Positions 1 to 64,000 of a DNA stretch of 64,000 nucleotides are shown here, in pieces (position 1 is the stretch's first letter; every line of letters begins with the position of its first letter). A program made the position numbers and the translations under genes. Source of the DNA: Acetobacter malorum (lineage in GTDB: Bacteria > Pseudomonadota > Alphaproteobacteria > Acetobacterales > Acetobacteraceae); NCBI RefSeq assembly GCF_002153605.1, contig NZ_JOPG01000018.1, positions 62,001 to 126,000 of the forward strand, given 5' to 3'. The notes beneath the pieces are model-generated. The model saw only the letters and a list, made by a program, of their open reading frames with translations. It did no database searches and was not told the origin of the DNA.

Positions 1-842
1 TCCTGAAGAGGTGGTGCGGTTACTGTCTGACAGGTGACACACGAGAGCACGCCCTGTTATTTGGCTATGGTCCAGGCGGAAACGGGAAAAGTGTATTCCT
101 CAACACGCTATCCCGTATCATGGGCGATTATGCGACCGTAGCAGCCATGGACACGTTTGTAGCTTCACACGGTGATCGGCATTCGACGGATCTGGCCATG
201 CTGCGTGGTGCCAGGCTTGTCACGGCCTCAGAAACGGAGGAAGGCCGGACGTGGGCTGAGGCGCGCATCAAGCAGATGACCGGTGGAGACCCCATTACAG
301 CACGCTTCATGAGGCAGGATAATTTTACTTTCCAGCCCCAGTTCAAGCTGACCATCGTTGGCAATCACAAGCCGGTGCTCAAGAACGTGGATGAGGCAGC
401 ACGCCGCCGGTTCAATATCGTGCCGTTCATTCACAAGCCCAAAAGCCCGGATAAGGATCTGGAGAGCAAGCTACAGGATGAATGGCCAGGCATTATGCAA
501 TGGATGATCGAGGGCTGTCTTGAATGGCAGCGTGAAGGAATGCCGCGTCCTACTGTCGTGCTGGAAGCCACAGCGGAATATTTCGAGGCGCAGGATACGT
601 TTGGGCAGTGGTTGTCTGAACGGTGCATTCGTGACCCCGGCCTTGAAACGAAACCGAACATGTTGCTCAAGGATTTTCAGGAATGGTGCCGGAACAACGG
701 GGAGCCTGAGAGCGACAATAAGCGCATGCGGGGGATGTTGGAGAAGACAAACGGTATTCGCTACGTCAAAACACGCGGCACAAGAGCCGTGAGAGGTATT
801 GGTCTCAAACCTAACGAAAGCCCCCACCAATGGCGAGACTGA
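1..842 (+). CDS. P4/D5-type phage primase-helicase, C-terminal part (5' partial)
   Basis: The reading frame is open from the first bases of the window, so the start lies upstream. The visible part is the superfamily 3 helicase half of a phage/plasmid primase (D5 or P4 alpha type), which unwinds and primes DNA for replication of the element. A Walker A motif GPGGNGKS is encoded at 69-92. It is followed by an acidic Walker B-like stretch (VTASETEEG) and by the SF3 motif C sensor region (VGNHKP...RRRFNIVPF). The C-terminus resembles the winged-helix tail of this family. It is followed by a G-rich inverted repeat and phage packaging genes, so it is probably the replication gene of the integrated element. 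A plasmid-like role is also possible. Confidence 0.85.
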   Translation, partial: LKRWCGYCLTGDTREHALLFGYGPGGNGKSVFLNTLSRIMGDYATVAAMDTFVASHGDRHSTDLAMLRGARLVTASETEEGRTWAEARIKQMTGGDPITARFMRQDNFTFQPQFKLTIVGNHKPVLKNVDEAARRRFNIVPFIHKPKSPDKDLESKLQDEWPGIMQWMIEGCLEWQREGMPRPTVVLEATAEYFEAQDTFGQWLSERCIRDPGLETKPNMLLKDFQEWCRNNGEPESDNKRMRGMLEKTNGIRYVKTRGTRAVRGIGLKPNESPHQWRD

Positions 843-848
843 CAAAAA

Positions 849-938
849 GGGGGCAGGGTGGGGCAGGGTTATTTGATTTGGCGCCATACGCGCGCGTACA
901 TGAGGAATAACGGATTTACCTATCCCCACCCTGCCCCC
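849..938. repeat. 15-bp perfect inverted repeat with G-quadruplex motif
   Basis: GGGGGCAGGGTGGGG at 849-863 is the exact reverse complement of 924-938, with about 60 bases between the arms. The left arm continues to 868 and contains four G-runs within 20 bases, a G-quadruplex-type motif; the right arm carries C-runs, so the potential quadruplex lies on the opposite strand there. It follows the stop of the primase gene directly. Its role could be termination or a replication origin/cis-acting site for the primase. This is inference from position. Confidence 0.6.
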
Positions 939-975
939 CTGATGTGTATGATCCTTGAAAAGGAGTAAAACCATC

Positions 976-1194
976 ATGACTGACGAATTTCTAATAAACG
1001 GAATACCCAGAGATAGCGCGAAAAACGCATGGTATTGGTTTAAGCATGTGAGCCAACTGGATGATCCAGCAGCGCTACCTGTTCCCTATCATTGGTATGA
1101 CGGTAAATGGTCCAATGGGCTTGTTGGTGATGAAATCGAGAAGGGTAATTACAAGTGTTATGGACCTTGTGAATATCCGGCGCCGTGGGGGTAA
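976..1194 (+). CDS. small hypothetical protein (72 aa) in phage element
   Basis: No family is recognised. The start at 976 is chosen because AAAAGGAG lies 10-17 bases upstream; an in-frame ATG at 955 precedes this Shine-Dalgarno sequence and is less likely. The product is short, aromatic-rich (several Trp and Tyr) and acidic, with two Cys-Pro-type positions near its end (KCYGPCEYPAPWG). It sits between the primase and the serine recombinase gene and has no membrane segment. It may be a small accessory protein of the element. Confidence 0.5.
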   Translation: MTDEFLINGIPRDSAKNAWYWFKHVSQLDDPAALPVPYHWYDGKWSNGLVGDEIEKGNYKCYGPCEYPAPWG

Positions 1195-1271
1195 TAAGAC
1201 GCTCCCGAAGAAATCCCACCTGATGGCCAGCCTTGTTCCGCGACGCCAGCACTGAGTTTCCCGCATGAGAA

Positions 1272-1396
1272 GTCCTAAAAAGCAAGCCTTTCAGGACACA
1301 GAAAACGTGGGACAAAATAACGGAAAGTCCTTGTCCTAAAAATTACCATTTGACTTTTGAGACATAGACGGCGTAACTTCTAAGAGGTTTTAGGAC
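1272..1396. promoter_or_regulatory. repeated GTCCTAAAA motifs upstream of the serine recombinase
   Basis: GTCCTAAAA occurs at 1272-1280 and 1333-1341, and its inverted copy TTTTAGGAC at 1388-1396 directly abuts the recombinase start codon. Partial copies (CAGGACAC near 1292, GGGACAAAA near 1310) lie between. Small serine recombinases commonly bind repeated subsites next to their own gene (res sites) and repress themselves, so this is a candidate res site or operator. The assignment is inferred. Confidence 0.4.
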
Positions 1397-1975
1397 ATGA
1401 GGAACGTCATGAAGATCGGATATGCCCGCGTCTCAACAGTGGATCAGGATGCCGGACTGGAAGCCCAGATACGCGATCTAAAAGCCGCAGGGTGTGAGAA
1501 GATATTTTCTGAGAAAGTGAGTGGCACAGACAGCCAGAGACCTGAGCTACTGGAGGCCTTGGGATATATCCGACCCGGCGATGTGCTGGTTGCGACAAAG
1601 CCCGACCGTCTGGCCCGCTCTACTGCTGACCTTTTGGGCTATGTGCAGACACTCCGGGGCAAGCAGTGCGGTCTTATCGTGCTCTCCATGAATGGCACCA
1701 CGCTAGACACCACCAGCCCCACATCAAAGCTCATGCTGACTATGCTGGCTGCTGTAGCTGAATTTGAGCGTGACCTAATGCTGGAACGCCAACGGGAAGG
1801 GATTGCTAAAGCCAAGGCAGAAGGCCGCCCAATGGGCCGTCCTCGTACGGTGCTTTCAAAGACCGACACCATCCGCAAATTGAGACAAAAAGGCCTCTCT
1901 GCAGCCGCTATTGCCAAGCAGCTCGGTATCGCCAGATCTGGGGTCTATCGAGCACTAGAAACAGAAAAAGCATAA
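1397..1975 (+). CDS. resolvase/invertase-type serine recombinase
   Basis: This 192-residue protein has the length of the small resolvase/invertase family, which cuts and rejoins DNA at paired sites through a phosphoserine link. The N-terminal motif YARVST holds the catalytic serine (residue 13 from this start, or 9 from the ATG at 1409). The arginine-rich active-site helix follows (TKPDRLARS), then the long E helix (AAVAEFERDLMLERQREGI). The last 45 residues form a helix-turn-helix (GLSAAAIAKQLGIARSGVYRAL). It is not a large serine integrase, so it probably resolves multimers or inverts a segment rather than inserting the element. Repeats just upstream may be its target. The start could be 1397 or 1409. 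Confidence 0.9.
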   Translation: MRNVMKIGYARVSTVDQDAGLEAQIRDLKAAGCEKIFSEKVSGTDSQRPELLEALGYIRPGDVLVATKPDRLARSTADLLGYVQTLRGKQCGLIVLSMNGTTLDTTSPTSKLMLTMLAAVAEFERDLMLERQREGIAKAKAEGRPMGRPRTVLSKTDTIRKLRQKGLSAAAIAKQLGIARSGVYRALETEKA

Positions 1976-2115
1976 AGCTAATCTGTAACAATTCGTGATG
2001 TGGTCATTATACAGCGTCTCTGTTTGTTCCCCACTGTGTCTGACTGTTTCTGTATCTATGGAATAACCCTTTCATATCAAGGGTGTTTCCAATTTTAGTA
2101 TTTGTAGTGCAAAAA

Positions 2116-2139
2116 ATACCCCTGATATAAAGGGGGTAT
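2116..2139 (+). promoter_or_regulatory. hairpin enclosing the ribosome binding site of the next gene
   Basis: ATACCCC (2116-2122) can pair with GGGGTAT (2133-2139). The stem would bury the Shine-Dalgarno G-run and the first two bases of the start codon at 2138. This could limit translation of the small terminase gene until the RNA is melted. The pairing is seen in the sequence; the control is inferred. Confidence 0.35.
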
Positions 2140-2491
2140 GAAAAAGATAGGCCCCTATTCGAGACCAGATAGTCTCAAGAAACTCGACGGTAGGAGCAAG
2201 GAAGCACGACTGCTCAAAGACGTGCGCTCAGCACTCGTCGATCATGTAGGCGGCGCACCATCCATCACACAGCTTGCTTTGATTGATCGGGCCGCTTGGC
2301 TTACCCTCCACATGACCATAATGGACAGCCACATGCTGGCTGGTGGAGCCCCTGCCGAACGGGATGCCCGCCAGTATCTGGCATGGGCCAATACGCTCAC
2401 ACGCACCATGCGCTCTCTCGGTCTGGATAAGGCACCGGCCGTCGCCCGCGGGCTTGATGCTCTGCTGGCAGAAAGGAGAGTGCGGGCATGA
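2138..2491 (+). CDS. probable phage terminase small subunit
   Basis: This 117-residue mostly helical protein is not recognised by sequence alone. It overlaps the start of the large terminase gene by an ATGA junction (2488-2491), the usual place and size for a small terminase subunit, which recognises phage DNA for packaging. The N-terminal half has a basic segment (RSKEARLLKDVRSALVDHVG) followed by a possible DNA-binding helical region (SITQLALIDRAAWL). The C-terminal part (ARQYLAWANTLTRTMRSLGL) resembles the oligomerising helices of small terminases. The function is inferred from position. Confidence 0.55.
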   Translation: MKKIGPYSRPDSLKKLDGRSKEARLLKDVRSALVDHVGGAPSITQLALIDRAAWLTLHMTIMDSHMLAGGAPAERDARQYLAWANTLTRTMRSLGLDKAPAVARGLDALLAERRVRA

Positions 2492-3900
2492 GCATGACCG
2501 TTCTGCAAGCCATGCACGACCCCGCTCTCTTCGGGGCTGAGTTCGATGCGCCGACCTGGACTGCATGGGAAGCCTTCCTTGCTGCCCTGCTGGGTGAGGA
2601 AATGACGGATGAACAGAAATCTCTCTGCCATCTACACACTGGCCGCACAGACCTTCCTCTGGAGGCGTTCAGACGGGCGGCTCTCATCTGTGGCCGCCGC
2701 GCCGGTAAAAGCCGCGTGCTGGCTCTGTTGGGCACCTGTCTGGCTACTCTGAAAGATTACCGCCCTTACCTGTCCGCTGGGGAGGTGGCGACGGTGGGGA
2801 TTATTGCTGCCGACCGCAAGCAGGCGCGCACCATCTTTCGGTATGTCCGTGGCCTGATCTCCCTCGTTCCCGAAATGGAAGCCGAGGTTACGCGGGAGAC
2901 GGATGAAGTCATAGAGATGGCAGGCCGCCGTGTTGTGATTGAAATCGGCACTGCCAGCTTCCGTGCCACCCGTGGCTATACCTATGCCGCTGTGCTCTGC
3001 GATGAAATTGCCTTCTGGCGGGATGACAGCAGCGCCAACCCTGATGAAGAGATCCTGCGAGCCCTGCGGCCGGGTCTGGCCACCATTCCCGGTTCCATGC
3101 TGCTGCTGGCATCAAGCCCCTATGCCCGGCGCGGGGTGCTCTGGAAAACCTACAAGCGCTATTACGGGCAGGATGGAGCCACCACACTGGTGTGGAAAGC
3201 AGCCACCCGTGAGATGAACCCTGAATTTGATGAACAGGAAGAACGGGAAGCCTACGAAGAAGATCCCGCTGCCGCCGCTGCAGAGTATGGTGCAGAGTTC
3301 CGTAGCGACATTGCATCTTTCGTCGCCCCGGAGGTGGTTGAAGCCTGCACAGTGCAAGGCCGGCATGAACTGCCACACGATAGCCGACACCGCTACGTTG
3401 CCTTTGTTGACCCGTCTGGCGGCTCATCTGACAGCATGACGCTGGCTATTGCTCATCATGAGGATGAGTGCGCCATTCTTGATCTGGTGCGTGAAAAGAA
3501 AGCACCATTCAGCCCAGAAAACACCGTAGTGGAATTCTGCGAGACGCTGAAAGCCTATAGCATCACCTCCGTCACTGGCGACCGTTACGGCGGCGAGTGG
3601 CCGCGCGAGCAGTTCCGCAAGAACGGCGTGCAATACAATCTTTCTGAAAAGGTGCGGTCTGATCTTTATCGCGACCTTCTGCCTGTTCTCAATTCTGGAA
3701 AAGTTGAGTTGTTGGATATTCCTGTGCTGTCTCGCCAACTTTCAGGCTTGGAACGCAGGACCGCGCGCGGCGGCAAAGACAGCATCGACCATGCACCGGG
3801 AGGACACGACGACGTTGCAAACGCAGTGGCAGGTGTCGTCGCCCTGACATCTAAAAAGCAACTCCCTCGCTTTTCTCGTGAATTTTTGGAAAAAATCTGA
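2488..3900 (+). CDS. phage terminase large subunit
   Basis: This 470-residue protein is the ATP-driven motor and nuclease that packages phage DNA into proheads. The ATPase half shows a Walker A motif GRRAGKS (residues 69-75) and a Walker B motif in VLCDEIAFW (about 169-177). The coupling motif LLLASSPY is near 206-212. The nuclease half shows the RNase H-like acidic residues: FVDPSGG (Asp308), TGDRYGG (Asp365) and HDDVANA (Asp441/442). All key motifs appear intact. It is coupled to the upstream small-subunit candidate and downstream to a DUF2213 gene by a 1-base overlap, so the three were probably co-transcribed. No portal gene follows, which is unusual for a complete phage. Confidence 0.9.
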
Positions 3901-4676
3901 TGACACATTTCATCTCCATGGCTTTTGACCAATCTGTAAGGGAGACGTCACCAGAAGGTCACCTGCGCATCCATCGCTGCATTTTGAGTGCTGCAACTGT
4001 ATCACCTTATTTGGGCAAAGAGATTGTTGATGGCGCGCGGCTGGGGTTTCGTCCTGACGTTCTCTATCAGCTCTACCGTGACCCACAGGCTCTCGCAAAA
4101 GCGGCTGATACAATGAATGGCAAGCCCATTCTAATGCAGCACCGCGCCGTTTCTTCGACGGACCACCCGGCAGAAATTACGGTAGGTGCAGTTTCAGATG
4201 TCAGGTTTGAGAATCCTAATCTGATTGGTGCCCTAACTATCTGGGACCGTTCTGCCATCTCAGCGATTGAAAATGGTTCGCAGCGTGGCGTCTCCGCCGG
4301 GTATCGATACCGTGTTCAACCTGGCTCCGGGGTTACCAATGGCCAGAGATATGACGGCCGGATGGTCGATATCTCCTTCAATCATCTCGCTCTTGTTGCA
4401 GAACCGCGTGTCGCAACTGCGATCATTGGCGATGCTCTCCCGAAAGGAATGAAATTGATAAACCAAGACCACCTGCAAAACAGGAGCGTTGAGCGTTCAC
4501 TTGAAAAACGCGTTTCGCAAATTCTGGACGAACTAGAGACTATCCCGCAGGAGGATGTCTCTTCAACTGCTATGGACAGCCTTATGGAGCAGAGGTTTGC
4601 CGAGCGGCAAGAGCGAGAACGCAAAGCCTTTTCTGAACAGTTCCCCGAAGTTTCACGTATTCAGGTAAAAGGATGA
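3900..4676 (+). CDS. DUF2213 phage protein (putative head maturation protease)
   Basis: The sequence from [27 protein letters not shown] through the segment [10 protein letters not shown]-like [15 protein letters not shown] matches the DUF2213 family of phage head genes, often annotated as putative prohead proteases. The core covers about residues 7-185. The last 70 residues are helical and charged and could be a scaffold-like tail. It begins one base inside the terminase stop codon; an in-frame ATG at 3918 fits the usual family N-terminus equally well. Position after the large terminase agrees with a head-assembly role. Catalytic residues cannot be assigned with confidence. Confidence 0.75.
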
Positions 4677-5365
4677 TGAAAATGAAAACATCTCCAATTC
4701 GCAAAAATCTTGCAGAAACTATTGCAAAAATCAAAGAGACAAAAGGTAGCCTTGCCAAAGTCGACACCGCTTACTGGGATACAGCGGCAACACGGGACAG
4801 GCATGAAAAAGCCCTTGAAGCAGCAAAAGAGAAAGTCCAGGAAGCCCATGCTCAAAAAGCATCTTTGATGGCCGACCGGCTCTTGGGACAGAAAGTGACA
4901 GATGCTGATCCCGTCGATGCTGCAGAAAGGGTGGAACGAGAAGCTCAGCTTTCTCTGCGCGAAACCGAAGCTGTCATTCATGAACTCAAACGCCGGAAGG
5001 CATACCTAGAAGAAGAAAGAGAACGGCTTACATTCAAAAGAAGCAATCTCATCAAAGAGGTGGTTTCCGAAAGCGCTGTTGCCATCCATCTGCACCGACA
5101 GGTTGCAGACGCGGCAAAAACTCTCCTTGATGCAGCCAAGAGCCTGAGGCTCCTACGCGACCGTGGATGCCGGGTTCCTTATCCTGAAGAGCACAAACCC
5201 TCAGGCACTACAGTCGATACATTAGAGAGGATGGATACATTCCCCTCTTCATGGGCAGAAAACCGGATCCCCGGCGCCCTTCAGCTTGCCGCTCAGTGGG
5301 GAAGCGCTCTGTCTGCTCTTGAAGAGGATGCGCTTTATCCTCTGCCGGGTGAAGGAAAAGCCTGA
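4673..5365 (+). CDS. coiled-coil phage protein of unknown function
   Basis: This 230-residue protein has no recognised family. Residues 10-140 are strongly helical and heptad-like, rich in Glu, Lys, Arg and Ala (for example [19 protein letters not shown]), which predicts a long coiled coil. The C-terminal 60 residues are less ordered. The gene overlaps the DUF2213 stop by an ATGATGA junction and has AAAAGG upstream. Its place after a protease-like gene would suit a scaffolding protein, which is often helical, but this is a guess from position. A TGATG junction couples it to a very short downstream ORF. Confidence 0.6.
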
Positions 5366-5448
5366 TGGGTGTCAAAATTATTGCACCGATTCGCGGCCAA
5401 AGACAAAGGCATTTCCATCGGAACAAATGCCTTAATATGAAGGCTTGA
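5365..5448 (+). pseudogene. 27-codon coupled ORF, likely remnant of a truncated phage gene
   Basis: A TGATG junction joins the coiled-coil gene to an ATG at 5365, with AAGGAAAAG upstream. The frame stops after 27 codons at 5448. The strong translation signal with so short a product suggests the start of a gene whose remainder was lost when the element ended or decayed. It could also be a genuine micropeptide. Confidence 0.35.
5406..5433 (+). terminator. hairpin near the end of the phage operon
   Basis: AAGGCATTT (5406-5414) and AAATGCCTT (5425-5433) form a perfect 9-bp stem with a 10-base loop. There is no clear T-tract after it, so it is a weak terminator candidate lying within the remnant ORF. 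Confidence 0.3.
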
Positions 5449-5562
5449 GCTCCACGATAGGAGCATAGCTGGTATTATGATCTTTATGAGGGGTGTTAAG
5501 AGGGGTAACTAAACCCAGAACTCTTAAAAATTTAATCACTTCAAGGGATTAGGAAGCGGAAC

Positions 5563-5638
5563 TGGTGGAGCCAATCGGGATCGAACCGACGACCTCCTGA
5601 ATGCCATTCAGGCGCTCTCCCAACTGAGCTATGGCCCC
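5563..5638 (-). tRNA. tRNA-Ala (anticodon GGC)
   Basis: Read on the minus strand the gene begins GGGGCCATAGCTCAG and ends with an encoded CCA. The anticodon loop ATGGCAT gives anticodon GGC. The acceptor stem contains the G3-U70 pair that marks alanine tRNAs. D-arm, anticodon arm and T-arm (GGTTCGATCC) are complete. Its 3' end faces the phage-like element, the usual orientation when a tRNA 3' end is the integration site. Confidence 0.97.
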
Positions 5639-5722
5639 ACACTGTTCCAGTCAGGCCACGGTGACGTGGCTTGCTTGTGCACGCCTGATACAAGACGATT
5701 CCAAGGCTGACAAGTCCCTATT

Positions 5723-6355
5723 TTACGAAAACAGCACGCCCATCTCCCTCAACGCCTCCAGCAGCGGCAAAAGGGGCAGGCCGAGAATGGCTGTCTGATC
5801 CCCCTCCATGCGGGCAAACAGATGCAGGCCCGGCCCTTCAATCCGATAAGCGCCAACGGAATAGAGGCACTCGTCGCCTTCCTCCGCCAGATAGGCCTCC
5901 AGAAACGCATCAGAAAAGAGCCGCATGGTCAGCTGGGGTTCAGAAACATGCTGCCAGAGCACCTGCCCATTCCGGCACACCACGACAGCTGTATGCAGGG
6001 TATGCGTTTGCCCCCTTAAAGAAAGAAGCTGCTGCCGGGCCGCTGTGAGGTCCGCAGGTTTGTCATACCAGTCCCCCTTACAGGAGAGCATCTGGTCCGC
6101 ACCAATTACAAACGCATCGGCACAGGAGACAGAAAGCGCTTTGGCTTCTGCCAGACGGAGGGCAACGGTCTCCGGTGGTGCGCCCTCCGCACGGCCTGCT
6201 TTTTTAAGAGGCTCTTCATCGACTGAGGATGAGAGGACAGAAAACGTCAGTCCGGCATTTTCCAGAAGCTTACGACGAATGGCTGAACCACTCGCCAGAA
6301 CCAGTTTATGGCGCGAGTCCTGTATTGGAGTCGGTTTGAGTACTAAATCTGACAC
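5723..6355 (-). CDS. maf: Maf-family nucleoside triphosphate pyrophosphatase
   Basis: Maf proteins hydrolyse non-canonical or modified nucleoside triphosphates to monophosphates, keeping them out of nucleic acids. The 210-residue product shows the family N-terminus LVLASGSAIRRKLLENAGL (substrate loop with Ser and Arg), the catalytic segment VIGADQML with its acidic residue, and KPADLTAARQQLLSLRGQTHTLHTAV. The C-terminal part (YSVGAYRIEGPG) is also typical. The first about 15 residues precede the core. Its 5' end faces the proposed origin, with hemE divergent on the other side, an arrangement known near alphaproteobacterial origins. It is family-level certain; whether it is the dTTP/UTP or m7GTP subtype is not resolved. 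Confidence 0.9.
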   Translation of the reverse strand: MSDLVLKPTPIQDSRHKLVLASGSAIRRKLLENAGLTFSVLSSSVDEEPLKKAGRAEGAPPETVALRLAEAKALSVSCADAFVIGADQMLSCKGDWYDKPADLTAARQQLLSLRGQTHTLHTAVVVCRNGQVLWQHVSEPQLTMRLFSDAFLEAYLAEEGDECLYSVGAYRIEGPGLHLFARMEGDQTAILGLPLLPLLEALREMGVLFS

Positions 6356-6723
6356 GAAAGCGAGTCTCTTTCAGGTACTAAGCAATAAGGGGGCTGTGAG
6401 TACTCTCCTGAGTACCGGGGTACATGTGGATTGTACGGCGATCATGACAAGCACGTACCGAGTACCGTGCACAACTCACAAGAGTCATGAACCGGTGAGT
6501 TGTACACAGCCTCATTTGGGTACAATCTGGATAACTCTAAAAACCTTAGCATTTCCAACGGTCTGTAATCTGTACACAGTGTGGGAAAGATGGGGTACAT
6601 TTTTGGAATGGTGGGTACCCCGTCATCCACAGTACCCTTTAACCTCTAAATCCATTTCTATTCTTTTATTTTATATTTTAGGACCGTGGACAGGTTGGAC
6701 AAAGACGTGCAGGACTTCAGGCC
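6356..6723. other. putative chromosomal replication origin (oriC) between maf and hemE
   Basis: This 368-base gap has no credible gene. Fourteen GTAC tetranucleotides lie between 6340 and 6635 (the first inside the start of maf), many within GAGTAC or GTACC, where about one would be expected. Three sites are one base from a DnaA box: TTGTACACA (6500-6508, against TTATNCACA), TCTGGATAA (6526-6534) and TCATCCACA (6623-6631). Four GAGTC sites, possible CcrM methylation targets, occur at 6315, 6328, 6362 and 6482. The hemE end (about 6637-6690) is AT-rich and could be the unwinding element. In Caulobacter and Rickettsia the origin adjoins hemE, and parABS lies about 10 kb away here. The origin call is inference; the repeats are seen. 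Confidence 0.65.
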
Positions 6724-7806
6724 ATGACCAGCAAGACAGATATCCCCCCCTCCAAACGCCTGCTCAGAACATTGAACGGTGAGGCTGTCTGGCCACCGCC
6801 AATGTGGCTGATGCGACAGGCAGGACGTTTCCTTCCCGAATTCCGGGCCATGCGTGCCAGAGCAGATTTTCTGACACGCTGCATGACACCCGATATCGCG
6901 ACAGAGCTGACCTTGCAGCCCATCCGTCGCTTTGGAATGGATGGCGCCATTCTGTTCTCCGATATTCTCATTCTGCCCTGGGCTATGGGGCAGTCGCTTG
7001 AGTTTGTTGAAGGCACAGGCCCGGTTCTGGGTGCCATCCGGAGTGAAGCAGATCTCGCAAAACTTGATCCCGAACGTATTGCAGAGGTGACAGCCCCTGT
7101 TCTGGAAACATTGTCCCGCCTGAATGGGATCCTGAACGGGCCAGACGATATTGGCGTTGCAAAAGGTGGCGCCACAACACTGCTCGGCTTTACCGGCTCT
7201 CCCTTCACTGTCGCCTGTTACATGGTTGAAGGCGGTGGTTCTCGGGAATTCGCGATTACGCGCACCATGGCGTTTTCCGAACCCGCTTTGTTTGACCGGC
7301 TTATGGCGCTGCTGACGGAGCAGACTGCGACCTATCTGTGTGCTCAGATTGAAGCCGGCGCTGAAGCCGTCATGCTGTTTGATTCCTGGGCGGGCCTGCT
7401 CTCACCAGCAGAATTCCGCAAACATGTCATCGCACCAACGCGGCAGATCGTTCAGACCATTAAAAGCCGTTACCCCTCCGTGCGCGTGATCGGTTTCCCG
7501 CGTCTTGGTGGCGTAATGGTTGCTGAATATGCGCGTGAAACCGGCGTGGATGTTCTTGCACTGGATACCGGAGCAGATTTTGCAACGGTGCGAAGCATGG
7601 TGCCGGAGCATGTTGCTCTGCAGGGTAATCTGGACCCGGTTGCTGTGCTGGCTGGTGGTGACGCCATGCGGCGAGAAGCGCTGGCCGTGCGGAATGCTGG
7701 CCGTGGTCGTGCACATGTTTTCAATCTGGGTCATGGCGTTCTGCCGCAAACACCCGTTGAGCATGTGGCGGATCTGGTCAAAACAGTTCGGGAGACAGAA
7801 TTATGA
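6724..7806 (+). CDS. hemE: uroporphyrinogen decarboxylase
   Basis: HemE removes four carboxyl groups from uroporphyrinogen III to give coproporphyrinogen III in haem synthesis, in the cytoplasm. The 360-residue product has the usual length. It carries the family signature PPMWLMRQAGRFLPEFR near residues 23-40 with substrate-binding arginines, the segment ILFSDILILPWAMG (the Asp that binds pyrrole nitrogens), GFTGSPFTVACYMVEGG, and the C-terminal FNLGHGVLPQTPVEHV. It is followed by a HAD phosphatase gene with a 4-base overlap and then hemJ, so the three form an operon. Its upstream region is the proposed origin, so its promoter probably overlaps origin elements. Confidence 0.97.
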   Translation: MTSKTDIPPSKRLLRTLNGEAVWPPPMWLMRQAGRFLPEFRAMRARADFLTRCMTPDIATELTLQPIRRFGMDGAILFSDILILPWAMGQSLEFVEGTGPVLGAIRSEADLAKLDPERIAEVTAPVLETLSRLNGILNGPDDIGVAKGGATTLLGFTGSPFTVACYMVEGGGSREFAITRTMAFSEPALFDRLMALLTEQTATYLCAQIEAGAEAVMLFDSWAGLLSPAEFRKHVIAPTRQIVQTIKSRYPSVRVIGFPRLGGVMVAEYARETGVDVLALDTGADFATVRSMVPEHVALQGNLDPVAVLAGGDAMRREALAVRNAGRGRAHVFNLGHGVLPQTPVEHVADLVKTVRETEL

Positions 7807-8495
7807 CACAGGCTTTAGCACTTTCTCCTGAAGGGCAGCTGAAACTTGTCATTTTTGACTGTGATGGTGTGCTGGTTGATAGCGAGCAAACCTGTTGCCG
7901 GATCAGCGCGGAAGAAGCCCGCGCTGCTGGCCTGAACATTCCGGCAGAAAACGCGGTTGATGAATTTTCCGGCATGGCATTGCCGGAAATTCAGAAAGAC
8001 ATTGAAAAGAAAACCGGAAAATCTCTTGGTTCTGACTGGGCTGATCGTGTTCAGAAGCGTTTTGTGGCGGCCATGAAGCAGGGTGTGGAGCCGATTGATG
8101 GCGTCCACGCCATGCTGGATGGTGTGAAAAAGCTCGGGTTGCCAGTGCGTGTTGGCTCCAATTCCTCCGTTGAAGAAATGGACGCAAAATTCATAGCGAC
8201 TGATATGACACACTATTTTACAAACCGCGTGCATTCTGCGCGGGATATGGGTGTGCCAAAACCACGTCCGGATGTGTATTTGCATGCGGCCGAGCAGGAA
8301 GGTGTTTCTCCTGCAAACTGCGTTGTGCTGGAAGATAGCAATACCGGTGCACGGGCTGCTGTTGATGCTGGCATGATGTGTGTTCTGCTTCGTCCTGGGG
8401 CTGAGCCCGTGCCGGACTGGCCAAACCTTGTCCGCATTCGTCATCTTTCAGAGTTTGTGCCGCTTTTGGAAAAAGCGTTGCAGAGTCAGGGATAA
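7803..8495 (+). CDS. HAD-superfamily phosphatase (phosphoglycolate phosphatase-like)
   Basis: The 230-residue product belongs to the haloacid dehalogenase phosphatases that use an aspartate nucleophile. Motif I is IFDCDGVLVDS (about residues 17-27). The cap domain with FSGMALPEIQKDIE follows, motif II is VGSNSS, motif III is around KPRPDVYLHAAEQ, and motif IV is VVLEDSNTGARAAVDAGM. Substrate is unknown; close relatives act on phosphoglycolate or sugar phosphates. It overlaps the hemE stop by ATGA and is followed 4 bases later by hemJ, so it is co-transcribed with haem genes. That may be convenience rather than a shared pathway. Confidence 0.85.
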   Translation: MTQALALSPEGQLKLVIFDCDGVLVDSEQTCCRISAEEARAAGLNIPAENAVDEFSGMALPEIQKDIEKKTGKSLGSDWADRVQKRFVAAMKQGVEPIDGVHAMLDGVKKLGLPVRVGSNSSVEEMDAKFIATDMTHYFTNRVHSARDMGVPKPRPDVYLHAAEQEGVSPANCVVLEDSNTGARAAVDAGMMCVLLRPGAEPVPDWPNLVRIRHLSEFVPLLEKALQSQG

Positions 8496-8499
8496 AATC

Positions 8500-8952
8500 A
8501 TGACCATTGACGCTCTTCTGCCCTGGGTACGCTGGATTCTGGCTTTTCACGTCATGTCTGTCATGGCGTGGATGGCTGGACTTTTCTATCTGCCGCGTCT
8601 GTTCGTCTATCATTGCCAGGTGCAGGTCGGGTCAGAAGAGAGTGAGCGGTTCAAAATTATGGAGCGCAGATTGCTGCGGGCCATTATGAATCCTGCCATG
8701 TTTGCCAGCCTGTTGTTTGGCGTGCTTCTGGTCTTAACGCCCGGAAGTGTGGACTGGCACGCAGGCTGGTGGCATTCGAAACTTACTGCTGTCATCGGCA
8801 TGTTTGCATTTCATGGATTTTGCTCCCGCTGGCGTCGAGAGTTTGCAGAAGACCGAAACCAGCATGCTGAACGGTTTTACCGTATGGCGAATGAAGTGCC
8901 GACAGTTCTGATGATGATCATTGTCATCATGGTGATTGTTCGCCCATTCTGA
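8500..8952 (+). CDS. hemJ: protoporphyrinogen oxidase HemJ
   Basis: HemJ oxidises protoporphyrinogen IX to protoporphyrin IX in the inner membrane of many alphaproteobacteria. The start at 8500 gives 150 residues, a normal length; an upstream in-frame start at 8380 would overlap the previous gene. The N-terminal segment RWILAFHVMSVMAWMAGLFYLP with its conserved His and the LPRLFVYH stretch are family hallmarks. There are about four hydrophobic segments, including one near the C-terminus (TVLMMIIVIMVIVRPF). Conserved His residues occur in H18-like and HGF positions that could bind haem. Its linkage to hemE supports the call. Confidence 0.9.
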   Translation: MTIDALLPWVRWILAFHVMSVMAWMAGLFYLPRLFVYHCQVQVGSEESERFKIMERRLLRAIMNPAMFASLLFGVLLVLTPGSVDWHAGWWHSKLTAVIGMFAFHGFCSRWRREFAEDRNQHAERFYRMANEVPTVLMMIIVIMVIVRPF

Positions 8953-8969
8953 ATAATCCAAAAGGTCTC

Positions 8970-9022
8970 CTGAACCTGTTTTGCAAAGGGCGAGACATTC
9001 TCCCTTCAACAAACAGGTTCAG
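8970..9022. repeat. long bipartite hairpin downstream of hemJ
   Basis: CTGAACCTGTTT (8970-8981) pairs perfectly with AAACAGGTTCAG (9011-9022). Inside it a second stem forms between AAGGG-GAGA (about 8986-8995) and TCTC-CCTT (about 8999-9006) with a 3-base loop. There is no T-tract, so it is not a standard terminator. It may be an RNA-stabilising structure, a protein-binding palindrome or a small RNA element. The following AT-rich stretch to 9190 shows no gene. Confidence 0.55.
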
Positions 9023-9190
9023 TATGCAGAGAGGGCAAGCATTCTGATGGATAGGGTGCTTCCAAACCAGAATTTCACCGGGATTTAGAAGACATAATTT
9101 TTGAAAACACCTGACGTATAAATAGAAATTTCTACATATAATATTTATGAATAAATCTAGACCACACCACCCTCTCGGGTTATTCCTTTT

Positions 9191-9766
9191 TTAAATCAAT
9201 CCCTGAGCACGCAGCAATCCAAAGGCTGAAAGCGTGACCATGCAGGTGATCTCATTTTTACGGATCATCTCCTCCACCTCTTCCAGTAAAAGCGTATGGC
9301 AGGTCATGTCCTGTTCCGTTTCTTCCCGTGCGCAGGGGCCTTGTGTCAGGCCCGTGGCCAGATAGACGTGCCCTTTTTGCGTGGTGAAACCGGCCCCCTG
9401 ATACATAATGCCTGCATGATGCAGCGTTTTGGCAATCAGGCCTGTTTCTTCCTGTAATTCGCCAGCAGCCAGGGCTTCGGGCGCGGCATCGGGCCGATCT
9501 TCCCACATCCCCATGGGTAATTCCCACAGGCGCTGACCAATGGGGTACCGGTACTGGTTGACCAGTGTAACAGTGCGGCGTCCATCTTCTGTTTCTCCCA
9601 GCGGCAGGATAACAACAAATTGACCGCGCTCGACCACCCCATAGAGCCCGTCTTTGCCATTGGGCCGCCGAATGATGTCTTCCCTTACGCGGGTCCATGG
9701 GTTTTCATAGGCAATACGGGAAGAAAGCGTGACATATCCGCCAGCGTCAGGAAGAGGCTTCGTCAT
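9191..9766 (-). CDS. Nudix hydrolase, ADP-ribose pyrophosphatase-like
   Basis: Nudix enzymes cleave nucleoside diphosphates linked to another group; this one resembles ADP-ribose pyrophosphatases. From the ATG at 9766 it is 191 residues, starting MTKPLPDAGGYVTLSS; longer in-frame starts exist up to 9859 but would overlap the divergent MFS gene. The fold is shown by GQFVVILPLGE, VTLVNQYRYPIGQRLWELPMG and the Nudix helix GELQEETGL. The usual REUXEEXGU box has Gly in place of Arg, and the spacing from the preceding Gly and Glu is altered, so the box is degenerate. The catalytic Glu pair (EE) is retained. No strong ribosome binding site was seen. Confidence 0.8.
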   Translation of the reverse strand: MTKPLPDAGGYVTLSSRIAYENPWTRVREDIIRRPNGKDGLYGVVERGQFVVILPLGETEDGRRTVTLVNQYRYPIGQRLWELPMGMWEDRPDAAPEALAAGELQEETGLIAKTLHHAGIMYQGAGFTTQKGHVYLATGLTQGPCAREETEQDMTCHTLLLEEVEEMIRKNEITCMVTLSAFGLLRAQGLI

Positions 9767-9836
9767 TGAACGGGTCTTTCGTCTGAAAATGGGGCCTTGA
9801 GCGCGATTTATAGCATCATTTTTTGAGGAATGTTTC

Positions 9837-11042
9837 ATGTCGGAAGGGGCTGTCCGCACGTCCTCGGTTACGTTTGTTATTCTGGCCGTCGTGGTTTTTA
9901 CGTTGTTTTGTTACACGGATATCGGCCTGCAAATGGCGGTGGTGCCGCTTTTTGTGCGGGAGAAACTCGGCTTCAGTTCTGCCATGGCCGGGTTTGCCGT
10001 CTCCGTTCAGTATCTGGCGACCTTTGCTTCGCGCATTGGGGCAGGCAAACGGATTGATACAGGTGGGCCTAAGCGTGTGGTGCTGATGGGCCTGAGCACG
10101 GGTATCCTGTCCGGCCTGCTACTGGTGGCGGCAGCTCTGCTGGTGTCCTGGCCGCTTCTTTCCCTGCTGTTTGTTCTGGCTGGCCGGATTGCGCTGGGGG
10201 TGGCGGAAAGCTGGGTGGCAACGGCGGTCATTGTCTGGAACATTCGCAGGGCAGGGGTCAGCAAAACGGCTCAGGTCATTTCCTGGAACGGTGTGTGTTC
10301 TTACGGCGGCATTGCGTTGGGTGCCCCCATTGCCACGATGATCTACCATAGCGTTTCCCTGCCCGTTGTGGGTGGATTTGCGGGGGTGGGACTGCTCTCT
10401 GCCGTGCTGATGGGGGTTGGTATCCCGCTTGCTCTGCGTCAGCCTGCTGTGGCGCCTCTGGCGGCGGGCAAACAGCCTTCGTTTTTCACGGTATTAGGGC
10501 TTGTGCTCCCTTATGGATTAGCACTTGCGGCCGGGTCTGTGGGGTTTGGGGCGATTTCCGCTTTGCTGGCCCTGTATTTTGCTGACCAGAACTGGAGCGG
10601 TGCTGCGTTCGCTCTGGCCTTGTTCGGGCTTACGTTTGTGCTGACGCGCTTTGTTTTTACCACGCAGATTGCAAAACATGGCGGAAACAGTGTGGCGATT
10701 GTTTCCCTGTTTGTGGAGGCTCTGGGCCTGTTTGTACTGGCCTTTGGCCATAGTGCGGCATGGGCAGATGCAGGGGCCGCTTTGACCGGGGCCGGGTTCT
10801 CTCTGGTGTTTCCCGCACTGGGTGTGGGGGCTGTGGCGCAGACGGGGCCTGAGAACAAAGGGGCTGCTATTGGCGCCTTTTCTGTCTGTCTGGATATCGC
10901 CATCGGCATTTCTGGCCCTCTGCTGGGGCTGATGATCCCGCTGTGGGGCTATGGGGCCGTGTTTCAGGCGGCGGCTCTCGTCAGTCTTGTCGGGGTTGTG
11001 CTGTGCGTTCTGCTGAAAAAACAAACCCGTCTTGCGCGCTGA
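9837..11042 (+). CDS. MFS transporter
   Basis: The 401-residue product has about twelve hydrophobic segments and the layout of a major facilitator superfamily carrier in the inner membrane. The first segment is FVILAVVVFTLFCYTDIGLQ. The loop after segment 2 carries RIGAGKRIDTGGPKRVVLMG, a variant of the MFS motif A with the characteristic Gly, Asp and Arg/Lys. A second motif-like loop occurs mid-protein. It resembles the sugar/drug efflux (YhhS, arabinose-efflux-like) branch. It is divergent from the Nudix gene. The substrate cannot be told from the sequence. Confidence 0.85.
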   Translation: MSEGAVRTSSVTFVILAVVVFTLFCYTDIGLQMAVVPLFVREKLGFSSAMAGFAVSVQYLATFASRIGAGKRIDTGGPKRVVLMGLSTGILSGLLLVAAALLVSWPLLSLLFVLAGRIALGVAESWVATAVIVWNIRRAGVSKTAQVISWNGVCSYGGIALGAPIATMIYHSVSLPVVGGFAGVGLLSAVLMGVGIPLALRQPAVAPLAAGKQPSFFTVLGLVLPYGLALAAGSVGFGAISALLALYFADQNWSGAAFALALFGLTFVLTRFVFTTQIAKHGGNSVAIVSLFVEALGLFVLAFGHSAAWADAGAALTGAGFSLVFPALGVGAVAQTGPENKGAAIGAFSVCLDIAIGISGPLLGLMIPLWGYGAVFQAAALVSLVGVVLCVLLKKQTRLAR

Positions 11043-11129
11043 AACAGTCTCGTAAAGATTTTCCGTCCTGCATAAGCCGTCAAAACACGATATGCTTTTT
11101 GCTTACTCAGAAAGAAGGAGAAGGACCGC

Positions 11130-11714
11130 ATGCCCTCTACCCTGAACGCCGTTGCCGTTTTCTGTGGGTCTCGCTTTGGGAAAAGCCCGCTCTACAAACA
11201 GGCCGCGCAAAACGTTGGCCAGACATTGGCAAAGGCTGGCATCCGTCTTGTGTATGGCGGCGGGGCACATGGGCTGATGGGCGTTGTGGCAGATGCCACC
11301 TTGTCCGCAGGCGGGGCGGTGACCGGCGTTATTCCTGATTTTCTGGAAAGCCGTGAGAAAATGCACGAGGGCGTGGCCGAACTGATTGTTACGGATTCGA
11401 TGCACACCCGGAAGCAGATCATGTTCTCACGGGCTGACGCATTCTGGATTCTGCCCGGCGGCTTTGGCACCTTTGATGAGATGATGGAAATCCTGACCTG
11501 GAAACAGCTGGGCCGACACAGCAAGCCGATTATCCTGATTAACGTGGAAAACTGGGCCGATACGCTCCTCGCTGCACTGGATGCTGCCGTAGAGCAGGGG
11601 TTTGCCGCCTCCACAGCGCGGGCCATGATTGAGTCCGTGCCGGATGTTGAAACCGCTCTGGCGCACTCTCAGAGTGCTGAAAAAACAGACCGGGTTGCTG
11701 TCGAACAGCTTTGA
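11130..11714 (+). CDS. LOG-family protein (TIGR00730 Rossmann fold)
   Basis: LOG-family proteins are lysine-decarboxylase-like Rossmann proteins; the characterised members release cytokinin-type bases from nucleoside monophosphates by phosphoribohydrolase activity. The signature PGGFGTFDEMMEILTWKQLG, which contains the catalytic PGGxGTxxE motif, is near residues 108-128. The N-terminus AVFCGSRFGKSPLYKQAA and the segment LVYGGGAHGLMGVVAD bind the nucleotide. The length (194) is usual. AGAAGGAGAAGG lies just before the start. It stands alone, upstream of tRNA-Pro. In bacteria the physiological substrate is mostly unknown, perhaps AMP. Confidence 0.88.
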   Translation: MPSTLNAVAVFCGSRFGKSPLYKQAAQNVGQTLAKAGIRLVYGGGAHGLMGVVADATLSAGGAVTGVIPDFLESREKMHEGVAELIVTDSMHTRKQIMFSRADAFWILPGGFGTFDEMMEILTWKQLGRHSKPIILINVENWADTLLAALDAAVEQGFAASTARAMIESVPDVETALAHSQSAEKTDRVAVEQL

Positions 11715-11751
11715 TCCGGTAGAAGAATTACACTTCTCTGCGTTTCAGCTC

Positions 11752-11780
11752 TTGCTAAGATGGCCTGAGAGGGGTATAGC
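11752..11780 (+). promoter_or_regulatory. sigma70-type promoter for tRNA-Pro
   Basis: TTGCTA (11752-11757) and TATAGC (11775-11780) are separated by 17 bases, a good match to a housekeeping promoter. Transcription would begin near 11787, about eight bases before the tRNA. Confidence 0.6.
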
Positions 11781-11794
11781 CCGCTCACGGTCAT

Positions 11795-11871
11795 CGGAGT
11801 GTAGCTCAGCCTGGTAGAGCACTGTGTTCGGGACGCAGGGGCCGGAGGTTCGAATCCTCTCACTCCGACCA
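11795..11871 (+). tRNA. tRNA-Pro (anticodon CGG)
   Basis: The gene begins with CGGAGTG, pairing with CACTCCG before an A discriminator and an encoded CCA. The anticodon loop TTCGGGA gives CGG. D-arm and T-arm (GGTTCGAATCC) are complete. The initial C1-G72 pair is typical of proline tRNAs. Confidence 0.96.
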
Positions 11872-12212
11872 GACTTTTCCCCTGAAAAATATAAATATTA
11901 TACTGGGCACCAGCCCGTCAGATGACGGATAATCATGCCCTTACCGCTCTGCATGTTTTGCGTTTTACGCAGAGCAGAGGGGGCCTTTATGCCCGCTTCA
12001 GCCATCAGATTGCCGTAGGATTATGCCATTCTCTCTTGGAAATGGCGGGAAACCTGAGTCTTATGTCAGAGCTGACATGTATGAAGCATCCGACGGCTTT
12101 CTGTGGAAATCCAGTAAACGGTTTCCCATTTCTTCATCAGAGAACGATGTGTTCCGCACAGGAACAGGTGCCAGAACAGGCCGGGCAGTCTGGCCATAAG
12201 AGGGGGCAGAAG
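11872..12212 (+). other. 341-base gap before the glycine-rich gene
   Basis: No gene is supported here. It holds two small palindromes: CCGTCA-GA-TGACGG (11915-11928), and GCTCTGC (11946-11952) pairing with GCAGAGC (11969-11975) around an inner TGCG/CGCA stem. An open frame runs into the downstream gene from 11922, but it lacks a ribosome binding site and the signal peptide starts at 12213. The palindromes may be regulatory. Confidence 0.5.
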
Positions 12213-12995
12213 ATGACACGCAACTCACTTCATTACGGACGGCTCGCCGCGTGCCTGCTTCTCGCTTGCGCGCTGTCTCCCGTCGCTCTGGCTCATCCCG
12301 GTGGGGGAGGTGGCGGCTTTGGTGGCGGCGGTGGAATGCATGGTGGGGGTGGTTTTGGTGGTGGAGGCGGTGGCTTCCACGGCGGCCCCGGTGGAGGTGG
12401 GTTTCATGGCGGTCCCGGTTTTGGGGGCGGTGGCAGACCCGGCGGTGGCTTTGGCGGGCCGGGTGGAGGCTTCCACGGCGGTCCGGGCTTTGGTGGGGGC
12501 GGCTTTCATGGTGGTCCCGGTTGGGGCGGCAGGCCGGGCGGTGGTTTTTATCGCGGTGGCGGCGGCTGGGGCCGTGGTGGCTGGTGGGGCGGCCCAGGTT
12601 GGGGCGGCTGGGGTTACCCCGGCTACGGATGGGGATACCCCGGTTATGGCTGGGGCTATGGTGTCTGGGGCAGTCCCTATTGGGGCGGTGGCTGGGGCTG
12701 GGGTGCGCCCTTTGCCTTCGGCTCTGTGTTAGGGCTGGCTGTCGGTGCAGCGGTGGCATCGTCTGCTGAGGAGAGCTATCAGGCCCCGCAGACGATGTAT
12801 GCCCCTCCGTCCTACTACGCACAGCCCACAGAGCCGCCTGTAGCGCAGGGAGGCTATCCCACCTACGCGCAGCCCTCTTATTATGGAAATGCCCCTCAGG
12901 GAGCCGGACAGGCCGTACAGCAGGGGTCTGATGTTGTGCATTGCAGCGCAGGGCGGTTCTTCAACTCCCTGACGGAAAGCTGCGACAAACGCTGA
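12213..12995 (+). CDS. glycine-rich secreted protein
   Basis: No known family is recognised. The start at 12213 follows AGGGGGCAGAAG and gives a clear signal peptide (MTRNSLHYGRLAACLLLACALSPVALA, cleavage likely before HPGG). Residues about 28-150 are almost only Gly with His, Phe, Pro, Trp, Tyr and Arg, in repeats such as GGFHGGPG and WGYPGYG. A short hydrophobic stretch follows (FAFGSVLGLAVGAAVASS), then a Gln/Pro/Tyr-rich tail. The C-terminus VHCSAGRFFNSLTESCDKR holds two Cys, probably disulfide-bonded. Histidine-rich glycine repeats suggest a surface or periplasmic metal- or polysaccharide-interacting protein, but that is inference. A strong terminator follows. Confidence 0.7.
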   Translation: MTRNSLHYGRLAACLLLACALSPVALAHPGGGGGGFGGGGGMHGGGGFGGGGGGFHGGPGGGGFHGGPGFGGGGRPGGGFGGPGGGFHGGPGFGGGGFHGGPGWGGRPGGGFYRGGGGWGRGGWWGGPGWGGWGYPGYGWGYPGYGWGYGVWGSPYWGGGWGWGAPFAFGSVLGLAVGAAVASSAEESYQAPQTMYAPPSYYAQPTEPPVAQGGYPTYAQPSYYGNAPQGAGQAVQQGSDVVHCSAGRFFNSLTESCDKR

Positions 12996-13014
12996 TCCTG
13001 ATATTTGCCTGCTA

Positions 13015-13056
13015 AAAGGCCGCTCCGGATGGAAACATCAGGGCGGCCTTTCTTTT
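13015..13056 (+). terminator. intrinsic terminator after the glycine-rich gene
   Basis: AAAGGCCGC (13015-13023) is perfectly repeated inverted as GCGGCCTTT (13043-13051), followed by a T-rich run. Confidence 0.75.
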
Positions 13057-13095
13057 ATTGCGGCTGCATTCTGGTTTACGCTCTCAGGCAGAAAA

Positions 13096-15207
13096 ATGAT
13101 TTGTCTGAGTGGGGTGAAGGTGTCTGGCTGTTTCAAAAAACCGTGGTTTCATAAACTTATTCGTCCTGCCCGCAGAGGCCTTCTGGCTGGCCTGCTGGCC
13201 GGAAGCGCACTCTCGGTGGCAGAGGCAGCCGAGCCGGATCCGTTCCAGATCTTTGCGCCGCTTACTTATCCGCAACCGGTTAATCTCTATCATTCCGGCA
13301 ATGGTGCACCGGGTCCGATGGCCTGGAAAAATCGGGCCGATTACGACATCCATGTGCATGTTGACCCGGCGACCCACACGCTGTCAGGCAGTGAAACACT
13401 GACCTACACTAATAACAGCCCTGAGAGCCTTTCCACGCTCTGGCTGCAACTCGATCAGAATATCTATCAGCAGGGTTCACGCGGTGCTTACGCTTCGCCA
13501 CAGCGGCTGCAGGATCATACAGACGGGATGATTATCGAGGCCGTGGCGCAGAGTGCCGATGGCAAGGAAACACCTCTTACGCCGCTTATCTCAGACACAC
13601 GGATGCAAGTACCCTTGCCGCAGGCTCTGGAGGGGAAGGGCGGGCACCTCACCCTGAAAATCTCATGGCATTATACCATTCCGGGTGAGTGGGGCGGCCG
13701 TACAGCCTTCAGCCAGAATCAGAACGGCGAGGTGTATGAAATCGCCCAGTTCTACCCACGGATGGCGGTGTATGATGACCAGCGCGGCTGGGATACGGCA
13801 CCCTATCTGGGGCAGGAATTCTATCTGGACTACGGGGATTTTGATTACAGCGTAACCGTGCCCAAAGGCTTTCTGGTGGCAGGCAGCGGCGTGCTGACAA
13901 ACCCGGATGCGGTGCTGAGTGCGCAGGAAAAAGCCCGCCTGGCGCAGGCTGCTACCAGTGAAACCCGCATCATGATCCGCACGCCGGAAGATGTGCAGGC
14001 CATAGTGCATCAGCCACAAACCGAGACGCAGACCTGGCAGTTCCATATGGCGAACACGCGGGATATCGCCTTTGTGGCGTCTCCCGCGTTGCTTTGGGAT
14101 GCCGCGCGCCTGAACCTGCCTCCTCTTGAGGGCAGCGACGCGAAAAATCCTGCTCCGCGTCTGGCCATGTCCGTTTATCCCGCAGAGTCTGCCGGCGCGA
14201 CAAAATGGGACCGCTCAACAGAGTATGTGAAGCACGCCATCGAGTATTTTTCGGGCAAGTGGTTCCCGTACCCCTGGCCAAATGCCGTCAATGTCGGTGG
14301 GCACGGCGCAGCTATGGAGTATCCGGGCATTGTGTTTGACGGCAAGGAAGATGCCGGAGCAGAGCTGTTCTGGGTAACAACGCATGAGCTGGGCCACGGC
14401 TGGTTCCCCATGATTGTTGGCTCCAATGAGCGCCGCAATGCGTTTATGGATGAAGGCTTCAACACCTTTATTGACGTCTATGCCTCCGACCATTTCAACC
14501 ATGGGGAGTTTGCCCCCAAGCATGACGTAGAGTTTGCTCCTCAGACGGGCCACCCGGCGGATGATATTGTGCCGGTGCTGAAAGATCAGGACGCGCCTGT
14601 TTTGATGACACCGGCGGACCTGATCTCTGAAAAATATCGTCATAGCGTGACGTATTTTAAGGGAGCTTATGGGCTGCAATTACTGCGGGAACAGATTCTG
14701 GGAGCAGACCGGTTTGACCGTGCTTTCCAGCACTACATTGCGCTCTGGGCCTTCCGTCATCCCACCCCGTCCGACTTCTTCCGCGTCATGGAAAGCGAGG
14801 CCGGGGAGGATCTCTCATGGTTCTGGCGGGGCTGGTATTTCAAGAACTGGGGGCCTGACTACCGCCTGAAATCCGTCTCTTATGTGAACGGAAACCCGGT
14901 GCAGGGGGCGCGGGTGCAGGTGGAAAACAAAGGCTGGCTGCCGCTGCCTGTGGTGCTGGCTATTACGTGGATGGATGGGAGTTCTGCCCGTCTTACCATT
15001 CCTACGGAAACCTGGTCTCAGCGGAACACGGTCACGCTCCAGATTCCGGGTAAGCTGGCTATCCGTTCCGCCGTGCTGGACCCGGACCATATGATCCCGG
15101 ATCTGAACCGGTCGGATAACAGCTTTACGGTTAAGCTCACGGCGGCGCATCCGGCAGCACCGTCTGCTGCCCCCACCCCAACCGTGCAGGGTGCCCCTGT
15201 GCCTTAA
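13096..15207 (+). CDS. M1-family zinc metallo-aminopeptidase, secreted
   Basis: M1 aminopeptidases remove N-terminal residues from peptides. The 703-residue product has the zinc site HELGH (His430, Glu431, His434) with the third ligand Glu453 in FMDEGF, the standard HEXXH-X18-E spacing. The exopeptidase substrate motif appears as GAAMEYPG about 45 residues earlier. The N-terminus has a basic stretch and a hydrophobic segment (LLAGLLAGSALSVAEAAEP) consistent with export to the periplasm. The catalytic domain is followed by a C-terminal beta-rich region. The final 20 residues are Ala/Pro-rich. The nearest relatives are probably the periplasmic M1 peptidases of Proteobacteria; the substrate is unknown. 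Confidence 0.88.
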   Translation: MICLSGVKVSGCFKKPWFHKLIRPARRGLLAGLLAGSALSVAEAAEPDPFQIFAPLTYPQPVNLYHSGNGAPGPMAWKNRADYDIHVHVDPATHTLSGSETLTYTNNSPESLSTLWLQLDQNIYQQGSRGAYASPQRLQDHTDGMIIEAVAQSADGKETPLTPLISDTRMQVPLPQALEGKGGHLTLKISWHYTIPGEWGGRTAFSQNQNGEVYEIAQFYPRMAVYDDQRGWDTAPYLGQEFYLDYGDFDYSVTVPKGFLVAGSGVLTNPDAVLSAQEKARLAQAATSETRIMIRTPEDVQAIVHQPQTETQTWQFHMANTRDIAFVASPALLWDAARLNLPPLEGSDAKNPAPRLAMSVYPAESAGATKWDRSTEYVKHAIEYFSGKWFPYPWPNAVNVGGHGAAMEYPGIVFDGKEDAGAELFWVTTHELGHGWFPMIVGSNERRNAFMDEGFNTFIDVYASDHFNHGEFAPKHDVEFAPQTGHPADDIVPVLKDQDAPVLMTPADLISEKYRHSVTYFKGAYGLQLLREQILGADRFDRAFQHYIALWAFRHPTPSDFFRVMESEAGEDLSWFWRGWYFKNWGPDYRLKSVSYVNGNPVQGARVQVENKGWLPLPVVLAITWMDGSSARLTIPTETWSQRNTVTLQIPGKLAIRSAVLDPDHMIPDLNRSDNSFTVKLTAAHPAAPSAAPTPTVQGAPVP

Positions 15208-15233
15208 CAGACAGGCAGAGCAGGGGCACCCTG
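15187..15233. terminator. perfect 13-bp inverted repeat between convergent genes
   Basis: CAGGGTGCCCCTG (15187-15199) and CAGGGGCACCCTG (15221-15233) are exact inverted copies. The stem spans the M1 peptidase stop codon and lies just beyond the ogt stop on the other strand. It could end transcription in both directions although T-tracts are lacking. Confidence 0.45.
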
Positions 15234-15240
15234 GAGCGCA

Positions 15241-15708
15241 TCAGGCGCGGGAGGGAATGGGTGCCCCTTCCAGATTCAGAAGCCAGCGTTTGTCATCTAT
15301 CCCACCATCACCGGAATATCCGCCCAGCCCATTCTGTGACACGATACGATGGCAGGGGATCAGAATGGGAATGGGGTTCCGGCCGACAGCCTGCCCGACA
15401 GACCGGGCACTTCCTCCAACTTCCTTTGCCAGAGCCTGATAGGTTTTAACCGTGCCTACAGGGATGGCGCACAGAGCGTTCCAGACCCGCTTCTGATAAT
15501 CCGTGCCGAACATCGGTTCCAGCGGGAAAGGAAAGGGGCCAGCAGCCTTCGGTTCATCAAACCATTTATCCAGCCAGTCCCGTGCGGCGCAGAGCATGGG
15601 GGTTTCTGTCTGATCACGTCCCCAGCCCCAGTCGAGCGAGATGATCTTACCCTCTTCTTCTGTCAGGGTCAGCGGCCCGATGGGGGAGTGGAGCGAAAGC
15701 TGTGGCAT
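15241..15708 (-). CDS. ogt: methylated-DNA-protein cysteine methyltransferase
   Basis: This repair protein takes the methyl group from O6-methylguanine onto its own cysteine. The active-site motif IPCHRIV places the acceptor Cys at residue 119, with the downstream GGYSGDGGIDDKRWLLNLEG substrate loop. The helix-turn-helix part is present (ALAKEVGGSARSVGQAVGRNPI, with the Arg finger). At 155 residues it is a stand-alone Ogt-type protein without the Ada N-terminal domain. It converges on the M1 peptidase gene. Whether it is called ogt or adaB is a naming question. Confidence 0.92.
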   Translation of the reverse strand: MPQLSLHSPIGPLTLTEEEGKIISLDWGWGRDQTETPMLCAARDWLDKWFDEPKAAGPFPFPLEPMFGTDYQKRVWNALCAIPVGTVKTYQALAKEVGGSARSVGQAVGRNPIPILIPCHRIVSQNGLGGYSGDGGIDDKRWLLNLEGAPIPSRA

Positions 15709-16012
15709 GGTCGTCGTCCGTCATTGTCTGGTCTGTGATGAGGCGTGCAGTATGCGCGGCAGCCTGAGGCTTGTCATGTTAAGAAAGACGCCTCAGAAAC
15801 CTGGCGGAAAGAGCAAACACGTTTTTAGCTTACGTCTGAGTGCGGATCTGTTTTAGAAAGCCCCTGCTTCCTCATAAGGGCTCGGCCTTATACAAACTTA
15901 AGGCCGAACGACCCTGATGAGCAGCACAAGCGGTGTGCGCCCACGCCAGAGAAAACCAGAGTTTCAGAACGGCCTTGGCCTTTTAAAGATCATGCAGGAA
16001 GGAAAAACCACC
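15709..16012 (+). other. 304-base gap between ogt and mnmE with a hairpin
   Basis: No separate gene is supported. TCGGCCTTA (15882-15890) pairs exactly with TAAGGCCGA (15899-15907) over an 8-base loop, possibly a leader structure or terminator without a T-tract. In-frame upstream codons of mnmE occupy 15917-16012. Confidence 0.45.
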
Positions 16013-17335
16013 GTGGCGTATCAGGGTGAAGAGACGATTTTTGCATTATCCACGGGGCTTGGGCGGGCCGCTATTGCGGTGATGCGGGTGAGTGGTGCCG
16101 GGAGTGAGGCGCTGCTGAAGCGTCTGATCGGCAAACTCCCCGGTGCACGGCGCGCAGCCTTGCGGCGTGTGTGGCAGGATGCAGCCACGCAGGAGAATTT
16201 GCTGGATGAAGCTCTGGTTCTCTGGTTTCCCGGTCCGCACAGCTACACGGGCGAGGATGGGTTTGAACTCCATCTGCATGCAGGCCCCGCAGTTATCAAG
16301 GCGGTAGCCGGGGCATTGGTAGAAGGTGGCGCGCGCCCGGCAGAAGCCGGAGAGTTTACGCGCCGCGCCTTTATGAACGGCAGGATGGATCTGGTTGAAG
16401 CTGAAGGCATTTCAGATCTGGTGGAAGCGGAAACGGAAAGCCAGCGCAAACTGGCTCTGGCGCAGACAGATGGTGCCCTCAGCCGCCTGTATCAGAACTG
16501 GGCGGACCGGCTAAAACGTGTTCTGGCGCATCAGGAAGCGCTGATCGATTTCCCGGATGAAGATTTGCCACCTGAAGTTGAGCAGGGGCTTCTGGATGAA
16601 ATTCATAGCCTGATTGCCGCGATGCAGACGCATATTCAGGAAGGAGATCGTGGGGAGCGTATTCGGCGCGGGGTGGTGTTTGCCATTACCGGCCCCCCCA
16701 ATGCAGGCAAGTCCAGCCTTTTAAACTGGCTGGCGGATCGGGATGCGGCTATTGTTTCCCCCATGGCAGGCACGACGCGGGATGCCATTGAAATCAGCGG
16801 TATTCTGGCGGGTGTCCGTGTGACGTTTGTGGATACAGCAGGCCTGCGTGAGACCGAGGACGCCATTGAGGCTGAGGGCGTAAAGCGGGCATTGTTTCAC
16901 GTGAAACAGGCCGACTGTGTGTTGCAGATGTTTGCCGCAGGAGATGAACCGCAGGAGGTGTTCCCTGCCAGCGTGCTGATAGGGAACAAGAGGGATCTTG
17001 GGGCTGTGCCGCACGCCGTGCAGGGGCACCCTGTTATGGCGGTCAGCCTTGAAACAGGGCAGGGGCTGGACCAGCTTAAAGCCCTGTTGGAGCAGAAAGT
17101 GGAAGCGCTGACAGCATCGTCTGCGTCTGGAGCACCTCTCCTGACCCGTGCGCGCCATAAGGCTGGGGTAAAGGAAGCCTGTGCGTGTCTGGAGGCCGCT
17201 TTGCAGCAGGAGTGGCCGGAAATGCGTGGGGAAGAATTACGGCTCGCTATGCGGGCCTTAGGGCGGCTGACAGGGCATGTTGGGGTGGAAGACCTGCTGG
17301 ATGCTGTGTTTGGCCAGTTTTGTATCGGAAAGTAA
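16013..17335 (+). CDS. mnmE: tRNA modification GTPase MnmE
   Basis: MnmE works with MnmG to add the 5-carboxymethylaminomethyl group to the wobble uridine of several tRNAs. The start at GTG 16013 is preferred because AGGAAGGA lies nine bases upstream and the product (440 aa) then begins a few residues before the conserved TIFALSTGLGRAAIAVMRVSG. ATG at 15992 and a longer frame from 15917 are possible. The N-terminal folate-binding domain ends near 120, then helices, then the GTPase domain with G1 GPPNAGKSSLLN, G2 TTRD, G3 DTAG and G4 NKRD. The C-terminus ends FCIGK, the conserved catalytic CxGK. A perfect parS site lies inside the gene at 16893-16908. mnmG follows 18 bases later. Confidence 0.95.
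   Translation: MAYQGEETIFALSTGLGRAAIAVMRVSGAGSEALLKRLIGKLPGARRAALRRVWQDAATQENLLDEALVLWFPGPHSYTGEDGFELHLHAGPAVIKAVAGALVEGGARPAEAGEFTRRAFMNGRMDLVEAEGISDLVEAETESQRKLALAQTDGALSRLYQNWADRLKRVLAHQEALIDFPDEDLPPEVEQGLLDEIHSLIAAMQTHIQEGDRGERIRRGVVFAITGPPNAGKSSLLNWLADRDAAIVSPMAGTTRDAIEISGILAGVRVTFVDTAGLRETEDAIEAEGVKRALFHVKQADCVLQMFAAGDEPQEVFPASVLIGNKRDLGAVPHAVQGHPVMAVSLETGQGLDQLKALLEQKVEALTASSASGAPLLTRARHKAGVKEACACLEAALQQEWPEMRGEELRLAMRALGRLTGHVGVEDLLDAVFGQFCIGK
16893..16908. other. parS centromere site (perfect), inside mnmE
   Basis: TGTTTCACGTGAAACA is the exact 16-bp palindromic consensus bound by chromosomal ParB. It lies within the GTPase domain coding region of mnmE, about 3.7 kb upstream of parB. 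Confidence 0.95.
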
Positions 17336-17353
17336 GGGTGAGGCGGCAGGATT

Positions 17354-19222
17354 ATGGACCGTTCGTATGATGTGATCGTGGTGGGCGGTGGCCATGCCGG
17401 GTGTGAGGCCGCTGCGGCTGCCGCCCGGTGTGGTGCGCGCACCCTCCTGCTGACGCATCGCAAAGACACTGTTGGGGCAATGTCCTGCAACCCGGCTATT
17501 GGCGGGATCGGGAAGGGGCATCTGGTGCGTGAAATTGACGCACTGGATGGTCTGATGGGCCGCGCTGCCGATCGGGCTGGTATCCACTTTAAACTGCTTA
17601 ATCGCTCCAAAGGACCAGCCGTGCAGGGGCCAAGGGCCCAGGCTGACCGTTTTCTCTACAAGCAGGCGGTGCAGGAGCTGCTTGCTGAAACCCCCAACCT
17701 GACCTGTGAGGAAGGAGCTGTTACAGACCTGCTCTGCACGGATGCAGGCGATGTGCAGGGCGTTGTGTGTGAAGACGGCACAGAATGGCATGCCGGCGCG
17801 GTTGTTCTGACCACTGGAACCTTTCTGGATGGAGTTATTCATATTGGGCATAAAAGCCAGCCAGCGGGCCGTGTCGGCGAGCAACCTGCGGTTGCGCTAG
17901 CAAAACGCCTGAAAAATCTTAATCTGACGATGGGGCGACTCAAAACGGGCACGCCGCCGCGTCTATTAAGAAATAGCATAAATTGGGGAATTCTCGCGGA
18001 AGATAGGGGGGATGTATCCCCCGAACCCTTTAGTCGTCTGACCACAGAAATCACAAACCCGCAGATGGTCTGCGGCATTACAGCTACAACGCAAAAAACG
18101 CATGATATTATCAGGGAATCTCTGCATCTCTCTGCGGTTTATGGCGGAGCAATTTCAGGGCGTGGGCCGCGCTATTGCCCGTCTATTGAAGATAAAGTTG
18201 TGCGTTTTGCGGAGAAAACCAGCCACCAGATTTTTCTGGAACCTGAAGCCCTGCCTGAACATGAAGGCGGCCACCTGATTTACCCCAATGGCATTTCTAC
18301 CAGCCTGCCAGCGGATGTGCAGGAAGCCATGATTCGCTCCATGCCCGGGCTGGAGCAGGCCGTCATCGCGCAGCCCGGTTATGCCGTGGAATATGATTAT
18401 GTGGACCCACGTGAACTGACGGCGTCTCTGGAACTCAAGAAATGCCCGAACCTGTTTCTGGCCGGGCAGATTAACGGCACCACGGGTTATGAAGAAGCGG
18501 GAGCGCAGGGGCTGCTGGCGGGGGTCAATGCCGCACGGCGTGCCGCAGGGCAGGAGGCTGTCAGCCTTGACCGTGGAAAGGCCTATATTGGCGTGATGGT
18601 GGATGACCTCACGACACAGGGCGTGAGTGAGCCCTACCGGATGTTTACGTCTCGTGCGGAATATCGCCTGACTTTGCGGGCTGATAATGCCGATATGCGC
18701 CTGACCGAGATTGGTATTGAGTGGGGTTGTGTCGGCACGGAACGGCGTGCTGTATTTGAAAAAGATTGTGCAGATATCAGGGAAATTACGGAACGCGCAG
18801 AACAGGAAAGCTGGCAGCCGCAGGCTTTGGCTCAGGCGGGATTGAAAGTCGCGCAAGATGGCCGGCGCAGAACGTTACTGGAAATTCTGGGCTATGGCCT
18901 GGAGGATGCCACACTTGAAAAACTGGCCCCTTGGTATCTGGATACCCCGGCACGTGCCCGACATTACGTGACGACGCAGGCCCGCTATAAGGGCTATCTT
19001 GTGCGTCAGCAGCGCGAAATTCGTCAGCTTGAAGCAGAAGCTGAAATCCGTTTTCCCAAAGATATGGATTTCAATGCAATCGGGGGACTGAGTGCAGAAA
19101 TGAAGGAACGGCTTGAACGCGCCAGACCCGAAAATTTTGGATCTGCGCAAAGAATCCCCGGCGTGACGCCGTCTGCGCTGGTAGCGGTTCTGGCCCATGT
19201 CAGGCAGAGGGCTGCCCGATGA
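17354..19222 (+). CDS. mnmG: tRNA uridine-5-carboxymethylaminomethyl modification enzyme MnmG
   Basis: MnmG is the FAD-binding partner of MnmE. The 622-residue product has usual length. The N-terminal FAD motif is [19 protein letters not shown]. The signature [24 protein letters not shown] is complete, as is LKTGTPPRL and the second signature with [17 protein letters not shown]. The C-terminal helical domain that binds MnmE is present (residues about 560-622). rsmG overlaps its stop by 4 bases. The order mnmE-mnmG-rsmG-parA-parB is conserved near the origin of many bacteria. Confidence 0.97.
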
Positions 19223-19815
19223 TCGACCTGCCCGAAACGCTGCATGTTTCACGTGAAACACAGGAGCGGCTGGAAGCGTTTGTCGCCCTGCTGGAAAAAT
19301 GGAACCCGAGGATCAATCTGGTCTCCTCGCGGGATATTGCCAGCGTGTGGGAACGCCATGTGCTGGATAGCCTACAGCTTGCCCCTTTGGTCGCAGGCCA
19401 TGAGCGGTTTATCGATATGGGGTCGGGCGGGGGTTTCCCAGGCGTGATTGTTGCAATCGCAACGGGCGTGCCGGGAACGCTGATTGAGTCTGACCAGCGT
19501 AAAGCGGCCTTCCTGCGCGAAGCTGCCCGTGTCACACAGGCCCCGCTCAAGGTGCTGGCCGAGCGGATCGAACAGGCGGATGTTACGCCGGCTCCTGTCG
19601 TCACGGCGCGGGCGCTGGCCTCTCTGAGCAAGCTGCTGGACTGGACGGCTCCCTTGCTGGAAAAAGAGGGGAAAGCATTTTTCCTCAAAGGTCAGCAGGC
19701 GGATGAAGAGTTGACCGAGGCCCGACGCAACTGGCACATGAATGTGCGTATCCACCGCAGCATAACAAGCCATGATGGTGTGATTCTTGAAGTGAGCAAT
19801 CTTGAACGTGTCTAA
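19219..19815 (+). CDS. rsmG: 16S rRNA (guanine527-N7)-methyltransferase RsmG
   Basis: RsmG methylates G527 of 16S rRNA using S-adenosylmethionine. The 198-residue product shows the family segments [19 protein letters not shown]-like ([16 protein letters not shown]), HVLDSLQL, and the SAM-binding loop [18 protein letters not shown]. It overlaps the mnmG stop (ATGA) and the start of parA by 14 bases. A perfect parS site lies at codons about 9-14. Loss of RsmG is known to give low-level streptomycin resistance in other bacteria. Confidence 0.95.
19245..19260. other. parS centromere site (perfect), inside rsmG
   Basis: TGTTTCACGTGAAACA again matches the ParB-binding consensus exactly. It encodes part of the N-terminus VSRET of RsmG, so the coding sequence tolerates the site. 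It is 1.4 kb before parB. Confidence 0.95.
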
Positions 19816-20599
19816 GTCTGACAAAAAAACAAAAACGTGCCGTATTCTGGCTATTGCAAACCAGAAAGGTGGGGTTGGGAAAACAACCACGGCCATTAAT
19901 GTTGCCGCCGCTCTGGCTGAAGACGGTACACGGGTCGTGCTGCTTGATATGGACCCGCAGGGCAATGCCTCCACGGGGCTGGGCGTTGGGTATGATGCCC
20001 GGCAGGGTGGGGCCTATGCCCTGCTGATGCATGAAAAGCCCGCCGTGGATCTCCTGCAGCCAACCGAGATAAAAGGCCTGTCCGTCATCGCAGCGAATAC
20101 CGAACTGGTAGGCGCAGAGATTGAACTGGTCGATGCGGATGAACGCGAAACGCGTCTGCGCGATGCTCTGGCCCCGCTGGCTGAGAGCACGGATTATATT
20201 ATTATCGATTGTCCGCCGAGCCTCAGCCTGCTGACCCTAAATGCTCTTGTGGCCGCCGATGGTGTGCTGGCGCCCTTGCAGTGTGAGTTCTTCGCGCTGG
20301 AAGGACTGGGGCATCTGGTCAAGACGATTGACCGGGTCAGAAAAAAACTTAATCCCACGCTGAAAATTGCGGGTATTGTGCTGACAATGTATGACAGACG
20401 AAATAATCTGTCTGAGCTTGTCGCAGCGGATGCCCGGAGCTTTTTTGGTGATGATGTGCTTGAAACCATTATTCCCAGAAATATCCGTATTTCTGAAGCG
20501 CAGAGCCATGGTCAGCCGGTTATGACCTATGACCCACGGGCCAGTGGCGCCGCGTCTTACCGGGCCTTGGCGGCGGAAATTAAGAGGAGAGCATCCTAG
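19802..20599 (+). CDS. parA: chromosome partitioning ATPase ParA
   Basis: ParA is the Walker-type ATPase that, with ParB and parS, segregates the replicated origin. The deviant Walker A motif KGGVGKTTT is near residues 22-30, followed by [16 protein letters not shown] (Walker A' Asp) and [17 protein letters not shown] (Walker B). The length (265) fits the chromosomal type without an N-terminal DNA-binding domain. The start appears to be TTG at 19802 or GTG at 19808; both lie within the end of rsmG, so translation may be coupled. parB starts two bases after the stop. Confidence 0.96.
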
Positions 20600-20601
20600 G
20601 C

Positions 20602-21519
20602 ATGTCTCAGCGTAAATCTGCTGCCCGACCTAAACTCGGACGAGGCCTTGCCGCCTTGCTGGGAGATGTCGCCGCACCTGTAGCCGCCGCGTCGTCTTCT
20701 GGTTCTTCTCAGCCTGCTGCTGGCGGTGCTGCAGGGCCTGTGAGTTCTTTGTCTGTGGACGTTCTTGTTCCTGGGCCATTTCAGCCGCGGCAGGATATGG
20801 AGCCGGGCGCACTGGAGGAACTGGCCGAGTCCATTCGGGCACGGGGTATTTTACAGCCTATTCTGGTTCGGCCTGATCCGGGCAAAAAAGGGCAGTATCA
20901 GATTATCGCCGGGGAACGACGCTGGCGTGCTGCACAGTTGGCCCAGTGCCACACAGTGCCTGTGCATGTGCGTGATCTAGATGAGGTCGACGCCATGGCC
21001 GCAGCGCTGGTGGAAAACCTCCAGCGCGCTGATCTGAACCCGATTGAAGAGGCCGACGGCTTTAGCCGTCTGATGGAAGATTACAGCCTGACGCAGGACG
21101 AGCTTGCTAAAGCGATTGGCAAGTCCCGCCCTCATGTGGCGAACACCATGCGGCTGCTGCGCTTGCCGGAAAGCGTACGGAAAGCTGTGGGGGCAGGGGC
21201 TCTGTCTGCGGGGCATGCTCGCGCGCTTCTGGCACATCCGGACCCGATTGCAGCGGCTAAAGAAGTCATTGAGAAAGGTCTTTCCGTAAGACAGACGGAA
21301 AGCCTTGTGCAGAAAGCGCTGGAGAACAAAGGCAAGGATAAGCCTGCTCCGGCCAAAAAAATAGCGGACCCGGAAATTGCTGCTCTGGAGCGTGATCTGG
21401 GAACACGGCTCGGGCTTAAAGTTCAGGTCCATTTTGACGGGCGGAAAGGCGGCTCTCTGCAAATTCACTATAAAAGCCTTGATCAGCTGGATGATGTGCT
21501 GGCCCGTTTAAAAAGCTGA
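20602..21519 (+). CDS. parB: chromosome partitioning protein ParB
   Basis: ParB binds parS, spreads by CTP binding and loads condensin near the origin. The 305-residue product starts with the classic tail KLGRGLAALLGD, which stimulates ParA. The CTPase domain contains PFQPRQDMEPGALEELAESIRARGILQPI and the C-box region IIAGERRWRAAQLA. The motif ALVENLQRADLNPIEEADGF follows. The helix-turn-helix lies around LTQDELAKAIGKSRPHVANTMRLL. The C-terminal dimerisation domain is present. Two exact parS sites upstream in mnmE and rsmG are its likely loading sites. Confidence 0.97.
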   Translation: MSQRKSAARPKLGRGLAALLGDVAAPVAAASSSGSSQPAAGGAAGPVSSLSVDVLVPGPFQPRQDMEPGALEELAESIRARGILQPILVRPDPGKKGQYQIIAGERRWRAAQLAQCHTVPVHVRDLDEVDAMAAALVENLQRADLNPIEEADGFSRLMEDYSLTQDELAKAIGKSRPHVANTMRLLRLPESVRKAVGAGALSAGHARALLAHPDPIAAAKEVIEKGLSVRQTESLVQKALENKGKDKPAPAKKIADPEIAALERDLGTRLGLKVQVHFDGRKGGSLQIHYKSLDQLDDVLARLKS

Positions 21520-21542
21520 ATTTTCAGACTTGTATTAAAGGA

Positions 21543-21568
21543 AAGTGGATGATAGAAAGCATCCACTT
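21543..21568 (+). terminator. hairpin between parB and tRNA-Lys
   Basis: AAGTGGATG and CATCCACTT form a 9-bp stem over an 8-base loop. There is no T-tract. It may end parB transcription or protect the message. Confidence 0.4.
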
Positions 21569-21586
21569 CAGTTCATAGAACTGTAA

Positions 21587-21662
<76 letters not shown>

Positions 21663-21689
21663 ATCTTCCCAAAGATTCAGGTGGTTTTC

Positions 21690-21724
21690 AGGCTTCAGGG
21701 CATTAGCCCGAGAGCCTTTTTAAA
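21690..21724 (+). terminator. intrinsic terminator after tRNA-Lys
   Basis: AGGCT-TCA-GGGC and GCCC-GAG-AGCCT form a stem over a short loop, followed by TTTTT. The region between this and the csbD terminator (about 21725-21950) holds nothing I recognise. Confidence 0.65.
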
Positions 21725-21951
21725 TCATTCGACTGACAGTGATGCGGCAGCCAGCCTTGGCTTTCCTCTCATTACGAAAAAAGCCTCCCCCATTTTCTTC
21801 CAGTATCCGCTGAGATTCCTGCCGTCTTTCCGTTCTATTTTGATTTCCAGACCGCACACTTGTAGTCAGGCCGTTTAAGCTGATGGAATGCGTAATCCTC
21901 TTCTTTTGAGGATTGTTCTGTGTTGCAGAAGATCTGGCTTTATTGACCCAA

Positions 21952-21992
21952 CAAAAAAAGCCCAGACACCATCTAAGGCATCTGGGCTTTTT
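21952..21992 (-). terminator. intrinsic terminator after the CsbD gene
   Basis: AAAAAGCCCAGA (21955-21966) and TCTGGGCTTTTT (21981-21992) form a perfect 12-bp stem. On the minus strand a T-run follows, 3' of the CsbD gene. It could also work from the plus strand. Confidence 0.8.
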
Positions 21993-22012
21993 CAAGCAGA
22001 AAGCTTTAAAAC

Positions 22013-22204
22013 TTAGAGCTTATCGATACCGCTTTTAACGGCGTCTTTTGCGTCGCCAGCGGTCTTCTGCACTTTCCCTTTCAGGTTCTGTGCAGCGCCT
22101 TCGGCTTCAAGACGTTCGTTGTCCGTCAGTTTCCCGGCTTCTTCTTTGACCTTGCCGGCAACCTGATTAGCAACACCGGTCACTTTATCTTTCATGGAGC
22201 TCAT
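22013..22204 (-). CDS. CsbD-family stress protein
   Basis: CsbD-like proteins are small, charged, helical proteins often induced by general stress; biochemical function is unknown. The start at 22204 is chosen because AAAGGGAGG lies just upstream; an ATG at 22195 is also possible. The 63-residue product begins MSSMKDKVTGVANQVAGKVK and contains the repeating KVKEEAGKLTDNERLEAEG pattern of the family. It is isolated, with its own strong terminator, and divergent from the next gene, so it probably has its own promoter. Confidence 0.88.
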   Translation of the reverse strand: MSSMKDKVTGVANQVAGKVKEEAGKLTDNERLEAEGAAQNLKGKVQKTAGDAKDAVKSGIDKL

Positions 22205-22339
22205 TTCGATATCCTCCCTTTGTATGAAAGATAAAACGTAGGCTCCGGGGTGTGGTTCCCAAAATCGACCCAAAAAATTCCGGCACCTAACCGAGGCGGT
22301 TTCATGGACAGGTAAAAAGCTGTGCTTTAATTTTCTGTC

Positions 22340-23020
22340 ATGGTTTCTTCACTCGCATTCAAACGATCTGTTTTTTCTCTTGGCGCTCTTATCGTGTCGC
22401 TCCCCGGCTCATACGCTTTTGCGCAGAGTGCTGCCGGACGGAATGGGAACTATGCCGCTTCGGCCCGCAGTATGGCGTCTGTTTCAACCACTCTGGAAAG
22501 TGTGGTGGGGAGCCGTCCTTCCCGTATTGCTCAGCAGTTTGAACAGGCTGAGGCTTCTGAAACACTCACCGTTCAACCCAATGGCGCCATCCTGAACAAG
22601 CAAGGGCAGCTCATAACGCCGGGTTGCCCCGCTGTGCCGATTATGGCGGCAAGGCAGCATAATCCCGGCGGGGTGCCAGCCGAGCCGCAGCTGAAGGATA
22701 CATCCGGAAATAAAGAGACACAGCAAAAGCCGGAGTCCGTCCGTATCGGTCTGGTGCAGATCCATGCAGGTGGCTCCTTGCGGAAGCAGGTTCTGATGGA
22801 CGCCTCTTTTGCGCCGTCAGGCCTCTATGTCGCACCACGGGCCTGCCAGCAGGGGGTAGCACCACCTGCGGCACAGATCCGGAATGCTGCTGGCTCTCTA
22901 GCCACAGCAGACGGTAACCCCTTTGCTCTGGCAGGTAACCGTGAGGGCATTGCACAGGCGACGCAAGGCCATGCGGACGGCTCTGATATTATTCTGGAAG
23001 CAGGAGCGACCGCACCATGA
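22340..23020 (+). CDS. secreted protein of unknown function upstream of a TpsB transporter
   Basis: No family is recognised. The N-terminus (MVSSLAFKRSVFSLGALIVSLPGSYAFAQSAAG) is a typical signal peptide with cleavage after AFA. The mature part is about 200 residues, low complexity in places (Ala, Gln, Pro, Gly), with two Cys (GCPAV and ACQQ) that could form a disulfide. Its last codons overlap the start of the two-partner transporter gene by ATGA, so the products are probably made together. It is far too small and lacks the features of a haemagglutinin-like TpsA partner, yet could be a cargo or accessory factor. That is inference. Confidence 0.55.
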   Translation: MVSSLAFKRSVFSLGALIVSLPGSYAFAQSAAGRNGNYAASARSMASVSTTLESVVGSRPSRIAQQFEQAEASETLTVQPNGAILNKQGQLITPGCPAVPIMAARQHNPGGVPAEPQLKDTSGNKETQQKPESVRIGLVQIHAGGSLRKQVLMDASFAPSGLYVAPRACQQGVAPPAAQIRNAAGSLATADGNPFALAGNREGIAQATQGHADGSDIILEAGATAP

Positions 23021-24816
23021 GGCTCACAAAAACGCTTTGTTTGAGCTCTGTGTGCGTTATGGCGTTGCCCGGCTGCTATGAGGCACATGCGGCCTCTTCA
23101 CGCGCTACAGCGGCCTCCTCGCGGCCTGTGCCGCAAATCTGGATGAATTCCAAACTGCCGGATTCTGCGGCCACACCAAAGCTTAAGCCCGGGCAGGAAG
23201 AGGAATCAGCTCATCAGGAGGAAAGTCCCTCTTCCAGCCTTTCGGATAGCCCCTTGATTCCAGCTTTGCGCGGGCTTGTGTTTGAGGCTTCGGACAGCAA
23301 TGCACCGCAGACGCACGCGCACGCCATTCAGGTGAACGGGCTGCCGCTTCTGGAAAACGAAGAGTTTCGGAAAAAACTTGAGCCGTATCTGAACAAGCCT
23401 GCCAGTGCCCGGACCTTTTATGACATTGCTCAGAAGGTGACAGCGCAGTTCAGAGAAAAGGGTCATCCTTTTCTGACGGCCTTTGTACCGCCGCAACGTG
23501 TGCATGATGGCATTCTGCACATCCGTGTAGAGGAATATCGACTTGGCCAGATTACGGTGAGTGGGAACCGATGGTTTTCAGATGGGATTATTCGGAACGC
23601 GAGCAACCTCCACCCTAACGATACGCTGGCGTTGCAGAATTTGCAGGCTGATCTGGCATGGATAAACGGCAACCCGTTTCGCACGGTTGATATGATTTAT
23701 CGCCCTGGACAGAAAGCAGGTACGACGGATGTTGATTTGCAGGTCTCCGATCGTTTTCCCGTCTATATGTTCGGCTCTTTTAATAATCAGGCAGACCCCA
23801 CACTGGGGCGGGTCAACTGGAGTTTAGGGGCAACATGGGGAAATGCGTTTGGCATCGACCATACGCTGTCCTATCAGTTCACCCGTAGTCTGACCGGCCG
23901 CTACAACATGCATCTTGGCAGTTGGGAAATTCCCTTGCCATGGCGTGATAAACTACTGGTCTATGGCACCTATAGTACTTCTGCTCCGGCAGCGGACTGG
24001 CCCATTCGCAATTCCGGCATCTCAGGGCAGGCCTCTGTGCGGTATATCCACCAGCTCTCTCATTTCGCTGTTTCGTCTGATATCGGCTTGGACGCGCTGC
24101 TTCAGGCGGGGTTTGACTGGAAAACAACCAATAGTGACCAGTTTTACGTTGCATCACCCATCATGCTGGGGAATGCCGATACAGACCAGTTTGCTCTGGG
24201 AGCAGATATTACGGAAAACGACCACTACGGTCAGACACATTTGCTGAACGAGGTCTATTATGGCCCCGGTGGGCTGACGCATTATGATACACGCAAGAGC
24301 TATCAGACGATTTTCCAGTCAGCAAAACCTGATTATGTCTATGACCGGGTGCAGATTACCCGGACAACAAACCTGCCTTACGGGTTTTCTTCCGTAACAA
24401 TTGCGTCTGCACAGGCAACAACCCATAATCTGCTTTACAGTGAGCAGCTTGAGTCTGGCGGCATTGGCTCGGTGCGGGGGTATTATGTGAATACCGCGCT
24501 GGGTAGCCGGGGCGAACAGCTGAGCGAGGAAATCAAGCTTCCCCCATTCTCTCTTAGTAAACAGCTGGGGATTGGGAAAAATTTTGCGGATACAGAAACA
24601 CTGGGTGGGTTTTATGACTGGGGACAAACCTGGAATAAGAAGCTCTCCCAAACCAGCAATAACAAAACCGGTCTGGCCAGCCTTGGTATTGATCTGAACA
24701 CGAAAATAAACAGACTGGTTAATATAGTTTTTGATACCGGATGGCGGCTGCGTCCCGCGCCAGATTCAGGGAAGAAAGGCGCGTTTTGTGACTTCAATAT
24801 TGTCGTGGGGTTATGA
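23017..24816 (+). CDS. two-partner secretion outer-membrane transporter (ShlB/FhaC/HecB family)
   Basis: TpsB proteins are Omp85-type barrels with periplasmic POTRA domains that export a partner protein. After a signal peptide the 599-residue product has a Ser/Pro/Glu-rich linker (about 25-85). The POTRA2 region spans roughly 100-215 (LPLLENEEFRKKLEPYLN... FLTAFVPPQRVHDGILHIRVEEYRLGQITVSGNRWF). A C-terminal barrel follows, with alternating hydrophobic strands and a VRGY motif (GSVRGYYVN) of the conserved loop that plugs the pore. It ends in FNIVVGL, an aromatic-containing last strand. The family is clear; the cargo is not visible nearby apart from the small secreted protein upstream. Confidence 0.85.
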   Translation: MRLTKTLCLSSVCVMALPGCYEAHAASSRATAASSRPVPQIWMNSKLPDSAATPKLKPGQEEESAHQEESPSSSLSDSPLIPALRGLVFEASDSNAPQTHAHAIQVNGLPLLENEEFRKKLEPYLNKPASARTFYDIAQKVTAQFREKGHPFLTAFVPPQRVHDGILHIRVEEYRLGQITVSGNRWFSDGIIRNASNLHPNDTLALQNLQADLAWINGNPFRTVDMIYRPGQKAGTTDVDLQVSDRFPVYMFGSFNNQADPTLGRVNWSLGATWGNAFGIDHTLSYQFTRSLTGRYNMHLGSWEIPLPWRDKLLVYGTYSTSAPAADWPIRNSGISGQASVRYIHQLSHFAVSSDIGLDALLQAGFDWKTTNSDQFYVASPIMLGNADTDQFALGADITENDHYGQTHLLNEVYYGPGGLTHYDTRKSYQTIFQSAKPDYVYDRVQITRTTNLPYGFSSVTIASAQATTHNLLYSEQLESGGIGSVRGYYVNTALGSRGEQLSEEIKLPPFSLSKQLGIGKNFADTETLGGFYDWGQTWNKKLSQTSNNKTGLASLGIDLNTKINRLVNIVFDTGWRLRPAPDSGKKGAFCDFNIVVGL

Positions 24817-24822
24817 CCAGCC

Positions 24823-25290
24823 ATGTCTTCTCAAGGTGATCTTTTCAGCACGCGTGAAGAGAAGCCATTACCCCCGGTTGCGCCGGAGCTTTGGGGGAAG
24901 CTGGCCCGTTCAGCATTCCGCAGGAAATTCCACTTAAATTCAGAAGATTTATTGTATCTTCAGGAAAAAACATTACCGGTTGTGTTGGAGCATGGGGAAG
25001 ATTTTATTACAAAACGACTGGCCCCCGCACATCCGGCCCGGGATGGGAGGCAAACGCCATGGAAGGGGCATCCTGTTTTTGTTGCCCAACATGCTACGGG
25101 GACATGTTGTCGATCATGCCTTGAAAAATGGCATCATTTCTCAAAAGGTTTGCAATTAACAGACCTCCAGAAACGCTATGTTCTGGCAGTTATTGCGGGC
25201 TGGCTGGAGCTCGAACTGGCGGCAGTGCAGAAGCGGCAGCCTGAACAAAAGAGCGACCCTGACCAGACAAGGCAGGATGCAGGATTATAA
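24823..25290 (+). CDS. DUF4186 family protein
   Basis: The stretch TPWKGHPVFVAQHATGTCCRSCLEKWHHFSKG (about 75-106) with a Cys pair and Cys-x2-Cys-like arrangement is the hallmark of the DUF4186 family, whose function is unknown. The N-terminal part FRRKFHLNSEDLLYLQE and HGEDFITKRLAPAHPARDG also match. The Cys and His residues suggest metal binding. The 155-residue protein starts six bases after the TpsB stop and is probably co-transcribed. The last 20 residues are Gln/Asp-rich and poorly conserved. Confidence 0.8.
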   Translation: MSSQGDLFSTREEKPLPPVAPELWGKLARSAFRRKFHLNSEDLLYLQEKTLPVVLEHGEDFITKRLAPAHPARDGRQTPWKGHPVFVAQHATGTCCRSCLEKWHHFSKGLQLTDLQKRYVLAVIAGWLELELAAVQKRQPEQKSDPDQTRQDAGL

Positions 25291-25310
25291 ATCTGATAAT
25301 CTGCATCCTG
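25273..25310 (+). terminator. hairpin overlapping the DUF4186 stop
   Basis: CAGGATGCAG (25273-25282) pairs exactly with CTGCATCCTG (25301-25310), extended by ATTAT/ATAAT inside. It includes the stop codon. A TTTTT run appears about ten bases later. It is a likely but imperfect terminator. Confidence 0.5.
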
Positions 25311-25348
25311 CGTAAGGTGTTTTTATAAAGAGGAAAGCCCCCAAAATC

Positions 25349-26551
25349 TCAGGAGGCTTTGGGAGGTTGAACTTCCCGATCCATCAGCAGGGCCGTTACT
25401 GCGTTTTTAAAGGGTGTAAACGTATCTGCAAGCCGGATGCCAGCCTGACGCAGTTGCCGGAACGGTGCGCCTTCATGCGTATAAAGCGTCGCAATACCGT
25501 TGGTGCCTGCAAAGAGCGGAGCAGTTATCATCCGGTGCTGGCGTTCAAACCGGCGCAGAGCGTGCGCGTTTCCAGCATCCCCCGTTTCTGCAAAAGCCTT
25601 GCCCACTTCTGTCGCGAGTGTTTCCTGCCCACGCAGGCCGAGGTTGAAGCCGTGAGCCGTGATCGGGTGCATGCCGACAGCAGCATCACCAACCAGCGCC
25701 AGACGGCGTGCCGTAAAGCGGTGTGCATACACGCCTTTCAATGGATAGGCGTGCCGGGTGCTGACAAGGCGCATCTGGCCCAGACGGTTGCCAATACGCT
25801 GCATAATTTCCTGATTAAAAGCATCTCGCGGCATATCCAGCAGACGCTGAATCTCTTCCGGTGGCAGGGTCAGCACCAGAGAAGACGCCATACCATTCAC
25901 GGGGAGCAGCGCGACAGTCTGGCCTTCATCAAACCACTGGGTTGCGACGTTGTGGTGCGGAGACTCATGCGCCATGCGGCACACCAGCATACTGCGTTTG
26001 AAGTCATGGATAATTGCACCAATCCCCGCACGACGACGTGTAGGGGAGAAGCGGCCATCGGCCCCGACAACCAGCTGAGCCGCCGTCTGGCCGTGGGAGT
26101 GATGCACAACAGCCTGCGTCGGGTTCTGCCGCACGGTTTCGACGGATGTGGAGCCGAGCAGCGTAATACGCGGACGTTCCGAAGCGGCAGCAAACAGCGC
26201 GCGCCGGATATGGTTATTAGACACCAGCCAGCCGAGCGCATCCACGCCACGGCCGTTTGTATCAAAGCGGAGTGGGTGTGGAAACTTCCCTGTTTCTACA
26301 CGAGCTTCCCGAAGCGGGCAGATAGCTGTTTCCGGGATGTAGTCCCACGCCCCATTACTCTGGAGAGTATGCACGGCATGGTGGGTCAGGGCGATTTCCC
26401 GCCCATCAAAGGAGGGTTCAGCCCAGACTGTGCGCGGTGCGCGTTCCAGCACCGTGACAGACAGACCGGCACTTTCCAGAGAAAGCGCTGTGGCCAGTCC
26501 AACAGGTCCGCCCCCGATAATGGCAACATCTGTCTGTGTCGGTGTGGTCAT
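25349..26551 (-). CDS. UbiH/UbiF-family FAD-dependent ubiquinone-biosynthesis hydroxylase
   Basis: These flavoprotein monooxygenases hydroxylate the ubiquinone ring. The ATG at 26551 is chosen as start (MTTPTQTDVAIIGGG), four bases after the nitroreductase stop; an in-frame start at 26575 would overlap it. The FAD dinucleotide motif IIGGGPVGLATALSLESAGLSVTVLER is at the N-terminus, the DG motif is VVGADGRFSPTRR, and the GD motif is LVGDAAVGMHPITAHGFNLG near residue 280. The length (400) is typical. Which ring position it hydroxylates is not decided by sequence. It belongs to the minus-strand cluster after nitroreductase and HIT genes. Confidence 0.88.
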   Translation of the reverse strand: MTTPTQTDVAIIGGGPVGLATALSLESAGLSVTVLERAPRTVWAEPSFDGREIALTHHAVHTLQSNGAWDYIPETAICPLREARVETGKFPHPLRFDTNGRGVDALGWLVSNNHIRRALFAAASERPRITLLGSTSVETVRQNPTQAVVHHSHGQTAAQLVVGADGRFSPTRRRAGIGAIIHDFKRSMLVCRMAHESPHHNVATQWFDEGQTVALLPVNGMASSLVLTLPPEEIQRLLDMPRDAFNQEIMQRIGNRLGQMRLVSTRHAYPLKGVYAHRFTARRLALVGDAAVGMHPITAHGFNLGLRGQETLATEVGKAFAETGDAGNAHALRRFERQHRMITAPLFAGTNGIATLYTHEGAPFRQLRQAGIRLADTFTPFKNAVTALLMDREVQPPKAS

Positions 26552-26555
26552 GGCT

Positions 26556-27146
26556 TTAGGTCCTGTCTGCGGCAAAGCTTACGGGTTTGCCGGTCCATGT
26601 CGCGGTAAATTCTGCGGGGTCAGGCCGTTTGGGGGCGTGCTGTTCTCCCTCCGGCGTGCCGACAAACAGGAAGCCTGCCAGCCGGTGCGGAGCAGGGAAG
26701 CCCAGTTCTTCAGCCAGAACAGGATCTTCCACCACATCACCAGAGACCCACACACCGCCAAAGCCCGTGGCGTGCAGGGCGTTCAGCACATTCATGGTGG
26801 CAGCAGCCACGGCCATTTCCTGCTCCCACAACGGAATTTTATGATCCGGGCGCAGGTGCATGCCGAGTGCGAGAATAAGGGGCATGGTAGAAAAACGCTT
26901 GCGACGCTTTTCAATTTTAAACTCAGGCGCCTCGGCATCCATTCGCTGCATGCTGGCGACAATGCGTTCAGCCAGAACCGGCCGGGCATCATCCCGAATG
27001 ACCACATAACGCCATGGACGCAGCTTACCGTGGTCTGGTGCCCGCATGGCAGCGGCCAGAATTTCGGAAAGCTGAGCGTCTGACGGTGCCGGTTCTGCCA
27101 GATGGTCTGTGGAAGCGCGGGTCAGAAGCATGTCCATGGGTGTCAT
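26556..27146 (-). CDS. nitroreductase family protein (YdjA-like)
   Basis: FMN-dependent NAD(P)H oxidoreductases of this family reduce nitro compounds, quinones or flavins. The start at ATG 27146 follows AGGACC; an earlier TTG is unlikely. The 196-residue product shows the FMN-binding loop TRASTDHLAEPAPSDAQL, the segment AAMRAPDHGKLRPWRYVVI, and the C-terminal GFGGVWVSGDVVEDPVL and FVGTPEG segments of the small YdjA-type group. It lies between the HIT and UbiH-like genes, transcribed together. Function beyond the family is not known. Confidence 0.85.
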   Translation of the reverse strand: MTPMDMLLTRASTDHLAEPAPSDAQLSEILAAAMRAPDHGKLRPWRYVVIRDDARPVLAERIVASMQRMDAEAPEFKIEKRRKRFSTMPLILALGMHLRPDHKIPLWEQEMAVAAATMNVLNALHATGFGGVWVSGDVVEDPVLAEELGFPAPHRLAGFLFVGTPEGEQHAPKRPDPAEFTATWTGKPVSFAADRT

Positions 27147-27188
27147 GATCAAAGGTCCTGTTTCAAAAAACTGAAGAGAGAAGCCTGC

Positions 27189-27563
27189 TCAGACAGGGAA
27201 GGGCGGCAGAGGCTGGCCACCGAGAAGATGCAGATGGAAATGCGGCACTTCCTGCCCGCTATTTTCACCGGCGTTGGTAATCACGCGGTAACCGCTCTCA
27301 TCCAGCCCAAGTTCGGAGGCAATCTGCCCGGCAGCTTTCATGACGGCAGCAATTTCATCGTCTTGAGCTGTTTTTGTGAAATCGATAAAAGAGACATAGG
27401 GTTTTTTTGGAATAATCAGAACATGCACGGCCGCTTTGGGCGCAATATCCTGAAAGGCCAGAACCCATTCATTTTCAAAAACCTTTTTGCAGGGAATATC
27501 TCCGCGCAGGATTTTGGCAAAAATGTTTTCCGGGTTGTAAGGCCCTGTTCCTTTAACAGCCAT
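27189..27563 (-). CDS. HIT-family (Hint) nucleotide-binding hydrolase
   Basis: Hint proteins hydrolyse purine nucleoside phosphoramidates. The histidine triad is HFHLH with His108, His110 and His112 in EVPHFHLHLLGGQ. The N-terminus NIFAKILRGDIPCKKVFE and the strand HVLIIPKKPY are typical. The length (124) is normal. It is encoded 3 bases after the hisE stop on the minus strand, a linkage seen in other alphaproteobacteria. The substrate is inferred from the family. Confidence 0.93.
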   Translation of the reverse strand: MAVKGTGPYNPENIFAKILRGDIPCKKVFENEWVLAFQDIAPKAAVHVLIIPKKPYVSFIDFTKTAQDDEIAAVMKAAGQIASELGLDESGYRVITNAGENSGQEVPHFHLHLLGGQPLPPFPV

Positions 27564-27566
27564 GAC

Positions 27567-28058
27567 TTATCCTTTTTTCGTCAAAACTTCTTTAGGGCGG
27601 GATGCTTTTTCAGCAATACCACTGGTGCCTTCCCGGCGGCGCAGTTCTGCCCAGACCTCTTCAGGCGTCACACCGGCATCAACCCACAAAACAATAAGGT
27701 GGTAGAGTACATCAGCACTTTCCCCGACCAGAAGATCCTTGCGGCCAGCAACGGCTTCAATCAGGCACTCAACGGCTTCTTCCCCAAATTTCTGGGCAAT
27801 TTTGTACGTGCCGCGGGAGAGAAGTCGCGCTGAGTGGCTCAGGCTGGGGTCTGTGCCCTTGCGGCTCTGCACAACCGTGTAAAGACGGTCCAGAACGGTT
27901 TCATCAGCAGACTGTGAAAGTTTGTCTTCCAGAATCTCTTTTGCTTTTTCGGTCTTTTTTGCCACAGCCACTTTTTTCACACTGCTTTTTGGCGCGGCTT
28001 TTGTTCCGGCTTTGGGGGCTGCTTTGGCTGTGGTCTTTGTGCTGGCTTTTTTGGTCAT
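27567..28058 (-). CDS. hisE: phosphoribosyl-ATP pyrophosphatase with histone-like N-terminal tail
   Basis: HisE removes pyrophosphate from phosphoribosyl-ATP in histidine synthesis. Residues about 50-163 are a complete HisE domain ([40 protein letters not shown]). The first about 45 residues are unusual: Lys, Ala, Thr, Pro and Val repeats such as [18 protein letters not shown], like the tail of histone H1 or bacterial H1-like proteins. The usual HisE is about 100-110 residues, so the tail is an addition. No internal ATG exists near the domain start, so the tail is probably translated. The start codon overlaps the hisF stop by 4 bases. Confidence 0.93.
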
Positions 28059-28843
28059 GTGCGTGACTTTGCCTGAAAAGGTGAAGGATTGGGGCGTACG
28101 GGCAGATCAGCTTCGGCCAGCGCGGTTTTAACCTGAGACACAGTAAACTGGCCAAAATGGAAGACGCTGGCAGCCAGAAGCCCGGTGGCTCCGGCTTCGG
28201 CACCTTCCACAAAGTGCTTCAGTTCGCCTACGCCGCCAGAGGCGACAATCGGCAGCCTGACAGCCTGTGTTGCAGCTTTCAGCAAGGACAGATCAAAGCC
28301 TGAGCGTGTGCCGTCCCGATCCATGGAAGTCAGCAGAATTTCTCCGGCTCCACGTTCAGCAACTTCCCGGCACCAGTCAATGACATCGCGCCCCGTGGGA
28401 GTGCGGCCCCCGTGGGTGTAGACTTCCCATTTACCGCCCGTGGTCTGCCGGGCATCGACGCCCACAACCACACACTGGCTGCCAAATTTCTGCGCGGCTT
28501 CATTAATCAGGTCCGGGCGGGAGACGGCTGCCGAGTTCATGGCGCATTTATCAGCCCCGGCCAGCAGAAGGCGGCGCATGTCATCCGTTGTACGGACACC
28601 GCCCCCCACCGTCAGTGGCAGAAAAATCCGTTCTGCCGTGCGGCTGACAACATCCAGAATAGTATCACGGTTTTCATGGCTGGCGGTGATATCCAGAAAA
28701 GTCAGCTCATCTGCGCCTGCGGCATCATACAGAGCCGCCTGTTCCACAGGATCTCCAGCATCGCGCAGTTCAACAAAGTTCACGCCTTTCACAACGCGAC
28801 CATTCTTGACGTCCAGACACGGGATAACGCGGAGTTTCAGCAT
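28055..28843 (-). CDS. hisF: imidazole glycerol phosphate synthase subunit HisF
   Basis: HisF is the cyclase half of imidazole glycerol phosphate synthase, using ammonia from HisH. It is a 262-residue beta-alpha barrel. The catalytic Asp11 is in [16 protein letters not shown]. The second catalytic Asp (family position 130) is in VVGVDARQ. The phosphate-binding loops are LTVGGGVRT and [13 protein letters not shown]. It shares its last base with the HisA start side (28843) and overlaps hisE by 4 bases, so the his genes are tightly coupled. Confidence 0.97.
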
Positions 28844-30186
28844 CAGGCCAGAACCTTCAGAGCCTCAGCCGGAGAGACCCGGCCATCATATAGCGCCCGG
28901 CCGACAATAACACCTTCAATACCGGGGGCATCTTCAGCCGCTTTCCGCAGGGCGGCCAGATGGTCCAGATTGCCGACCCCGCCACTGGCGATAACCGGCA
29001 CGGAAACGGTGTTGGCGAGCGTTACGGTCTGCTCAATATCCAGGCCATCCAGCATCCCATCACGGCTGATTTCCGTGAAAATAATAGACGCTACACCAGC
29101 TTCCTGCATCCGCAGGGCGAGTTCTGTTGCCTGCATGTCTGAGACTTCGGCCCAGCCTTCGGTAGCGACATGGCCTGAGCGGGCATCAATCCCCGCCACA
29201 ATGCGACCGGGGAAGGCACGGCAGGCTTCCTTGACCAGTGCAGGGTTCTTTACGGCCACGGAGCCGAGAATGACGCGGGTCACGCCGGCTTCCAGCCAGG
29301 AGGAAATAGCCTTCATATCCCGCAGGCCACCGCCAAGCTGCATGGGCACCGTGGCGGCTTTCAGAATAGCCTGCACAGCCGGAGCATTGGCAGACTGGCC
29401 TGCAAAGGCCCCGTTCAGGTCAACGGCGTGCAGCCATTTGAACCCGGCGTCACACCATGCTTTGGCCTGAGCTGCCGGGTCATCGGAATAGACGGTGGCA
29501 TCATCCATTTCTCCACGGCGCAGGCGCACACAGGCCCCGTCCTTAAGATCAATGGCCGGGTAGAGGGTGAGCGGGCGGGAGGAAGCGGGAGAAGATGCAA
29601 TCATGTCCGGTGTTTCAACCTGAGGGGAGAAGGAAGGCTCCACGGGGGCAGAGCGCACGGTATCAAGAAGTTTGGTGAAGAACAGCCCACTCACGGTCTG
29701 GTCTCCCATTCGCGCAAAGTGCGGGTGCGTACCCCAATGCTCGAAGCCTGCTTTCTGGAACAGGGAGATGGCCGCTGTCTGGGTGTCCGGCACATCCATG
29801 TTCATCACGCGGAAGCCCATGCTGCGGGCAGCATTTTCCACTTCACGCAGCAGGGCGGAGCCAAGGCCACGATTACGGGCATAAGGTGCCACAAACAGGT
29901 GCATCAGGGTGATGCACATGGCCTGACATTCATTATTACGGGGGGCCCGGACAAGCTGGGCGCAGCCGACAATTTCACCCTTCAGACGCACCACAAACAG
30001 CATACGCTCGGGCACCAGAAGCAGCCCTTTGAAGTAGCGTTCCAGAACCTGCCGGCCCTGAGGCTGCACCCAGCCAAAGCCTCCGCCATCCAGAATGGCG
30101 GCATCGGCGGCTTCGCACAGGGCCTGAAGATCATCGTCTGTCAGGGACAGAACGCGCTGGACAAGTTTACTCTTAGGCATAGACAT
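28843..30186 (-). CDS. hisA: GNAT acetyltransferase-HisA fusion (phosphoribosylformimino-AICAR isomerase)
   Basis: One 447-codon frame encodes two proteins' worth of sequence. Residues about 1-175 are a GNAT N-acetyltransferase fold: the acetyl-CoA loop [22 protein letters not shown] (about 97-117) and [13 protein letters not shown]. Residues about 205-447 are a full HisA barrel ([40 protein letters not shown]), which isomerises ProFAR in histidine synthesis. A linker (176-204) joins them. An in-frame ATG at 29604 (residue 195) lacks a strong ribosome binding site, so a fusion is favoured, but independent initiation of HisA is possible. The first 14 bases overlap hisH. Confidence 0.9.
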
Positions 30187-30841
30187 CGCAGAGGGTTTCC
30201 GGAGTCCAGGTCAGAAAATTGGCCAGAATCTGCAAGCCGACAGTCTGGCTTTTTTCAACGTGGAACTGCGTTCCGGCCACATTGCCATTGCACACAATGG
30301 CAGGAACAGGGCCGCCATAGTCTGTGGTGGCAATCAGGGTTTCCGGCTTTGTGTTTCTCAGCGCGTAAGAATGAACGAAATAGCCATGCGGCGCGGCACC
30401 CAGACCGTCCGTAAGGGGATGAGTGTGGCTGAAATTCAGCTCATTCCAGCCCATTTGCGGCATGCGCAGGCCGGGTGCGTCCATAGGAGCAATCTCGCCC
30501 GTAATCCAGCCAAAGCCTTCTGTGGTGCCGTGTTCCAGCCCGCGTTCGGCCATCAGCTGCATGCCCACACAAATCCCCAGAAAGGGCGTGCCGGAGCGGG
30601 TTGCGGTGAGGATGGCGTCTTTCAGGCCGGCGATGGACTCCAGCCCGCGGGCGCAGTCTGCAAAGGCACCCTGACCCGGCAGAATGATACGGTCCGCATT
30701 ACGGACATCGGCTGGGGAATTGGTGATGCTTACAGTGGCCGCAATGTCTGACAGCTCTGCCGCGCGGGCTGCTGCGCGGGCTGCGGAGGCCAGATTGCCG
30801 CCTTCATAATCAACAACGGCGATGGAGAGAGACTTGGTCAT
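30173..30841 (-). CDS. hisH: imidazole glycerol phosphate synthase subunit HisH
   Basis: HisH is the glutaminase that feeds ammonia to HisF. The start at ATG 30841 follows GCGAGG and begins MTKSLSIAVVDYEGGNL; upstream in-frame codons to 30943 overlap hisB. The class I amidotransferase triad is Cys91 (FLGICVGMQLMAE), His193 and Glu195 (TQFHVEKSQ). The length (222) is normal. Its end overlaps the GNAT-HisA start. This places hisB-hisH-hisA-hisF-hisE in one transcript. Confidence 0.96.
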   Translation of the reverse strand: MTKSLSIAVVDYEGGNLASAARAAARAAELSDIAATVSITNSPADVRNADRIILPGQGAFADCARGLESIAGLKDAILTATRSGTPFLGICVGMQLMAERGLEHGTTEGFGWITGEIAPMDAPGLRMPQMGWNELNFSHTHPLTDGLGAAPHGYFVHSYALRNTKPETLIATTDYGGPVPAIVCNGNVAGTQFHVEKSQTVGLQILANFLTWTPETLCDVYA

Positions 30842-30932
30842 GGGGACCTCGCACTTCTGGTTCGTATCAGGAACCGGTTTTCCCCGATGCCTGAGCAGAA
30901 AGAGGTTCGGGGAAGAAAACTGTCGACGAGAC

Positions 30933-31529
30933 TTATAGCACACCCTTGGTGGAGGGAATGCTGCCCTGTGCCCGTGGGTCTGGTTCCACGGCCATACGGA
31001 GGGCGCGTGCTAAGGCCTTGAACGCGGCTTCGGCAATATGGTGGCAGTTCTTGCCGGCTTTTTGTGTCAGATGCAGGGTCAGCATGCCGGACATGGCAAA
31101 GGCGCGGAAGAATTCTTCCACCAGTTCCGTATCCAGCTCGCCAATGCGGTCACGGTCAAACGTGGCGTCCCATGCCAGAAACGGGCGACCGGAAAGGTCG
31201 ACGACCGCTTCACACAGGGCTTCGTCCAGAGGGACCAGCGCGTGACCAAAACGGTGCACGCCGCGCTTGTCCCCCAGTGCCTGCCGGAGAGCCTGCCCGA
31301 TCGCAATACCGGTGTCTTCCACCGTATGGTGGCCATCAATATGAAGGTCACCCTTCACGATAACGGTCAGATCCAGCAGGCCATGCTTGGCCAGTGCGGT
31401 CAGCATATGGTCAAAAAAACCAATGCCCGTATCAATGTTGGCCTGTCCTGATCCATCCAGATCAAGAGTGACGGCAATATCGGTTTCGCTGGTAACGCGA
31501 TGAAGGGTGGCTTGGCGTGCTGTGCTCAT
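30933..31529 (-). CDS. hisB: imidazoleglycerol-phosphate dehydratase
   Basis: HisB dehydrates imidazoleglycerol phosphate to imidazoleacetol phosphate, using two manganese ions. The 198-residue product is the monofunctional form. The metal motifs DGHHTVEDTGIAIGQAL (His-His-x2-Glu) and the C-terminal KNCHHIAEAAFKALARALR are both present, with FFDHMLTALAKHG before them. It is the first gene of the his cluster, about 70 bases downstream of nadE on the same strand. No hisI, hisG or hisD is in the window. Confidence 0.97.
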   Translation of the reverse strand: MSTARQATLHRVTSETDIAVTLDLDGSGQANIDTGIGFFDHMLTALAKHGLLDLTVIVKGDLHIDGHHTVEDTGIAIGQALRQALGDKRGVHRFGHALVPLDEALCEAVVDLSGRPFLAWDATFDRDRIGELDTELVEEFFRAFAMSGMLTLHLTQKAGKNCHHIAEAAFKALARALRMAVEPDPRAQGSIPSTKGVL

Positions 31530-31599
31530 GGTGGGGTGCTTTATAGCGGAAGACGGGCCCCGATACCATCAGGCACGGGGCGGGAAGTGGGAAAGATCG

Positions 31600-33651
31600 T
31601 CAGCTTTTCGGAACATTCAGGTCCAGTTCCGCCAGCCACAGGGCCGCATTGCCGTCGGAGGGCGCACGCCAGTCCCCGCGTGGGGAAAGGCTGCCGCCGG
31701 CCATCACCTTCGGGCCGTTGGGCATGGCGGAGCGTTTGAACTGGCTGGTGCCAAAAAAGCGACGCAGGAAAATATGCAGCCAGTGGCAGATGGTCGGCAG
31801 GTCATACGCTTTACGGTCCTGCTCTAAAAAGCCTGGGGGCCAGTTGCCAGCGGACGCATCGCGCCACACCTGTTCGGCCATGAAGGCAATACGGGAGGGC
31901 GTAAAGCCGTAGCGCAGCACGTAAAAGAGGGTGAAGTCATGCAGCGCATAGGGACCGATGATGTCTTGCGTGCTCTGCGGTCCGTTTTCTCCCACGGGCA
32001 CCAGTTCTGGCGAGATTTCTGTGGCCAGAATTGTTGAAAGCAGAGGTGTCACCTCAGGCGAGAAATGGCCGGAGGCAATGGCCCAGCGGATAATATGCTG
32101 GATCAGCGTTTTGGGCAGGCCGGCATTCACATTGTAATGCGCCATCTGATCGCCCACGCCGTAGGTGCACCAGCCCAGAGCCAGTTCGGACAAATCGCCC
32201 GTGCCAATCACCATTCCCTGATGCTGGTTGGCCAGACGGAACAGGAAGTCTGTCCGCAGGCCTGCCTGCACGTTCTCAAAGGTGATGTCATGCACAGGTT
32301 CACCCTGTGCGAACGGGTGCTTGATTTCACGCAGCATAAGAGAGGCTGCCGGGCGGATGTCCAGCACCTCATTCCCTGTGCCGAGGGCGGCCATCAGGGC
32401 CTGCGCGCTGGCCAGTGTTTTTTCCGTCGTGCCAAAGCCGGGCATCGTGTAGCCGAGCACAGCGCTGCGGGGCCAGCCGAGTTCATCCGCTGCCCGCACG
32501 GCCACCAGCAGGGCCTGTGTGGAGTCCAGCCCCCCGGAAATGCCTATCACCATCCGTTTGACGCCACTTGTGCGGAGCCGTTGCTTGAGAGCGGAGACCT
32601 GAATGGTAAAGGCCTCAAAGCAGTCCTGCGCCAGTCGGTCTGCATCATTGGGCACAAAGGGGAAGCGGGAGAGGGGGCGGCGCAGGCCTATGTCTGTCAT
32701 AGGGGGTGTGAGCGTGCAGCGGATGCGTCGCCAGGCTGGGGCGTGGGCCTGCATGGCGCGGGCATTGGCGGCAAATGTGCCCATCCGCAGGCGTTCCTGC
32801 CGGAGCAGAGTGAGGTCAATATCTGCGACCACATGCTGAGAGCCGGAGGGGAAACGTTCGCTTTGGGCCAGCATTTCACCATTTTCAAAAATGGCAATCT
32901 GTCCGTCCCATGCGACGTCGTTGGTGGATTCCCCTTCTCCGGCGGCAGCATAAATATAAGAGGCGATACAGCGGGCAGATTGTGAACGGCAGAGCAGGGT
33001 GCGCGTTTCGGCTTTGCCCACCGTAATGTCACTGGCAGAGGGGTTGGCCAGAATGGTGGCGCCAGCGAGGGCAGCCAGTGTGCCGGGGGGCGCAGGCACC
33101 CAGAGATCTTCGCACAGTTCGAGCCCAAGGCAGAAGCCGGGGACGTCTTCCGCCTCAAACAGCAGATCGGTCCCAAACGGGATATCGGCACCGTTCAACC
33201 GCAGCATCTGGCCCTGTACGGCTACGCCGGGGGTGAAATGCCGGGCTTCATAAAATTCGCGATAGTTGGGCAGGTAGCTTTTGGGGACGATGCCCAGCAC
33301 CGAACCCCGGTGGATGATGACGGCACAGTTATAAAGAGCATTGTCATGTCGGAGGGGCACACCCACCACCAGAATGGGCAGAAGGTCAGCAGACGCTGTG
33401 GTCAAATCCGCAATGGCCTGTTCGACGGCGTTAAGCAGAGCTTCCTGCTGGCGGAGGTCATCTATTGCGTAGCCGGACAGTCCCAGTTCCGGAAACACGC
33501 ACAGCACCGCGCCATCCTGCCCGCAGGTCCGGGCGGCTTCCAATGTGCGCTGTGCGTTGGTGGCCGGGTCCGCCAGAGCAACGGGGACTGTGCAGGCTGC
33601 AACACGGGCAAAGCCCTGATGATACAGCGCGTGAAATGCGGAAGCCGACAA
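31600..33651 (-). CDS. nadE: glutamine-dependent NAD+ synthase
   Basis: NadE amidates nicotinic acid adenine dinucleotide to NAD+. The 683-residue product is the long form with an N-terminal nitrilase-type glutaminase: Glu55 (FPELGLSGY), Lys124 (IVPKSYLPNYREFYE) and Cys180 (LELCEDLW) form the triad. The ATP pyrophosphatase domain begins near 340 and holds the P-loop GISGGLDST (370-378). Later motifs include GTGDLSELALGWCTYG and NVNAGLPKTLIQ. It is encoded just before hisB and may share transcription with the his genes. The length matches the alphaproteobacterial and actinobacterial type. Confidence 0.96.
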   Translation of the reverse strand: MSASAFHALYHQGFARVAACTVPVALADPATNAQRTLEAARTCGQDGAVLCVFPELGLSGYAIDDLRQQEALLNAVEQAIADLTTASADLLPILVVGVPLRHDNALYNCAVIIHRGSVLGIVPKSYLPNYREFYEARHFTPGVAVQGQMLRLNGADIPFGTDLLFEAEDVPGFCLGLELCEDLWVPAPPGTLAALAGATILANPSASDITVGKAETRTLLCRSQSARCIASYIYAAAGEGESTNDVAWDGQIAIFENGEMLAQSERFPSGSQHVVADIDLTLLRQERLRMGTFAANARAMQAHAPAWRRIRCTLTPPMTDIGLRRPLSRFPFVPNDADRLAQDCFEAFTIQVSALKQRLRTSGVKRMVIGISGGLDSTQALLVAVRAADELGWPRSAVLGYTMPGFGTTEKTLASAQALMAALGTGNEVLDIRPAASLMLREIKHPFAQGEPVHDITFENVQAGLRTDFLFRLANQHQGMVIGTGDLSELALGWCTYGVGDQMAHYNVNAGLPKTLIQHIIRWAIASGHFSPEVTPLLSTILATEISPELVPVGENGPQSTQDIIGPYALHDFTLFYVLRYGFTPSRIAFMAEQVWRDASAGNWPPGFLEQDRKAYDLPTICHWLHIFLRRFFGTSQFKRSAMPNGPKVMAGGSLSPRGDWRAPSDGNAALWLAELDLNVPKS

Positions 33652-33810
33652 CGCGTTCCATCCTTTATCCTGATGGGAAAGAGAGCTCAGATCATGATTG
33701 CAGAGAAGTCGAGCCGCGCCAACACAAGGACTTTCCGGCCTTCCGGCGCATTTGGTATGAGGGGCGGGAGAGGTCGTTCAAAATAAACGAAAAAAATATA
33801 AAAAACCCTC

Positions 33811-33839
33811 TTGCGCGTTTTGCCGAACCCCCTTAGAAG
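33811..33839 (+). promoter_or_regulatory. promoter-like sequence before tRNA-Gly
   Basis: TTGCGC (33811-33816) and TAGAAG (33834-33839) are 17 bases apart, about 14 bases before the tRNA. It is a moderate match to a sigma70 promoter. The rest of the nadE-tRNA gap shows no gene. Confidence 0.4.
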
Positions 33840-33852
33840 AAGGCCATCCGAT

Positions 33853-33927
33853 GCGGGCGTAGCTCAGGGGTAGAGCACAACCTTGCCAAGGTTGGGGTCG
33901 TGGGTTCGAATCCCATCGCCCGCTCCA
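33853..33927 (+). tRNA. tRNA-Gly (anticodon GCC)
   Basis: Acceptor stem GCGGGCG pairs with CGCCCGC, followed by T and an encoded CCA. The anticodon loop TTGCCAA gives GCC. All arms are complete (GGTTCGAATCC T-arm). Confidence 0.96.
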
Positions 33928-33958
33928 AATTTTCAAGAAAATTTGAGTGGTATGCATC

Positions 33959-33982
33959 AAGGTCGCGCAAGCGGCCTTTTTT
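33959..33982 (+). terminator. intrinsic terminator after tRNA-Gly
   Basis: AAGGTCGC and GCGGCCTT pair (one G-T) over a GCAA loop, followed by a T-run. Confidence 0.75.
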
Positions 33983-34056
33983 GCGTTTTGGGCAGTCTCT
34001 CTTGTAACACCACCAATGGATGTTACAGGAGAAACATACTGTTTCAGGCAGACCTT

Positions 34057-37000
34057 TTAAGAAACCTTTTCACGGTCTTTGGCGGCTTTCTGCACCAGTT
34101 TGATCCAGTCGTGGCGGCTCTCCACCAGTTCAACCACGCGCTGCTTATGAGCATCCTGCTCGGTCACACTGCTGGTCATGGACGTGTGGTGTACTCGGTA
34201 TTCTGCCAGTATTTCTGCAACATGCGTGCCCTGTAAGCCAAGTTCTGCAAAAGAACACCACAGGTCATAGTCTTCCCAGCCCATAGCGGACCGGCTGACA
34301 TAATAGCCTCCTGCCGCAGCCCAGGCCCACTTTGCGACAAGCGCCATGGCATCAATATAGTTGCCGGCCACCAACTGCATGGGGAGGTAGGGCTTATCAC
34401 CCAACACCTTATGGCGTGTTGGTTCTCCAAACTGTTCCAGAATGGGGTAAGCGTAGGCCGTCATCTCGGTTGTCGCGGCCAGAAGGGATGCACAGGCTTC
34501 CGGCAACAGGCGGTTGTCGGCATCCAGCGGCAGGAAAAATGGTGTTTCCGTATTTGTCACGCCGCAGTTTCGTGCGCCTCCCAGACCGGCATTCACCGTT
34601 GTTTTGAGCAAAATAAGACGGTTAAAGCGGGCGCTATGCTGCGTCATCCAGGCGGTAATCAGAGCAACGGAATCGTCCGAAGAGCCATCATCCACCACGA
34701 CCAGATCCAGCACCTCCAGCGTCTGTGCTCTTACGGAATCCAGAGCCTCCAGAATAAAGGTTTCATAATTATAGGACGTGATAATTACGGTGACAGCAGC
34801 TTCCTCCAGGTCATCCTGATGGAACAGGATCTCATGCGGAGGGACGTCCGGCAGGCCTTTGCCGCGATAAGCACCACGGGCAATCTGAAGTTCAGAGGCG
34901 CGGGCGGCGGCCTGTTCTCCGCCGAGTCCCTCAATAATGCTGTCAAATACCAGAGCCTGACGTTGCGGGCCAAAATACCAGAGAGACCCATGATACGCCG
35001 CGTTCGCCATACGGCGACGTAAGTCCGGATTTTCCAGAAGAGTGCGCAGGGCGGTTTCCCATTCTTCCGGCGTGTCCGCCAGAAAACCGCTGACTCCCTC
35101 AACAATGCACTGACGGAATGGCGTGGTGGGGGAAACAATGGAGGGAACGCCCGCCAGAGCGGCTTCAAAAAATTTCAGTTCGCTTTTCGCGTTGCAGAAC
35201 AACGATCCGGTTTCCAGCGGCGCGATGGAAATATCAAATCGGGCCGTCTCTTCCGGGAGGTCAGGCAGAGGCACCATATCCCGCCATTCAATCTGGTCCG
35301 CCACCGGGGCCAGTTCCGGGAATTCGTTCATGAGCAGGACGGGGCGGTGATTGCCCAGTTCCCGGAACAGAACGAGGCGGAGGTCGGCCCTTTCCAGCAT
35401 CAGTTTTGCCAGAATTCCGGCAACGCGGGCAAAATCGCGCTGATGCGTGCGGGAGCCCGTGGCATATCCAATGCGAACAAGACCATCTGACCCGACCCAT
35501 TGCTTTTTACGCATGGCCATTCGGCTACGGCGTAGAGAGTCTGCATCAAAGGTATTGGGCACAGTATAGGTCAGGGGTTTGTTGATGCGCATGAGCCCCG
35601 CGAGTGTATCGGTGGGAGCAAGGCACAGATCGGAGCGCATCATGGTGCGACGCATTTCTGTAAAAACGGTTTCAATGCGCTGTTCTGTCGCACCAATACT
35701 GCGAATGCCATCAATAATATCAAACCGCGCCAGATGCGGCAGGAAGGTGATGTCATCGGTATCAAAAATGATATCAGCCCCGTTTTCCCGCGCCAGTTGC
35801 AGCAGAATATCGACATGCCCGCTGAACTCCACGCGCCACAAAATGACGATATCAGCCCAGTTCAGATCATCCGGATTGACGTCTGCGCAGGGTTTCCAGC
35901 GCGCATCATGTCCAGCCCGCACACAGGCCGCGGCATTCCGAATGCAGCGATACTGCACGCCGGGGGACTCCGGTTCACCAGCAACAAACAGCACCTTGCG
36001 GCGCGGGCTGCGCAGTGTGGCGGGCTGGAGTAAAGGCGCATGTGCAACCTGCGGAAGCAGGGAAGCTTTGCTCGCGTCTGCCTTTGTGGCGTCGGTTAGA
36101 GCGAATGGTTCAGGCTGATCCGGCGTCACTGGAGGCGGGATAAGAATGTCTGGTTCTGTGAGTGCGGGCGGGGTTGGGAGGTCGGGCACAAAGGGGGCCA
36201 TGGAGCCGCGTACCATCGTGCGAGCCAGAGAGCGGAGGAAGCCCGCTGGGGTAGAAAGGAAATCACGAAGGGCATTCAGCCCCTCTGTGCGACTTAAGAC
36301 ATCCCGAGAGAATGCAGCCCAAACTTCTGCATTATGATGAAGATGTGAAAGCGCCTGAGAGAGGGATGCTGAGAGAGTTGTATTGGCTTCTGTCAACGCG
36401 AGGGCATGTTTGCGCCAAAATGCTCCATACTCGTGCAGGGTAGCATTTTTAGTTTCGAGAAGGTCTCTTTCAGCCTTTAGAGCCGCTTTTTCTTGTTTTG
36501 TATTGAAAAACAAGAGGCGTTCTTTGCGCTGTTTTTCTTGAAGAAGACGTATTTTTTCAGTCTGAGCGGCTAGTAAAGCCTTGTTTTCCCAAAATTGTCC
36601 GGCTTGGCTAAACCGTTCGCGAAGAAGCGTTTTTTTAAGTAGATCATCTTCTGAGCTGGTATTATTTTTAGTCAATATAAAGCTGACGTCGGCGTTTTGT
36701 GGAGGGGCTGTCGCGAGGAGTCCCAGCCCGTCTGCATGAAAAAAACTGAATGTAAAAAAAATCTTTTCAAATTCTGCCCATACCGGCTGTGCGGCAGGGG
36801 AGGCGGAGCCTCCCAGCAGCACGAGACTGCCTGCCGGAAGTTTATCCAGCTCTGATTTTAAGCGTTCGGGTGTCAGCCATAAGGGGTTGGCGTAATAATA
36901 AAGTACGGAGTCGGCTTCTTTTTCTGGGCAAAAGAGCCGTGTTTCGACCAGGCGGGTCGGAAGGATCTGGCTGTGAAGTGTTTGTTTCAGGGTGTCTCTT

Positions 37001-37206
37001 ACTGAACGACTCGCTCCGATCAGCACCAGAGTTTCCGGGGTCAGAGCACCAAGCAGCCAGATGATGAAAGGCAGATGCCCGCAGCCTCCTGTGTCTCCGT
37101 CTGACAGGATAATCTGTGTAAAAAACGGCTCAGACTCCGCTGTACAGAGCGACGTGACAGAGGAGACGGGTTTGCGGAGCGGTGATCTTGATAAAGATGC
37201 AGGCAT
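34057..37206 (-). CDS. large multidomain glycosyltransferase (methyltransferase-like, GT4-like, GT2)
   Basis: The 1049-residue product joins several modules. Residues about 25-190 resemble the SAM-methyltransferase-like N-terminal domain of big bacterial glycosyltransferases (GCGHLPFIIWLLGALTPETLVLIGAS), but the GTHxGxS cofactor loop is degraded. A coiled coil follows (about 190-290), then a Pro-rich linker. Residues about 400-760 form a GT4-like domain (GYATGSRTHQRDF, DISIAPLETGSLFCNAKSELKFFEAALAGVPSIVSP). Residues 804 to about 1030 form a family 2 GT-A domain (VTVIITSYNYETFILEALDSV, VVVDDGSSDDS, LDADN as the metal motif). It is divergent from the repeat-protein gene. It probably assembles a surface glycan; the acceptor is unknown. 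Confidence 0.85.
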   Translation of the reverse strand: MPASLSRSPLRKPVSSVTSLCTAESEPFFTQIILSDGDTGGCGHLPFIIWLLGALTPETLVLIGASRSVRDTLKQTLHSQILPTRLVETRLFCPEKEADSVLYYYANPLWLTPERLKSELDKLPAGSLVLLGGSASPAAQPVWAEFEKIFFTFSFFHADGLGLLATAPPQNADVSFILTKNNTSSEDDLLKKTLLRERFSQAGQFWENKALLAAQTEKIRLLQEKQRKERLLFFNTKQEKAALKAERDLLETKNATLHEYGAFWRKHALALTEANTTLSASLSQALSHLHHNAEVWAAFSRDVLSRTEGLNALRDFLSTPAGFLRSLARTMVRGSMAPFVPDLPTPPALTEPDILIPPPVTPDQPEPFALTDATKADASKASLLPQVAHAPLLQPATLRSPRRKVLFVAGEPESPGVQYRCIRNAAACVRAGHDARWKPCADVNPDDLNWADIVILWRVEFSGHVDILLQLARENGADIIFDTDDITFLPHLARFDIIDGIRSIGATEQRIETVFTEMRRTMMRSDLCLAPTDTLAGLMRINKPLTYTVPNTFDADSLRRSRMAMRKKQWVGSDGLVRIGYATGSRTHQRDFARVAGILAKLMLERADLRLVLFRELGNHRPVLLMNEFPELAPVADQIEWRDMVPLPDLPEETARFDISIAPLETGSLFCNAKSELKFFEAALAGVPSIVSPTTPFRQCIVEGVSGFLADTPEEWETALRTLLENPDLRRRMANAAYHGSLWYFGPQRQALVFDSIIEGLGGEQAAARASELQIARGAYRGKGLPDVPPHEILFHQDDLEEAAVTVIITSYNYETFILEALDSVRAQTLEVLDLVVVDDGSSDDSVALITAWMTQHSARFNRLILLKTTVNAGLGGARNCGVTNTETPFFLPLDADNRLLPEACASLLAATTEMTAYAYPILEQFGEPTRHKVLGDKPYLPMQLVAGNYIDAMALVAKWAWAAAGGYYVSRSAMGWEDYDLWCSFAELGLQGTHVAEILAEYRVHHTSMTSSVTEQDAHKQRVVELVESRHDWIKLVQKAAKDREKVS

Positions 37207-37524
37207 GGGAAAGCAAAAGGTCCTGATTTCAAATCAAGAGGCTATTTTGCCGGGAACTGACTATTTGACAATCTGAAAGCTGATTTTTCTTAATTTAGTA
37301 CTAATGAGAAAAGCATTAGGTAAGTATCACGTATTCGGTACCTGATCTTTGGTGTCTCTTTTTAGAAGCACTTACAAAAAAAGCATTAAACATTGAGAAT
37401 ACTCACAAGATGCTTGCATGTTCGTATGGGCTTCGCCTAAAACGAAGCCTGACGTTGTTGTGCCGCTGTATGGGTGTGACCCGATCGTGCCTAATAAAGC
37501 GGGCTTAGAAAAGGACGGATAAAT
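37207..37524 (+). promoter_or_regulatory. 318-base divergent promoter region with a leader hairpin
   Basis: This AT-rich gap lies between the divergent glycosyltransferase and repeat-protein genes and holds no gene. A consensus -35 hexamer TTGACA is at 37265-37270, with only weak -10 candidates (TCTTAA or TTAATT) after it. A hairpin GGCTTCG/CGAAGCC is at 37429-37449, in what would be the leader of the repeat-protein gene. AAAAGGACGG precedes the start codon at 37525. A long untranslated leader would suit a highly expressed gene, but this is inferred. Confidence 0.4.
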
Positions 37525-38946
37525 ATGGCGATTATCACCGTTGCCGGTGCGTCAGGAGGGACCGTACAGGTCACTGTTGATGGTGCTATGAACACAGCGT
37601 TCGTAGGCCGGACACAGGCTCTTGCGGACCAGCTTTCTGATCAGTTGAATAATCAGGGTACCCTTGATGCCCGTTATTTGAACACTGGCTCAAACAGCAA
37701 AGCCTCTGGTTCCAGCAACCAGTCCGGCTATGGCGTTGTTACGGCAGCTGGCTCCTATCAGGTTTCCGGCGATTTCCGCTGGCTGACTGTTGGTTCCAAC
37801 TCTGCAACGACCGCTCCGAGCACCGCTCTGGACGCTTGGGTCAATCTCGATGCCAGCAAAGTGACTGCAGATTATCTGAGCGTCGTTGCGGGCACCACGC
37901 AGGGCGTGTCTTTCCGCGCTGGTTCCAGTGCCGGTCTTTTCGTCGGTGGCTCCGGTGATAACCTGTTCCAGGGCGACTATCTGGATCAGACTCCGGGCGC
38001 ATGGGATATCCGCACAGGTGATGGCAATGACATCATCAACGGCGGGAATGGTAACGACACCATCTATGCTGGTGCTGGTAACAACACCATCACTCTGGGC
38101 ACGGGCGTGAACTACGTTCACTCTGATGGTCAGGATACGATTACCGCAACGTCTGGTGTGCAGAGCATCACGCTGAACGGTGGTAACTCCTTCGTTAACG
38201 TGGGTGACAACTCTCTGGTTGTTGACGCTGCCGGTAATGAACAGATCACGGTTGGTGGCGCAAGCACCGTAACCGGTGGTTCTGGTGATGCGATCAACAT
38301 GGCTGGTGCAACCGGCACGGTTGAAGGTGGTCTGGGCAACACCATTTCCGCTGCGCATGGTGATCTTTACACCACGCATACGGATTCGGCGCTTATCAAT
38401 GTCAGTGGTGCGCTCACCTTCGTTGGTGGCACGGGCGACACGACCATCACTGCTGGTCAGGCAACCATCTTTGGTTCCAACAACCTGAACGCTCACTTTG
38501 ACGGTACGTCTGCTGCCTCTCTGTTCGTGGCGAACGATGGTAACGAAACGCTGGACGGTGCGTCTTCCGCGTTCGGTATCCAGGCATTCGGCAACGTTGT
38601 CGGCACGACGGGCACACAGACGTTCATCGGTGGTTCTGCTTCCGATACGCTGGTTGGCGGTGTTGGCAATGCAACGCTGACGGGTGGTTCTGGTGCAGCA
38701 AACGTGTTCGGCTTCCGCGACGGGATTGCTGGCGCTGACTACACCATCACTGACTTCGGTAGCGCTGCTGGCAACTCTGTGCTGCTGGTTGACTATGACT
38801 ACACGGCGTCTCAGTTCCAGCAGGATGTGCTGGACAAGGCAACGCATAACGGCAGCAACACGACGATCACTCTGTCTGACAACAGCAAGATCACCTTTGT
38901 TGATGTTTCTGACCTGACGACGAACCAGTTTAGCGGCCTGAAGTAA
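37525..38946 (+). CDS. Gly/Thr/Ser/Asn-rich RTX-like repeat surface protein
   Basis: The 473-residue product has no signal peptide and no Cys, and very few Lys. Residues 164-192 carry RTX-like nonapeptides (GDGNDIINGGNGNDTIYAGAGNN), the calcium-binding parallel beta-roll motif of proteins secreted by type I systems. The rest is a long series of beta-type repeats ending FVGGTGDTTITAGQAT, FIGGSASDTLVGG and a C-terminal DITDFG-like segment (ADYTITDFGSAAGN, VDYDYTASQ) typical of type I secretion signal regions. Codons are strongly biased (Gly GGT/GGC, Asn mostly AAC), suggesting high expression. It is flanked by large glycosyltransferases, so it may be glycosylated; that is inference. A strong terminator follows. 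Confidence 0.7.
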   Translation: MAIITVAGASGGTVQVTVDGAMNTAFVGRTQALADQLSDQLNNQGTLDARYLNTGSNSKASGSSNQSGYGVVTAAGSYQVSGDFRWLTVGSNSATTAPSTALDAWVNLDASKVTADYLSVVAGTTQGVSFRAGSSAGLFVGGSGDNLFQGDYLDQTPGAWDIRTGDGNDIINGGNGNDTIYAGAGNNTITLGTGVNYVHSDGQDTITATSGVQSITLNGGNSFVNVGDNSLVVDAAGNEQITVGGASTVTGGSGDAINMAGATGTVEGGLGNTISAAHGDLYTTHTDSALINVSGALTFVGGTGDTTITAGQATIFGSNNLNAHFDGTSAASLFVANDGNETLDGASSAFGIQAFGNVVGTTGTQTFIGGSASDTLVGGVGNATLTGGSGAANVFGFRDGIAGADYTITDFGSAAGNSVLLVDYDYTASQFQQDVLDKATHNGSNTTITLSDNSKITFVDVSDLTTNQFSGLK

Positions 38947-38977
38947 AATTCAGCTAAAGACGGTTTGAACGTTAAGG

Positions 38978-39007
38978 AAACCGGGCCGAAAGGCCCGGTT
39001 TTCTTTT
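38978..39007 (+). terminator. strong intrinsic terminator after the repeat-protein gene
   Basis: AAACCGGGCC and GGCCCGGTTT form a perfect 10-bp stem with a GAAA tetraloop, followed by TTCTTTT. Confidence 0.92.
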
Positions 39008-39063
39008 GTACAAAATGTTTGTAAAATTTTTCAATTCTTTGTTTTGCTGAAAGAGTGCTGCCT

Positions 39064-41952
39064 GTGAGTGATTTGACTGACGATTCAGAGAAAATCAGAC
39101 AGGTTCTGACACAGGCAGAGGCCTTGTCCGCCAGCTATCGTGCCAGCGCCCGTATTCAGGGAATGCGCGTGGATGGTTTGACGCATGAGGCAGCAAGTCT
39201 GCGGCACATGCTGGATACACAGCGGCGTACGCTTTCCTGGCGCGTGACGGTTCCTTTGCGTGTTGTCCGGCATTTGATGAAAGGCCAGTTGCCCACAGGG
39301 CAAAAAATTCCTGCGGTCTGTCAGCGCGTCAAAGAAATCTATCACGATGAAGGGCTGCATGGGGTTACGCAGCGTATTCAGGCCCGGTTACCGGATACGG
39401 TGCTGGGGCGGGTGGCAGCACGATATACTACCTCCAATCGCCAGAAACCGTCATCCGTTCTGGCCGCTGCAGCGCAAACTCCAGCGCCAGATCATGGCGT
39501 AAAATTACCTTCCATAACGCCTGCCGAAAGGCAAAAGGCACTTGAGGCTGTGTATGCCAAGCCTCTTGATGCCGAAACACTGCATCAGCTTACACCGCAT
39601 ATTCTGATTATTGCAGAGCTCTCCCTACGGCAGTGCGCGAAGTATCGCGTCTGGCAGAAAGAAGAACAACTGCGGTCTCTGGGCTGGGCCGTGGACGTTG
39701 TGGACTGGCGCGATACTGAACAGGCGCTGGCGGCTCTGCAAATCTGCACCGAGGTTATTTTTTATCGGGTTCCCGCTTTTGAATCTGTTGAAATTCTTCT
39801 TCATGAAACCCGGCGGCTCGGCCTGTCTCCCTGGTGGGAAGTGGATGACCTGATTTTTTCCGCTGAACTGTATCAGGAGAATGGCAACCTGCAGGCGCTG
39901 GATACAGCGGAGCAGAAGCAACTGCTTTTTGGTGTTCAGTTGTTCAGGAAGTGCCTTCTTTCCTGCGATCGCGCCATCGCGTCGACCCGTGTTCTGGCGC
40001 AGGCTATGGTTGATGCAGGCATTCCCTCTGCGGTGGTGATTGAAAATGCGCTGGACCAGCAAACCGTAGAGATTGCCCAGAATCTTGCAGAACGTGGTGT
40101 GCCTCTCCATGACACCACGCAGGAAATCCGTATTGTCTATGGATCAGGTACCAAGACGCATGATGCGGATTTCCGCATGGCGGCCAATGGAATTCTTGCC
40201 GCCATGCAGGCGGACCCACGCCTGACGCTGCACATTATTGGCGATCTGACCCTTCCTGAAAGCTTTCTGGCTGTAAAGGATCGGGTGCAGACCCTCGCCG
40301 GGCGTGATTATGCGGCGTATCTGGGACTTCTGGCGCAGGCTGATATTACGATTGCGCCACTTGAGCCCACTATTTTCAATGATGCGAAAAGTAATATCAA
40401 ATTTCTTGAAGCCGCTATTCTGAAAATCCCCTCTGTGTGCTCCCCGCGGGATGCGTTCCTGCAGGTTATGAGGGATGGCGAAAATGGACTTCTGGCTGAG
40501 CAGGATGCGCAGTGGCGGGATGCCATTCTGCGTCTGGCATCAGATCCTGGGTTAAGGGCACGGCTTGGTCAGCAGGCTTACGAGGATGTTCTGGCCCGCT
40601 ACAGCCCTGACCAGATTGCACAGCAGCAGGTCCTTCCAGCTTTCGGCCAGCCTGTTGATAAACGTTCAAAAACAACCCTGCGCGTGCTTGCCGCCAACGT
40701 ATATTTCAGTCCGCGTTCCTTTGGTGGCGCCACGTTTGTGGCAGAAGAAATAGTGCGGAGGTTACAGCGTCTGCCGGATGTGGAGGTTGCTGTGATGACT
40801 TCCCGCCCGGATCTTAAGGACCGCGGTAACGCCTCTCTTCGTTACAGTGTTGACGGTTGCCCTGTGCTGGGCGTGCGTGTCCCGCCTGATCATGATCGGG
40901 TTGGTGGACTTGATAATGCGACGGCCACCGGCCAGTTCCGACAATGGCTTGCCGCCATGAAACCGGATGTTGTGCATTTCCATGCAACCCAAGGGTTAGG
41001 ACTGGGTTTGTTGAGGGCCTGTATTGAAGCCGGTGTGCCCTATGTGGTGACGCTGCATGATGCCTGGTGGCTCTGTGACCGACAATTTATGGTGAAAGCT
41101 GACGGGCACTATTGTTTTCAGGAAAAAATCAATCAGCGTGTGTGCCAGATGTGCGTGCCTGATGCGCGGCACCTGTCAGAACGGGCGGTGATGATGCGGG
41201 CAGCACTGGAAGGCGCTGCATTGCTACTTTCCCCCAGCGAGACACACAGGCAACTGTTTATTGCCAATGGCGTTCCCCCGGACCGTATTCTGGTGAATAG
41301 AAACGGGTTTGTCTGGCCTGCACAGGCTCGCACGCCGCGTAAACCCGGTAGTCCGCTGCGCTTTGGCTATGTGGGCGGGACAGAAGAAATTAAGGGCTAT
41401 TCGCTTGTACGACGGGCCTTTCAGGCTCTTTCAGAGGATAAGTGGGAGCTCAAAGTTGTTGATAACAAGCTGAATCTCGGTATTCGTTCGGTTTACACAG
41501 AAGCATGGAAAGTAAAGGGAACGGTTACAACGGTTCCGGCGTACGTTCCTGAGAGTATGGATGCGTTTTTCGACGGGATTGATGTGCTGCTCTTCCCGTC
41601 TCAGTGGAAAGAAAGCTACGGTTTGACCGTGCGTGAAGCCCTGGCGCGGGATGTTTGGGTGATTTCCACGGCACCTGGAGGGCAGTCAGAAGATATTGTT
41701 GACGGGGTGAACGGCACGCTGATTGCTATAGATGGGCGGCCAGACAGTTTGCAAAAAGCCGTTGAGACACTTCTGAAAAATCCTGAGAAACTGACAGGAT
41801 ACGTCAACCCGCTCAAACAGAACCTGGCCACTTTTGAAGAGCAGACAGCCGAGCTGGATGGTGTTTTGCGAGACGTGGTGGCCACAAAAACGGCTAACGC
41901 GCAGCGTCTCGCCGACGATCTTTCCGCCATTTCAGCCGATCCAGCTGGTTGA
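39064..41952 (+). CDS. large glycosyltransferase with two GT4-type domains
   Basis: The GTG at 39064 is chosen because AAAGAG lies nine bases upstream; an in-frame GTG at 39055 is an alternative. The about 962-residue product has a helical N-terminus (about 1-100), then a GT4-like domain (about 175-520: YGSGTKTHDADF, DITIAPLEPTIFNDAKSNIKFLEAAILKIPSVCSP) closely similar in pattern to the middle domain of the 1049-residue enzyme. A second GT4 domain (about 545-935) has VHFHATQGLGLG, VVTLHDAWWLCDRQF and the catalytic E-x7-E region in PSQWKESYGLTVREALARDVWVIST. It lies just past the repeat-protein terminator. Two active sites suggest processive or sequential sugar addition. Its 3' end overlaps the convergent RgpF-like gene by 59 bases. 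Confidence 0.87.
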   Translation: MSDLTDDSEKIRQVLTQAEALSASYRASARIQGMRVDGLTHEAASLRHMLDTQRRTLSWRVTVPLRVVRHLMKGQLPTGQKIPAVCQRVKEIYHDEGLHGVTQRIQARLPDTVLGRVAARYTTSNRQKPSSVLAAAAQTPAPDHGVKLPSITPAERQKALEAVYAKPLDAETLHQLTPHILIIAELSLRQCAKYRVWQKEEQLRSLGWAVDVVDWRDTEQALAALQICTEVIFYRVPAFESVEILLHETRRLGLSPWWEVDDLIFSAELYQENGNLQALDTAEQKQLLFGVQLFRKCLLSCDRAIASTRVLAQAMVDAGIPSAVVIENALDQQTVEIAQNLAERGVPLHDTTQEIRIVYGSGTKTHDADFRMAANGILAAMQADPRLTLHIIGDLTLPESFLAVKDRVQTLAGRDYAAYLGLLAQADITIAPLEPTIFNDAKSNIKFLEAAILKIPSVCSPRDAFLQVMRDGENGLLAEQDAQWRDAILRLASDPGLRARLGQQAYEDVLARYSPDQIAQQQVLPAFGQPVDKRSKTTLRVLAANVYFSPRSFGGATFVAEEIVRRLQRLPDVEVAVMTSRPDLKDRGNASLRYSVDGCPVLGVRVPPDHDRVGGLDNATATGQFRQWLAAMKPDVVHFHATQGLGLGLLRACIEAGVPYVVTLHDAWWLCDRQFMVKADGHYCFQEKINQRVCQMCVPDARHLSERAVMMRAALEGAALLLSPSETHRQLFIANGVPPDRILVNRNGFVWPAQARTPRKPGSPLRFGYVGGTEEIKGYSLVRRAFQALSEDKWELKVVDNKLNLGIRSVYTEAWKVKGTVTTVPAYVPESMDAFFDGIDVLLFPSQWKESYGLTVREALARDVWVISTAPGGQSEDIVDGVNGTLIAIDGRPDSLQKAVETLLKNPEKLTGYVNPLKQNLATFEEQTAELDGVLRDVVATKTANAQRLADDLSAISADPAG

Positions 41953-42853
41953 GGAAGCCGTAAAGCGCACGCCCTTTCCATGTCGGGTGAATGTTAAGGG
42001 GGCGCGCCGGGTGCTGAGTCAGATAGGTATCAATCCACTCCGGGTTAAAGCCGCTCTCTGCCGCGATCAGCGCACGCCAGTCCGTAAGGTGCGGCACATG
42101 GAATGGATTGTCCCGTAAGACTTCCTGCTTGAGAAAAGGCACAGCGCCTGTTTGCACCATCTCCCGCCAGTGCGTGTGCATGGGGTTGGCTGGGAAAAAA
42201 CGGGCTGCAGGGGCGTTAAGGTCACTCCATGCAGCATGGAGGGGGATGTTCGCAGCCTTCAGGGCAACGGACAGCCCCAGTTCTCCGTGCCAGATGATTT
42301 CATCGCGGGACATATCTTGAAAAGGGAGGTGCAAAACCCGCTGCACTGGGGCTGCCTGGAACGCAGCCTGAGAGAGCCCGATAAACCAGGATTGCAGGTG
42401 CGGGGTTATGGCGCGTGAGGCAACCAGCCCCCATGCCGGGCGTTGGTTTACTGCCAGTCTTTCCAAAAGAGGGGGGAGGGGAGAGAGTGGGCCGAAGACG
42501 CTGTCATTAGCAAAAAGAATGTAAGGAGCGTCCTTAGCGAGCCCTTTTTTCAGAAGAAACTGCCAGGCGCCAAAGTCCAGGCCGCTATTTGGCCTTTTCC
42601 ATGCATGAATACCATGTGTATTGCAAAAATTATTTGTGTTTTCATGAATAGTCTCTGTGCCAGAGAGAATAATGTGCAGAACAACACCACATTTTAACAG
42701 GTTTTTTAGGTAAAAGCGGGTATGAAGAGGAAGATTCCCATCAGGAACATAGCAGGCAAACAGGCAGACTGTCCCTGCGGGCAAAGGGGGAGAGGAAGCC
42801 CTTTCGACCTGTTTTTTGGTGATGCCTGCGGGAAAAATCGAAACTGATTGCAT
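41894..42853 (-). CDS. rhamnan-synthesis protein F-like (RgpF family) protein
   Basis: The 319-residue product matches the RgpF family, found in rhamnose-glucose polysaccharide and other surface-glycan gene sets. Family marks are CLFACYVPDGNLPLHTRFYLKNLLKCG at the N-terminus, RPNSGLDFGAWQFLLKKGLA and ILFANDSVFGPLSPLPPLL. The C-terminal part ends in a basic helix. RgpF proteins are thought to act as glycosyltransferases, but direct biochemistry is sparse. It converges on and overlaps the double-GT4 gene, so the three enzymes likely serve one glycan. Confidence 0.8.
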   Translation of the reverse strand: MQSVSIFPAGITKKQVERASSPPLPAGTVCLFACYVPDGNLPLHTRFYLKNLLKCGVVLHIILSGTETIHENTNNFCNTHGIHAWKRPNSGLDFGAWQFLLKKGLAKDAPYILFANDSVFGPLSPLPPLLERLAVNQRPAWGLVASRAITPHLQSWFIGLSQAAFQAAPVQRVLHLPFQDMSRDEIIWHGELGLSVALKAANIPLHAAWSDLNAPAARFFPANPMHTHWREMVQTGAVPFLKQEVLRDNPFHVPHLTDWRALIAAESGFNPEWIDTYLTQHPARPLNIHPTWKGRALYGFLNQLDRLKWRKDRRRDAAR

Positions 42854-42967
42854 TTTTAATTTGGTTTTTTCGGTGAAATATGACTATCAAGCCGCGAGTG
42901 TTGCTGGTTATAGTAGCCTAAGAATTGTTACTCACATAGTTCTGTCTGAAGGGGAGTTAAAGTCTCA

Positions 42968-43237
42968 ATGAGCAAGGCCTTTATTGCTGCGGTGATCCAG
43001 GACTCGATCAACTGCACCGGCGTTGCCGCCAATCAGGCTGCGAACGACCTTCTGGATGCGATTGTAGAAGAATTGAAGCGTGAAGGTGGGTTCACCCTTC
43101 CGTCTTTCGGAACATTTACAGTTCGCAAGACCAAGGCCCGCAAAGCCCTGAATCCGCGGACGGGTGAGCCTGTAAAAGTGAAGGCCGGTAAAACGGTGCG
43201 CTTTAAAGCCAGCCCCAATCTGAAAAAAGCGGTCTGA
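42968..43237 (+). CDS. HU-family DNA-binding protein
   Basis: HU proteins bend and compact DNA as dimers. The 89-residue product has the family length and motifs: MSKAFIAAVIQDSINCTG, the core GGFTLPSFGTFTVRKTKARKALNPRTGEPV with the DNA-intercalating Pro region, and KTVRFKASPNLKKAV at the end. AGGGGAG precedes the start. It is a single-gene unit with its own terminator. Which HU subunit (alpha, beta) or IHF it corresponds to is not resolved. Confidence 0.95.
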   Translation: MSKAFIAAVIQDSINCTGVAANQAANDLLDAIVEELKREGGFTLPSFGTFTVRKTKARKALNPRTGEPVKVKAGKTVRFKASPNLKKAV

Positions 43238-43294
43238 TCGTTTTTTACGGAATAAAGTGCAGGCAGTCGTTTTTACTCTGCCTCATACTTTTTG

Positions 43295-43335
43295 AAACAG
43301 TTCTGAGGTTCCCTCAGAACTGTTTTTTTTTGTCT
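43295..43335 (+). terminator. intrinsic terminator after HU gene
   Basis: AAACAGTTCTGAGG (43295-43308) and CCTCAGAACTGTTT (43312-43325) form a 14-bp stem over a 3-base loop, followed by a long T-run. Confidence 0.95.
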
Positions 43336-43368
43336 TTTTTCAGGGGCGTGGGGCCGCTCGCATACTGG

Positions 43369-44616
43369 TCAATCGGGCTTGATATCGTCCAGACGGTCAA
43401 GTTTTCGCAGGCCGGGGAAAAGGGCCATCCACAAAGCGGTAATGACCAGCGTGCCAATGCCGCCTACCACTACCGCGGGAACCGCTCCGATGGCGCTGGC
43501 CAGCATGCCGCTTTCAAATTCCCCCAGTTGGTTTGATGAGCCAATAAACAACATGTTCACTGCGGAGACGCGCCCGCGCATTTCATCCGGTGTGCCAAGC
43601 TGAACCAGTGCGCTCCGCACCATCACGCTGATAACGTCTGCCCCGCCAAGCACGGCCAGAGCGGCAATGGACACCGGAATGGAACGGGAGAAGCCAAAAA
43701 CAATGGTGGCAATCCCGAAGATCACGACGGAGACAAACATCCACCGCCCTGCATGGCGACCCAATGGGTAACGGGCCAGAATGGTGGCCACCAGCAACGC
43801 GCCAATGGCAGGGGCAGCCCGCAGCAATCCGAGCCCCCATGGCCCTGCGTGCAGGATATCTGTGGCAAAGAGCGGCAGCATGGCTGTGGCGCCCCCCAGC
43901 AGCACCGCAAACAGATCCAGCGAGAGCGCGCCGAGCATGGTGGGCTTGCGGCGCAGGAAGGAAATACCACCAAAAACAGCCGCCAGCGTTGCGGGCTGCC
44001 GGGCACGGGCCGGGAAACGGAATGTCATGCTGGCTGTGGCCAGAGCCGCAATGGCAAAGCCTGTGCCACAGAGCGCGTAACAGACGCCTGCACCCAGCCC
44101 ATAGAGCAAGCCGCCCAGCGAGGGGCCAGCAATGGAGGCCACCTGAAACAGAGAGGACGAAAGTGCGGCTGCACGCGGGAAGAGGGCCGCAGGCACAAGT
44201 GATGGGAGAAAGGTCTGCTGAGCAGGCATTTCAAAAGCCCGGCAGATACCAAACAGCGCTACCAGACCATAAATCATGCTGGGGGCGAGAAAATGCGCAA
44301 AGGAAGCAAGCGCCATGAAAGCAGCGGCAAAGGCTTCGATAGCCTGACAGGTGATGACAATGCGCCGCCGATCGTGCTGGTCTGCTGCGTGGCCCGCGGG
44401 GAAAATAAAGGCCACCATCGGCAGGAACTGAGCAAGCCCCACAAAGCCGAGTGCCGCTGCACTATGCGTGAGCGCATAAACCTGCCACCCGACAGCAACA
44501 GCCTGAACCTGAGAGGAAAATGCCCCCAGTGTGCGGGATGTGAGGGCCGCAGCAAGACCGGGCTGGGACAAAAGAGGCGTGGTGGCTGCCGGATGATCTT
44601 CCATGAGACGAGTCAT
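43369..44616 (-). CDS. MFS transporter (EntS-like group)
   Basis: The ATG at 44616 is chosen because the longer frame, open back to 44787, runs through the tRNA-Gln gene. The 415-residue product has about twelve hydrophobic segments. The loop after the second segment, PAGHAADQHDRRRIVITCQ, is a motif A of the major facilitator superfamily. The overall type (SRTLGAFSSQVQAVAVGWQVYALT, FLPSLVPAALFPRAAALSSSLFQVASIAGPSLGGLLY) resembles the enterobactin exporter EntS / MFS_3 group. Substrate is unknown; the gene stands alone. Confidence 0.85.
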   Translation of the reverse strand: MTRLMEDHPAATTPLLSQPGLAAALTSRTLGAFSSQVQAVAVGWQVYALTHSAAALGFVGLAQFLPMVAFIFPAGHAADQHDRRRIVITCQAIEAFAAAFMALASFAHFLAPSMIYGLVALFGICRAFEMPAQQTFLPSLVPAALFPRAAALSSSLFQVASIAGPSLGGLLYGLGAGVCYALCGTGFAIAALATASMTFRFPARARQPATLAAVFGGISFLRRKPTMLGALSLDLFAVLLGGATAMLPLFATDILHAGPWGLGLLRAAPAIGALLVATILARYPLGRHAGRWMFVSVVIFGIATIVFGFSRSIPVSIAALAVLGGADVISVMVRSALVQLGTPDEMRGRVSAVNMLFIGSSNQLGEFESGMLASAIGAVPAVVVGGIGTLVITALWMALFPGLRKLDRLDDIKPD

Positions 44617-44755
44617 AACAGGCAGCGTAGGCAAAGGCCTATCCCTATGGAGACAGGTTTCTTTTAAATAATACGAGAGCTTTTCAGCCTGCAGCGGTTT
44701 GGGAGCACAGCTTTTTGCTGTGACGCCGGGGGCTGATTTTAGAAAATTTGGAAAA

Positions 44756-44830
44756 TGGCTGGGGCGGGAGGATTCGAACCTCCGCATGGCGGAATCAAAA
44801 TCCGCTGCCTTACCGCTTGGCTACGCCCCA
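44756..44830 (-). tRNA. tRNA-Gln (anticodon TTG)
   Basis: On the minus strand the gene begins TGGGGCGTAGCCAAGCGG and ends with G and an encoded CCA. The anticodon loop TTTTGAT gives TTG. The T1-A72 pair and the D-arm with GCCAAGCGG are typical of glutamine tRNAs. Confidence 0.96.
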
Positions 44831-44901
44831 AAAGTGCGGTTGGCTCTTATTAAGGCCAACCAGTAGGTTTCGTAAAGAGTGAGAACGCGCTGTTTTATCT
44901 C

Positions 44902-45549
44902 TCAGAGAGAATTTTCAGGCGTAAGCGGAGAAGGCGGGGCGTCCGGTTCTTCAAAATCGAGATCCGGCAGGCTGCCGTCGCTCAGCTCACTCTCCGCAGG
45001 AAACAGCCGGAAACCGGCGGCTTTATTCAGGGCCTGATCGAGTGCGGCCATGGTGCTGCCCATGTCTGCGCTATCGTCTTTTTCCCAGGCGCGGAGGGTA
45101 TGTGTCCAGATGGCGACCACCATATTGATGCGTACCAGCCCGCCCAGTCCGGCCACATTGATGCCAGCTGCATCGGCCATCCAGCGCATGCTTTCCAGCG
45201 TGCCCCCCCCCAGAAGCAGGGCAAGCGGTGGGTCCATCGGGAGGGCGCGCATCACAGCGCGAATACCGCCCCGATACTGCTGGAACACATCCAGACGGCG
45301 CATCAGCAGATCGAACAGGCGTTCACGCGAGGAGCCGAAGGTGGTGTTGTCAGCCAGAGCGGACTCGTCCGCCATGCGACCCAGCCGGAGAAGCAGAGAG
45401 GCGCGGCAGGGGAAACGCTCGCGCGTCTGCGGGAAAGAAAGTCCAGCAGTCCGGGCTGAATCCAGCAGAGAGACAGACGCCCAGCCTTCGTGCTCTGCCT
45501 GTGTCATGGCAGCACTCAGAAGGGCGGCGTCAAAGTCATCATGGTCCAT
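44902..45549 (-). CDS. COQ9/TetR-like protein
   Basis: The 215-residue product is all-helical. The N-terminal 45 residues resemble a TetR-type helix-turn-helix (AAMTQAEHEGWASVSLLDSARTAGLSFPQTRERF). The rest resembles the COQ9 lipid-binding fold (RERLFDLLMRRLDVFQQYRGGIRAVMRALPMDPPLALLLGGGTLESMRWMADAAGI). COQ9 family proteins in alphaproteobacteria assist ubiquinone synthesis by presenting lipid intermediates. The C-terminal 35 residues are acidic and Pro-rich, probably disordered. A TetR-family regulator is the alternative reading. It lies upstream of proC's end on the same strand. Confidence 0.65.
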   Translation of the reverse strand: MDHDDFDAALLSAAMTQAEHEGWASVSLLDSARTAGLSFPQTRERFPCRASLLLRLGRMADESALADNTTFGSSRERLFDLLMRRLDVFQQYRGGIRAVMRALPMDPPLALLLGGGTLESMRWMADAAGINVAGLGGLVRINMVVAIWTHTLRAWEKDDSADMGSTMAALDQALNKAAGFRLFPAESELSDGSLPDLDFEEPDAPPSPLTPENSL

Positions 45550-45606
45550 AAGAAGAAGCCTGTTCGGAAAAATAAGAGTGTAAGGCGGCCTGTCTGGTCG
45601 CGTGAG

Positions 45607-46431
45607 TCAGGTTGAAAGCTCTTTGGCGCGTCGGGCGGCCGCGGCCACGGCACGGGGCACAATGGCAGGCCATGCATCCGGCGCCATGAAGACTTTCAGG
45701 GCTTCCGCGGTGGTGCCGCCGGGGCTGGTCACGCGGCGGCGTAGTTCCTCGGCATCTGCGGGGGACTGATTGAGTAGCGCACCCGCGCCATAAATGGTCT
45801 TGCGTGCCAGAGTGCGGGCCGTCTCGGACGGCAGGCCCTGCTCTACACCGGCTTTTTCCAGCAGTTCGGCCAGTAGGAAAATATAGGCCGGACCGCTGCC
45901 GGAAATGGCAGTCACGGAATCAATCAGCTCTTCACGCTCGACCCAAACCGTGTCTCCCACGGCCTGAAGCAGAGCATCACACTGTACTTTCTGTGTGTCT
46001 GTTGCGTGTGGCGGGGCATAGAGCCCGCTCATACCGGCCCCGATGGCGCAGGGGGTGTTGGGCATGGCCCGGATCATTACCGGCTGGGCCTGCGGGTTGC
46101 CTTGTTTGTAGCGTTCCGTCAGGCTTTCCACCGTGCGACCTGCCATGACGGACAGCAGGCAGGCATTGGGAAAGCGCTGCGCCAGAGCCTCCAGCACCGG
46201 GTCTGCCTTCTGGGGTTTGACGGCCAGAATAATGACATCCGGCTGAAAATCTGTCGGGACATCCTCCAGCGCAGGAGCCAGTTTATGGGGTGCGGGCAGG
46301 GCGCGGTCATGCCGGTCCAGCACAACGGAGGGTTTCAGGCCGTGAGCAAGCCAGCCTTCCAGCATGGAGCCGCCCATCTGTCCGCAGCCGACCAACAGGA
46401 CGGAAGGGAGCGGTGAGGTATGATCAGTCAT
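45607..46431 (-). CDS. proC: pyrroline-5-carboxylate reductase
   Basis: ProC reduces 1-pyrroline-5-carboxylate to proline with NAD(P)H. The start at ATG 46431 overlaps the ybjN-like stop by one base (TAATG); a longer in-frame reading is less likely. The 274-residue product has the nucleotide loop LLVGCGQMGGSMLEGWL, AVKPQKADPVLE, MPNTPCAIGAGMSGLYA, and the family signature region GSGPAYIFLLAELLEKAGVEQGLP, with TSPGGTTAEALKVF at the end. The coupling to the YbjN protein and UbiK gene is common in alphaproteobacteria. Confidence 0.95.
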   Translation of the reverse strand: MTDHTSPLPSVLLVGCGQMGGSMLEGWLAHGLKPSVVLDRHDRALPAPHKLAPALEDVPTDFQPDVIILAVKPQKADPVLEALAQRFPNACLLSVMAGRTVESLTERYKQGNPQAQPVMIRAMPNTPCAIGAGMSGLYAPPHATDTQKVQCDALLQAVGDTVWVEREELIDSVTAISGSGPAYIFLLAELLEKAGVEQGLPSETARTLARKTIYGAGALLNQSPADAEELRRRVTSPGGTTAEALKVFMAPDAWPAIVPRAVAAAARRAKELST

Positions 46432-46937
46432 TATGCTTCTCCCTGACAGTCCAGCATGGCAACGGCCAGAGCGTCTGCCGGGCTTTGGCCGCCCCACAGG
46501 AAAAACTGAAAGGCCGGGTAAAAGCGCTCACACTCTGTCAGAGCGATATCGATCATGTCTTCAAACACTTCGACAGAGATGCTGGTGCCGCGCAGCAGCA
46601 GCGCGTGGCGGAACAGCAGGACGCCGTCTTCCTGATCAAGACTGAAATGGCCAATCCACATCCGCTCGTTGGCCATGCCGATCAGTTCATACAGCGTACG
46701 CTGCTGGGGCTGGGGCTGGGGGGCCTTGAGGTCAAACGCACAGGTGAAGTGCATCGCCCCCAGTTCTGCCGACCATGAGAAGAACATCCCGTAATCGCAC
46801 CACTTGCCGGGGGCTTCCACGGCCATTTCGGTTGCGTTGCAGCGTTCAAAATTCCACCCGTGTCCACAAATGACCTGTTCCATCAGATCCAGCGGATTAA
46901 CGGGAGGAGAGGGGGTATTTGTGCTTAACGCGGGCAT
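46431..46937 (-). CDS. YbjN domain-containing protein
   Basis: YbjN proteins share a fold with type III secretion chaperones; their role is unclear, with sensing or chaperone functions proposed. The 168-residue product contains the expected segments FFSWSAELGAMHFTCAFDL, MWIGHFSLDQEDGVLLFRHALLL and MIDIALTECERFYPAFQFFLWG. It is coupled to proC by a one-base overlap and follows the UbiK gene. The neighbourhood is the main reason to expect a housekeeping role. Confidence 0.82.
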   Translation of the reverse strand: MPALSTNTPSPPVNPLDLMEQVICGHGWNFERCNATEMAVEAPGKWCDYGMFFSWSAELGAMHFTCAFDLKAPQPQPQQRTLYELIGMANERMWIGHFSLDQEDGVLLFRHALLLRGTSISVEVFEDMIDIALTECERFYPAFQFFLWGGQSPADALAVAMLDCQGEA

Positions 46938-46979
46938 GGCTCACTCTCGGCTGCAAGGTGATGCGGAAAAACGCTGCGC

Positions 46980-47270
46980 TCAGGATGTATGGTGCGTGTG
47001 GCTGCCGTGGCTTTTCTGCTCCAGTGCTTCCACACGGGCTTCCAGTGCAGCCAGACGGCGTTCTGCCTCTTCCTGCCCGATGCGCGCGCGGGCAGCGAGT
47101 TCACGCACCACTTCAAATTCTTCACGCCGGACAACCTGCAGGCTGGTCAGCACTTCATCCACGCGGCTGCGCACAATGGCGTTAAGCTCTTCTTTCGCGC
47201 CGGTCAGGGCTGAAAAAGCACCGCCGGCTACACCAGCAAGATCATCAAAAAAACGCGGTTTGTCAGACAT
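46980..47270 (-). CDS. UbiK-family ubiquinone biosynthesis accessory factor
   Basis: UbiK/YqiC is a small coiled-coil protein that helps the late steps of ubiquinone synthesis as part of a UbiJ-UbiK complex. The 96-residue product has the N-terminal FFDDLAGVAGGAFSALTGAKEELNAIVRSRVDEVLTSLQVVRREEFEVVRELAARAR and a C-terminal coiled coil (EEAERRLAALEARVEALEQ). It ends in a His-rich tail (HGSHTHHTS), which is variable in the family. It heads the ubiK-ybjN-proC set. Confidence 0.88.
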   Translation of the reverse strand: MSDKPRFFDDLAGVAGGAFSALTGAKEELNAIVRSRVDEVLTSLQVVRREEFEVVRELAARARIGQEEAERRLAALEARVEALEQKSHGSHTHHTS

Positions 47271-47521
47271 TGCCGGTTCTCCACTTAAACAGTTAAGTCT
47301 TCTCCCTTAGGCTTATAGTCAGTCTGCGGGCATGAGGCTATCGCTTCTTTAGAAATGTCTGGACAGCGTTTGTCTGGTGGGTGCGCAGCCCACTCCTGCC
47401 TGTGTTGTCCATTGACCCTGCCCCGGCGCGTTCCCATTATCAGAATAAGATATTGAAACCATTATCAGGCCGGTCCGGACAGGAGGCGGTCTGCACAGTA
47501 TTAAGTGGAGAGACAAGCTCT

Positions 47522-47698
47522 ATGGACAACATGACGGCGGAGGCATTTCTCAAACCCCGCCTTGCGGCTCTGGTGAGTGAGGCAGACAAAGCCGGATACA
47601 GTCAGGATGTGACAGTTGCGCTGCTGATCAGCCTGCTGGACACCATGAATTTTGGCGCTGATCCTAATCCCCCTTCAGATCAGGGAGGTGCGGCATGA
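47522..47698 (+). CDS. small hypothetical protein coupled to a DnaJ gene
   Basis: The 58-residue product starts at ATG 47522 with GGAGAG upstream; longer in-frame codons have no such signal. It is helical and acidic, with a core like AEAFLKPRLAALVSEADKAGYSQDVTVALLISLLDTMNF. Its stop overlaps the DnaJ start by ATGA, so the two are translationally coupled. No family is recognised. A cofactor for the chaperone is possible, but this is only inferred from position. Confidence 0.55.
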   Translation: MDNMTAEAFLKPRLAALVSEADKAGYSQDVTVALLISLLDTMNFGADPNPPSDQGGAA

Positions 47699-48603
47699 GT
47701 GTGCGTGATCCTTATGAGGTTCTGGGGGTTTCCAAAACCGCCAGTCAGGATGACATCCGCAAGGCCTATCGGAACCTTGCCAAGAAATATCACCCTGACC
47801 TGAACCCCGGTGACAAGGTTGCCGAAGAACAGTTTAAAGCCATCGGGCAGGCGAATGATCTGCTTTCCGACACGGAGAAGCGGGCGCGGTTTGACCGGGG
47901 CGAAATTGATGCAGCCGGGCAGGAACGTCATCCCGGATTTGGTGGCGGCGGTGGCGGTTACGGAAATTATGGAGCAGGCCCGGGCGGCTTCCGGTATGCG
48001 GGCGGGCAGGGCCAACCCTTTAGCGAGGAAGATCTGGGTGATCTGTTCAGCGGCATGTTCACGGGTCGCGGCCGGCGTTCTGCCGGACCGCGCAAAGGGG
48101 CTGATCGCTCTTATTCCCTGAAGGTCAGTTTTCTGGACTCGGTCACGGGTGGGAAATCCCGCATCACGTTGCCGGAAGGGGCAACGCTGGATGTGCGAAT
48201 CCCGCCGGGGATTGAAGATGGCCAGACCCTGCGTCTGCGTGGCAAAGGCAGCCCCGGTGTGCAGGGTGGCCCGGATGGGGATGCGCTGATTACCGTGAAC
48301 GTTCAGCCGGACGCGACTTATACGCGTGATGGGTTCGATCTGACCGAGACCCTGCCGGTGGACCTGAAAACAGCGGTGCTGGGTGGCCCGATTACGGTGC
48401 CGACCCCGACCGGGCCTGTAAAAATGAACGTGCCGCCGCAGTCTGACAGTGGCACCAAGTTGCGGTTACGGGGCAAGGGTGTGCAAGCCCATGGCTCGCG
48501 TGAAGCCGGGAATCTTTACGTGACGCTGCAAATCAAAATTGGGAAGCCAGACGCCGCGCTGGAAGACTTCCTGAAAAACTGGACGCCTGACAGCGCGTCC
48601 TGA
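47695..48603 (+). CDS. DnaJ-class co-chaperone (CbpA-like)
   Basis: J-proteins stimulate DnaK ATPase and deliver substrates. The J domain covers about residues 5-68, with the essential HPD motif (YHPDLNPGDK). A Gly-rich and aromatic linker follows (about 78-125), then two C-terminal beta domains (for example ITLPEGATLDVRIPPGIEDGQTLRLRGKGSPG, and LPVDLKTAVLGGPITVPTPTG). There is no zinc-finger region, so it is the type II or CbpA kind rather than DnaJ proper. The length (302) fits CbpA. It is coupled to a 58-residue upstream ORF. Confidence 0.9.
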   Translation: MSVRDPYEVLGVSKTASQDDIRKAYRNLAKKYHPDLNPGDKVAEEQFKAIGQANDLLSDTEKRARFDRGEIDAAGQERHPGFGGGGGGYGNYGAGPGGFRYAGGQGQPFSEEDLGDLFSGMFTGRGRRSAGPRKGADRSYSLKVSFLDSVTGGKSRITLPEGATLDVRIPPGIEDGQTLRLRGKGSPGVQGGPDGDALITVNVQPDATYTRDGFDLTETLPVDLKTAVLGGPITVPTPTGPVKMNVPPQSDSGTKLRLRGKGVQAHGSREAGNLYVTLQIKIGKPDAALEDFLKNWTPDSAS

Positions 48604-48689
48604 GGCCGTATGGGCTGCCTGCGCCTGAACCGCAATGTGAGCGGACAGGTGCAGGAGCCGCCCCGGCCTCGTTTGGGGCTTAGTCTTTT

Positions 48690-49097
48690 TTAGTTATCCC
48701 GATACAGCGGCAGGTCCAGCTTATGGGTGCCCTCCCCTGTAATCTGAAGCTGAGCGCTATTTTCTGAAACAAGTTTGAATGTCACGGTCAGGTCATCCTG
48801 CTTGCCGGCCCATGCGGTGCCGGAAGTGCGGGAGAGGCTAAAGTGATCCTGCCCGACAATTTTCTTCAGGGAGTCAGGCAGCGTGACAAGCAGGCGCTCT
48901 GCCGGGCCGCTTGCCTTGTTTGTGGCAACCGTAATCGGGTCCATCGCCATAATGGCCCACTGTCCGGCAAAAACAGACGTCTCGTAATGTGCCTGTGTGG
49001 TCGGGGCCTGTGTGGTGGGCTTTGCAGCCTGTGCGGGGAGCGGCAGGGCAATGGCCAGACCGAGCGGGATAAGGGCAGAGGCAAAAATCGGCTTCAT
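48690..49097 (-). CDS. secreted hypothetical protein
   Basis: The start at ATG 49097 gives a signal peptide (MKPIFASALIPLGLAIALPLPAQA) and a 135-residue protein; an upstream codon adds only three residues. After a Thr/Gln/Pro-rich linker (KPTTQAPTTQAHYE) a small beta-rich domain follows with no recognised family (FAGQWAIMAMDPITVATNKASGP). There is no Cys. It is probably periplasmic. It lies convergent to the DnaJ-class gene and stands alone. Confidence 0.6.
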   Translation of the reverse strand: MKPIFASALIPLGLAIALPLPAQAAKPTTQAPTTQAHYETSVFAGQWAIMAMDPITVATNKASGPAERLLVTLPDSLKKIVGQDHFSLSRTSGTAWAGKQDDLTVTFKLVSENSAQLQITGEGTHKLDLPLYRDN

Positions 49098-49271
49098 GGC
49101 GAGCACTCCTGAAAACAGATCTTTTCATGTGCCTGTCTACAGGCTTTCCGTCCACCCCGGCCGGGGAATGTGACCGGGTTTATTTAGGACCCAGACTTGA
49201 CGAAGAGCTCTTTCAGACCCAGATAAGTAGGAGTTACAAATCTGCATTGCAAAAACGGAAGGGGTTTCGCC

Positions 49272-49547
49272 ATGTCAGGAACAGATTCATCACACGATGC
49301 ATCCGTGATCTCACAGACTCATGCCCCTGATACAGGTTTGCAGGCAGAGCATGATGTGGTGGGGCCGGAAGCTCATGCCGTGATGGCGGACCCGGTTCTG
49401 CCCGTCACGCCCGCTCCTGTGCCCTCAGCCCCTCCGCCGCCGGAAGGCGTTGCCGTTAAGGAAGTCTTCCAGATGGTAGGAGCGATGGTGTTTGTGTTCT
49501 GCTTTGCGGCTCTTGGCTTTAACGCCATGTATCACGCAGGGTATTAA
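49272..49547 (+). CDS. small membrane protein with Pro-rich N-terminus
   Basis: The 91-residue product has a disordered, Ala/Pro-rich, acidic N-terminal 58 residues and one C-terminal hydrophobic segment (FQMVGAMVFVFCFAALGFNAMY). It would be a tail-anchored type of inner-membrane protein with only a few residues past the helix. A ribosome binding signal (AACGGAAGGGG) precedes the start. No family is recognised; the gene is short and may be lineage-specific. Confidence 0.5.
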   Translation: MSGTDSSHDASVISQTHAPDTGLQAEHDVVGPEAHAVMADPVLPVTPAPVPSAPPPPEGVAVKEVFQMVGAMVFVFCFAALGFNAMYHAGY

Positions 49548-49564
49548 GCCCGCAGGCCTCCGGC

Positions 49565-50323
49565 CTATTCGTGCCGGAGGGTGACAACCAGCACGTCACG
49601 ATAGGCCGGGTGGGTCGGGTCAACCGGCTGCACCGGTGTCACACCATGGTAAACGCGGCTGTCATTTACCAGCGCCGTATCCATAGGGTCTGTCAGCGTA
49701 AAGCTGCCGACCGGCTGGCGGTTAAGGTCATGAATGGTCGTTTCACCGCGGGCGATATTTTCCCGGCGCACCATCATCACACAGACCCAGTCCACGCCAT
49801 CCCGATGCAAACCTTCAGGCGTGGGGCGTCCGGCTGAGTCCGGACTCGCTTCAATCCGGAACTGATGCACTTCCGCATGCCAGGCCACCGGGCGCTGAGC
49901 CTGCGGGGTCAGATCATCCGCAATATGCCGGGTCAGTCGCAGCACCGCCAGCAGAGCCGGGTGGTTTTCCATGACGGGGGTGAGGGGCTTGAACCAGCGT
50001 TCAATCCCGCCATTGAGCGTGTTGTAATCCCGGCTCTGATAATGCGGCTGATGCGGCTTTCTGAGAATCTGCTCTTCCGTCAGGGTGAAGGTCGCATGGC
50101 GGCGGCGGCGGTAACGGCCGCCATCCGCCATATAGCGATCAACCCCCAGATGGTTCCAGCTTTCTGCAAACTCCTCCCATCGCTCCATCCCGAATTGCTC
50201 CAGAAGCGGGCGGATGGCGGCGGCCTGCTCATAGGCAAAGCCGTCCTGGCCCAGCGGCGCTTCAAGGGCTTCCAGCGGTTTTAAGGCCGCTGGCGGGAGA
50301 GAATGCGGGAGGGTGTCAGGCAT
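49565..50323 (-). CDS. 2OG-Fe dioxygenase family protein
   Basis: The start at ATG 50323 overlaps the mechanosensitive-channel stop by 8 bases; the upstream frame is unlikely. The 252-residue product matches the 2OG-Fe dioxygenase family (the group related to amino-acid hydroxylases). The iron motif is in LHRDGVDWVCVMMV (HxD), and a second His is at NDSRVYHGVTPVQP. Further marks are RRRRHATFTLTEEQ and WHAEVHQFRIEASP. Substrate is unknown; relatives hydroxylate free amino acids such as isoleucine. It is encoded directly after the channel gene, so the two are co-transcribed. Confidence 0.8.
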   Translation of the reverse strand: MPDTLPHSLPPAALKPLEALEAPLGQDGFAYEQAAAIRPLLEQFGMERWEEFAESWNHLGVDRYMADGGRYRRRRHATFTLTEEQILRKPHQPHYQSRDYNTLNGGIERWFKPLTPVMENHPALLAVLRLTRHIADDLTPQAQRPVAWHAEVHQFRIEASPDSAGRPTPEGLHRDGVDWVCVMMVRRENIARGETTIHDLNRQPVGSFTLTDPMDTALVNDSRVYHGVTPVQPVDPTHPAYRDVLVVTLRHE

Positions 50324-52922
50324 GGGGTGGACCTTCTCCAAAAGCAGCAGCAGGGGAGCTTTCATCTTCAGGCTTTTGCAGGCCTGTGTCAGATTTTTCT
50401 GCGGCTTCAATGGCCTTTTTTTCTTCAGCGGAGGGCTGAGGCACAGGCTCAGGAGCAGCAGGCTTAGGCTGTTGCGCATGGGCTGCGGTCGGCGTCAGGG
50501 CATCTGGCACATCGTCCACGGCCAGATGCATGCTGTTGCCGGGTGGCGTGGTGTAATAGGACGTCGGTGTATAGAATTTCACCCCGGCCTCGACCATCAG
50601 GTTGGCCAGACGGCGGTAGAATTCACGCTGGACTTTCCACTTCATCATCGGAGCGGTTTTGATCGCTCCTACCAGTACAGCGCCGTTGCTGTCCGTCTTA
50701 TCCACGCCAAGGTCTGCATAATCCGAGAAGATCATGTGGCTGAAGGCGTCTTCCGTGCGCATCTGGGCGACAACGCTGGCCATCAGCTTGGCGACTTTGA
50801 CGGAGTCTTCGCTCAGATCCAGCACCTGTTTGACGATAATCTGGTTGAAGCCACGGCCTGTGTTGGCAATGGATGTCACGGAAGAAAACGGGATGATGTG
50901 CAGGTCACCATCAATGGAGCGCACACGCAGGGTACGGATGGACAGATGTTCCACCGTGCCGGAAACGCCCCCGGTGGTCACCCAGTCACCTACCTGAATG
51001 GCATCTTCCGCCAGCATGAAGAAGCCGGTGATCACGTCCTTCACCAGACTCTGGGAACCGAAGGACAGACCCACACCCATGATTCCCGCACCCGTCAGCA
51101 ACGGCGTAACGTTAATGCCAATCTGCGAGAGGGTGGTGACCGAAACCACGATGATGATGATGGCCAGCAGCACGGTACGGATAATAGGCAGCACCGTGCG
51201 CAGACGTGTGGCGCGGGATGCCTGAGAGGACGATGTGTAGCGGTCGATCTGCTTGTTCAGCAGGCCATTGATGACTTCCCACGCCAGAGCAGCAATGGTT
51301 GCTCCGATGGCCAGACTGAGAGCCGCCCCGACCAGACGTGAGCCCAGAGGGGAATGGAAGAAGAACTGGAAGCTCGGCAGCCCCCAGCTCTGCGCGATGA
51401 TCACGCAGGTCATGAACACAATGACAATGGTCAGCACACGGCGCACGAACGGGTAGTAATAGTCCGCCCGTTTCTGCAGGCCGGGATATTCTGCCTCAAC
51501 CGTATCACTAATCCGGAACAGACGGTCCTGCATGCCATAGGCCAGCACAGCCACCAGACGGGACAGCACCAGAAAGGCAAAGGTCAGGCCCGTGCCGCGC
51601 AGAATCCATTGATACCCACCCTTGAGGTGCGCTGCCCAGACGAACCACAGTGCAATATCCAGAAACAGGACCGGAATCCACCAGAAGCGCGCGATGGTGC
51701 CAACAAAGGCCCAGAAGGCTTTCTTGCGCATGTTGTCGGAGGGTTGCAGCGCATTGGCAACAATATGGCGAACCCGCCAGATGAACGCGGCAATAATCAG
51801 ATGCTGGATCAGTACCACTGCACGGAGCATCGCTTCCGTGCCACGAGGGGCCAGATTGAACTCGCTTCCCAGTGTGGACAGACAGATGACCAGCGAGGGT
51901 GCTGCCACCAGTACGTTCCACCAGCGGGTGAGCATCCGCGCCGTATCATCTTTGGCCGGAGCCAGACGAATAGCCGGGGAACGGGGAGCCAGAGCTGTTT
52001 CAACCAGCAGATACAGGCAGCGGGCTACCACATAGGCGTTGGTCAGCGTGATGGTGACGGTGCTGGCCTGCTGGGTGGTGGTCAGGAATTCCGCTCCAAG
52101 ATAGCCCAGACCAAGGAAAACCGCGACGGGCAGCAGCTTGAGCAGGAAATGCAGCACATTGTACGGAACACGGATGAGGTAACGCATCACCTCATTACGG
52201 CGGCGCTGGTCATCGGCGCGGGTTTTGGTGTTGTCACCATCCGGGGTGGAGGTGGCAGCCTGCACATTTTCCACCGCAACGGCGGCTTCCTGCTTCCGCT
52301 CACGCGTTTCGGCATGCTCAGTCACAGAGTTCAGTGGCTTTTTGAGAAGCAGGCTTGTTGCCCGTTCCAGAGCAAGAGCCACCAGCATGATGATCAGGGC
52401 GCGGCTGAACGCATCAATCAGGGTCTGACGAGACTGCGGATTGCTGATTTGCTGATGGAACCACGTGCCGACTGACCGCAGATCCTTGAACAGTGCCGTA
52501 AAGTTCTGCGTGTAACCCCGCATGGCAGCCGTCAGACCGTCCAGTTCGGAGTTGACGTCACTGTCAATCACAGCGGTGGGATTGTCTTTTTTGGCGGCAG
52601 GCGCTGCGGCGGGCTGGGCAACAGGCAGGCCTTTGGCCATGAGCGTCAGGGTATTGGTGAAATCCTGCCGCTTTTTGGGATCATTCAGAACGCTGAGAAG
52701 CTGTTCTGCATCCTGACGGCTGAGGTTCCCTGTGGAGGCTGTTGCTGCCGGAGCTGCGGCAGGAGCCGTATCAGCTGCCAGAGCCTGGCTGCTCAGCCGG
52801 GGCGCAATTCCGAAAACCAGAAGGCAGACAAAGCAGAGCCCGAGGGCAAATCTGGCTAGAGAAAAAGGTGGAGAAGCCGTGAGGGCTCGGGTCGTGCTCT
52901 GGTGCAGGCTCTCTGCCGCCAT
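50316..52922 (-). CDS. MscS-type mechanosensitive channel with large N-terminal region
   Basis: This 868-residue protein is a large member of the small-conductance mechanosensitive channel family, which releases solutes on osmotic down-shock. The N-terminal part has a signal-like segment (FALGLCFVCLLVFGIAP) and a periplasmic, Ala-rich stretch. Several membrane segments follow. The MscS core is near residues 570-760: the pore helix region (SLAIGATIAALAWEVINGLLNKQ and GVGLSFGSQSLVKDVITGFFMLAEDAIQVGDWVTTGG), then the beta domain (GTVEHLSIRTLRVRSIDGDLHIIPFSSVTSIAN). The C-terminal 110 residues are Pro/Ala-rich. It precedes the dioxygenase gene in one transcript. Confidence 0.9.
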   Translation of the reverse strand: MAAESLHQSTTRALTASPPFSLARFALGLCFVCLLVFGIAPRLSSQALAADTAPAAAPAATASTGNLSRQDAEQLLSVLNDPKKRQDFTNTLTLMAKGLPVAQPAAAPAAKKDNPTAVIDSDVNSELDGLTAAMRGYTQNFTALFKDLRSVGTWFHQQISNPQSRQTLIDAFSRALIIMLVALALERATSLLLKKPLNSVTEHAETRERKQEAAVAVENVQAATSTPDGDNTKTRADDQRRRNEVMRYLIRVPYNVLHFLLKLLPVAVFLGLGYLGAEFLTTTQQASTVTITLTNAYVVARCLYLLVETALAPRSPAIRLAPAKDDTARMLTRWWNVLVAAPSLVICLSTLGSEFNLAPRGTEAMLRAVVLIQHLIIAAFIWRVRHIVANALQPSDNMRKKAFWAFVGTIARFWWIPVLFLDIALWFVWAAHLKGGYQWILRGTGLTFAFLVLSRLVAVLAYGMQDRLFRISDTVEAEYPGLQKRADYYYPFVRRVLTIVIVFMTCVIIAQSWGLPSFQFFFHSPLGSRLVGAALSLAIGATIAALAWEVINGLLNKQIDRYTSSSQASRATRLRTVLPIIRTVLLAIIIIVVSVTTLSQIGINVTPLLTGAGIMGVGLSFGSQSLVKDVITGFFMLAEDAIQVGDWVTTGGVSGTVEHLSIRTLRVRSIDGDLHIIPFSSVTSIANTGRGFNQIIVKQVLDLSEDSVKVAKLMASVVAQMRTEDAFSHMIFSDYADLGVDKTDSNGAVLVGAIKTAPMMKWKVQREFYRRLANLMVEAGVKFYTPTSYYTTPPGNSMHLAVDDVPDALTPTAAHAQQPKPAAPEPVPQPSAEEKKAIEAAEKSDTGLQKPEDESSPAAAFGEGPPHA

Positions 52923-53061
52923 AACGTGCCGTATCCTTGTTTGAAACTATCGATCAGGAAAGGGGCACATTACGGCCCCGTGCGTAAAGAGAGGGTAAGG
53001 GGCAAATCTGGCGGTAACAAGGTGCTCAGCTGAAGGCCTGATGTGCCGCCAGATGGAGGAA

Positions 53062-53703
53062 TTACATCCGGCGGTCGAATGTGACGATCTGGCTGTTTTC
53101 AGCCCGGAGGACCAGTGTCCCGGCAATCAGATCATGCAGCCCCTGCTTCTGGCGCGTGAAGGCGACCATCAGCACCCCAATGTGGAAGAAGGGGAAGGAG
53201 ATAAACGCTTTGATCAGGAACCGCACTGTGGCCCGGGCAATGGAAATGCGCTCGCCCTGCAGGGTCGTCACTTCCAGCTGACACAGGCGCTTGCCCGGTG
53301 TGGCGCGGAAGCGGGAGGATTCAAACAGAATGAAATACAGGGCAGGCAGAAGAGCCATAAAGAGCCATGCCAGATGCCAGCTGCCGATCTGAACGTGCGG
53401 GATGAACACGGAAATGGTGTCGGGCTGCACCCGCTGCGCAATATCCACCACATCGACGGTCTGGCCGGAACTGTCGGGGATGGGCAATTCTTCCCACTGA
53501 ACCTTGAAGTCCGGTAGGATGAAGTATCCCAGCACGGCATCAAGCGTGGTGAGAATGATGCTGTCGATGAGAAATGCCCAGACACGCCACCAGAACCCGG
53601 CATAAATCCAGACAGGCTGGCGACCGTTCCCTTGAGGGAAGCCAGCCCCGTTTTGTGCGCCAGACGGTTGCCCCCAGCCGGGAGGAAAAGCGGAAGAAGA
53701 CAT
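53062..53703 (-). CDS. RDD-family membrane protein
   Basis: RDD proteins are small multi-pass membrane proteins of largely unknown function, some linked to ion transport. The 213-residue product has a Pro/Gly/Gln-rich N-terminal 30 residues and then hydrophobic segments. The family motif appears as GFWWRVWAFLIDSIILTTLDAVLGY (Arg near the start, Asp in the helix). A C-terminal pair of segments is around TPGKRLCQLEVTTLQGERISIARATVRFLIKAFISFPFFHIG. It is encoded just downstream of argJ's start side on the same strand, separated from it by 33 bases. Confidence 0.85.
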   Translation of the reverse strand: MSSSAFPPGWGQPSGAQNGAGFPQGNGRQPVWIYAGFWWRVWAFLIDSIILTTLDAVLGYFILPDFKVQWEELPIPDSSGQTVDVVDIAQRVQPDTISVFIPHVQIGSWHLAWLFMALLPALYFILFESSRFRATPGKRLCQLEVTTLQGERISIARATVRFLIKAFISFPFFHIGVLMVAFTRQKQGLHDLIAGTLVLRAENSQIVTFDRRM

Positions 53704-53736
53704 CAGGCCTGTTCCTTAAAGCGCGATAAAGCGCGG

Positions 53737-54981
53737 TCAGCTCCGGTAGGATCCGTTGATATCAATATAGCCGTGGGTCAGGTCACAGCTCCAGGCGCGG
53801 GCTTTGCCATCGCCAAGGCCGAGATCCACGTCAATGTCGATTTCATGGCCCTTCATATGGGCCACAACGGGCGTCTCATCATAACCGGGCACAACCGTGC
53901 CTTCACGCGCGATGCAGACACCGCCGATGGAGACGGACAGCGTATCGCGGTCTGCGGGTTCCCCACATTTACCAACGGCCATCACAACGCGGCCCCAGTT
54001 GGCGTCTTCCCCGGCGACGGCGGTTTTCACCAGCGGAGAATTGCCAATGGCCATAGCGACGCGCCAGGCGGAGTCATCAGAAACGGCACCGGTTACGGTG
54101 ATAGTCATGAGCTTGGTCGCTCCCTCGCCATCACGAATGACGAGCTGGGCCAGATCATGCAGCACAGCCTGCAGGGCTTCCCGGAAGTCCGTCAGGGCAG
54201 CAGCGTTGGCTTGTGTGCTGGCGGAAAGCTCATCATTGCCAGCAGCACCCGTGGCAAACAGCAGCACCATGTCGGAGGTGGAAGTATCCGAATCAACCGT
54301 GATGCAGTTGAAGGTCGTTTTGACACCTTCGGACAGCAGGGCCTGCAGAACAGGGGCAGGGAGAGCGGCATCAGTAGCGACAAAGGCCAGCATGGTGGCC
54401 ATATCGGGCGCAACCATGCCGCTGCCTTTGGCGATGCCCTGAATAATGACGTCTGTGCCGTTCAGTTTTGCTGTGCGCACAGCAGCCTTGGGGAAGGTAT
54501 CCGTGGTCATGATGCCACGGGCGGCGGCTTCCCATCCTGTTTCAGCAAGCGCGTCATGCAGAGCCGGGAGGGCGGCTGTCATGCGGTCGTGCGGCAGAAT
54601 TTCGCCAATAACGCCGGTGGAGGCCAGATACACAGCCTGCGGCGTGCAGCCGGCAAGCTGGGCGGCGGCCTCAGCCGTGGCCTTACAGGTTTCACGGCCA
54701 GCGCGGCCGGTAAAGACATTGGCGTTCCCCGCATTGACCACGAGGGCGCGGGCTTCCCCTGTGGGGAGGATGTCGCGGCACCAGTCAACCGGTGCGCCGG
54801 GGCATTTGGAACGGGTAAAGACACCGGCCACCGTAGTGCCCGGTGCAAATTCGGCCAGAACAAGATCTGTCCGGCCTTTGTAACGAATGCCAGCTTCAGC
54901 TGCGCCAAGGCGCACCCCGCGCACCTCCTTCAGTTCCGGGAGAGGCCGAGCGAGGGGGGAGACGGGGAGAGCGTGCGCCAT
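53737..54981 (-). CDS. argJ: bifunctional glutamate N-acetyltransferase/N-acetylglutamate synthase (ArgJ)
   Basis: ArgJ transfers an acetyl group from N-acetylornithine to glutamate and can also make N-acetylglutamate from acetyl-CoA in arginine synthesis. The 414-residue precursor is cut between Ala and Thr in the motif DMATMLAF; Thr196 becomes the new N-terminus and nucleophile. The signature VVNAGNANVFTGRAGRETCK and CITVDSDTSTSDMVLLFATG regions are present. It ends with WSCDLTHGYIDINGSYRS. It sits between the parvulin and RDD genes on the minus strand; a GC-rich hairpin separates it from the parvulin gene. Confidence 0.96.
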   Translation of the reverse strand: MAHALPVSPLARPLPELKEVRGVRLGAAEAGIRYKGRTDLVLAEFAPGTTVAGVFTRSKCPGAPVDWCRDILPTGEARALVVNAGNANVFTGRAGRETCKATAEAAAQLAGCTPQAVYLASTGVIGEILPHDRMTAALPALHDALAETGWEAAARGIMTTDTFPKAAVRTAKLNGTDVIIQGIAKGSGMVAPDMATMLAFVATDAALPAPVLQALLSEGVKTTFNCITVDSDTSTSDMVLLFATGAAGNDELSASTQANAAALTDFREALQAVLHDLAQLVIRDGEGATKLMTITVTGAVSDDSAWRVAMAIGNSPLVKTAVAGEDANWGRVVMAVGKCGEPADRDTLSVSIGGVCIAREGTVVPGYDETPVVAHMKGHEIDIDVDLGLGDGKARAWSCDLTHGYIDINGSYRS

Positions 54982-55007
54982 AACGCGAAGTCCTTGGAAG
55001 CGGCAAA

Positions 55008-55029
55008 CCCCGCCAGCAGGCTGGCGGGG
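55008..55029 (-). terminator. GC-rich hairpin after the parvulin gene
   Basis: A 9-bp GC-rich stem (CCCCGCCAG/CTGGCGGGG) with a 4-base loop lies between the parvulin stop and argJ on the minus strand, followed by TTT. It is a short-tract terminator candidate. Confidence 0.6.
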
Positions 55030-55050
55030 CAGGTCAGTCTGGAGTGAAAA

Positions 55051-55989
55051 TTATTTTTTTGCAGGAGCGGCGGCAGGAGCCGGAGCATCCGGCAGCGGCT
55101 TGCCTGTGGTGGGGTCAAAACGCACGATCTTGACGCCTGCTGTTGCTTTGGCGACGGCTTCACGCACGTATTTCTGAATCAGAGCCTGACGGATCTTGCC
55201 CTTGACGGAATCCAGAGACGGGATCGGGTCCGTACGGGTGTCGAGCACCTGAATGACGTGGAAGCCATACTGGCTCTTGACCGGGGTGCTGCTGATCTCG
55301 CCCTTCTTCATGGCGAAAGCGGCATCGGAGAACGCCGGGATCATGTCTTCTTTCTTGAACCAGCCGAGGTCGCCGCCATTCTGCTTGGCGCTGCCCGTAT
55401 CGGTGGATACCTGAGCTGCCAGCTTGGCGAAGTCTTCGCCCGCCTTCAGCTTCTTGATGACGTCCTGCGCTTCGGCTTCCGTCTTCACCAGAATATGGCG
55501 GGCATGCACTTCCTGCTCCGGCGGCTTGCCAGCGTAGTTCTGCTGGTAGTTGGCCTGAATTTCAGCATCGGTCAGGTGCGGCATGACTTCGCGGGAGAGC
55601 CAGGCGTTCTGCAGTGCGTTGGCGGCAGCGGCATCCATCATCTTTTTGACTTCAGCAGATTTGTCCAGGCCATCCTTGTGGGCAGCAATCTGAATGGCTT
55701 TCTGGTCTGCCAGCTGGTTGATCAGCATCGGGTAGATCACATTGGGGGGCAGCTGGCGCATCTGGTCGGGCATGTTGCCCACGGCGTCCTGCACGTCCGC
55801 AATCGTAATTTTCTCACCGTTGACTGTCGCGACAACCGCTTTGGGATCTGCCGGGGGTGCTGCGGGAGCTGATGCCTGCGGAGCAGGCGCTGCTGCCGGA
55901 GCCGGAGCAGCAAAGGAGGGTGCAGAAAGAACGGCTGAGGCAATCAGGGCCGTGGCTGCAAGAGCTGAGGCCTTGGTGGAAAAACGCAT
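55051..55989 (-). CDS. periplasmic parvulin-type peptidyl-prolyl isomerase
   Basis: The 312-residue product has a signal peptide (MRFSTKASALAATALIASAVLSAPSFA), an Ala/Pro-rich linker, and a helical chaperone-like N-domain (about 50-160). A single PPIC-type parvulin domain covers about 165-265 (ARHILVKTEAEAQDVIKKLKAGEDFAKLAAQVSTDTGSAKQNGGDLGWF, then MKKGEISSTPVKSQYGFHVIQVLD). The C-terminus is again Ala/Pro-rich. It resembles PrsA/SurA-type foldases that help outer-membrane or secreted proteins fold. It is divergent from secA, which fits a joint export role. Confidence 0.9.
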   Translation of the reverse strand: MRFSTKASALAATALIASAVLSAPSFAAPAPAAAPAPQASAPAAPPADPKAVVATVNGEKITIADVQDAVGNMPDQMRQLPPNVIYPMLINQLADQKAIQIAAHKDGLDKSAEVKKMMDAAAANALQNAWLSREVMPHLTDAEIQANYQQNYAGKPPEQEVHARHILVKTEAEAQDVIKKLKAGEDFAKLAAQVSTDTGSAKQNGGDLGWFKKEDMIPAFSDAAFAMKKGEISSTPVKSQYGFHVIQVLDTRTDPIPSLDSVKGKIRQALIQKYVREAVAKATAGVKIVRFDPTTGKPLPDAPAPAAAPAKK

Positions 55990-56225
55990 GAGGACAAACC
56001 TTAAACAAAGGAAAATTGCTCAATCATCTATGAAGGAGGCTATTCTGCCCTGCAAGCCCTCAGACCCTCCCCGAGGGAAGAAACAAGGCTGATTGGTTGA
56101 CCGGAGCGGGTCCGGGTCCTATTTTGCAGCCGAGCCACTCCATGCTGATGTTCTCCTCATGTTTTCGCCGGTCTGGTTCCGGATGGAAAACAGGAGAAAT
56201 CGCGCATTGTCCCGGAAAGGTTTTC

Positions 56226-58949
56226 ATGCTCGCAAGCTTCGTCCGCGCCCTGTTCGGCACTGCCAATGACCGGACGCTCAAGATGTTCCAGCGCCGCGTG
56301 CCGGAAATCAACGCCCTGGAACCCCAAATGCAGGCGCTGGACGACGCTGCTTTGGCCGCCAAAACCGGAGAATTCCGGGAGCGGCTGGCCAAAGGGGCGA
56401 CTCTGGATAACCTTCTGCCAGAAGCCTTTGCTGTCACGCGGGAGGCGTCCCGCCGTGTGCTGGGCATGCGCCACTTTGATGTGCAGCTGATTGGCGGCAT
56501 GGTGATGCATGCTGGCAAGATTGCCGAAATGCGTACCGGTGAGGGCAAGACCCTTGTCGCCACGCTGGCCGTTTACCTCAGCGCACTGGCCGGTAAAGGC
56601 GTGCATGTGGTGACGGTGAACGACTATCTTGCCGCGCGTGACGCCGCCGAGATGGGGCGGCTGTATAATTTTCTTGGCCTGACCACGGGCACCATTGTGC
56701 CCAACATGCCGGATGAAGCGCGTCGGGAAGCCTACGCTGCTGATATTACCTACGGCACCAACAACGAATTCGGCTTCGACTACCTGCGCGATAACATGAA
56801 ATATCGCCTGGAAGAGATGGTCCAGCGCCCCTTCTACCACGCCATTGTGGATGAGGTGGACTCCATCCTGATTGACGAAGCGCGGACCCCGCTGATCATC
56901 TCCGGCCCGGCTGAAGACAGTTCCGACCTCTACCGGTCTGTGGATGAAGTGGTCGCGCAGCTGGTGCAGGACCCTGAGACCTTTGATAAGGACGAGAAAT
57001 TCCGCAGTGTTGTGCTGACGGATGCCGGGTCCGACAAGGTTGAAGAACTGCTCCGTAACGCCGGCGTGCTGGATGAAGGCGGGTTGTATGACCTGCATCA
57101 TGTGGCTGTGGTGCACCACGTGCAGCAGTCTCTGCGGGCCCATACGCTGTTCTCACGGGATGTGGACTATATCGTGCGGGGCGGGAAAGTCGTCATTATT
57201 GACGAATTCACCGGCCGTATGATGGAAGGCCGCCGCTATTCCGATGGCCTGCATCAGGCGCTGGAAGCCAAGGAGCATGTGGAGGTTCAGCAGGAGAACC
57301 AGACGCTCGCTTCCATCACCTTCCAGAACTTCTTCCGCCTTTACCCCAAGCTCTCCGGCATGACCGGCACGGCCATGACCGAGGCCGACGAGTTTGCAGA
57401 AATCTACAAGCTGGATGTGGTGGAAATTCCCACCAACCGTCCGGTGGCCCGTAAGGATGAAGACGACGAGATCTATCTGACGGAAGCCGAAAAATTCGGG
57501 GCTGTCGTCAAGCTGATCAACACGGTGCATGAGCGTGGCCAGCCTATTCTGGTCGGCACCACGTCCATTGAGAAAAGTGAGGCGCTGTCTGAACTGCTGA
57601 AGCAGGAAGGCATTCCCCACAACGTGCTGAATGCCCGTTTCCATGAAATGGAAGCGAAGATTGTCGCACAGGCCGGTGCCCCCGGCGCCATTACCATTGC
57701 CACCAATATGGCGGGTCGTGGGACGGACATCAAACTGGGTGGCAACGTGGAAATGCTGATCGGCCAGGAGCTGGACGGCATGGAAGAGGGGCCGGAGCGC
57801 GACGCCGCAGCACAGGCAATCCGGGAGCGCGTTGCGCGTGACCATGATATTGTCAAAGCAGCGGGCGGTCTGTTTGTGATCGGCACCGAGCGACATGAAA
57901 GCCGCCGGATTGATAACCAGCTGCGTGGCCGTGCCGGTCGTCAGGGTGATCCGGGCAACTCACACTTCTTCATCTCCCTGCAAGATGACCTGATGCGGAT
58001 TTTCGGGTCTGACCGTATGGGCGGCATGTTCCAGAAAATGGGCATGAAGGAAGGGGAAGCCATTGTTCACCCCTGGCTGAGCAAGGCGCTGGAACGGGCG
58101 CAGAAAAAGGTCGAAGCCCGCAACTTCGACATGCGCAAAAACACGCTCAAATATGATGACGTGATGAACGACCAGCGTAAGGAAGTTTACGCGCAGCGCC
58201 GGGAATACATGGCGACGGAAGATGTCTCTGGTATTGTCAACGAAGCGCGGGAAGATGTGGTGGATGCTATGGTCGCCCGCCACATCCCCGAGAAATCCTT
58301 TGCTGAGCAGTGGGATGTGGCTGGCCTGACCAAGGCCGCGCAGGAAACTCTGGCGCTGGACCTGCCGATTGCGGAGTGGGCGAAAGAAGACGGGATGGAC
58401 GCTGAGGAAGTGGCCAACCGGATCAGCCAGGCCGCGACGCAGGCGCAGGCTGCCCGTGCCGCCAACCTTGGCCCGGATCTGATGCGCTTTATTGAAAAGC
58501 AGGTGCTGATGACCACCTATGACGGGGTGTGGAAAGAGCATCTGCATGCGCTTGATCAGCTGCGTCAGGGGATTGGTCTGCGGGCCTATGGCCAGAAAGA
58601 TCCGCTGAACGAGTACAAGCACGAAGCCTTCCAGCTCTTCACCATCATGCTGGAAGAAATGCGCGAGCGTGTCGTCTCTCTGATGGCGCGGGTCGAAGTG
58701 GCGCCGCAGGAAACTGCGGACCCGTTTGCCAATACGGCTGAAATTCACGCCAGCCCGGAAATTCCGGGATTTGCGTCTGAACCCGGCCCCGGTCTTTCCC
58801 CCGGAGCCTCACCGGAAATGGCAACGCCCATCGGTGGAAGTGCAATCATGCCGGATGATCCCTCAAGCTGGGGGGAAACACCGCGCAACGCACCGTGCCC
58901 GTGCGGGTCAGGGAAGAAATATAAGCATTGCCACGGTCGTCTGGTTTAA
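56226..58949 (+). CDS. secA: preprotein translocase ATPase SecA
   Basis: SecA drives proteins through the SecYEG channel. The start at ATG 56226 follows GGAAAGG and begins [25 protein letters not shown]; upstream in-frame codons are unlikely. The 907-residue product has the Walker A motif [14 protein letters not shown] near residue 100, [19 protein letters not shown] (Walker B), the preprotein cross-linking and helical scaffold regions, and [12 protein letters not shown]. The C-terminus carries the zinc-binding SEC-C motif [16 protein letters not shown] (three Cys and His), which binds SecB or ribosomes. The length is as expected for alphaproteobacteria. It is divergent from a parvulin gene. 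Confidence 0.97.
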
Positions 58950-58983
58950 GACGCGCCGGGGCCGACGGACAGGGTAAGAGAAC

Positions 58984-59733
58984 ATGGCGGGTCATTCCCA
59001 ATTTAAGAACATTATGCATCGCAAAGGCGCGCAGGACGCCAAGCGGTCCAAGCAGTTTGCCAAGATCATCCGCGAACTGACTGTGGCGACACGCTCCGGC
59101 CTGCCTGACCCGGCATCCAACCCGCGCCTGCGGTCCGCTATTACGGCGGCTCGGGATGTCAACATGCCCAAGGACACCATTGACCGCGCCATTAAAAAGG
59201 CGTCCGGCGCTGCTGCGGGCGAAGACTATATTGAAGTGCGTTACGAGGGTTACGGCCCGGCTGGCGTCGCTGTGATTGTTGAAGGTCTGACCGACAACCG
59301 CAACCGCACAGCGTCTGACGTGCGCGCAGCCTTCTCCAAATACGGCGGCTCTCTGGGGGAAACCAACTCCGTTTCCTTCATGTTCCGTCGTCTGGGTGTG
59401 ATTACCTATCCGTTGTCCGTCGCGTCTGAAGATGAGATGCTGGAAGCCGCGATTGAAGCGGGTGCGGAAAACGTCGTCTCTTCCGACACGACGCATGAAA
59501 TCACCTGTGAAGTCGAGGCGTTCTTCACGGTCCGGGATTCTCTGGAAACCCGCTTTGGCGAGCCGGAAAGCGCCAAGCTCGACTGGCGTCCGGAAAACAC
59601 GGTCAGTCTGGATGAAGAAAAGGCCCGCACGCTGTTCAAGCTGCTGGACGTGCTGGAAGATCATGACGACGTGCAGAACGTCTATGCCAACTTTGATCTG
59701 TCCGACGAGCTCGCCGAAAAGCTGTCAGCCTGA
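58984..59733 (+). CDS. YebC/PmpR-family regulatory protein
   Basis: YebC-family proteins are about 250 residues and act as DNA-binding regulators or, for some members, in translation of proline-rich stretches. This 249-residue product begins [32 protein letters not shown] and contains [48 protein letters not shown] and the C-terminal [31 protein letters not shown]. It starts 34 bases after secA and is followed by ruvC after two bases, the usual yebC-ruvCAB arrangement. Confidence 0.95.
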
Positions 59734-59735
59734 CG

Positions 59736-60242
59736 GTGGTACGCCTGCTCGGCATTGACCCCGGCCTGCGCTTTACAGGCTGGGGGGTGATTGATGTCGA
59801 GGGTAATCGGTTGCGGCACGTCGAAAATGGCGTGATTGCAACCAACAGTGCGGACAGTGTGCCAGACCGGCTGAAAGTCCTGCACGAAAACCTGACAATC
59901 CTGATTGACCGCCTCAACCCGGCAGAAGCCGCGGTGGAAGAGACGTATGTCAACCGCAACGGCACGGCCACGCTTAAGCTGGGCTATGCCCGTGGCGTAG
60001 CACTGCTGGCTCCGGCGCTGGCCGGCTTGCATGTAGCGGAATATGGCGCGCTGGCCGTCAAGAAGGCCGTGGTCGGCACGGGCTCTGCGGATAAAGATCA
60101 GGTTGAAATGATGGTGCGCCGCCTCCTGCCGGGGGTTAAGGTAGCGCGGGCCGATGCGTCGGATGCACTGGCAATCGCCATTTGCCACGCGCACCATCGG
60201 GCCAGCGCCCGCCATATTGCAGCCGGGGTAAGAATGGCATGA
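59736..60242 (+). CDS. ruvC: Holliday junction endonuclease RuvC
   Basis: RuvC resolves Holliday junctions by paired cuts. The 168-residue product begins at GTG 59736. The first catalytic Asp is in LLGIDPGLRFTGWG, the Glu is in AAVEETYVNRNG, and the final acidic cluster is in VARADASDALAIAICHAHH. It overlaps ruvA by 4 bases. A usual length and a complete active site suggest a working enzyme. Confidence 0.96.
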   Translation: MVRLLGIDPGLRFTGWGVIDVEGNRLRHVENGVIATNSADSVPDRLKVLHENLTILIDRLNPAEAAVEETYVNRNGTATLKLGYARGVALLAPALAGLHVAEYGALAVKKAVVGTGSADKDQVEMMVRRLLPGVKVARADASDALAIAICHAHHRASARHIAAGVRMA

Positions 60243-60847
60243 TTGCATTTCTGAGCGGACTGGTCATTCAGGTGGAACTGGGCAGTTGCGTGATCGACGT
60301 GAACGGCGTCGGGTATCTGGTCGCGGCCTCCACCCGTACTCTTGCTGCGTTGCCGAACCCTCCTGAAAAAGCCCGCGTGCTGATTGAAACCGTCGTGCGG
60401 GAAGATGCGATTCTGCTCTACGGCTTTGTGGAAAGCGCGGAGCGCGAGTGGTTTCGGCTGCTGACGAGTGTGCAGGGCGTGGGTGCCAAAGTCGCACTGG
60501 GTATGCTCTCCACTCTGTCTCCGGGTGAGCTGGTGGCGGCCCTTACAACATCGGACAAAGCCTCTCTGACCCGCGCCCCCGGCGTGGGTGGTCGTCTGGC
60601 TGAACGGATTCTGACGGAACTGCGGGATCGTGCGGCAAAAATGCCCGGTGGAGGCGGGGGCATTGTAGTGCCTGCCAGCGCCACGCCCGGTGGCGGAATT
60701 GAGGCTGATGCGTTGCTGGCACTGGCCGGGCTTGGGTTCCGTCGGTCGGAAGCCGCTCCGGTTATTAAGCGACTGATGGAGGAACAGGGGGCTGCGGCCT
60801 CTCTGGACACCGTGCTGCGGGATAGCCTGAAAGCTCTGGCCCGATGA
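60239..60847 (+). CDS. ruvA: Holliday junction branch migration protein RuvA
   Basis: RuvA binds four-way junctions and directs RuvB. The start at ATG 60239 overlaps the ruvC stop (ATGA) and begins [28 protein letters not shown], the OB-fold domain. The two helix-hairpin-helix motifs follow ([18 protein letters not shown] and [16 protein letters not shown]), then a Gly-rich linker and a C-terminal RuvB-binding domain ([19 protein letters not shown]). It is 202 residues long and overlaps ruvB by 4 bases. Confidence 0.96.
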
Positions 60848-61923
60848 GCGGCACGGAGTTCACCCCTGAGCGGGAGATTGATCCCTCCCGCCGGGATGAG
60901 GATGTGGGTGAGGCCTCTCTTCGCCCGCAAACGCTGGCCGATTTTACCGGCCAGAAAGCCAGCCGCGAAAATCTGTCCATTTTTATTGCCGCCGCCCGCC
61001 AGCGTGGCGAGGCGCTGGACCATGTGTTGCTGCACGGGCCGCCGGGGCTGGGTAAAACCACACTGGCGCAGATTGTCTCACGGGAACTCGGGGTGGGCTT
61101 TCGAGCCACATCCGGGCCGGTGATCCAGCGGGCGGGAGATCTGGCGGCTATTCTCACCAATCTTCAGCCGCGTGACGTGCTGTTTATTGACGAAATCCAC
61201 CGCCTTCAGCCAGCCATTGAGGAAATTCTTTATCCCGCGATGGAGGATTTCCAGCTCGATCTGATTATCGGGGAAGGCCCGGCAGCCCGCTCTGTGCGGA
61301 TTGATCTGCCGCCTTTCACGCTTGTTGCGGCCACCACCCGCGCAGGATTGCTGGCAACGCCGCTGCGGGATCGGTTTGGCATCCCGCTGCGACTGGTCTT
61401 CTACACCCCGGACGAACTGCGGGCCATTGTGGCGCGGGGTGCGGAAAAGCTCGGCTTTAATCTGACAGAGGCCGGGGCGGAAGAAATTGCCCGACGCTCT
61501 CGTGGCACACCGCGTATCGCGGGGCGTCTGCTGCGCCGCGTGCGCGATTTTGCTGCCGTGATCGCCCCCGGCGGTGCGCCAGTCAGCCGGGAGGTGGCGG
61601 ATGCCGCGCTCAGTCGGCTGGAAGTGGATGCGCTGGGGCTGGACGCCATGGACAGGCGTTACCTGCGCCGCATAGCAGAGTATCACCACGGTGGGCCGGT
61701 TGGGGTGGAAACACTCGCAGCAGCTCTGGCGGAAGCACGGGATACGCTGGAAGATGTCATTGAACCGTATCTGATTCAGGAAGGGCTGGTTCTGCGCACC
61801 AGCCGGGGGCGTGTGCTGGGGGAGCGTGGCTGGCGTCACCTTGGCCTGACACCGCCTGCGCAACCGGATGAACCGCGTTCTGCCCAGATGGATCTTTTGC
61901 CTGACGAAGAGGACGGCGCATGA
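60844..61923 (+). CDS. ruvB: Holliday junction branch migration ATPase RuvB
   Basis: RuvB is the hexameric motor of branch migration. The 359-residue product has Walker [14 protein letters not shown], Walker [25 protein letters not shown], the sensor/Arg finger regions ([17 protein letters not shown]) and a winged-helix C-terminus ([33 protein letters not shown]). The usual length and order confirm it. ybgC overlaps its stop by 4 bases, so ruvCAB, ybgC and tolQRA may form one transcript. Confidence 0.97.
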
Positions 61924-62333
61924 CCACACATGCAATCGATTTCCGCATTTATTATGAGGACACGGATGCCGGGGGCATCGTCTATCACGCCCGCTATCTG
62001 GCGTTTGCCGAACGAGCGCGGACGGAAGCCATCCGCAGCCTCGGGATGCCTGCCGCCTCCCTGCTGAGTGACTACGGGCTGGTGTTTGTGGTGCATGATG
62101 CCACCATCAACTACCGCGTGCCGCTCAAGCTGGATGATGTGGCAACCATCACCACACGCCTGCTGGAAGAAGGGGCGGCAAGCTGCCGGCTGGAGCAGGT
62201 CTTTACCCGTGACGGCGTTTTTTGCGCCCGCGTGGATGTAAGGCTGGCCTGCGTGCGTGCAGAAGATGGTCGTCCTGCCCGATTCCCGCCATTATGGCGT
62301 GATCTTTTGCGAGGACTTGCGGCTGAGGTCTAG
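61920..62333 (+). CDS. ybgC: Tol-Pal system acyl-CoA thioesterase YbgC
   Basis: YbgC is a hot-dog-fold thioesterase that acts on short or hydroxyacyl-CoA substrates and is encoded with the Tol-Pal genes. The 137-residue product starts [35 protein letters not shown], with the catalytic Asp in the [11 protein letters not shown] motif. The core strand [18 protein letters not shown] follows. It overlaps the ruvB stop (ATGA), and tolQ is about 115 bases downstream. Confidence 0.93.
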
Positions 62334-62450
62334 TCGGCCTCTTCTGCTTTTGCGCGGAAGACAGTAAAAACAGCACGACCGGGACGCGTGGAGCCAAGCC
62401 CGAGTCGCAGACAGGTTGCCCGGGACGGGCGCTAGAGGCAGGAGGCGTTT

Positions 62451-63170
62451 TTGGATCGTGCGGTTGACGCGGCAAATCTCGGCGTAGCAGCGGCGGGAGA
62501 CCTGTCGGTGTGGGGGCTGTTTATGAATGCCTCCCTGATGGTCAAACTGGTCATGCTGGGACTGGTGTTCTGTAGCGTGATGGTCTGGGCCATTATTTTC
62601 GATAAAATTGTAACGCTGCGGCGGATCAACAAACAGGCAACCGCCTTTGAGGACCGCTTCTGGTCCGGTGGCAGCCTGGATGATCTGTATGAAAGCGATG
62701 GCGCCAAGCCCGTGCATCCGCTGGCTGCCGTTTTTGGTGCTGCAATGGGTGAATGGCGGCGTTCTGCGCGCATCCCCGGTGTGGACCTTGTGCGTGGTGG
62801 CGTGAAGGAACGTGTGGACCGTGCCATTGGCATTACGGTCACGCGGGAAATGGATCGTCTGCGTCGCTGGGTTGTTTTTCTGGCAACGGTTGGCCCGGTG
62901 GCCCCGTTTGTCGGGCTGTTTGGCACCGTGTGGGGGATCATGCATTCCTTCAGCGCCATTGCCGCCATGCACAACACCAATCTGAGCGTTGTGGCCCCCG
63001 GTATTTCTGAAGCCCTGTTTGCGACGGCCATTGGCCTGCTGACTGCCGTGCCGTCCTACGTGGCGTATAACGTCATCAGCAACAGTCTGGACCTGTTCCA
63101 GGACCGGCTGGAGGGCTTTGGCACCGAGTTTGCGGCCATTCTGTCCCGCCAGTCCGAAGAAAGGGCCTGA
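62451..63170 (+). CDS. tolQ: Tol-Pal system inner-membrane protein TolQ
   Basis: TolQ with TolR forms the proton-driven motor that energises TolA for outer-membrane constriction at division. The start is TTG at 62451 with the strong GGCAGGAGG five to six bases upstream. The 239-residue product has three membrane segments: about 25-50 (MNASLMVKLVMLGLVFCSVMVWAIIF), and the later pair VVFLATVGPVAPFVGLFGTVWGIMHSF and ISEALFATAIGLLTAVPSYVAYNVI, which are the conserved MotA/TolQ/ExbB core. It is encoded 3 bases before tolR. Confidence 0.95.
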   Translation: MDRAVDAANLGVAAAGDLSVWGLFMNASLMVKLVMLGLVFCSVMVWAIIFDKIVTLRRINKQATAFEDRFWSGGSLDDLYESDGAKPVHPLAAVFGAAMGEWRRSARIPGVDLVRGGVKERVDRAIGITVTREMDRLRRWVVFLATVGPVAPFVGLFGTVWGIMHSFSAIAAMHNTNLSVVAPGISEALFATAIGLLTAVPSYVAYNVISNSLDLFQDRLEGFGTEFAAILSRQSEERA

Positions 63171-63173
63171 GCC

Positions 63174-63605
63174 ATGGGCATGCCGTCAGGAGGGAGCGGG
63201 CGCCGTCGCAGGCGTCCGATGGCTGAAATCAACGTGACGCCGATGGTCGACGTCATGCTGGTCCTGCTGATTATCTTCATGGTCACATCCCCCATGCTGA
63301 CCAGCGGCGTGAATGTGGATCTGCCCAAGACAGACGCAAAGCCCGTCAATTCCGATACCAAGCCCATTACCGTGTCCATTCGCGCGGATGGCAGCCTGTA
63401 TCTGGGGGATTCCGAAGTGTCGCCCGAGCAGCTGGTTGCCCAGCTGAAGGCTGCTTCCAACAATGACCCGTCACACCGCATCTTTGTGCGCGGTGATGCC
63501 CATATTGATTATGGCCGTGTGATGCAGGTTATGGGGCAGGTGACAGAAGGCGGCTTTACTCATGTGGCTCTGCTGGCGCAACAACCCGCCAGCAGCGGCC
63601 ACTAA
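63174..63605 (+). CDS. tolR: Tol-Pal system protein TolR
   Basis: TolR is the single-pass partner of TolQ. The 143-residue product has a short basic N-terminus (GRRRRRPMAEINVTPMVDVMLVLLIIFMVTSPM), where the Asp in MVDVMLVLL is the proton-carrying residue in the membrane helix. The periplasmic domain follows (ISVRADGSLYLGDSEV-like segment and FVRGDAHIDYGRVMQVMGQVTEGGFTHVALLAQQ). The size and order fit the Tol cluster. Confidence 0.95.
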   Translation: MGMPSGGSGRRRRRPMAEINVTPMVDVMLVLLIIFMVTSPMLTSGVNVDLPKTDAKPVNSDTKPITVSIRADGSLYLGDSEVSPEQLVAQLKAASNNDPSHRIFVRGDAHIDYGRVMQVMGQVTEGGFTHVALLAQQPASSGH

Positions 63606-63639
63606 CTCACTCTCCTGCGCAGAGAGGCGGAGAAATTTC

Positions 63640-64000
63640 ATGGTGCGGCCACGCCGTTCCGAACAGACTGTGCTGAGGCGCTGTCTCTATCTGTCCGGCG
63701 GAGCGCATATTGCGTTCCTGCTGGCCCTGCTGGTTTCTCTGCCGCCCCCTAAGCCAGAGGAAGAACCTCCTCCGGTCGTGGAAATGCAGTTTGAGGCCCC
63801 GACGGATGACGGCGGCTCTCCTGCCAAGGCCAGCCAGCCGTCTTCCAAGCCCACACCGCCAGCCCCTGTGCCGAATGATGCGCCGCCCACGCCGGAGCCC
63901 CCGAAGGAAGCTCCGAACGAGGAAGCGCCGCCTCCGCCACCACCGCCGCAGCCGGTGCCCCCTCCGCCTGTGCCGGAGTCAGAAAAGCTGCCGGACACGC
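63640..64000 (+). CDS. tolA: TolA-type cell envelope protein, N-terminal part (3' partial)
   Basis: The frame runs off the window end. The visible 120 residues have a short basic N-terminus and one hydrophobic segment (CLYLSGGAHIAFLLALLVSLPPP) with the conserved Ser-His pair of TolA/TonB anchors (SGGAHIAF). A long Pro/Glu/Ala-rich segment follows. TolA links TolQR to the outer membrane and Pal. Its position directly after tolR supports the call, though the C-terminal TolA domain is not seen. A TonB-like protein is the alternative. Confidence 0.82.
   Translation, partial: MVRPRRSEQTVLRRCLYLSGGAHIAFLLALLVSLPPPKPEEEPPPVVEMQFEAPTDDGGSPAKASQPSSKPTPPAPVPNDAPPTPEPPKEAPNEEAPPPPPPPQPVPPPPVPESEKLPDT

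Follow-up and report, generated by a model that had tools for sequence, protein, structure and literature searches.

Methylation control of a bacterial replication origin is well understood mainly for the Dam/SeqA system, and the word that concerns us here, GTAC, is that of the enzyme AfaI of Acidiphilium. For origins of the Caulobacter/Rickettsia type, the features named in the portion of the source cited are DnaA, CtrA and IHF (PMC1914354). At oriII of Vibrio cholerae the sites of the initiator RctB contain GATC (PMC2865523, in the section cited), and in the excerpt drawn on here two methyltransferases are described as modifying CACAG and GTWWAC in the origins of Burkholderia cenocepacia (PMC7364216). 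GTAC is itself a known methyltransferase target, being modified to GTm6AC by M.PabI and M.CviQI (PMC4357717, again as excerpted). A search of the literature, confined to papers under open licence, returned no report of a GTAC array at the origin of an acetic acid bacterium, nor of a GTAC methylome from these organisms.

The maf–hemE gap of Acetobacter malorum

Reading the window (the whole 64,000-nucleotide stretch analysed, part of an Acetobacter malorum draft assembly of 3.09 Mb in 111 contigs) from left to right, we see a set of phage-type genes between positions 120 and 5365—primase/helicase-like, invertase/resolvase, terminase large subunit and head maturation protease—perhaps a prophage or prophage remnant, sitting immediately left of the origin described below and beside a tRNA-Ala gene (5563–5638). 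The intergenic gap of interest (6356–6723) is bordered on its left by a maf-like gene on the reverse strand (5723–6355; Pfam Maf, 1.1e-46), taken here as the longest open reading frame, the real start possibly lying further in; and on its right by hemE on the forward strand (6724–7806; Pfam URO-D, 1.2e-110). Two perfect matches to parS, one within the mnmE open reading frame (16893–16908) and one at 19245–19260, lie 10–13 kb from the gap. The hemE product shows 99% identity to its counterparts in Acetobacter malorum and Acetobacter cerevisiae.

This gap is almost certainly the chromosomal replication origin, oriC, as the original prediction had it. It adjoins hemE, and the GC skew of our contig is mostly negative to its left and mostly positive to its right; the cumulative minimum falls at ~60 kb of the contig and the gap at 68.4 kb, some 8 kb further right, with the phage-type genes between. 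In a near-complete genome of the same genus (G144; largest contig 2.86 Mb, examined in 20 slices) the skew switch falls in the interval 2.484–2.550 Mb, which includes hemE (2.487 Mb), and its opposite lies near 0.9–1.2 Mb. Skew, proposed at the outset as a check on this assignment, thus places the minimum at or near the gap, and the relocated origins of Bombella (see below) add their own support. A search of plasmids did not find the origin there.

Within and around the gap, our motif scan recovers each of the elements that had been predicted there. Four GANTC sites of the CcrM type, first listed as GAGTC, occur in or just before it (6315–6486; starts 6315, 6328, 6362 and 6482), and the genome encodes both a CcrM-like and a GcrA-like gene. 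A stretch of 28% GC (6637–6690; 57% for the whole window) forms a putative unwinding element, its AT-rich character being present also at the matching stretch in the relatives inspected. Three weak DnaA-like boxes are seen, each one mismatch from consensus: TTGTACACA (6500–6508, forward strand; one mismatch to TTATNCACA), which has a GTAC inside it at 6502; TTATCCAGA (6526–6534, reverse strand), with similar words in the aligned Acetobacter origins; and TCATCCACA (6623–6631, forward strand), which lies 3′ of the GTAC at 6615 and whose place is taken by TTATCCACAG in a number of the family's other origins. Several perfect boxes might be expected of a hemE-type origin; we find no perfect TTATNCACA anywhere in the window.

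The most conspicuous feature of the gap is an array of 14 GTAC tetranucleotides (6340–6635), a number borne out by our recount. Their starts span 6340–6632, 13 of them in the gap proper and one (6340) within the longest maf reading frame. The remainder of the window holds 49 GTAC (0.77 per kb), giving an expectation of 0.23 per 296 bp, so that 14 in 296 bp has a Poisson probability of ~1e-20; the densest other 296-bp stretch of the window contains three, and dinucleotide shuffles of 6330–6690 (n = 2000) yield a mean of 2.5 and a maximum of nine. A high GTAC density at many other loci had been named as evidence against a special role for the array; a forward search of the 3.09-Mb assembly for GTAC-N0-30-GTAC-N0-30-GTAC gives 20 matches, seven of them in this gap, and such triplets are not dense at many loci. 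The sole other spot in this genome with several overlapping triplets (four; contig C103, 57482–57571) resembles a short repeat built of ACCGGTA words.

Conservation and relocation of the array

The array extends well beyond A. malorum. Among 80 named hemE loci, the 700 bp upstream of the gene contain 12–17 GTAC in 64 cases, 6–9 in six and 0–3 in ten, against ~2–3 expected from base composition. The 64 high-GTAC loci come from Acetobacter, Gluconacetobacter, Komagataeibacter, Novacetimonas, Gluconobacter, Neokomagataea, Asaia, Acidomonas, Brytella and Tanticharoenia; two members of genus g36, with a GC content of 31 and 34% in the fetched stretch, retain 11 and 10 GTAC. Of the 80 loci, 70 carry the word GTTGTACACAG upstream of hemE with at most one mismatch. 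The named loci and the other genomes used here overlap in species, and the rows of our comparisons are therefore not independent. Two Acetobacter metagenome-assembled genomes, from goat and sheep abomasum (L021 and L022), have 34% GC upstream of hemE and intermediate origins, with eight GTAC and three perfect DnaA boxes in 480 bp.

Aligning 44 origins (at least one species being included twice, as L071 and G034), as the original prediction had proposed for the maf–hemE gap, we see nine near-fixed GTAC columns, each common to 33–44 of the 44 rows, and a tenth present in 18. In the window this ‘lattice’ occupies 6412–6618, with starts at 6412, 6420, 6433, 6455, 6462, 6502, 6572, 6595 and 6615, the extra sites starting at 6340, 6375, 6400, 6520 and 6632. 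The spacings across the 44 rows are 8, 13, 22 (21), 7, 40 (41, 39), 70 (71), 23 and 20 bp; those of the window, 8-13-22-7-40-70-23-20, match them exactly. Another 136 GTAC of the aligned core are spread over 34 lineage-specific columns, whose flanks nowhere exceed 0.14 bit per position. GTAC is by far the commonest palindromic tetranucleotide of the 44 cores (530 occurrences, the runner-up CCGG having 106), and this count, taken with the near-absence of a flanking consensus at the lineage-specific sites, makes the 4-bp word itself look like the selected unit, superimposed on a rigid frame.

The extended form of the sites bears on one specific alternative, namely that the array is a nucleoid-occlusion site of the SlmA type, for which the known site is GTGAGTACTCAC. 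One site of the window does read GTGAGTACTCTC (6396–6407); most lattice sites, however, lack GAGTACTC flanks, and SlmA sites are scattered over the chromosome rather than packed into oriC, which leaves this reading very improbable.

Of the ten named loci poor in GTAC, nine belong to Bombella, Parasaccharibacter, Saccharibacter or strain B3987. A search for GTAC triplets in eight genomes of the Bombella and Saccharibacter genera placed an array ~20–26 kb from hemE in at least seven, among the matches listed, and these relocated arrays carry the same neighbouring words as those beside hemE. In both genomes for which we followed the skew (4-kb bins), the switch coincides with the array and not with hemE: at ~56 kb in G281 (array at C1:55932–56131, locus L287; hemE at 77 kb) and at ~228 kb in G294 (array at C1:228163–228370, locus L294; hemE at 202 kb). 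With array and skew switch both displaced from hemE, the array belongs to the origin rather than to hemE or maf; by the same token, the hemE rule for alphaproteobacterial origins fails in these two Bombella-type genomes, their origin being 21–25 kb distant from the gene.

Could the cluster nonetheless be an accident of composition, or part of the hemE or maf promoter? Nothing favours this save its position. The Poisson probability given above and the retention of the array over most of the clade speak against it, and so, for the promoter version in particular, do the Bombella/Saccharibacter arrays, which lie ~20–26 kb from hemE and, in both genomes followed for skew, coincide with its switch; we consider the idea exceedingly improbable. 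The cluster is very probably a functional element of the origin in the form of a GTAC lattice, and the array as a whole is a selected part of that origin, composed of a near-fixed set of nine GTAC and a variable complement of extra ones. Of the original suggestion that the clusters might be a lineage-specific site outside the DnaA/CtrA/IHF models, or a modified motif, the first half is strongly supported in that the element is conserved at origins; the second, still a conjecture, has gained a candidate enzyme (described below). In practical terms, the array predicts oriC in Acetobacter, Gluconobacter, Komagataeibacter and Bombella, even where the hemE rule misleads.

DnaA, a candidate methyltransferase and the reading of GTAC

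If GTAC is the selected word, the question becomes which protein reads it. The familiar candidate is DnaA itself, with TTGTACACA and related words serving as the clade's DnaA boxes and the remaining sites as weak ones. The overlap of lattice site 6502 with TTGTACACA, a single mismatch from TTATNCACA, is in line with this, as is the presence of a second such word in many relatives. Across 147 origin rows, moreover, perfect DnaA boxes are rare where GTAC is abundant, occurring in 5 of the 92 rows with at least five GTAC as against 22 of the 55 with fewer; and one genome, G061, to which we return, combines 14 perfect boxes with no GTAC. Set against these points, the recognition helix of DnaA domain IV (RDHTTVMHA) is identical in 29 of 29 aligned genomes, with and without the array, these rows having been located by that motif; and lattice sites of the form GAGTACC, GGGTACCCC and GGGGTACATT are unlike DnaA boxes. 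DnaA as the reader of GTAC is accordingly improbable, and a DnaA of altered specificity was rejected on the same unchanged helix (the motif by which the 29 rows were located). With the helix constant, it is the DNA that has changed, and probably some other protein as well, so that GTAC probably has a reader of its own. None of the 29 dnaA loci (L191–L219) has a GTAC cluster, defined as at least five in 300 bp.

The origin of G061, a genome of 2.0 Mb, illustrates the converse state. Its hemE gap (locus L281, C1:948170–950088) contains no GTAC and 14 perfect TTATCCACA boxes within ~270 bp (948575–948843), and within the stretch examined the cumulative skew has its minimum at the box cluster, the curve being flat over the next 15 kb. 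The triplet search finds only two matches in the whole genome, at 538 and 808 kb, and the lattice-core pattern, which matches G281, G049 and G215, has no match in it. In the hemE tree G061 stands beside Neokomagataea inside the GTAC clade (support 92/85 for the pair and 100/99 for the surrounding 12-row group), on a long branch that leaves its exact placement unsure; a tree uniting the other 23 acetic acid rows without it is rejected (p-AU 0.006), the group having been named post hoc with the tree already seen. As a natural case of loss, G061 lends itself to studying how an origin comes to be rewired. Loss of CcrM or GcrA was considered as the cause of the array's disappearance and set aside, as the genome retains both a GcrA-type gene and a strong PF01555 gene that is presumably its CcrM. 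What it does not have is the orphan methyltransferase that we now describe; array and enzyme are jointly absent.

All 29 genomes searched carry PF01555 genes, and in most of them a second PF01555 protein, of ~280 residues, is conserved. In A. malorum this candidate beta-class DNA methyltransferase is a 281-residue open reading frame (contig C63, 82041–82820) that matches PF01555 at 3.5e-43, with 148.6 bits against a cut-off of 26.7; the catalytic TSPPY and the SAM motif DPFxGxG are invariant in 11 aligned orthologues. It is distinct from CcrM, scoring 76.5 bits against the CcrM model, below the cut-off of 830; the strongest PF01555 gene of the genome, a different one, scores 634.5 over the whole of that model, likewise below the cut-off yet clearly CcrM-like. 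The candidate is found in 136 of 297 family genomes (E 1e-30 or better) and is retained in genomes of 1.9–2.0 Mb; a class-wide draw of 387 genomes at E 1e-50 gives five matches, all from the same family, and homologues of 49–54% identity occur on two Paracoccus plasmids. The A. malorum gene sits between Tim44 and a di-haem cytochrome c peroxidase, Smr coming next and SecB lying close by, and none of the five neighbours tested (these four and a histidine phosphatase) is a restriction partner. Nor did we recognise a nuclease partner among the neighbours of the plasmid homologues, although one plasmid encodes a GIY-YIG protein only a few genes off and, in the other, a 259-residue open reading frame with no Pfam match lies downstream. 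The predicted structure offers no guide to specificity: the mean pLDDT is 69, with residues 124–149 and 169–214 below 50, and the nearest solved structures and fold matches to this low-confidence model include both N6-adenine (CcrM, M.BceJIV) and N4-cytosine (PvuII, Adineta) enzymes.

Some further occurrences of the gene deserve mention. In the basal relative G098 (locus L311, C36:34000–45700) it lies ~7 kb from oriC, in a run Tim44–MltA–methyltransferase–(LUD/CCG-domain genes)–Smr–LysE–maf–PF03618 gene–hemE, where PF03618 is the former DUF299, the COG1806 gene; in G062, G009 and G124, too, the contig coordinates place the methyltransferase gene less than 10 kb from hemE. G144 has a second copy, 58% identical (L308:4846–6562; G144:C1, ~2003345–2005061), adjoining a phage integrase and a convergent 193-residue open reading frame of no convincing family, and possibly representing a mobile modification gene or a restriction-modification pair. 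In G180, a 1.7-Mb Acetobacter, the match (L315, C50:11500–14500) is flagged with one in-frame stop, the catalytic and SAM motifs sharing one frame.

Enzyme and array tend to occur together. Considering the 76 origins of known enzyme status, G061 included, at least five GTAC are present in 22 of the 40 enzyme-positive and in none of the 36 enzyme-negative, ‘negative’ meaning not among the 136 matches in the 297 family genomes; for hemE gaps only, the figures are 20 of 40 and 0 of 36 (G205 being left out as too short). The first of these counts and those for DnaA boxes omit ten rows (nine hemE gaps of Bombella, Parasaccharibacter, Saccharibacter and B3987, together with G090) because the origin lies elsewhere in those genomes, do not enter the hemE gap of G030 or G205 (contig end), and add the relocated origins of G281 and G294. 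Of the 92 high-GTAC rows, 22 were scored individually for the enzyme. The association is confounded by shared ancestry, with much weight on one nested joint absence, that of G061 on its long branch. The enzyme is not sufficient for the array: 18 of the 40 enzyme-positive origins have fewer than five GTAC, two enzyme-negative genomes of genus g68 have 3–4 and an enzyme-positive one has a single GTAC, and the enzyme-negative G097 has three. These data agree with an enzyme that was present before the lattice, the latter expanding afterwards in the acetous lineage, subject to the same confounding by ancestry. Genome-wide avoidance of GTAC, considered as a fingerprint of the enzyme, shows no clean pattern with its presence: observed/expected ratios outside the origin are 0.52 in A. 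malorum, 0.50 in G144, 0.54 in Komagataeibacter, 0.73 in Gluconobacter, 0.92 in Bombella and 0.95 in G061, and in hemE coding sequences 0.59 with the enzyme and 0.69 without.

The co-occurrence nevertheless suggests a specificity for GTAC, and with it a possible mechanism. The orphan enzyme (C63:82041–82820) would methylate the GTAC sites of the origin, including the one within the weak DnaA-like box TTGTACACA; each firing would turn fully methylated sites into hemimethylated ones; and the hemimethylated state would alter occupancy of the origin or assembly of the initiator complex, or else be recognised by a putative reader. The resulting gate might limit initiation to once per cycle, in the manner of Dam/SeqA though with another word and another enzyme. 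Such a gate would call for a rigid lattice, for the absence of strong DnaA boxes and for an orphan enzyme belonging to the core gene set. SeqA itself was rejected as the reader, as no relative of it was detected in any of 24 genomes with an E. coli control positive; a GTAC reader would, for the same reason, be new. We rate the proposition that methylation of GTAC by this enzyme gates the origin as evenly balanced. The fuller scheme we put forward tentatively, as a possibility somewhat short of even: a second, hitherto undescribed type of methylation-gated origin in acetic acid bacteria, in which the orphan enzyme marks a near-fixed GTAC lattice that replaces strong DnaA boxes, licensing or sequestration of the origin falls to a new protein that reads (hemi)methylated GTAC, and loss of the enzyme leads to a rebuild from 14 perfect DnaA boxes. 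If true, this would be an independent alphaproteobacterial case beside CcrM/GcrA, implying that such gates evolve repeatedly.

The main rival dispenses with methylation altogether. A dedicated DNA-binding protein—a repressor, a bridging or an initiation factor—would recognise unmodified GTAC-centred palindromes and form a nucleoprotein lattice at oriC. Nine sites held at near-invariant spacing in 44 origins do resemble protein–protein geometry, the lattice sites have conserved flanks specific to each position, and the occurrence of the enzyme alongside low-GTAC origins (18 of 40, as above) sits comfortably with this account. What it explains less well are the lineage-specific sites, which with flanks of ≤0.14 bit consist of GTAC and nothing more, very short for an ordinary regulator; and no candidate protein is known from the individual genes and loci examined here. 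We regard such a protein as a serious, if rather unlikely, alternative to the methylation gate.

Comparison with known origins

The methylation gate proposed here can be set beside several described systems. M.PabI, M.CviQI and the HpyAXII system share with our candidate enzyme, on its proposed specificity, the target word; M.PabI and HpyAXII differ in being restriction-linked, and a link to the replication origin is not described in the part of the source cited (PMC4357717). With B. cenocepacia the likeness lies in methylation-rich origins, M.BceJIV being moreover among the nearest solved structures of the candidate; the words there are CACAG and GTWWAC rather than GTAC, and a fixed lattice is not described in the excerpt (PMC7364216). 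The single DnaA-like box of the window that contains GTAC recalls the GATC within RctB sites at oriII of V. cholerae, where initiator, word and enzyme are all different.

There is a resemblance, too, to the Dam/SeqA origins of E. coli and Vibrio, which share with ours the strong enrichment of a short palindromic word of methyltransferase type and an orphan methyltransferase that belongs to the core genome (PMC13076061 and PMC2865523, in the parts cited). Here the enriched palindrome is GTAC, and an orphan methyltransferase is present in A. malorum as in 136 of 297 genomes of the family. The two differ in several respects: the word is GTAC, the enzyme is of the beta class (PF01555), SeqA is missing (0 of 24 genomes), the spacing is near-fixed across the clade, and methylation is, in our case, predicted.

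In position and general plan, finally, the locus is an origin of the Caulobacter/Rickettsia type, lying beside hemE with DnaA-like boxes, an AT-rich stretch and GANTC sites; in G098 the far side of the gap even carries maf and the PF03618 gene, as COG1806 does in Caulobacter (PMC1914354, in the portion cited). It departs from that type in usually being without perfect DnaA boxes and in its dense, near-fixed GTAC lattice, a feature that the same portion of that source does not mention (PMC1914354). By position, then, this origin falls in the Caulobacter/Rickettsia class, while its internal grammar is new.
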